Source: DATDCY01 sp031406795 [NCBI: Candidatus Rokuibacteriota bacterium] (GTDB taxonomy: Bacteria > JAUVQV01). Taken from it: a stretch of 21,377 nucleotides of DNA. Both the position numbers and the translations under genes were made by a program. The DNA lies in assembly GCA_031406795.1 (NCBI GenBank), contig JANOHV010000223.1, positions 1-21,377 on the forward strand. The letters run 5' to 3'. The notes beneath the pieces were generated by a model. That model ran no database searches. It was not told the DNA's origin and worked only from the letters and a program-made list of their open reading frames with translations. Below, piece after piece: positions 1 to 21,377 of the stretch; the stretch's first letter is position 1; every line of letters begins with the position of its first letter.

Positions 1-813
1 AAAGCCCAGATCGAGGGCGCCTTCACGTCCCGGTCGGATGTGACCGCGGGGGGCAGTTCCGCCGTGGACGGTCGCAACCACACGATCTCCGGCGCACTCG
101 GTGGAACCTGCGGATCGGACATGCCCGGCGTGACGGTGGACGTCGGCGCCACAGCGCCGCCGTGCGGCGGCAACATCGTCAGTTCCGGAGGCACGCCCTG
201 CTCGACGAACTTCGATCCGACGGCGCCGGGGAAGCGGGACCTGGGAACGACACCCTGGGATGTCCTCGGGATGACGGAAGCGGATTTCAATTCCATGTTC
301 GTCAAGGATGCAACCTCCGCCACGATTCCCCAGCCGTGCTCGGCAAATCCGTATTATCTGTGGTTCAAGAAGGAGAGCATTAGCTTCAACAACAGTTCGG
401 GGTGCAACGGCTATTCGGGCATCCTGGTGGTCCACAACGAGGGCTTCAATGCCAAGGACTGGGCCGTGAAGTGCCCAGCGGACTGGAATGTCCCGAATGC
501 GCTTGGCGGGCATGCGAACGAGTACGACCCGGCGTACTGCAGCGACGCGCAGTATCAACCGGCAACGCTCACGATGAACGGAAACGTCACATGGACGGGG
601 GTCATCATTGCCGACCAAGTGATGCTGTTCAACGGGACCCCGGTCATCACCGGCGGCGTTTATACGCTGGCCACCAATCACGACTCGCCCAGTTACACGG
701 TCAAGTCGGGGATTTCAGGCAATATCACCATCATGTACAGCTGCGACGCGGTCGCCGCGGTCACCAAGCGGATCGGCTACAAGAAGAAGATCGGATGGCA
801 GCGCGTCCGGTGA
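1..813 (+). CDS. Type IV pilus assembly protein, PilX-like (5' partial)
   Basis: The reading frame is open from base 1, so the N-terminus (in this family a pilin-like TM helix) lies outside the window; 270 residues are visible. The sequence is Gly/Ser/Asn-rich and beta-strand-like. It has a phrase of the form 'SAVDGRNHTISG' near the start, a 'GNVTWTGVIIADQVMLFNG' stretch, and an 'ITGGVYTLA' repeat-like turn before a basic end 'YKKKIGWQRVR'. That layout (secreted beta-rich domain, G-x-hydrophobic 'GNIT/GVII' strands, 'YSCDAV' and a Trp near the C-terminus) is what I associate with PilX N-domain-containing minor pilin or pilus assembly proteins of delta-proteobacteria. Several Cys residues could form disulfides after export. 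Its stop codon overlaps the next start (TGATG), so the two are probably cotranscribed. An alternative is another exported adhesin-like protein. Confidence 0.6.
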   Translation, partial: KAQIEGAFTSRSDVTAGGSSAVDGRNHTISGALGGTCGSDMPGVTVDVGATAPPCGGNIVSSGGTPCSTNFDPTAPGKRDLGTTPWDVLGMTEADFNSMFVKDATSATIPQPCSANPYYLWFKKESISFNNSSGCNGYSGILVVHNEGFNAKDWAVKCPADWNVPNALGGHANEYDPAYCSDAQYQPATLTMNGNVTWTGVIIADQVMLFNGTPVITGGVYTLATNHDSPSYTVKSGISGNITIMYSCDAVAAVTKRIGYKKKIGWQRVR

Positions 814-1217
814 TGGATTTCGTCCACGCGCGCCGCAAGGTGGTGTCGGCACTTACCCTTGTTGCCGCCGCCTGTTTGCTGTCCGCGACGCCGGCAGCGT
901 TCGCCGCAGGTGACCCGAAGGTCTGGCGCGCCCTGACGGAAGAGGACCGGCGCGCCCGGACGCCAACTGCGGTCCCGGGAGGGAAGGGCAGTTTTGCCGC
1001 ACCGGTTTCCCGTGATTCGGTTCTCGTGTCTGTCACCGCCGGGATCATCGTGGCGTTGTTCGCCGGGATCGGCATCGCGGTGCTCGCCTTGACGCGACGG
1101 CCCCGGCAGGTCCCCGCGCCGCCCCGACCTGCCAAACTGGAGACAGGGAGTGAGATCGAGCGGCTCTGGAGCCAGCACCTGACACTGAAGCGACGGAAGC
1201 GCGGCAGGACGTTTTGA
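813..1217 (+). CDS. Small membrane-anchored protein of unknown function
   Basis: The ATG at 813 shares its A with the TGA of the preceding PilX-like gene, a one-base overlap typical of translational coupling. The 134-residue product has a signal-peptide-like N-terminus (basic 'HARRK', hydrophobic stretch, 'AAFAA' cleavage-like site at about residues 27-31). A polar exported segment follows. A single TM helix lies near residues 72-92 ('VLVSVTAGIIVALFAGIGIAVLAL'), and the tail is strongly basic ('LTLKRRKRGRTF'). I do not recognise a family. Its position suggests a role alongside the pilus genes upstream, but that rests on context only. The frame is supported by coding character and by the overlap. 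Confidence 0.55.
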   Translation: MDFVHARRKVVSALTLVAAACLLSATPAAFAAGDPKVWRALTEEDRRARTPTAVPGGKGSFAAPVSRDSVLVSVTAGIIVALFAGIGIAVLALTRRPRQVPAPPRPAKLETGSEIERLWSQHLTLKRRKRGRTF

Positions 1218-1242
1218 CAACGCACGCTACCGAGGTTTTAAT
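1214..1242 (+). promoter_or_regulatory. Sigma-70-type promoter
   Basis: TTGACA at 1214-1219 is separated by exactly 17 nt from TTTAAT at 1237-1242 (one mismatch to TATAAT). The -35 overlaps the last codons of the upstream gene. It would drive the zinc-ribbon gene at 1402 with a leader of about 150 nt. A near-copy of the whole box precedes the cytochrome gene at 1968. Confidence 0.5.
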
Positions 1243-1401
1243 GACGCGCTGCTCATTCATATCGGCCGAGGCGGCAACGATCAAGGGGATCGTCTCCTCC
1301 ACCGTCCCGCACAAAGTCCTCGCCTGGCGGAGGATGTACAATTAACCCCGTTCCTGCCCCGCCGCACCGCCGCCATTTCAGGTGGCCATGCGAGTGACGA
1401 G

Positions 1402-1917
1402 ATGACGAAGCCGAACGGGCGCGGCACGCGGAGCTGCCCCGAGTGCGGGGTGGCGTCCCGGGCCGGGTCCAAGTACTGCGAGTTCTGCGGCAGCAAGCTT
1501 CCCGCCGCCGTCGAGCCCCGCGCAAGCGAAACGCGCCAGGCGCAGTCGCGGCCCCGGACTGCGAAAAGAATATTCAAAGGGATAGCCGTAGCGTGTCTTG
1601 CCATCGGCGTTCTCGTGTTCGTCGGTCGGCGTCCCGGGGAGCGGGAGCCGCAGCCGTCCGCCCCTCCGAGCGCACCCGATGCCAAGCGTCAGGCCTCGGC
1701 GGCCTGCGAGGCCGCTCTGCGGCAGCAAGCGCGGGGGCCGTTCAGAGTCATCTCGTTCCGCTCAACCCTTGTCGCCGAGGAGCGGGGAGGGTATGTGGTT
1801 TCGGGCTCCGTCGAACTGCAGTCTGTCGCTGGCGAGGTGCAACTGCGGCCGTACTACTGCCGGTTTCACGGCGACATTCAGGCCGGGATGGTCCTCGACG
1901 AGGGCAAAATCCACTGA
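1402..1917 (+). CDS. Zinc-ribbon membrane protein of unknown function
   Basis: The product has 171 residues. An N-terminal zinc ribbon has two knuckles, 'CPECG' (about residue 13) and 'CEFCG' (about 30), giving a C2-C2 site. A basic Pro/Arg linker, one TM helix ('GIAVACLAIGVLVFVG', about 56-72) and a C-terminal globular domain follow. In that domain a conserved-looking stretch 'AACEAALRQQARGPF...YVVSGSVELQS' ends in 'YYCRFHGDI'. The arrangement (cytosolic zinc ribbon, TM, external beta domain) is common in uncharacterised bacterial proteins, and no enzymatic function can be read from it. The ATG at 1402 has no strong Shine-Dalgarno sequence. It lies between the pilus-type genes and the cytochromes without overlap, and a separate promoter follows at 1933. 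Confidence 0.6.
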   Translation: MTKPNGRGTRSCPECGVASRAGSKYCEFCGSKLPAAVEPRASETRQAQSRPRTAKRIFKGIAVACLAIGVLVFVGRRPGEREPQPSAPPSAPDAKRQASAACEAALRQQARGPFRVISFRSTLVAEERGGYVVSGSVELQSVAGEVQLRPYYCRFHGDIQAGMVLDEGKIH

Positions 1918-1932
1918 CCGCGGCCTGACGGT

Positions 1933-1961
1933 TTGACAACGCCCGGCGCCGGAGGTTCAAT
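1933..1961 (+). promoter_or_regulatory. Sigma-70-type promoter of the 25-heme cytochrome gene
   Basis: TTGACA at 1933-1938, a 17-nt spacer and TTCAAT at 1956-1961. The expected transcription start, about 7 nt after the -10, falls on the GTG start codon at 1968. The transcript may therefore be leaderless, unless readthrough from upstream uses the GGAGG at 1951-1955. Confidence 0.5.
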
Positions 1962-1967
1962 GGCGCC

Positions 1968-4148
1968 GTGATTTCTTCCTCCCGTCGATTTCGTGCCGGT
2001 TGCGCACTGCTGCTTCTCGCTCTTGCAGCCGCCCCCGCGCTCGTTCGCGCGCAGGGCGCGGCGGTCGTGCCGGTCGTCTCCTATCCGCTCGACATGACGC
2101 TTGTCGAGCGGGCCGATCTCCCCGTCGAGGGGTTCGTGTCCGGTGCGGGTGTCGAGGAGATCGACATCGTCGTCAACGACGGACGGCCCGTGATCGTCCC
2201 CGTGCGCGACGGCCTCTTCGCGGAGGAGGTCAGCCTCGATGACGGGCTCAACACGCTGCGGATCGGGAGCGTGGTGCGCACGGTCTGGCTCGCTTCCGCT
2301 TCGGCGCAGCCGCCGGCGGGCTACCGGCCGGTCTATGGTCACTTCGGTCTCAACGACAGCTGTCTGGAGTGCCACAAGACCGCAGGCGCGGGAGTTTTGG
2401 TGCTCGCCGGCGAGCGCGAGGAGATCTGCGGCTGGTGCCACGGCGACCTCACGCGCGGCCGCGGCGGTGTCGCCTGGGCATCCGTGCACGCGCCGGTGGG
2501 CGCCGGCAAGTGCCTCACCTGTCACTCCCCCCATCTCTCGGTGAAAAAGGGGCTTCCCGCGGAGAACGCGCCGACGTGCGTCGGCTGCCACGCCGCCGTT
2601 ACCGACCGGCTGAAGACCGACCGTTTCGTGCACGGCCCGATGAACCTCGGGGATTGCCGCCTCTGCCACGCGGTTCACTCCTCCGCGGAGCCGAAACTGC
2701 TCGTCCGGCCGGCGACCGCCCTGTGCACCGACTGCCACAGCGACGCGCTCCCCCCCGCGGGGACTCCCGCCGCCCTGAAGCCACACCCGATGATCCCCGA
2801 AGGTCAGTGCGGCCGCTGCCACGAGCCGCACTCCTCGGCGAACCCGCGCATGCTCCGCCAGCCCGCGGGGCGGCTCTGCCAGGGGTGCCACGAGGGGAAG
2901 ACCCGCAGCTTTCACGAAGCCAAGGGCTTCTCGATCTACATCTGCGCCAAGTGCCACGACCTGCACCGCCCGACGCAGCCACACCTGATCATGGAGGCCA
3001 GCCGCTCGCTCTGCACCGAGTGTCACGACTTTCGCGGGGAGGCCGTGTTCACGCACTCCTTCGTCGCCGAGGGCAAGTGCTTCCTCTGCCACAGTTTCCA
3101 CGAGGCGCCGCTCTCGAGCGACGTCGCGTCGCTCTGCCTCGGCTGCCACCGCGACAACCCGCGTCTCCAGGAAGCGCACCGCGGGGTCTCCATCGAAAAG
3201 TCGCGCTGCACGAGCTGCCACCTGCCGCACCAAGCCCGCCGCGGCAAGCTGCTGCGCGCCGAGGAGCACACGCCGTTCAAGGCGCGCACCTGCGAGGTGT
3301 GCCACCGGGACCGCGCGGCGAAGATCGGGCCGATCCTGGCTCCCCTGTGCCTCGATTGCCACCGCGACAGGCAGGCTCCCGCAGCGTCCGCGGCGGTGAC
3401 GGTCCACCCGCCCTTTCGCGACAGCGATTGCAGCAGCTGCCACCGGAGCCACAATGCGGAGGCGCCCAACCTGCTGCGGGAGTCCGAGGGTGCGCTCTGT
3501 CTCGGCTGCCATCGCAAGATGCGCAAGACGATGCTGATCGCGCCGGTTTCGGCGCACTCGGCGGTTCGCGACGGGCGTTGCGGCGTTTGCCACGATCCCC
3601 ACTACTCGGCGGACCCGGCACTGCTGCGCCAGCCGCAGAGCAACCTGTGCCCCTCCTGTCACGCGACGCTCGTAAAAGCCCCCGGCGGCGGTCCGTGGGC
3701 CGTCGGGCACAAACCGGTGGACGAGAACAAGTGCCGCCTCTGTCACCGCAGCCACACCGCGCCCAACCGACGGCTGCTCAAGTCACCGCAGGCGCAGTCC
3801 TGCCGCCCCTGCCACGCGGGATTCTTCGCCGCGATCGAAGCTGACGACATGCGTTCGCTCCACAAGCCGGTCAAGGAGGGAGCGTGCGGCGCGTGCCACA
3901 CACTGCACGGGGGGACGCTCGCCAAGCTCCTCAAGGACGGTGTGCGCGGGCCGGTCTGCGGCGGCTGTCACCCGAACCCGCCCGGAGCGCATCACCAGTT
4001 CTCCGCCGATCAACTCAAGGTCGCGGGGGATCCTTCGCAGATTGAGGCCAGCGGCTGTCTGCTCTGTCACCTGCCGCACGCTTCGGCGCAGCGCACCCTG
4101 CTGCTGGCGACCGCGTCAGCGGTCTGTAAGGGCTGCCACAACTCCTGA
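1968..4148 (+). CDS. Exported 25-heme c-type cytochrome with N-terminal Ig-like domain
   Basis: The product has 726 residues. The signal peptide is at about 1-28 (basic 'RRFR', Leu/Ala core, 'LVRAQ' cleavage-like site). A beta-sandwich, Ig/cadherin-like domain at about 35-110 has the pattern 'YPLDMTLVERADLPVEGF..VNDG..VRDGLF..LDDGLNTLRIG'. From residue 132 to the C-terminus I count 25 CxxCH heme c attachment motifs, about one per 24 residues. They occur in pairs with distal His, as in the doubled-CxxCH family (for example 'GQCGRCHEPHSSANPRMLRQ...RLCQGCHEG'). Such proteins carry electrons in the periplasm or at the outer surface. The start is GTG, and a three-codon frame ATG-GCG-CCG-TGA (1960-1971) ends across it. 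The gene is convergent with a second multiheme cytochrome gene. The family assignment is secure; the electron donor and acceptor cannot be inferred. Confidence 0.93.
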   Translation: MISSSRRFRAGCALLLLALAAAPALVRAQGAAVVPVVSYPLDMTLVERADLPVEGFVSGAGVEEIDIVVNDGRPVIVPVRDGLFAEEVSLDDGLNTLRIGSVVRTVWLASASAQPPAGYRPVYGHFGLNDSCLECHKTAGAGVLVLAGEREEICGWCHGDLTRGRGGVAWASVHAPVGAGKCLTCHSPHLSVKKGLPAENAPTCVGCHAAVTDRLKTDRFVHGPMNLGDCRLCHAVHSSAEPKLLVRPATALCTDCHSDALPPAGTPAALKPHPMIPEGQCGRCHEPHSSANPRMLRQPAGRLCQGCHEGKTRSFHEAKGFSIYICAKCHDLHRPTQPHLIMEASRSLCTECHDFRGEAVFTHSFVAEGKCFLCHSFHEAPLSSDVASLCLGCHRDNPRLQEAHRGVSIEKSRCTSCHLPHQARRGKLLRAEEHTPFKARTCEVCHRDRAAKIGPILAPLCLDCHRDRQAPAASAAVTVHPPFRDSDCSSCHRSHNAEAPNLLRESEGALCLGCHRKMRKTMLIAPVSAHSAVRDGRCGVCHDPHYSADPALLRQPQSNLCPSCHATLVKAPGGGPWAVGHKPVDENKCRLCHRSHTAPNRRLLKSPQAQSCRPCHAGFFAAIEADDMRSLHKPVKEGACGACHTLHGGTLAKLLKDGVRGPVCGGCHPNPPGAHHQFSADQLKVAGDPSQIEASGCLLCHLPHASAQRTLLLATASAVCKGCHNS

Positions 4149-4151
4149 CCC

Positions 4152-4192
4152 CCGGGAGGAGGACAACGCCGCAGGTGGGCCGTTTTCAGCGG
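4152..4192. repeat. Partial copy (right part) of intergenic repeat element
   Basis: A 41-nt segment, from CCGGGAGGAGGACAACGCC to GGCCGTTTTCAGCGG, is repeated exactly at 4284-4324, 132 nt downstream. It begins 3 nt after the stop codon of the 25-heme cytochrome gene and looks like the right portion of the fuller element next to it. Confidence 0.85.
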
Positions 4193-4202
4193 ACTGAGGA
4201 CG

Positions 4203-4326
4203 GGCCGGCTGCTCAAAAGGGTCCAGATGCCAGGCGGACGACGATCCGGCGACTGAGGCGTACGAGTGGTACGCCGCAGGGAGCCGGGAGGAGGACAACG
4301 CCGCAGGTGGGCCGTTTTCAGCGGCC
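4203..4326. repeat. MITE-like intergenic element with imperfect terminal inverted repeats
   Basis: The left end GGCCGGCTGCTCAAAAGGGT and the right end GGGCCGTTTTCAGCGGCC are imperfect inverted repeats. In the middle is a perfect short palindrome, GCGTAC-gagtg-GTACGC (4258-4274). The right 41 nt duplicate 4152-4192. The element lies between two convergent cytochrome genes, and its right end contributes the TGA stop (4318-4320) of the minus-strand gene. It encodes no plausible protein. It may be a non-autonomous mobile element or a structured 3' end; mobility is an inference. Confidence 0.6.
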
Positions 4327-6348
4327 GGACGGTAGATAGGACTGGGTGATGTGGCAGCCGCCGAGGCACTTGCCGCCGGCGCCGATCTTCTTGAATTCGA
4401 TCTGGAGGCAGGGGACCCCGTTGCAGTCGAGCACGCGGCGGATCAGCCGCGGCGACTCGGTTGCGTGCGGGACGTGGCAGTTGCGACAGGTGACGCCGGG
4501 TTGTACGCGCGTCCCGAGTTCCGAGCGCGACACCCGGTCGCGCAGATGCAATGCGTGCAGATTCCTCGCTCCGTCGGCGAACCCGGTGTCGCTCCCGCGG
4601 TCCGGGTCGGTGAGCGCACTCTCGTCGTGGCACTCCAGGCACAGCCCGTAGCGTTCGGCGGCGAAGCGGACGTACTGTTCGATCGGATAGGGACGGACGA
4701 GCAGGTGCTCGTTCGCCGCCCCGTGCGCCGGGTGGCAGGCGCCGCAGTCGCCCTCGCGCACCGGATCGTGCACGGTCTGCTGCGCGAAGCGCGATTGCGG
4801 GTGGCAGGTGAAGCAGAGCGCCGGGCGCACGGCGCGCAGCAGCGCCTGCTCCCGCGCCGCGTGGGCCCGGTGACAGCCGAGGCAGCCTTTGGCGGCGAGT
4901 ACCCCGTGCGGTTGCTTCTCCCGGCCGATCTCGTCGTGGCAGCCCCGGCAGACCTCGACGATGTTCCCGGCAACCCGCCAGCCCCCGGCCGGCGCGCCGT
5001 GGCAGGAACCGCAGTCGCCCTCCGCATACGGCGGATGGCGCTGCTCGTAGACGAAGCCCGCGGTGTCGCCGCCGTGGGGGTCATGGCATTCCGTGCAGCG
5101 ACTGCCCTCGAGGGCGTAGCCCCCGTGCGCCGCGAGCGAGGCTTCCGACCCGGTGTTGTGGCAGCGGGCGCAGATGCGATCTTCGCGGCCGAGGAGGAGC
5201 AGCCGGTTCTCCGGACCGTGGTCGAGATGGCAGAAGCTGCAGGCCCCGGCGCGGACGGGGGCGTGGAGGCGGGCCTTGGCGAAGCGCTTCACCGCCTTGG
5301 CGTGGCAGGTGACGCAGCTCTTGTTGATGCTGCGCTCGAGCGCGCTCTGCTCGGGCAGGGCGGCCGTCGCCCGCGGCGGGGCGACCGAAGGCGACACTGC
5401 CGGGGGGGCGGCCGGATCGAGGGCGCCGGTGAACGCATAGCGCTGCGGTGCGTGGCAGCCCGACAGACACTGCCCGCCGCTGTCCGTGCGCCGGAAATCC
5501 AGCTTCAGGCAGGGGACCCCGCCGCAGTCGAGTTCGCGCCGCACCAGACGCGGTCCCTCGGAGGAGTGCACCTCGTGGCAGCTGCGGCAGGAGAGGCTCT
5601 GCTGCGGTTGGCCGCCGCCGGCCGGGCCGGAGGTGTCGACGTGGAGCGCGTGCAGGTTGTTCTCGCCGGAGCGAAACAGAGTGCCCTCGGCTCCCGCGGT
5701 AAAGAAATTCCGGCGGTCATGACAGCCGAGGCAGAGCGCGACATCGCTCTCGCGGGCGACCCAGCGGCCGGGAGTGTACCGCGCTTTGAGCAGCGAGGGC
5801 CGGCGCGAGGCATGCGGGTCGTGGCAGGCCAGGCACTCGCCCCGCTTGACCGGGGCATGAGCGATCCGGCGGGTAAACTCCTCGCCGGCATGGCAGCCCA
5901 GACACAATTCGCGGGCCGGCTTGAGCAGCTTGCCGTCGAAGCGGTGGCAGGGGTCGCAGCGGCCGAAGGCGAGCGGCCGGTGGCGCCGCGGCAGCAGCAG
6001 GTGTTCCTCGCTCGAGCGGTGCGGGTCGTGACAGGAGATGCAGAGGACCTTCGGGCCGCGAACACCGTGGTGGGCTTTCAGGAATGCCGGGTCAGCGCTC
6101 GCATGGCACTCTTCGCAGAGCGCGTTGCCCGCCGCGGCGAGGACGAGGCGCCCCTCGTCGCCGTGCTCGACGTGACAGGCGGTGCAATCGTCCTCGTCGA
6201 ACGGCGGGTGTACGCTGCGGGAGCCGGCGCCAATGTCCCCTTTTTCGTGGCACTCGCTGCACGGCTCGGCGGCGAGCGGGGCCGGCGCGCCAAGCGACCC
6301 GCCGAGAAGCAGCGCGAGGAGCGCAACGGCGGCCCGCCGTGCGCTCAC
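4318..6348 (-). CDS. Exported ~22-heme c-type cytochrome with two CX3CH motifs
   Basis: The product has 676 residues and starts at a GTG (6348). The signal peptide is about 1-27 ('ARRAAVALLALLLGG...PLAA'). There are 20 CxxCH motifs plus two CX3CH motifs, CLSGCH (residues 294-299) and CLGGCH (661-666). Each CX3CH closes a matching module: 'NLHALH', a CR(S/N)CH heme, 'PRL(V/I)RR.LDC(G/N)GVPCL', 14 residues between the last Cys of the CX4C pair and the CX3CH, then the CX3CH. The protein therefore looks like a tandem duplication of two multiheme halves joined by a Pro/Ala linker (about 308-333). The CX4C pair (C275/C280 and C642/C647) lacks a following His and may be a disulfide. It probably carries electrons in the periplasm or outside the cell. 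No Shine-Dalgarno is evident; a 36-residue ORF ends 25 nt upstream and might couple translation. Confidence 0.92.
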   Translation of the reverse strand: MSARRAAVALLALLLGGSLGAPAPLAAEPCSECHEKGDIGAGSRSVHPPFDEDDCTACHVEHGDEGRLVLAAAGNALCEECHASADPAFLKAHHGVRGPKVLCISCHDPHRSSEEHLLLPRRHRPLAFGRCDPCHRFDGKLLKPARELCLGCHAGEEFTRRIAHAPVKRGECLACHDPHASRRPSLLKARYTPGRWVARESDVALCLGCHDRRNFFTAGAEGTLFRSGENNLHALHVDTSGPAGGGQPQQSLSCRSCHEVHSSEGPRLVRRELDCGGVPCLKLDFRRTDSGGQCLSGCHAPQRYAFTGALDPAAPPAVSPSVAPPRATAALPEQSALERSINKSCVTCHAKAVKRFAKARLHAPVRAGACSFCHLDHGPENRLLLLGREDRICARCHNTGSEASLAAHGGYALEGSRCTECHDPHGGDTAGFVYEQRHPPYAEGDCGSCHGAPAGGWRVAGNIVEVCRGCHDEIGREKQPHGVLAAKGCLGCHRAHAAREQALLRAVRPALCFTCHPQSRFAQQTVHDPVREGDCGACHPAHGAANEHLLVRPYPIEQYVRFAAERYGLCLECHDESALTDPDRGSDTGFADGARNLHALHLRDRVSRSELGTRVQPGVTCRNCHVPHATESPRLIRRVLDCNGVPCLQIEFKKIGAGGKCLGGCHITQSYLPSGR

Positions 6349-6373
6349 GAGGCTTTCGCGCCGCCGGCCGCGC

Positions 6374-6484
6374 TCACGCTCGCCCGCCGAACAGGAAGGG
6401 GTTGCGGCTGGCCCCGGTGTCGAGGGCGGTGAGGCGCAGGACCAGGTCGCAGATCTTCCCGGCGGCGGCGATTGTCCCGTTCAT
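6374..6484 (-). CDS. Possible 36-residue leader ORF upstream of cytochrome gene
   Basis: An ATG at 6484 opens a 36-codon frame (MNGTIAAAGKICDLVLRL... ending NPFLFGGRA) that stops at 6374, 25 nt before the GTG of the 22-heme cytochrome gene. A CATAAT -10-like box (6493-6498 on the minus strand) lies 8 nt before the ATG, so the mRNA could be almost leaderless. The N-terminal half would be an amphipathic helix. I recognise no family. It may be a small coupled protein or chance. Confidence 0.3.
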   Translation of the reverse strand: MNGTIAAAGKICDLVLRLTALDTGASRNPFLFGGRA

Positions 6485-6539
6485 GGCGGCGCATTATGCC
6501 ACAGTGGGGGCGCGAAGCGGACAGGCGCGATGCCGACGG

Positions 6540-6569
6540 TTGACAGCGCCGCGGGGGCGACCCTACAAT
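6540..6569 (+). promoter_or_regulatory. Sigma-70-type promoter of the GreA-like gene
   Basis: TTGACA at 6540-6545, an 18-nt spacer and TACAAT at 6564-6569 (five of six matches). The expected start site is near 6576, only about 4 nt before the ATG at 6580. No Shine-Dalgarno is present, consistent with a leaderless or nearly leaderless message. Confidence 0.65.
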
Positions 6570-6579
6570 CCAGACCAAC

Positions 6580-7056
6580 ATGGCTGACTTGCCGATCATC
6601 AAGAAACTCGAGGCCGAGGTCGAGGCGCTCGACCGCGAGTTCCGCATCACGCTGCCGCGCCTGATCCGCGAGGCCGCGGCCCAGGGCGATTTGTCGGACA
6701 ACGCCGAGTACCGCGCGGCCAAGCAGCGCCAGGAGTTCGTCAACGCCCGCATCACGCAGCTCAAGCAGCGCCTCTCCGGGCTGGCCATGATCAACCTGGC
6801 GAGCATCCCGAAGGACCGGGCGGGTTTCGGGAGCCGGGTGACGCTCGAGGACGCCGACACGGGCGAGGAGAAGTGCTTCCGTCTGGTGCTCCCCGAGGAG
6901 GTCGACGCGCCGGCGGGGCTGATTTCCGCGGGTTCGCCGGTCGGCCAGGCGCTTGTCGGCAAGCAGGAGAACGACGAGGTCGTCATCCGCACGCCCGCCG
7001 TGACCCGCACCTACCTGGTCATCAAGCTCCGTACGATTCACGACCCGGACGAGTAG
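6580..7056 (+). CDS. greA: GreA/GreB-family transcription elongation factor (diverged)
   Basis: The product has 158 residues, the normal Gre length. The N-terminal part is a coiled-coil hairpin with the family signature 'GDLSDNAEYRAAKQRQEFVNARITQL' (from residue 36). Its tip acidic residues D37 and D40 match the Asp/Glu pair that coordinates the second catalytic metal in RNA polymerase; Glu is conservatively replaced by Asp. The C-terminal FKBP-like domain ('FGSRVTLEDADTGEE..FRLVLPEEVD') is present, with 'SAGSPVGQALVGKQENDEV'. These factors rescue backtracked RNA polymerase by stimulating transcript cleavage. The very N-terminus lacks the usual 'PMT..G...L..EL' start of canonical GreA, so this may be a paralogue. 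It has its own promoter and no operon partner. Confidence 0.82.
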   Translation: MADLPIIKKLEAEVEALDREFRITLPRLIREAAAQGDLSDNAEYRAAKQRQEFVNARITQLKQRLSGLAMINLASIPKDRAGFGSRVTLEDADTGEEKCFRLVLPEEVDAPAGLISAGSPVGQALVGKQENDEVVIRTPAVTRTYLVIKLRTIHDPDE

Positions 7057-7090
7057 CAGCGCCGGTCGCATCCGGGAAAATCAACGTGGT

Positions 7091-7117
7091 GTAGGGGCGA
7101 GGTTCATCCAGGCCCGG
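7091..7117 (+). repeat. Degenerate solo REP element overlapping the 3' end of the Nramp gene
   Basis: GTAGGGGCGAGGTTCATCCA followed by ggCCCGG matches the REP consensus of this window (GTAG, GGGCGGGG, TTCAT, CCCCGCCC) in its left 19 nt with one mismatch, but its right arm is eroded. The minus-strand Nramp gene takes its TGA stop (7104-7106) from the loop sequence TTCAT of this element. Confidence 0.6.
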
Positions 7118-8405
7118 CAACCTGCGAAAACAGCGGGGAGGCGACCAGGAAGAGGCTGAGGAGAATCAGCAGCACGACGACCGTGATCCCCGCGATGTTC
7201 GCCCAACGGCCGTTGGCGTACTCGCCCATCAGCTCGCGGTCGTTCACCAGCACGAGCATGAAGATCAGGATGAAGGGCAAGACCAGGCCGTTCAGCACCT
7301 GGGAGAGGAACATGATCTTGATCAGCGGCATCCCCGGCAGCATGATCGCCGCCGCTGCCAGCACGATGATCAGCGAGTAGAGCCCGTAGAACTGGGGCGC
7401 TTCGGCGAACTTGCGGTCCACGCCGACCTCCCAGCCCATCCCCTCGCAGACGGTGTAGGCCGTCGACAGCGGCAGGATGGAGGCGGCAAAGAGGCTGGCG
7501 TTGAGCAGGCCGAAGGCGAACAGATAGGCATTGTACTTCCCCGCTATCGGCGCCAGCGCCAGCGCGGCGTCTTTGGCGGTCTCGATCCGGATGCCGCTGC
7601 GGAAGAGCGTCTCGGCGCAGGTCACCATGATGAAGAAGGCGACGACCGTGACCATGATCGAGCCGAGGATCACGTCCCAGCGGGAGTAGCGGTACTCCTC
7701 GATCCGCACGCCCTTCTCGACGATCGAGGCCTGCTGATAAAACTGCATCCACGGCGCGATCGTGGTGCCGACCAGTGCGGTGAGCATCACGAGATACTCC
7801 GTCGAGAGCGTACCCTGCGGGCGCGCCACCTCCCGCAGCAGGCTCGGCCAGTTCGGCGCGACCTTCACGCCGGCCACTATGTAAGCCAGGTAGAAGACGC
7901 AGGCGCTCAGAAAGATCTTCTCGACCGTGCTGTAGGTGCCCTTGACGACGAGCCACCAGACGAAGAAGGCCGCGATGGGGACCGCCGCGTAGCGACTGAC
8001 GCCGAAGATCTCCATCGCCGAGGCGACCCCGGCGAATTCCGCCACCGCGTTGCCGAAGTTGGTCACGATCAGGCAGAGCATCAGGTAGAAGGTGATCCGC
8101 ACGCCGAAACGCTCGCGGATCAGGTCGGCGAGGCCCTGGCCGGTCACTACGCCGAGGCGCGAGGTCATCTCCTGCACGAGCACGAGGGCGAAGGCGATCG
8201 GCACGAGGGCCCAGAGCAGCGTCTGCCCGAAGTGGGCACCGGCGAGCGAGTAGGTCGTGATGCCGCCGGCGTCGTTGTCGACGTTCGCGGTGATGATTCC
8301 CGGGCCGACGACCGAGAGGAAGATCAGCAGTCCCCGCCAGCGCGCCTGCAGCCAGGAGCGGGCGGCCGCGGGCGGCCGTGGCAGCGTGGGGCGCGCGGCG
8401 CTCAC
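7104..8405 (-). CDS. Nramp-related divalent metal transporter with non-canonical ion site
   Basis: The product has 433 residues with about 11 TM helices and belongs to the Nramp/SLC11 family. The TM1 region reads 'GPGIITANVDNDAGGITTY'. Where classical Nramp proteins have DPGN this one has DAGG (residues 45-48). In TM6, 'GTTIAPWMQFY' (from about 214) replaces the usual MPH with APW (218-220). The Met of MPH is the soft ligand that favours Mn/Fe over Mg/Ca, so its loss suggests another substrate such as Mg2+, as in Nramp-related magnesium transporters. That specificity is an inference. The GTG start overlaps the TGA of the upstream PRC/MgtE_N/CBS gene (GTGA, 8402-8405), implying translational coupling and a functional pair. 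The stop codon lies inside a degenerate REP element. Confidence 0.88.
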   Translation of the reverse strand: MSAARPTLPRPPAAARSWLQARWRGLLIFLSVVGPGIITANVDNDAGGITTYSLAGAHFGQTLLWALVPIAFALVLVQEMTSRLGVVTGQGLADLIRERFGVRITFYLMLCLIVTNFGNAVAEFAGVASAMEIFGVSRYAAVPIAAFFVWWLVVKGTYSTVEKIFLSACVFYLAYIVAGVKVAPNWPSLLREVARPQGTLSTEYLVMLTALVGTTIAPWMQFYQQASIVEKGVRIEEYRYSRWDVILGSIMVTVVAFFIMVTCAETLFRSGIRIETAKDAALALAPIAGKYNAYLFAFGLLNASLFAASILPLSTAYTVCEGMGWEVGVDRKFAEAPQFYGLYSLIIVLAAAAIMLPGMPLIKIMFLSQVLNGLVLPFILIFMLVLVNDRELMGEYANGRWANIAGITVVVLLILLSLFLVASPLFSQVAGPG

Positions 8406-9658
8406 CGGTTGAGCTCCGGGGCCACGTCCTCGAGGACGTCGTCGATGGTAATGAGGCCCTTCATGACGCCGTGGTCGTCCACGACGGGGAGGGCGCGAAA
8501 CCGGTACTTCGCGAAGAGTTCGGCGGCGGCGCTCTTGTCCTCGCCGGTCGTCACGGAGATCACGCGGGTGCTCATCAGGTCGGCGAGGCGGCGCTCCGGG
8601 CTGGCGACGATCAGGCTGCGCAGCGTGACGACGCCGACCAGATGCTCGAAGTCGTCGAGCACGTAGAGGTAGTAGATGTTTTCGGCCTCGCGCGCCTCCT
8701 GCCGCAGCACGGCGATCGTCTGGTCGACCGTATAGCCGGTCTTGAGGGCGATGAAGTCGGTGGTCATGATGCCGCCCGCGGTGTCCTCCTCGTGGGTCAG
8801 CAGTTCGCGCACTTCCTCGGAGCGCTCGCTCTCCATGCCGTCGAGGATGTTTTCGGCCTTCTCATCTTCGAGTTCGCTCAGCAGGTCGGCGGCGTCATCG
8901 GTGGCCATCTCCTCGACCACGCGGGTGGCGTGCTCCTCGCCCATGCCCTCGATCAGATCGACCTGGGTCTCGGTGTCCATCTGCTCGAGCGCGTCGGCCG
9001 CGACCTCGGGCGTCAGCGAGCCGAAGAGCGCCTGGCGCTTGTGCATGTCGAGATCCTCGAGGACTTCGGCCAACTCCGCGGGATGCAGCTGGGCGAGCGG
9101 CTGGTGGCTGGCCGAGAGCCGCAGGACCTGGCGCTGGCCGGCCCGGCCGAAATGCCCGACGGGCTGCACGAATTTCCAGGCGATGAGGTGGTCGCGGAGT
9201 TCGTAGTCGAACAGACCGCGCGTCAGGGCGTTCACGGCTGGAAGCCAGCCGAGCCGGCGGAAAAGGCCGCTGGCGCCGACGTCGACGTGGATCAGCCGCA
9301 GCCCGTCCTCCATGCGCAGCAGGTGCAGGTCGTTGACCCGCACCACGCGGGCGCCGGAAGTGTCGATGATCTGGCGGTCGAGGACGTGCCGGCGCGCGTA
9401 GAGCGAGCCTTCGGGCGGCGTGGTGGCCCCGGGCACCTCGGGCGTTCCCCGCGCGAGGATCTCGCCCGGCTCCACCGAGGCGATCTGCGACCAGGGCAGG
9501 TAGAAGGCCGGGCTGCGGCCGGCGCGCACCATGAAGCCGACGACGGCCGGATAGACCTCCTCGGCATTGGCGACCAGATCGACCGGGTGCCCGAGCAGGC
9601 GGCCGTCGTCGAGCCCTCGCACCCGCTTCGCGAACAACTCGGTGAGAAAAACGAACAT
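8402..9658 (-). CDS. PRC-barrel / MgtE N-domain / CBS-pair regulatory protein
   Basis: The product is a soluble protein of 418 residues. It has two PRC-barrel-like segments (about 10-68 and 85-150), an MgtE N-terminal superhelical domain ('LHPAELAEVLEDLD' to 'LLTHEEDTAGGIM', about 190-297) and a CBS pair (about 298-415, 'VSVTTGEDKSAAAELFAKYRFRALPVVDDHG'). In the MgtE channel the N and CBS domains sense Mg2+ and gate the pore. Here the MgtE membrane domain is absent and the partner is instead the Nramp-type transporter encoded just downstream with a 4-nt overlap. I infer a cation-sensing regulator of that transporter. The acidic N domain ('EQMDTETQVDLIEGMGEEHATRVVEEM') fits Mg2+ binding. ATG 9658 is preceded by GGAGGGG. 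cysteine synthase lies 52 nt upstream on the same strand. Confidence 0.87.
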   Translation of the reverse strand: MFVFLTELFAKRVRGLDDGRLLGHPVDLVANAEEVYPAVVGFMVRAGRSPAFYLPWSQIASVEPGEILARGTPEVPGATTPPEGSLYARRHVLDRQIIDTSGARVVRVNDLHLLRMEDGLRLIHVDVGASGLFRRLGWLPAVNALTRGLFDYELRDHLIAWKFVQPVGHFGRAGQRQVLRLSASHQPLAQLHPAELAEVLEDLDMHKRQALFGSLTPEVAADALEQMDTETQVDLIEGMGEEHATRVVEEMATDDAADLLSELEDEKAENILDGMESERSEEVRELLTHEEDTAGGIMTTDFIALKTGYTVDQTIAVLRQEAREAENIYYLYVLDDFEHLVGVVTLRSLIVASPERRLADLMSTRVISVTTGEDKSAAAELFAKYRFRALPVVDDHGVMKGLITIDDVLEDVAPELNR

Positions 9659-9691
9659 TGCGGCCCCTCCGCCCCCGCCCGAATCGCAGTT

Positions 9692-9709
9692 GGACCCTTC
9701 TCAGCGGCC
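9692..9709 (-). repeat. Fragment of the GGCCGCTGAAAA-type repeat after the cysteine synthase stop
   Basis: On the minus strand the sequence GGCCGCTGAGAAGGGTCC directly follows the TAG stop of the cysteine synthase gene. It matches the ends of the MITE-like element (4203-4326) and the motif at 20943-20960. It is probably a relic or a shared 3'-end motif. Confidence 0.45.
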
Positions 9710-9710
9710 G

Positions 9711-10619
9711 CTATGGCGGGCACTGGGCGCAGATCGATGTGAAGAGATTGGTCGAGAGGTAACGGTCGCCGCGGTCGCAGATGATCACCACGACCGTTCC
9801 CGCGTCGAGGTCGCGCGCAACCTCGAGCGCCGCGACGACGGCGGCGCCGCTGGACATGCCGACGAACAGGCCTTCGTGTTGCGCCAGGCGGCGGGTCATC
9901 TCGAATGCGTCCTCGTCCTTAACCGTGATCTTGCCGTCGAGCTTCGCCGGTTCGTAGATCGCCGGCACGATCGACTCCTGCATGTTCTTGAGCCCCTGGA
10001 TCTTGTGCCCGACCGTCGGTTCGACGGCGAAGACCCGCACGGCCGGCCGGTGTTCTTTCAGGCGCCGACCAACCCCCATGACCGTGCCGGTGGTGCCGAG
10101 GCCCGCGACGAAGGCATCGACGGCGCCGCCGGTCTGTTCCCAGATCTCCCGGCCGGTGTGGCGGTAATGGGCGAGCGCGTTCGCCGGGTTCTTGAACTGG
10201 TCCGGCAGGAAGTAGGCGTCGGGGTCGGCCTCGTAGATGCGCTCGGCCATGCGGATCGCCCCGTCGGTCCCGAGGCAGCCCTCGGTGAGGACGAGCTCGG
10301 CGCCGAACGCCTCCAGGGTGCGCCTGCGCTCGAGGCTTACGCACTCGGGCATTGCCAGCTTGACCGGGTATCCGAGCGCTGCGCCGACCATCGCGAGCCC
10401 GATCCCGGTGTTGCCCGAGGTCGCCTCGAGGATCGTCTTGCCCGGCCGCAGCTTTCCGCGCTCGAGCCCGTCGCGAACCATCTCCAGGGCGATGCGGTCC
10501 TTCACCGAGCCGCCGGGGTTCGAGCCCTCGAGCTTGGCCAGTATGCGGACCCGGGGGTTGGGGTTGACCCTGCCGAGTTCCACCAGCGGCGTGTTGCCGA
10601 TCGCGTCCAGTATGCTCAT
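9711..10619 (-). CDS. cysM: PLP-dependent cysteine synthase (CysK/CysM family)
   Basis: The product is a 302-residue fold-type II PLP enzyme that makes L-cysteine from an activated serine and sulfide. The PLP Schiff-base Lys is K40 in 'GSNPGGSVKDR', the substrate loop is 'TSGNTGIGLA' (about 70), the phosphate-binding glycine loop is 'GLGTTGTVMGVG', and 'GMSSGAAV' lies near the C-terminus. The stretch 'EPTVGHKIQGLKNM' resembles the CysM-like/archaeal-type branch more than classic CysK, so the exact donor (O-acetyl- or O-phosphoserine) is open. The ATG at 10619 was chosen because GGAGG lies 6 nt upstream; a GTG at 10637 would include the Shine-Dalgarno in the coding region. It heads the minus-strand group with the PRC/CBS and Nramp genes, although that association may be only positional. 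Confidence 0.88.
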   Translation of the reverse strand: MSILDAIGNTPLVELGRVNPNPRVRILAKLEGSNPGGSVKDRIALEMVRDGLERGKLRPGKTILEATSGNTGIGLAMVGAALGYPVKLAMPECVSLERRRTLEAFGAELVLTEGCLGTDGAIRMAERIYEADPDAYFLPDQFKNPANALAHYRHTGREIWEQTGGAVDAFVAGLGTTGTVMGVGRRLKEHRPAVRVFAVEPTVGHKIQGLKNMQESIVPAIYEPAKLDGKITVKDEDAFEMTRRLAQHEGLFVGMSSGAAVVAALEVARDLDAGTVVVIICDRGDRYLSTNLFTSICAQCPP

Positions 10620-10672
10620 GCTGCCTCCGGGGGCCACGCGCGGGGGAGCAACCGTCCCGCGTCACCCGTGCT

Positions 10673-10701
10673 GTTATAGGCAAAGACGGCGGCCGTGTCA
10701 A
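10673..10701 (-). promoter_or_regulatory. Sigma-70-type promoter of the cysteine synthase operon
   Basis: On the minus strand, TTGACA (10696-10701), a 17-nt spacer and TATAAC (10673-10678). This is the strongest promoter match in the window and leaves a leader of about 47 nt with GGAGG before the ATG. The -35 sits in a short direct repeat CAAAGACGGC (10681-10690 and 10700-10709, counting overlap). Confidence 0.7.
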
Positions 10702-10735
10702 AGACGGCTGCGGGAGCGGGGCGCAGCCGGCCTTC

Positions 10736-10765
10736 TTGCCAAGCGGGCGCCCCGGAACCTATACT
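10736..10765 (+). promoter_or_regulatory. Sigma-70-type promoter of the pilin-like gene
   Basis: TTGCCA (10736-10741), an 18-nt spacer and TATACT (10760-10765). It is divergent from the cysteine synthase promoter, with about 35 nt between the two -35 boxes, so a shared regulator is possible. The leader to the ATG at 10850 would be about 78 nt. Confidence 0.6.
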
Positions 10766-10849
10766 GACGGCAAGGCCGGTCATTGGTCGGGCGCTTCGAC
10801 TCCCGCGGGGGGCTGGCGTTCGGAGTCCAGGGAGCAGGGAGGAGTGAGC

Positions 10850-11215
10850 ATGGCGCTCGGGAAGGTTCGCAATCAGCGTGGTGCCGGGACGATCGGCTGC
10901 CTGCTCATGGTCGCGATCGTCGCCTTCGTCGTGTACGCGGGGTATCAGTTTGGTCTGCCGAGACTGCGGCACAGTTCCTTCGACGCACGGATCACCGAAT
11001 CCATGACCAGTCTGCGACAGCGGCCGGCAGCGGATGTCCGGCAGGAGATCATCCAGATCGGCAGGGATTTCGACATCGAACTCAAGCCCGAGCAGGTCCA
11101 GGTCACCAACAACGGCGGCAGGCTGCAAATCGACGTCAGCTACGAGAAGCTCATCGACCTCAAATTCTGGCAGACGACGGTGCCCTTCCATCTGAGCCGG
11201 AATCCGGCGCCGTAA
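10850..11215 (+). CDS. Small single-TM protein, DUF4845/pilin-like
   Basis: The product has 121 residues. The N-terminus 'NQRGAGTIGCLLMVAIVAFVVYAGYQFG' (about 7-34) resembles the 'RGxxxIG...' start of DUF4845-type or type IV pilin-like membrane anchors. A globular domain follows, with 'FDARITESMTSLRQRPAADVRQEIIQIGRDFDIEL' and a beta-rich end 'LQIDVSYEKLIDLKFWQTTVPFHL'. ATG 10850 is chosen for the GGGAGGAG just upstream; an in-frame start at 10736 would precede the promoter's -10. Its last 56 nt overlap, antisense, the end of the rlmD-type gene. The function is unknown; similar small proteins are usually held in the inner membrane facing the periplasm. Confidence 0.7.
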   Translation: MALGKVRNQRGAGTIGCLLMVAIVAFVVYAGYQFGLPRLRHSSFDARITESMTSLRQRPAADVRQEIIQIGRDFDIELKPEQVQVTNNGGRLQIDVSYEKLIDLKFWQTTVPFHLSRNPAP

Positions 11216-12542
11216 CCGATCCTGAAGCGCTTGGGGTGGAGTCGCGCTTGAAGAGCGCGACGGTTTCGGCGTGCGCCGTCTGGGGGAACAGATCGATCGG
11301 CCGCGCGGTGACCAGGCCATATCCCGCAGCGCCAAGGACGGCGGCATCGCGCGCGAGGGTCGCCGGGTCGCAGGACACGACGACGACGCGCTCCGGGCCG
11401 AGCGCGGGAATCGCCGCCACCGCCTCCCGCGCCCCGGTGCGCGGGGGATTGAGCAGTACGAGCGGGAAACGCCGCCCCGCTCCGGCCAGCGCGCGGACGG
11501 CGGCGCCGGCGTCATCGCGGAAGAACGTCGCCGCGCGACCGAGGCGACGGGCGTTTTCCCGCGCCTGGGAAATCGCGTTGTCGTCGAGGTCGATGCCGGT
11601 CACCCGTCCGCCGCGGGCCGCCGCGGGGAGGGAGAGATTGCCGAGTCCGCAGCAGAGGTCGAGCACCTCCTCGCCCGCAGCGGGCGCCGCGAGTGCAATG
11701 GCCAGTTCGACGAGTCTCAGGTTCTGCCGGAGATTGACTTGCGTGAATGCCTCGCCCGTCGTGACCAGCGCATCGAATCCCGGTCCGAGAGCGAGCGGTT
11801 CCTCGCTGGCCGCGGTGAGGAGCCTCAGCCCGCGGGCCGCAGCCGCCTGCTCCAGGGTGCGCGCGGCCGCCCCCGCGAGCACCGCGGGTTCATCCCGCGC
11901 CCCGCGCAGCAGCACTCGCGCCTTCGCGGCGTCCCAACCCGCGTCGATGCGCACTTCGTTGCAGCACGCAAACCCGGCCGGATGGCGACGGCCGGTTTCG
12001 GCCAGGGCGCCGAGCACTCCGTTCAGCGCCGGGCTCAGCACGGGACAGGACTCGATCGCCACCGTCTCGTGGGAACCGGCGCGGTAGAAGCCGAATACGG
12101 CAGCGCCGGCCCGCCCGGCCCGATGCAGCCGCGCCCGGTGCCGGTAGCCGAACTCGAGCGGGGAGGCGATGGTCGGGGCGATCGGCGGTGGGTCGAGACG
12201 ACCGATGCGTCGCAGCGCGTCCTCGACGATCGAGCGTTTGGCGGCGAGCTGGGCAGGGTAGCTCAGGTGCTGCCAGTCGCAGCCGCCGCAGGCGCCGAAA
12301 GCCGGGCAGGGTGGGGCGGCGCGCCCGGGCCCGGGCGCGAGCACCCGCAGCACGCGCGCCCGGCACCAGGTCCGGCGCTCCTCGATGATCTCGATCTCGA
12401 CCTGGTCGCCGGGGGCGGTTCGCGGCGCAAATACCACCTTGGCGCCGATGCGGCCTACCCCGTCGCCGCCGGCCGCGAGCCGGTCGATGCGCACGACCGG
12501 CGCGCCGGTGGTTGTGCTGGCGCTGCCTCCGGGTCTCGACAT
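11160..12542 (-). CDS. rlmD: 23S rRNA (uracil-5-)-methyltransferase, RlmD/RumA type
   Basis: The product has 460 residues. The TRAM-like N domain (about 16-70) is followed by the Fe-S ligand set C79-x5-C85-x2-C88 ('CPAFGACGGC') with C166 in 'ESCPVLSPALN', matching the 4Fe-4S site of RumA. The SAM-binding motif is 'VLDLCCGLGNLSLPAA' (about 293), 'LLNPPRTGA' follows, and the catalytic Cys is C391 in 'VVSCDPATLARD'. These enzymes form m5U in RNA (U1939 of 23S rRNA in E. coli); substrate choice among RlmC/RlmD/TrmA cannot be fixed from sequence alone, but the Fe-S motif excludes TrmA. A basic/Ser-rich C-terminal tail of about 25 residues extends over the neighbouring gene's end. No Shine-Dalgarno; a TACCAT box 6 nt before the ATG hints at a leaderless message. 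Confidence 0.88.
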   Translation of the reverse strand: MSRPGGSASTTTGAPVVRIDRLAAGGDGVGRIGAKVVFAPRTAPGDQVEIEIIEERRTWCRARVLRVLAPGPGRAAPPCPAFGACGGCDWQHLSYPAQLAAKRSIVEDALRRIGRLDPPPIAPTIASPLEFGYRHRARLHRAGRAGAAVFGFYRAGSHETVAIESCPVLSPALNGVLGALAETGRRHPAGFACCNEVRIDAGWDAAKARVLLRGARDEPAVLAGAAARTLEQAAAARGLRLLTAASEEPLALGPGFDALVTTGEAFTQVNLRQNLRLVELAIALAAPAAGEEVLDLCCGLGNLSLPAAARGGRVTGIDLDDNAISQARENARRLGRAATFFRDDAGAAVRALAGAGRRFPLVLLNPPRTGAREAVAAIPALGPERVVVVSCDPATLARDAAVLGAAGYGLVTARPIDLFPQTAHAETVALFKRDSTPSASGSVTAPDSGSDGRAPSSARI

Positions 12543-12570
12543 GCCGGTATGGTAACCGAAGATGTTGGTA

Positions 12571-12588
12571 TATGATGCCGACGGGAGG
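12571..12588 (+). promoter_or_regulatory. -10 box and Shine-Dalgarno of larE
   Basis: TATGAT (12571-12576) is a good -10, but the -35 (TATGGT at 12548-12553) is weak. GGGAGG (12583-12588) lies 8 nt before ATG 12597 and fixes the start. The 54-nt gap to rlmD must hold divergent promoters. Confidence 0.4.
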
Positions 12589-12596
12589 TTGGCGGG

Positions 12597-13439
12597 ATGA
12601 TCGCGGATTCACGGTTGGTGCGCCTCGAGGAGAGCATCGGCGCTCTCGGCGGCTGTCTGGTCGCCTACTCCGGCGGCGTCGACAGCACCTTGTTGCTCGC
12701 CGTCGCCCGGCGGGCGCTCGGCGAACGCGTCGCCGCGGCCACGGTCCGCACGCCCTTTCTGGAGCGGGCGGAGGTCGATGACGCCCACCGCCGCGCCGTC
12801 GCGATCGGCGTGGCGCACGAGATCATCGACGTCGACCTCTCCGGGGCGCCCCAGGTGCTCGAAAATCCGCCGGACCGCTGCTATCACTGCAAAAGCCTCG
12901 TGTTCGCGGCCTTGCGGCGGCGCGCCGATGAACAGGGGCTTCCGGCCCTCCTCGACGCCACCCACGCCGACGATCTGCTGGAGCGCCGCCCCGGCGTGCG
13001 CGCCCTGCGGGAACTCGGCGTGCTGAGTCCGCTCGCGGCCGCCGGCCTCGGCAAGGCCGACATCCGCGCGCTTTCGACTGCATTGGAGCTCGAGGGGGCC
13101 GACCGGCCCTCGAGCCCCTGCCTGGCGACGCGCATCCCCTACGGCGAGCTGATCACGCCGGAGCGGCTGCGCCGGGTCTCGGGCGCCGAGCACGTGTTGC
13201 GCGCCCTCGGGTTCGAGGGCACCCGGGTGCGCGACTACGGGGATCTGGCGCGGATCGAACTGCGGCCGGCCGACTTGGAGCGGGCCGCGGCCGGGCCGGT
13301 GCGGCGCGGGATCGTCGAGCCGCTTCGCAATCTCGGTTACCGCTTCGTGACGCTCGATCTGGCCGGCTACCGGTCGGGGAGCATGGACGAGGCGCTTTCG
13401 GCGGCGGACCGTGCGCTGCCCGCCCGGGAGAAGGCCTGA
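12597..13439 (+). CDS. larE: LarE-type ATP-dependent sulfur transferase
   Basis: The product has 280 residues. The PP-loop ATPase motif 'SGGVDST' is at 25-31, followed by 'DRCYHCKS' (C95, C98), 'DATHADDLLERRPGVRA' (about 120), 'SPLAAAGLGKADIRAL' and 'SPCLATRIPYG' (C175). LarE adenylates and then sulfurates the pyridinium carboxylates of the nickel-pincer cofactor precursor. In some homologues a single Cys near position 176 is sacrificed; in others three Cys bind an Fe-S cluster that donates sulfur. C95/C98/C175 here would fit the latter, but that is inferred. No larA, larB or larC is visible in the window. The gene stands alone, with its own -10 and GGGAGG. Confidence 0.88.
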   Translation: MIADSRLVRLEESIGALGGCLVAYSGGVDSTLLLAVARRALGERVAAATVRTPFLERAEVDDAHRRAVAIGVAHEIIDVDLSGAPQVLENPPDRCYHCKSLVFAALRRRADEQGLPALLDATHADDLLERRPGVRALRELGVLSPLAAAGLGKADIRALSTALELEGADRPSSPCLATRIPYGELITPERLRRVSGAEHVLRALGFEGTRVRDYGDLARIELRPADLERAAAGPVRRGIVEPLRNLGYRFVTLDLAGYRSGSMDEALSAADRALPAREKA

Positions 13440-13500
13440 TCGGCGCCTGGGGACTGATTTTAGCTCACGCCAAAGACGAAAAATACCTTGAAATTTCACA

Positions 13501-13572
13501 CGGGAGGGTCTGAAACCCTCACCTACAACCCGATCATAGTCAAAGGTGTAGGGGCGGGATTTATTCCCGCCC
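13501..13572. repeat. Inverted REP pair (BIME-like) upstream of trxB
   Basis: There are two REP hairpins in opposite orientation. The first, read on the minus strand, is GTAGGTGAGGGTTTCAGACC plus CTCCCG (13501-13526; stem GAGGGT/ACCCTC at 13504-13509 and 13515-13520). The second, on the plus strand, is GTAGGGGCGGGATTTATTCC plus CGCCC (13548-13572). Their GTAG tags face each other across 21 nt, as in the terminal inverted pairs of the two large arrays (20 nt). The rest of 13440-13650 is AT-richer than its surroundings and holds no gene. Confidence 0.75.
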
Positions 13573-13650
13573 AAACTATCGAACTGATTCCGTGCACGAC
13601 TTGCTGGGGATGAATCTAACAAACCGACGTCGCGCAACAGGAGGTTGTCC

Positions 13651-14565
13651 ATGACCCACGACTACGAAATCATCATCATCGGCGGCGGCCCGGCGGGGCT
13701 GACCGCGGGGATCTACGCGGCGCGCGCGCGCCGCAAGACCGTCTTGCTCGAAAAGCACGGGACCGGCGGGCAGATGGCCCTGACTTGGGAGGTGGAGAAC
13801 TACCCCGGGATCGAGAAGATCAGCGGCTACGATCTTGGCCAGATCATGGAGCGCCAGGCGCGCGGATTCGGCCTCGAGATCCGCTCGGTCGAGGTGTCGG
13901 GCGTCGCGGCCGACGGCCCGCTCCACCGGGTGAGCACGACGGAAGGCGATCTTACCTGCCGCTCGCTCGTGATCACCTCGGGCGCGCGGAGCAATCGCCT
14001 CGGGGTTCCCGGCGAGGCCGAGTTGACCGGTCGCGGCGTGTCGTATTGCGCGACGTGCGACGGCGCTTTTTACCAGGACGTGCCGGTTGCGGTGGTCGGC
14101 GGGGGCGACACCGCGCTCGAAGAGGCGCTCTTCCTCACGCGGTATGCCAGCCGCGTCTATCTCGTTCACCGCCGCAGCGAGTTCCGGGGGACGAAGCTGC
14201 TTCAGGAGCGCATCGCGGCGAACCCGAAGATCGAGCCGGTGCTCGATGCGATCGTGGAAGGCATCGAGGGCAAGGACGGTGTGACCGGGCTGGTGCTCAA
14301 AAACGTCAAGAGCGGCGCCGCGAGCAGCCTCGCCGCCCAGGGGGCCTTCATCTTCGTCGGCACGACCCCGAACACGGAATTCCTGCGGGGTTTCCTGCCG
14401 CTTGACCCCAAGGGATTCATCGAGACGACGACGAACCTCGAGACGACGATTCCCGGGGTCTTCGCCGCCGGCGATGTCCGGGCCAAGGTGCTGCGTCAGA
14501 TCTCGACTGCCGTCGGCGAGGGCGCGCTGGCCGCTACCATGGCCGATCACTTCATTTCACTTTAG
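13651..14565 (+). CDS. trxB: Thioredoxin reductase (NADPH, FAD)
   Basis: The product has 304 residues, the family's usual length. The FAD-binding Rossmann motif 'GGGPAG' is at 11-16, the redox-active pair 'CATC' at C133/C136, the NADPH-binding 'GGGDTA' at 150-155 with 'HRRSEFRG' at 173-180, and the final FAD motif 'GVFAAGDVRAK' near 270. It transfers electrons from NADPH to thioredoxin or a related dithiol protein in the cytoplasm. ATG 13651 is chosen over the upstream TTG (13645), because AGGAGG (13639-13644) is ideally spaced from the ATG. An inverted REP pair lies upstream. An MFS transporter gene follows after 42 nt on the same strand and may be cotranscribed. Confidence 0.93.
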   Translation: MTHDYEIIIIGGGPAGLTAGIYAARARRKTVLLEKHGTGGQMALTWEVENYPGIEKISGYDLGQIMERQARGFGLEIRSVEVSGVAADGPLHRVSTTEGDLTCRSLVITSGARSNRLGVPGEAELTGRGVSYCATCDGAFYQDVPVAVVGGGDTALEEALFLTRYASRVYLVHRRSEFRGTKLLQERIAANPKIEPVLDAIVEGIEGKDGVTGLVLKNVKSGAASSLAAQGAFIFVGTTPNTEFLRGFLPLDPKGFIETTTNLETTIPGVFAAGDVRAKVLRQISTAVGEGALAATMADHFISL

Positions 14566-14580
14566 CACGCTGCGGAAACA

Positions 14581-14609
14581 AGCCTTGGGCAAACAGGCTG
14601 GGGGCCTGT
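14581..14609 (+). promoter_or_regulatory. Overlapping alternative hairpins at the MFS gene start
   Basis: ACAGGC-tgggg-GCCTGT (14593-14609) puts the GTG start codon (14608-14610) in its 3' arm. An alternative pairing, AGCCT (14581-14585) with AGGCT (14595-14599), would open that arm. This could modulate translation of the transporter after trxB; it is seen as sequence pairing only. Confidence 0.25.
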
Positions 14610-15819
14610 GCACTACGCGTGGGTGATCGTCGTCGGCGGGACGCTGACCACGTTCGCCGCGCTGGGCCTCGGCCGTTTCGCGCTCGGGATGCTCCTGCCG
14701 TCGATGGCCGCCGACCTCCACCTGGGTTATGCCCGGATGGGGCTGATCGGCACCGCAAACTTTGTCGGCTACCTCATCGCCGTTCTCGTCAGCGGGATCG
14801 TCGCCTCGCGGGTTGGCCCGCGCCGGATGGTCGTCGGGGAGCTGCTGCTCGCCGGGATCTCGCTCGTCGGGGTCAGCCGTGCCGAATCCCTCGAGGCGCT
14901 GCTCGCCCTGTACTTTCTCACCGGGCTGGGCAGCGGCGCGGCCAACGTGCCGATGATGTCGCTGGTCGCCGCGTGGTTCGGCAGCCGTGCGCGGGGCCGG
15001 GCGGCCGGCTTCATCGTCAGCGGCAGCGGTTTCGCGATCCTCCTCACCGGGTGGCTGGTCCCGCTGCTCAATCTGCGACTGGGCGCCGCGGGGTGGCGCG
15101 CCAGCTGGCTGGTCATCGCCGGAGTCATGCTGTGCGTCGCGGCGATCAATGCCGCGATCCTGCGCGACCGGCCGGCCGACCTCGGGCTGGCGCCCCACGG
15201 CGGCGAGGCGGCGGCCTATCTGCCGCCGGCGCACCATCCGCGCGGCATCGGCGCCGTGCTGCGTCGCGGCGTCCTCTGGTATCTCGGGCTGCTCTACTTC
15301 CTCTTCGGCTTCACGTACGTCATCGCGGCGACCTTCATGGTCACGGCCCTCGTGCGCGATCGCGGCTTCCCGGAGTCGGTGGCCGGGACGTTCTGGTCGA
15401 CCGTCGGCGCGCTCAGCCTGCTCTCGGGTCCGATCTTCGGGACGCTCTCGGACCGGATCGGGCGCCGGGGCGGGCTGGCGATCGTCTTCGGGCTCCAGTC
15501 GCTCGCGTACGCGCTCTTCGCCTCGGGGCTGCCAGGCTGGTCGCTCGTGGTCGCCGTCGGGTGCTACGGGCTCACGGTCTGGAGCGTCCCCTCGATCATG
15601 ACGGCGGTGGCCGCCGACCTGGCCGGGCCGCACAATGCCGCCGCCGCCTTCGGGTTCATCACCTTCATCTTCGGCCTCGGCCAGATGGCGGGGCCGGTTG
15701 CCGCCGGGGCGCTCGCGGAGGCTTCGGGGCATTTCGCGTCGAGCTTCGCGCTGGCCGCCGCCCTCGCCGGGCTCGCGGCCATCCTGTCGCTGTTGCTACG
15801 GGTGGCGGACCGGGTGTAG
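14608..15819 (+). CDS. Major facilitator superfamily transporter (YbfB/YjiJ-like)
   Basis: The product has 403 residues with about 12 TM helices. It begins at once with TM1 ('HYAWVIVVGGTLTTFAALGLGRFALGMLLP'), which carries the 'GLGRF..G..LP' signature seen in YbfB/YjiJ-type MFS proteins. The MFS loop 2-3 motif appears as 'ASRVGPRRMV' (about 66), and the equivalent loop 8-9 motif is 'GTLSDRIGRRGGLA' (about 278). A cytosolic loop of about 30 residues separates the halves. The substrate is unknown. The start is a GTG at 14608 with a weak G-rich ribosome site buried in a hairpin; no earlier in-frame start fits. It lies 42 nt after trxB. The first array of 48-bp REP repeats begins 23 nt after its stop. 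Confidence 0.85.
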   Translation: MHYAWVIVVGGTLTTFAALGLGRFALGMLLPSMAADLHLGYARMGLIGTANFVGYLIAVLVSGIVASRVGPRRMVVGELLLAGISLVGVSRAESLEALLALYFLTGLGSGAANVPMMSLVAAWFGSRARGRAAGFIVSGSGFAILLTGWLVPLLNLRLGAAGWRASWLVIAGVMLCVAAINAAILRDRPADLGLAPHGGEAAAYLPPAHHPRGIGAVLRRGVLWYLGLLYFLFGFTYVIAATFMVTALVRDRGFPESVAGTFWSTVGALSLLSGPIFGTLSDRIGRRGGLAIVFGLQSLAYALFASGLPGWSLVVAVGCYGLTVWSVPSIMTAVAADLAGPHNAAAAFGFITFIFGLGQMAGPVAAGALAEASGHFASSFALAAALAGLAAILSLLLRVADRV

Positions 15820-15841
15820 CGGATCGGCGAAAACCGTTCAT

Positions 15842-16055
15842 GGGCGGGGGTGAACCCCGCCCCTACGATGGGCGTTTGGATTGTTGTTCGGGCGGGGATG
15901 AACCCCGCCCCCTCGACGGGCGTTTGGATTGTTGTTCGGGCGGGGATGAACCCCGCCCCCACGGTGGACATTTGGATTGTTGTTCGGGCGGGGATGAACT
16001 CCGACCCCACGGTGAATGGTTCAAATCACTGTAGGGGAGGGGTTCACCCCCTCCC
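15842..16055. repeat. Left REP array: four 48-bp direct units plus one inverted unit
   Basis: Palindromic cores (GGGCGGGG, 5-nt loop ATGAA/GTGAA, CCCCGCCC) start at 15842, 15890, 15938 and 15986, exactly 48 nt apart; the fourth is degenerate. Each is followed by a 27-nt linker ending TTTGGATTGTTGTTC, and by CTAC/CCAC at the core edge (GTAG/GTGG on the minus strand; unit 2 has GAGG). The last unit (GTAGGGGAGGGGTTCACCCC plus CTCCC, 16031-16055) is inverted. The array runs from just after the MFS gene to just before the RAYT stop. Confidence 0.93.
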
Positions 16056-16065
16056 GCCATCTCCC

Positions 16066-16563
16066 TCAAACCCAATCCCGCCGATCCGGCCACGTCCCCG
16101 ACCCGGACCACCGGTACTTCGCCGCTTCCGCGACAATCCCCGACCTCACCGGGTTGCCGAAGACATATCGTGTCACGTCTACAAGCCGCTCCCCGTGCCT
16201 GGGCGCATGGTCGTGAAATCCGCGCTGCCAGAGCCGGCGGTGGGGATCGATGCGGCGCGCGCGAGGCGTCAGGCTCCCCTTGAAAACACGGACATAACCG
16301 GTCAGATCGGCATCCTCCAGCAGGAAATGCACGTGGTCCGGCATGACACACCAGGCGTGCAGCGTGGTCTGGCGGGCGTCGGCGAGCCCGACAATTATTG
16401 CGGCGGCATCGTCTGCCAGGGTTGGATGCAGGGAGAACCAGGGGTGACGGTTGTCCGTGCAGATCGTGACGAGAAACACCCGTCCCGGGGCATGGTACGA
16501 GGCAGAATCAAGGCGGATTCGTTTGCGGTGAGGGGTGACGGATGTCGTCGAGCGCCTGGTCAT
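16066..16563 (-). CDS. REP-associated tyrosine transposase (RAYT, IS200/Y1 superfamily)
   Basis: The product has 165 residues. The N-terminal 'HRKRIRLDSASYHAPGRVFLVTICTDNRHPWF' is a typical RAYT opening. The HUH metal-binding motif is H77-V-H79 in 'WCVMPDHVHFLL', and the DNA-nicking Tyr is Y133 in 'TRYVFGNPVRSG'. 'VRVFKG', 'LWQRGFHDH' and a terminal 'KYRWSGS' are also family features. These single-strand nucleases bind and cleave REP hairpins. The gene appears intact, so it may be active. ATG 16563 has no obvious Shine-Dalgarno. The stop lies 10 nt from the inverted REP of the left array. It is on the same strand as the GTAG reading of the direct REP units. Confidence 0.92.
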   Translation of the reverse strand: MTRRSTTSVTPHRKRIRLDSASYHAPGRVFLVTICTDNRHPWFSLHPTLADDAAAIIVGLADARQTTLHAWCVMPDHVHFLLEDADLTGYVRVFKGSLTPRARRIDPHRRLWQRGFHDHAPRHGERLVDVTRYVFGNPVRSGIVAEAAKYRWSGSGTWPDRRDWV

Positions 16564-16615
16564 GGACGAATGTAATGCAGGATTCGTTCCCTAGATGGAT
16601 GGCATGCACTTCGGC

Positions 16616-16926
16616 GGGCGGGGATGAACCCCGCCCCTACGATGGACATTTGGATCGTTGTTCGGGCGGGGATGAACCCCGCCCCCACGGTGGACATTTG
16701 GATTGTTGTTCGGGCGGGGATGAACCCCGCCCCCACGGTGGGCATTTGGATTGTTGTTCGGGCGGGGATGAACCCCGCCCCCACGACGGGCGTTTGGATT
16801 GTTGTTCGGGCGGGGATGAACCCCGCCCCTACGATGGGCGTTTGGATTGTTGTTCGGGCGGGGATGAACCCCGCCCCTACGATGGAGGGTTCGAATCTCC
16901 GTAGGGGAGGGATTCGATCCCTCCCG
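16616..16926. repeat. Right REP array: six 48-bp direct units plus one inverted unit
   Basis: Cores identical to GGGCGGGG-ATGAA-CCCCGCCC start at 16616, 16664, 16712, 16760, 16808 and 16856 (48-nt period), followed on the plus strand by CTAC or CCAC. An inverted unit, GTAGGGGAGGGATTCGATCC plus CTCCCG (16901-16926), closes the array. Linkers are mosaics of a few variants, two of which are identical to linkers of the left array. The gap 16564-17037 holds only this array and the ilvD promoter. The 48-nt period keeps reading frames open, but none is credible as a gene. Confidence 0.95.
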
Positions 16927-16967
16927 AGCGGCGGGGCGTCCGGCCGCGCCGAACGGTGACTCCGCGC

Positions 16968-16996
16968 GGGACAGGTCGCCGATCTTCGGTTATACT
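16968..16996 (+). promoter_or_regulatory. Promoter of the ilvD-sigma-permease operon
   Basis: GGGACA (16968-16973, four of six to TTGACA), a 17-nt spacer and TATACT (16991-16996). The start site would be near 17003, giving about 35 nt of leader with AAGGGGTGA before ATG 17038. It lies 42 nt past the end of the right REP array. Confidence 0.6.
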
Positions 16997-17037
16997 GTGC
17001 TGAAACAATGACCACGGAACGACGAAGGGGTGACCCG

Positions 17038-18699
17038 ATGCGCAGCGACATGATGAAAAAAGGGATCGAAAAGGCTCCGCACCGCTCCCTGATGAAGGCC
17101 GTCGGTCTCATCGACGAGGAGATCGCGCGCCCGCTCGTGGGCATCGCGAACTCCTGGAACGAGATCGTCCCCGGCCACACCCATCTGCGCGACCTGGTCG
17201 ATGCGGTCAAGGCCGGCGTGCGCATGGCGGGGGGGACGCCGCTGGAGTTCGGCGTCATTGGCGCCTGCGATGGCCTCGCGATGAACCACCCCGGCATGAA
17301 GTACTCGCTCCCGAGCCGCGAGCTGATCGCGGATTCCGTCGAGGTCATGGTCACCGCCCAGCCTTTCGATGCGCTCGTGCTCGTCCCCAACTGCGACAAG
17401 ATCATCCCCGGCATGATCATGGCCGCGCTGCGCCTGAACATCCCGGCCATCGTGATCAGCGGCGGGCCGATGCTCGCCGGGCGCCAGGGCGGGAAGAAGA
17501 TCGACCTGATCTCGGTCTTCGAGGGGGTCGGCGCGGTGAAGGCGAAGAAGATGGGCGCCCGGGAACTGGCCGAGATGGAGGACAACGCCTGCCCGACCTG
17601 CGGTTCCTGCTCGGGCATGTTCACCGCCAACTCGATGAACTGCCTGACGGAGGCGATCGGCCTCGGCCTGCCCGGCAACGGCACGATCCCCGCGGTGACC
17701 TCCGCGCGCCGCCGCCTGGCCAAGCACGCCGGGATGCAGGTCATGGAGCTGCTGCGCAAGAACATCCGTCCCCGCGACATCGTGACGAAAAAAGCCATGG
17801 CCAACGCCATCGCGGTCGATATGGCGCTCGGTGCCTCCTCGAACACGGTGCTGCACCTGCCCGCCATCGCGCACGAGGCCGGATTCACGCTTGAACTGGA
17901 GACTTTCAACAAAGTCAGCCGCACCGTGCGCCGGCTCTGTCACGTCTCGCCGGCCGGGCCGTGGCACCTCGAGGACATCGACGCCGCCGGCGGCATCCCG
18001 GCCGTGATGGCCGAACTGGCCAAGGGCGGGCAGATCAACCGCTCGACGATGACCGTGACCGGAAAGCGCACCGGGGCGCTGCTGAAGGAGGCTCGCCTGC
18101 GCGACCCCGAGGTCATCCGCCCCTGGGACAACCCCTTCGCGAAGGAGGGCGGCCTCGCGATCCTCTTCGGGAACCTTGCCCCCGCCGGCGCGGTCGTCAA
18201 GCAGTCCGGCGTCGCCCCCGACATGATGAAGCGCACGCTCACCGCGCACGTCTTCGAGAGCGAGGAGGAAGGCTCGGCCGCGATCCTCGGCGGAAAGATC
18301 AAGAAGGGCGAGGTCATCATCATCCGCTACGAAGGTCCGCGCGGCGGGCCCGGCATGCGCGAGATGCTCGCGCCGACCTCCGCGGTCGTCGGCATGGGCC
18401 TCGACCACGACGTCGCGCTGATCACCGACGGCCGCTTCTCCGGCGGCACGCGCGGCGCGGCCATCGGCCACGTCTCCCCGGAGGCGGCCGAGGGCGGGAT
18501 GATCGCGCTGGTCAGGAACGGCGACCGCATCGAAATCGACATCCCCGGCCGTCGCCTCGAACTGCTGGTTCCCGAGGCCGAGCTTTCCGCGCGCCGCAAG
18601 AACTGGAAGGCGCCGAAGCCGAAGATCACCACCGGCTACCTGGCCCGCTACGCGCGCATGGTGCGGTCGGCGGGCACCGGCGCGATCCTGGAGGACTAG
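17038..18699 (+). CDS. ilvD: Dihydroxy-acid dehydratase
   Basis: The product has 553 residues, full length for IlvD, which dehydrates 2,3-dihydroxy acids to 2-oxo acids in valine, isoleucine and pantothenate synthesis. Conserved features include '[10 protein letters not shown]' (41-50), 'GACDG' with C77, 'PNCDKIIPG' with C119, '[19 protein letters not shown]' (C185/C188/C191), 'GNGTIPAV' and, near the end, '[12 protein letters not shown]' with '[12 protein letters not shown]'. C77, C119 and one of the CPTCGSC cysteines are the likely Fe-S ligands. The ATG at 17038 fits the family start 'MRSDM.KKG' and has AAGGGG upstream; the upstream ATG at 17008 would add ten unusual residues. An ECF sigma gene begins one nucleotide after its stop. 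Confidence 0.95.
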
Positions 18700-18700
18700 C

Positions 18701-19309
18701 GTGACCGACCTCGTTGACGTGCAGGCCGCGCGTGATGAGCGCAAGCTTGTCGAAGGCTGCCGCCGCGGCGACTTCGACTGCTTCGAGCGGCTCATGGCCC
18801 GCTACGAGAAGAAGATCTACAACCTCGCCCTGCGGATGCTGCGCGACCCGGACGACGCGCGCGAGATCCTCCAGGAGACCTTCCTCAAGGTCTACGACAA
18901 CCTCGAGAAATTCCGCGGCGAGGCGCAGCTCTCGACCTGGATCTACCGCATCGCGATGAACGAGGCGCTGATGCGCATCCGCAAGGACACGCACCGGCCG
19001 CGCTCGCTCGAGATCGTCGACGAGGACGGCGAGCGCCGCGAGATCGACGTCGCGGACTGGAAGCCGCGGCCCGTCGACCGCGCGCTGACCAAGGAACTCG
19101 GCGGCGAGCTCGACCGCGCTGTCGCGCTGCTGCCGGAGGACTATCGCGGGGCTTTCCTGCTGCGCGACATCGAGGGGCTCTCCAACGAGCAGATCGCCAA
19201 GGCGATGAAGCTCTCGGTCCCGGCGGTCAAGTCGCGGATACACCGGGCGCGGGTCTTCCTGCGCAACGAGCTGGCAACGTATTTCGCGAAAGGCCGCCGT
19301 GACAACTAA
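18701..19309 (+). CDS. ECF-family RNA polymerase sigma factor
   Basis: The product has 202 residues. Sigma region 2 is at about 27-95 ('FERLMARYEKKIYNLALRML', 'ETFLKVYDNLEKFRG', 'STWIYRIAMNEALMRIRK') and region 4 at about 138-190 ('LPEDYRGAFLLRDIEGLSNEQIAKAMKLSVPAVKSRIHRAR'), with no region 1 or 3. Group-4 (ECF) sigmas redirect RNA polymerase to a small regulon and are usually held by a cognate anti-sigma. The gene starts at a GTG one base after the ilvD stop and overlaps the next gene, a zinc-type anti-sigma, by 11 nt (19299-19309), so the three are translationally linked. No separate promoter was found in front of it. Confidence 0.92.
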   Translation: MTDLVDVQAARDERKLVEGCRRGDFDCFERLMARYEKKIYNLALRMLRDPDDAREILQETFLKVYDNLEKFRGEAQLSTWIYRIAMNEALMRIRKDTHRPRSLEIVDEDGERREIDVADWKPRPVDRALTKELGGELDRAVALLPEDYRGAFLLRDIEGLSNEQIAKAMKLSVPAVKSRIHRARVFLRNELATYFAKGRRDN

Positions 19310-19661
19310 GCGCGTGAAGATCTGCAACACGCCCGAATGCCGCAGGATGCGCGAGCTGCTCTCGGACTTCATCGACCACTCGCTGCACTGGCGCACGGCC
19401 CGCAGCCTGGAGACGCATCTGGCGGCCTGCCCGCCCTGCCGCTGCTACGTCGCGACCGTCGAGCGGACCATCGTGCTCTACCGCGAGCGCCCCGTTGTGG
19501 ACGTGCCGGTCGCCGTGCGCGGACACCTGCGCGCGGTGCTGCGCGAGCGGCACGAGAGCGCGCCGAAGCAGCCCGCGGGGCGCTGCTGCGCCGGGAAGGC
19601 GGCCGTCAAGCGCGTCGTCCCGGCAGCGGCGCCCAAGCCGCGCGTCGCCGGGAAGGCATGA
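19299..19661 (+). CDS. Zinc-type (ZAS-like) soluble anti-sigma factor
   Basis: The product has 120 residues. The zf-HC2/ZAS motif H40-x3-C44-x2-C47 is in 'LETHLAACPPCRCYV', preceded by 'CRRMRELLSDFIDHSL', the usual helix that clamps the sigma factor. 'VERTIVLYR' follows. No TM segment is visible, so it is probably cytosolic, unlike membrane-bound RsiW-type partners. The basic Ala/Pro/Lys C-terminal tail contains a vicinal Cys pair ('GRCCAGK', C96/C97), which could sense thiol stress or metals; this is inferred. The GTG start overlaps the sigma gene by 11 nt, and its TGA overlaps the permease ATG (ATGA at 19658-19661). Confidence 0.85.
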   Translation: MTTKRVKICNTPECRRMRELLSDFIDHSLHWRTARSLETHLAACPPCRCYVATVERTIVLYRERPVVDVPVAVRGHLRAVLRERHESAPKQPAGRCCAGKAAVKRVVPAAAPKPRVAGKA

Positions 19662-20641
19662 CCGGCGTCTCTCAGGAGTTGGCCGCCCTCGGCCTGGACC
19701 TCTGGGAGGGGCTGCGGCACATCTTCTGGTACTTCCTGGCCGGCATCATGCTGGCGGGCTGGATCCGGACCTACAAGTTCCACGTGCGCCTGCGCAAGCG
19801 GCTGCCGTCGCTTGGCGGCTGGGCGGTCTTCGTGGCGGTCGGCGTCGCGATCGTCAGCCCGCTGTGCGCCTGCGGCGTCCTGCCGATCATGGTCTCGCTG
19901 CTCACCGCCGGCATGCCGCTGACCCCCTGCATGGCGCTGCTGGTGGCCTCCCCGCTGATGAGCCTCGAGGGGTACGCGGTCACCGCGGGGCTCCTCGGGA
20001 CGACCTGGGCCAACGCCAAGCTGGCGGCAGCGATCTTCATGGGGCTCTGGGCCGGGCTGGTCACGCACCTGGTCGCGCGCCGGGGCTTCGCCGTCGGGGA
20101 GATCTTCCGCGGGCCGCTCCCGGTCGGGGACATGCACGACCACGACTGCGACCCCCGCATCGCCTGCGACTGCCCGGACCGCTGGTCCAACCGTCTGGCC
20201 CGCAAGTATCCGAACAAGTTCGTCATCTTCCTGGCCAAGTCCGCGGAGACCGGCTGGAAGGTCGGGCGGTTCATTCTCTTCGGGCTCGTGATCGAGGTCC
20301 TGGCGACCCGCTACATCGACCCGGAGTGGATCGGCGCGGTCTTCGGGAGCACCCGCTGGTACACCACGGTCCTCGTGACGCTCGCGTCGGTGCCGCTGCA
20401 CGTCAACCAGTTCACGGCGGCCGGCATCCTCTACGGGCCGGTGAACCTGCTCGAGAAGATGGGGAGCACCGTCTCCTGGAGCAGCGGCATGGCCTTCCTG
20501 ATCGGCGGCCCCGTGACGGCGCTGCCGGCGATCGCGGTCTTCCTCTCGCTCTTCAAGCCGCGCGTCTTCTGGCTCTATCTCGGGATCTGCCTCTCGGGGA
20601 CGTTGATCGTCGCCTTCGCGGCGCAGTTCCTGCTCGGGTAG
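19658..20641 (+). CDS. DUF318/ArsP-like permease
   Basis: The product has 327 residues and about 8-9 TM helices. The signature 'SPLCACGVLPIMVSLL' (about 67-82, with C70/C72) and 'MALLVASPLMS' (about 92-102) match the UPF0718/ArsP_1 permease family, whose studied member ArsP exports trivalent organoarsenicals. A central loop carries a metal-binding-like run 'HDHDCDPRIACDCPDRW' (H160/H162/C164/C170/C172). A second 'GPVTALPAIAVF' motif lies near the end. The substrate is not known here; a metal(loid) or thiol-reactive compound is the natural guess from the family, the loop and the adjacent ECF/zinc anti-sigma pair. The ATG overlaps the anti-sigma stop (ATGA). Confidence 0.82.
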   Translation: MTGVSQELAALGLDLWEGLRHIFWYFLAGIMLAGWIRTYKFHVRLRKRLPSLGGWAVFVAVGVAIVSPLCACGVLPIMVSLLTAGMPLTPCMALLVASPLMSLEGYAVTAGLLGTTWANAKLAAAIFMGLWAGLVTHLVARRGFAVGEIFRGPLPVGDMHDHDCDPRIACDCPDRWSNRLARKYPNKFVIFLAKSAETGWKVGRFILFGLVIEVLATRYIDPEWIGAVFGSTRWYTTVLVTLASVPLHVNQFTAAGILYGPVNLLEKMGSTVSWSSGMAFLIGGPVTALPAIAVFLSLFKPRVFWLYLGICLSGTLIVAFAAQFLLG

Positions 20642-20663
20642 TCGCCCGGGCCGCCCCGCGCAC

Positions 20664-20693
20664 TTGACGGCAGTGCCTTGCAGGGACTAATCT
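20664..20693 (+). promoter_or_regulatory. Sigma-70-type promoter of the 65-residue gene
   Basis: TTGACG (20664-20669), an 18-nt spacer and TAATCT (20688-20693). It lies 22 nt after the permease stop and is followed by AAGGAG (20731-20736) before ATG 20743. Confidence 0.55.
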
Positions 20694-20742
20694 TCCGCTC
20701 TTCCGCAAGGGTCGCGGGTCGGCACGAGCAAAGGAGACGCAC

Positions 20743-20940
20743 ATGAAGGAACTCTCGGAGGGCGGGCTTGAGCAGCAGGGCGGTCATGTCGCAGTCTGGT
20801 ACGATGCCCAGGAGGATACCGTCGTGATGCAGTGCGACTTCGTGGACCTGAACTTCTACCGGGACGACTTCATGGATCTGGTCGAGGTTCTCAAGGAAGC
20901 CGCCGACCGCCTGATGCTCGAGAGCCCCGCGGAGCTGTAG
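20743..20940 (+). CDS. Small acidic protein of unknown function
   Basis: The product has 65 residues with a strong Shine-Dalgarno (AAGGAG, 6 nt before the ATG) and its own promoter. It is strongly acidic and appears cytosolic: a short beta segment 'VAVWYDAQEDTVVMQCDFVDLNFY' followed by an amphipathic helix 'DDFMDLVEVLKEAADRLM'. I do not recognise a named family. It could be a small regulator or adaptor. It faces the next gene convergently; a weak hairpin, GCTGA/TCAGC (20947-20966), lies between them. Confidence 0.65.
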   Translation: MKELSEGGLEQQGGHVAVWYDAQEDTVVMQCDFVDLNFYRDDFMDLVEVLKEAADRLMLESPAEL

Positions 20941-20942
20941 CC

Positions 20943-20960
20943 GGCCGCTGAAAAGGGCCC
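20943..20960 (+). repeat. Fragment of the GGCCGCTGAAAA-type repeat after a stop codon
   Basis: GGCCGCTGAAAAGGGCCC starts 3 nt after the TAG of the 65-residue gene. It matches the ends of the element at 4203-4326 and the motif at 9692-9709, all placed at gene 3' ends. Confidence 0.5.
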
Positions 20961-20961
20961 C

Positions 20962-21300
20962 TCAGCACTCCATTTCCTCCTGGGTGTCGGCATTGAAGGC
21001 CCTGGCGCGCGTTCCCGGGGCGTTGCCGCGCAGCCCGTTCACCGCCCCGAGGGTCACCTCCGCCAGTTCCGGGGCGTCGTCGCGGCACTTGAGGTGGATC
21101 TGGATGCGCGGCGGGAAATCCAGCCGGGCCGTGAGATCCGGGAAGTAGGAACTCTTCCCCCAGACGACGTAGATCTTGATCGGGATGGTCGGGCTGGTGA
21201 ACAACCCGCCCTGATTGGACTCGAGAAAGCCGCAGGACTTCAGGATTGATGACGCTTCGGCGGTCGTCGCGTCGGAGTAGATAACTCGAGTCTGTCCCAT
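20962..21300 (-). CDS. Protein of unknown function (112 residues)
   Basis: The ATG at 21300 is chosen because the frame upstream to 21375 is low-complexity and overlaps a plausible minus-strand promoter (TTGCGC 21357-21362, 17 nt, TATAGT 21334-21339). The product starts 'MGQTRVIYSDATTAEASSILKSCGF', an alternating strand/helix pattern, then 'IPIKIYVVWGKSSYFPDL' and 'RIQIHLKCRDDAPELAEVTLGAVNGL', and ends in an acidic 'ADTQEEMEC'. No family recognised. It looks like a small single-domain cytosolic protein with alternating beta and alpha elements. Confidence 0.5.
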   Translation of the reverse strand: MGQTRVIYSDATTAEASSILKSCGFLESNQGGLFTSPTIPIKIYVVWGKSSYFPDLTARLDFPPRIQIHLKCRDDAPELAEVTLGAVNGLRGNAPGTRARAFNADTQEEMEC

Positions 21301-21377
21301 AGCCCTGATCGCAGCCCCCCTCGCCGACTGCGGACTATAATCCCTAGCACCCCGGGGCGCAAGTCCGGCGGGCACGC

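Follow-up and report, generated by a model that had tools for sequence, protein, structure and literature searches.

Does a transposase gene that sits between two regular arrays of short palindromes represent a new kind of element, or is it a known kind in an orderly form? The question is raised by a locus within a stretch of 21,377 nucleotides, which we call the window. The gene encodes a RAYT (TnpA-REP). On each side of it is an array of one 48-bp REP, and a unit in the opposite orientation stands at one end of each array. We argue that the locus is a REPtron. This means one RAYT with its cognate GTAG-tagged REPs and their inverted partners (iREPs), in this case with one REP repeated head to tail. 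We put the probability of this reading at about 0.9. No new mechanism is required for it. The locus is a distant RAYT with a row of a single REP on each side, which is a known kind of arrangement in a tidy form.

Layout of the locus and anatomy of the hairpins

The features are collected in Table 1. On the RAYT-sense strand (minus) they follow each other as iREP (16925-16901), six REPs (16880 to 16616), RAYT (16563-16066), iREP (16055-16031) and four REPs (16010 to 15842). The RAYT is bracketed by a REP upstream (16616-16640, minus) and an iREP downstream (16031-16055, plus), which is the usual REPtron arrangement. All units within a row have the same orientation. The tags of each array and of its inverted REP face each other.

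Table 1. Features of the RAYT locus and the lone REP, in window coordinates
Feature	Position	Strand	Remark
Left array, 4 REP units head to tail, exact 48-nt period	15842..16010	-	downstream of RAYT
Left array/inverted REP junction, 20 bp	16011..16030	.	
Left inverted REP ("cap"), stem GGGAGGGG	16031..16055	+	10 bp past RAYT stop codon
RAYT (TnpA-REP) gene, 165 aa, open frame	16066..16563	-	HVH motif and candidate catalytic tyrosine
Right array, 6 REP units head to tail, exact 48-nt period	16616..16880	- (RAYT-sense)	upstream of RAYT
Right array/inverted REP junction, 20 bp	16881..16900	.	
Right inverted REP ("cap"), stem GGGAGGGA	16901..16925	+	
Lone REP, built as in the arrays	13548..13572	+	between larE-like and trxB-like open frames (names by eye from translations)

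The original prediction was four units plus one on the left and six plus one on the right at a constant 48-nt period. A unit-by-unit reading agrees with this. The units start at 15842, 15890, 15938 and 15986 on the left and at 16616, 16664, 16712, 16760, 16808 and 16856 on the right, so every step is 48. Tandem Repeats Finder recovers the same rows at 15842-16011 (period 48, 3.5 copies, 90% matches, score 277) and 16615-16886 (period 48, 5.7 copies, 95% matches, score 460).

Each unit consists of a tag (4), an arm (8), a loop (5), the second arm (8) and a 23-nt linker, which makes 48. The stem arms are GGGCGGGG/CCCCGCCC in the units, GGGAGGGG/CCCCTCCC in the left inverted REP, GGGAGGGA/TCCCTCCC in the right inverted REP and GGGCGGGA/TCCCGCCC in the lone REP at 13548. 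Nine units have the loop TTCAT; the outermost left unit has TTCAC. The stems were predicted to be perfect over 8 bp. They are in nine of the ten units and both inverted REPs, but the unit at 15986 has two mismatches. A GTAG or GTGG tag was expected at every hairpin foot. It is there in nine of the ten units, both inverted REPs have GTAG, and the unit at 15890 reads GAGG. When both rows are pooled with their inverted REPs, 11 of 12 hairpins are tagged and 11 of 12 are perfect, so these are GTAG REPs in that they join the tag to a short GC-rich palindrome. The stems also differ by paired changes. At position 4 the units have C-G where both inverted REPs have A-T. At position 8 the units have G-C, and the right inverted REP and the lone REP have A-T.

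Folding as single-stranded DNA is stronger than in shuffled sequence. One 48-nt unit has z = -4.5 and the right unit with its cap (16856-16925) has z = -5.5, each with 0 of 200 shuffles as good. The left unit with its cap (15986-16055), which includes the decayed unit, has z = -2.4 with 2 of 200 shuffles as good. One can imagine that such hairpins are RNA or transcription devices (terminators, mRNA stabilizers) for the flanking genes, and that the RAYT is incidental. In favor of this idea, PMC3733652 reports REPs mainly downstream of genes, with a possible role as RNA elements. However, no Rfam family reaches its gathering score in 15000-17200; the six matches there at E up to 1 are all far below it and we dismiss them. 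The idea also leaves the GTAG tags and the inverted REPs beside a RAYT unexplained, so we consider it quite improbable.

It is worth considering whether the REPtron is also a BIME. REP and inverted REP do occur in regularly spaced modules (iREP-REPx6-RAYT-iREP-REPx4, with two similar 20-bp junctions), and inverted REP pairs, which may be REPIN doublets, are present in the window. The alternating REP orientations of a BIME are not seen; the units of each row are co-oriented. The locus is BIME-like, and we do not class it as a BIME. One REP of the same build lies outside the arrays, the lone copy at 13548 within the window, and the presumed dispersal of these REPs rests on that single copy.

The transposase

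The protein scores 94.9 bits against NCBIfam NF047646 (REP-associated tyrosine transposase, cut-off 80) and 34.4 bits against Pfam Y1_Tnp PF01797 (cut-off 23, E 2.8e-8). Against the IS200/IS605 transposase model NF033573 it stays at 20.1 bits, below the cut-off of 55. H76, H78 and Y132 (numbered without the first Met) are invariant in an alignment of 13 sequences, the window protein and 12 relatives. The best solved chain is 4er8, a TnpA-REP (E 8.5e-5), and Y132 aligns with the residue counted as 115 in it. In the E. coli enzyme the active tyrosine is Y115, and mutating it abolishes activity (PMC8266576). The family models, the open frame and these three residues bear out the claim of an apparently intact HVH...Tyr transposase gene between the arrays. 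The models and the anatomy of the REPs likewise confirm that a RAYT and REPs occur together here.

This RAYT has no close relative among those found. Genome contigs gave 109 relatives, of which 80 were kept, and the closest of these reaches 43%, measured over its best segment. Four Acidobacteriota rows, the locus L086 among them, form a group with the window (99/84) in a tree of 104 RAYT rows. The window sits there on a long branch, which the program marks as unsure. Since the protein is distant from all relatives found (at most 43%, long branch), its mechanism is carried over by analogy. On that basis the enzyme is probably a cutter of single-stranded DNA that acts on the flanking hairpins. 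If it behaves as its studied relatives do, it would bind the single-stranded hairpin of the RAYT-sense strand, and the GTAG/GTGG tag would guide a cut next to the hairpin.

Viral contigs hold no RAYT relative and no match to a 20-base pattern that spans the linker and the next stem. The REP core matches one viral contig (L128, 4848-4927) as an inverted pair with the tags outermost, 80 bp in total. The plasmids gave no match.

How usual is the arrangement?

The original prediction called regular arrays on both sides of a RAYT less usual. We took 110 RAYT loci (80 + 30) and 108 were placed. L007 and L094 are the same gene, which leaves 107 others to set beside the window. A tag-based scan of up to 1.2 kb finds recurring GT[AG]G hairpins on both sides, at least one in 52 of the 108 loci, at least two in 31 and at least three in 12, and no recurring hairpin in 43, but these counts are rough because some contigs end near the gene, near-perfect palindromes may count twice and chance hairpins are kept.

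A tag-free scan was made with Tandem Repeats Finder (period 25-130, at least 2.5 copies, a hairpin in the unit). A hairpin-bearing tandem array is found on at least one side in 19 of the 107 other loci and on both sides in 6 (L016, L031, L038, L061, L086, L112); these are counts at RAYT loci alone and we claim no enrichment from them. The scan accepts any hairpin with 6-bp arms, so the L085 array may be unrelated to REPs, and the L037 array that it scored as hairpin-free holds a hairpin with 5-bp arms by eye. The unit of most hairpin-bearing arrays at the surveyed loci is a REP plus an inverted REP. Single-hairpin units on both sides are found at just two loci (2/107), L061 and L086. The L061 arrays have periods of 48 and 46 bp and 2.5 copies each. 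The periods of single-hairpin arrays are often 43-51 bp (window, L061, L086, L092, L012 and L112 downstream), with others at 35-37 and 85-116.

Six candidates for head-to-tail runs came from the tag-based scan of the 107 loci, and L086 alone is pure. L032, L038 and L112 were rejected as pure runs on their linkers, which show an inverted REP or other hairpin inside the unit. L037 and L049 were rejected by eye for the same reason. It must be noted that the upstream array of L086, which has a tag other than GTAG, escaped the tag-based scans; the tandem-repeat counts above supersede them.

The claim of rarity therefore holds in part. For E. coli there is a published case of repeated REPs on both sides of the RAYT, and 6 of the 107 other loci have a tandem array on each side. 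Single-hairpin arrays on both sides, at 2 of 107, are less usual.

L086, in the Acidobacteriota genome G119, is the nearest form among the RAYT loci. Its RAYT is in the same supported set of the tree and it too has single-hairpin arrays on both sides, at 848-1446 (37 bp x 16.1, downstream) and 2020-2295 (48 bp x 5.8, upstream). The L086 arrays point opposite ways, whereas those of the window are co-oriented. Its tags are GTAG or GCAG in the downstream array and are not GTAG in the upstream array. No inverted end unit was seen in its stretches 851-1560 and 1860-2460. The form seen at the window locus belongs to a minority, and it is found again at no fewer than one other RAYT in the same group of the tree.

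Arrays away from a RAYT

Close pairs of the window stem occur in one of 396 Acidobacteriota genomes, G380 (10.2 Mb). This genome has 90 sites within three mismatches of its own REP, 45 per strand, and the backward control of that REP has 0 sites there. Its 22 RAYT-family matches are all below the cut-off (best 53.1 bits), and other RAYT-like genes may exist there. Forty stretches were fetched with clustered sites first: 18 hold a single REP, 7 hold only REPs that face the same way and 15 have an opposite-facing member. The members have different arms in 14 of these 15.

Three arrays were found in G380. L145 has four REPs at period 40, with no inverted unit found. L146 (contig C29) has three REPs at period 37, then one inverted REP of another stem with one mismatch. 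L164 (contig C1) has four REPs at period 43 and likewise ends in one inverted REP whose stem differs. C29 and C1 carry none of the 22 RAYT-family matches. The GTAGGGGCGGGG-type REPs of G380 resemble those of the window in the tag, in the 5' arm of the main REP and in their head-to-tail arrays, and two of the three arrays end in one inverted REP of another stem as the window rows do. G380 differs in that it has no RAYT over the cut-off and has another loop and other linkers. The tags of array and inverted unit point outward in G380 but face each other in the window, so the layouts are mirror images.

Since the capped G380 arrays are on contigs without a RAYT-family match, such arrays can arise away from a RAYT, as REP/iREP heterodimers predict. 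An array with one inverted end unit occurs in a genome without a RAYT over the cut-off, and so the array shape alone is no sign of action by an adjacent RAYT. The original prediction would have been weakened by such arrays in many genomes without any RAYT, and this has happened in part, with two capped G380 arrays on contigs that have no RAYT-family match.

The cap itself had been proposed as a less usual feature. It is indeed present on both rows of the window, although none was read in L086. The inverted end units of another stem in G380, together with published inverted REPs, make the cap fit a REP/iREP heterodimer. By comparison with G380 and the published heterodimers, the cap would be the iREP half of such a pair, which has a different stem. 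The inverted end unit is most likely the usual inverted REP partner and not a new feature.

Growth of the arrays

The linkers tell us more about how the rows arose. Read from the inverted-REP side, each of the three left linkers matches a right linker at all 23 nt, the partners being right linkers 4, 2 and 1 in that order (3/3). This upholds the suggestion that the arrays are an amplification product; the original prediction also held that they may be a substrate store of this RAYT. The order of the common linkers differs between the arrays, for the three items that can be compared. This identity shows that units were copied or exchanged between the two arrays after the arrays had diverged. 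Each array grew by repeated copying of one 48-bp unit. The two 20-bp junctions agree at 14 of 20 bases, and both have the common core GGTTC(G/A)AATC. In the predicted fold the right junction pairs with the inverted REP, and it may be the remnant of a further REP.

Another scenario starts from an older REP array that was already present at the MFS-ilvD junction. The RAYT and its own REPs would have landed inside it or next to it, and the two rows would be the split parts of that array. The rows are co-oriented and have three linkers exactly in common, as one would expect from a split. A simple split does not yield the layout, however, since both rows come with an inverted REP of their own and with 20-bp junctions that resemble each other. 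REPtrons are also reported as not seeming to move as units (PMC6006769). We consider this scenario unlikely. Recombination between the two co-oriented arrays would remove the RAYT, and a single array with its inverted REP would remain.

The surrounding genes were compared as well. The window ilvD has matches in 103 of 199 Acidobacteriota genomes, the best at 63% in G018 and the next at 57%, and in 11 of 12 other genomes, where the best full-length match is 47%. The class of G018 has four genomes and one of these has a RAYT match, at 33%. In seven Acidobacteriota ilvD neighborhoods (L118-L124, some on short contigs) only ilvD is common among the 18 window proteins (tblastn, E 1e-5). Together with the RAYT tree, the ilvD matches make a kinship with Acidobacteriota plausible. 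Elsewhere in the window, 1968-4148 (plus) and 4318-6348 (minus) are long facing frames that are rich in CxxCH and look like multihaem cytochromes by eye from their translations.

Another alternative is that the RAYT makes the arrays. It would excise single-stranded units or circles, and replication from a free 3' end would add copies beside the gene, so that arrays mark nearby RAYT activity. The arrays are on both flanks of the gene, and there is a published model in which circles cut by the RAYT yield BIMEs (PMC2817692). The 19 of 107 loci with an array on at least one side fit too, as a rate within RAYT loci that is not comparative. Against this, the contigs that carry the 3- and 4-unit arrays of G380 have none of its 22 RAYT-family matches, although weaker genes of RAYT-like type may lie elsewhere in that genome.

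The cut sites also argue against it. A CT next to the REP is the cut site of the enzymes from E. coli and Stenotrophomonas. The enzyme from Marinomonas cuts at CT or CA, and a change in its tag changes the cut (PMC8266576). The intervals between 16593 and 16886 and between 15818 and 16033 are free of CT on the RAYT-sense strand, so neither array contains this site. Toward the inverted REP, the next CT belongs to the junction (16886) or to the tag of the inverted REP itself (16903, 16033). That tag reads CTAC on the RAYT-sense strand, which puts a CT at the array edge. We regard array making by the RAYT as possible but doubtful.

One can go further and propose that the RAYT would cut at the array ends only and treat each row as a block, and that loss of the internal sites would favor the growth of single-REP rows. 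When one window unit is shuffled by mononucleotides, 2.5% of the shuffles are free of CT. Since the remaining units are copies of it, the missing CT counts as one observation. Among five single-hairpin arrays (window, L086, L145, L146, L164) the linker has no CT in three and does have CT in L086 and L145, and two of the three CT-free arrays have linkers of just 12 and 18 nt. Block cutting of this kind seems to us highly improbable. Across 68 RAYT loci including the window, CT stands directly before the GT[AG]G tag at 0.28 and AG at 0.01, which fits a C|T cut 5' of the tag. In the window a CT directly before the tag is absent from the units and present at the left inverted REP.

Between RAYT nicking and slippage or unequal exchange at hairpins as the source of growth, we favor slippage or unequal exchange. 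In a REPtron of this form the arrays would grow in place by that route and the RAYT would spread the REPs. A distant RAYT with clean single-REP rows on both sides is a good place to study how REP arrays grow.

Comparison with known systems

Literature searches found no title on this particular array. RAYTs are always flanked by two inverted REPs, one third of them in BIMEs, and the E. coli rayt gene has BIME-2 on both sides (PMC2817692). REPs occur as tandemly reiterated singletons and as dimers, and heterodimers differ in their stems (PMC3733652). In SBW25 there are REPIN clusters beside all three RAYTs and evenly spaced GI REP arrays in the genome (PMC3116915).

SBW25 resembles the window in its ordered tandem clusters beside RAYTs and in the even spacing of its single-REP arrays. 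The common unit there is the REPIN doublet, and the excerpts of PMC3116915 do not place the single-REP arrays at a RAYT. Group 3 REPtrons of Stenotrophomonas and Marinomonas (PMC8266576) share the short perfect palindrome behind a GTAG tag, with an 8-bp stem in the Stenotrophomonas REP (Sm); this is a likeness by palindrome and not a group assignment of the RAYT. The loop is 5 nt in the window versus 3 nt in Sm, and the window arrays are without CT. The REPs of E. coli are longer, have a bulge in the stem and form mosaics with iREPs, whereas the window has a perfect stem and one REP repeated head to tail. In its overall plan the E. coli REPtron (REPtron Ec, tnpA-REP; PMC2817692, PMC8266576) is like the window locus. 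It has a RAYT with HUH and tyrosine amid repeated REP/iREP modules, it has GTAG tags, and its REP and iREP are of different types.
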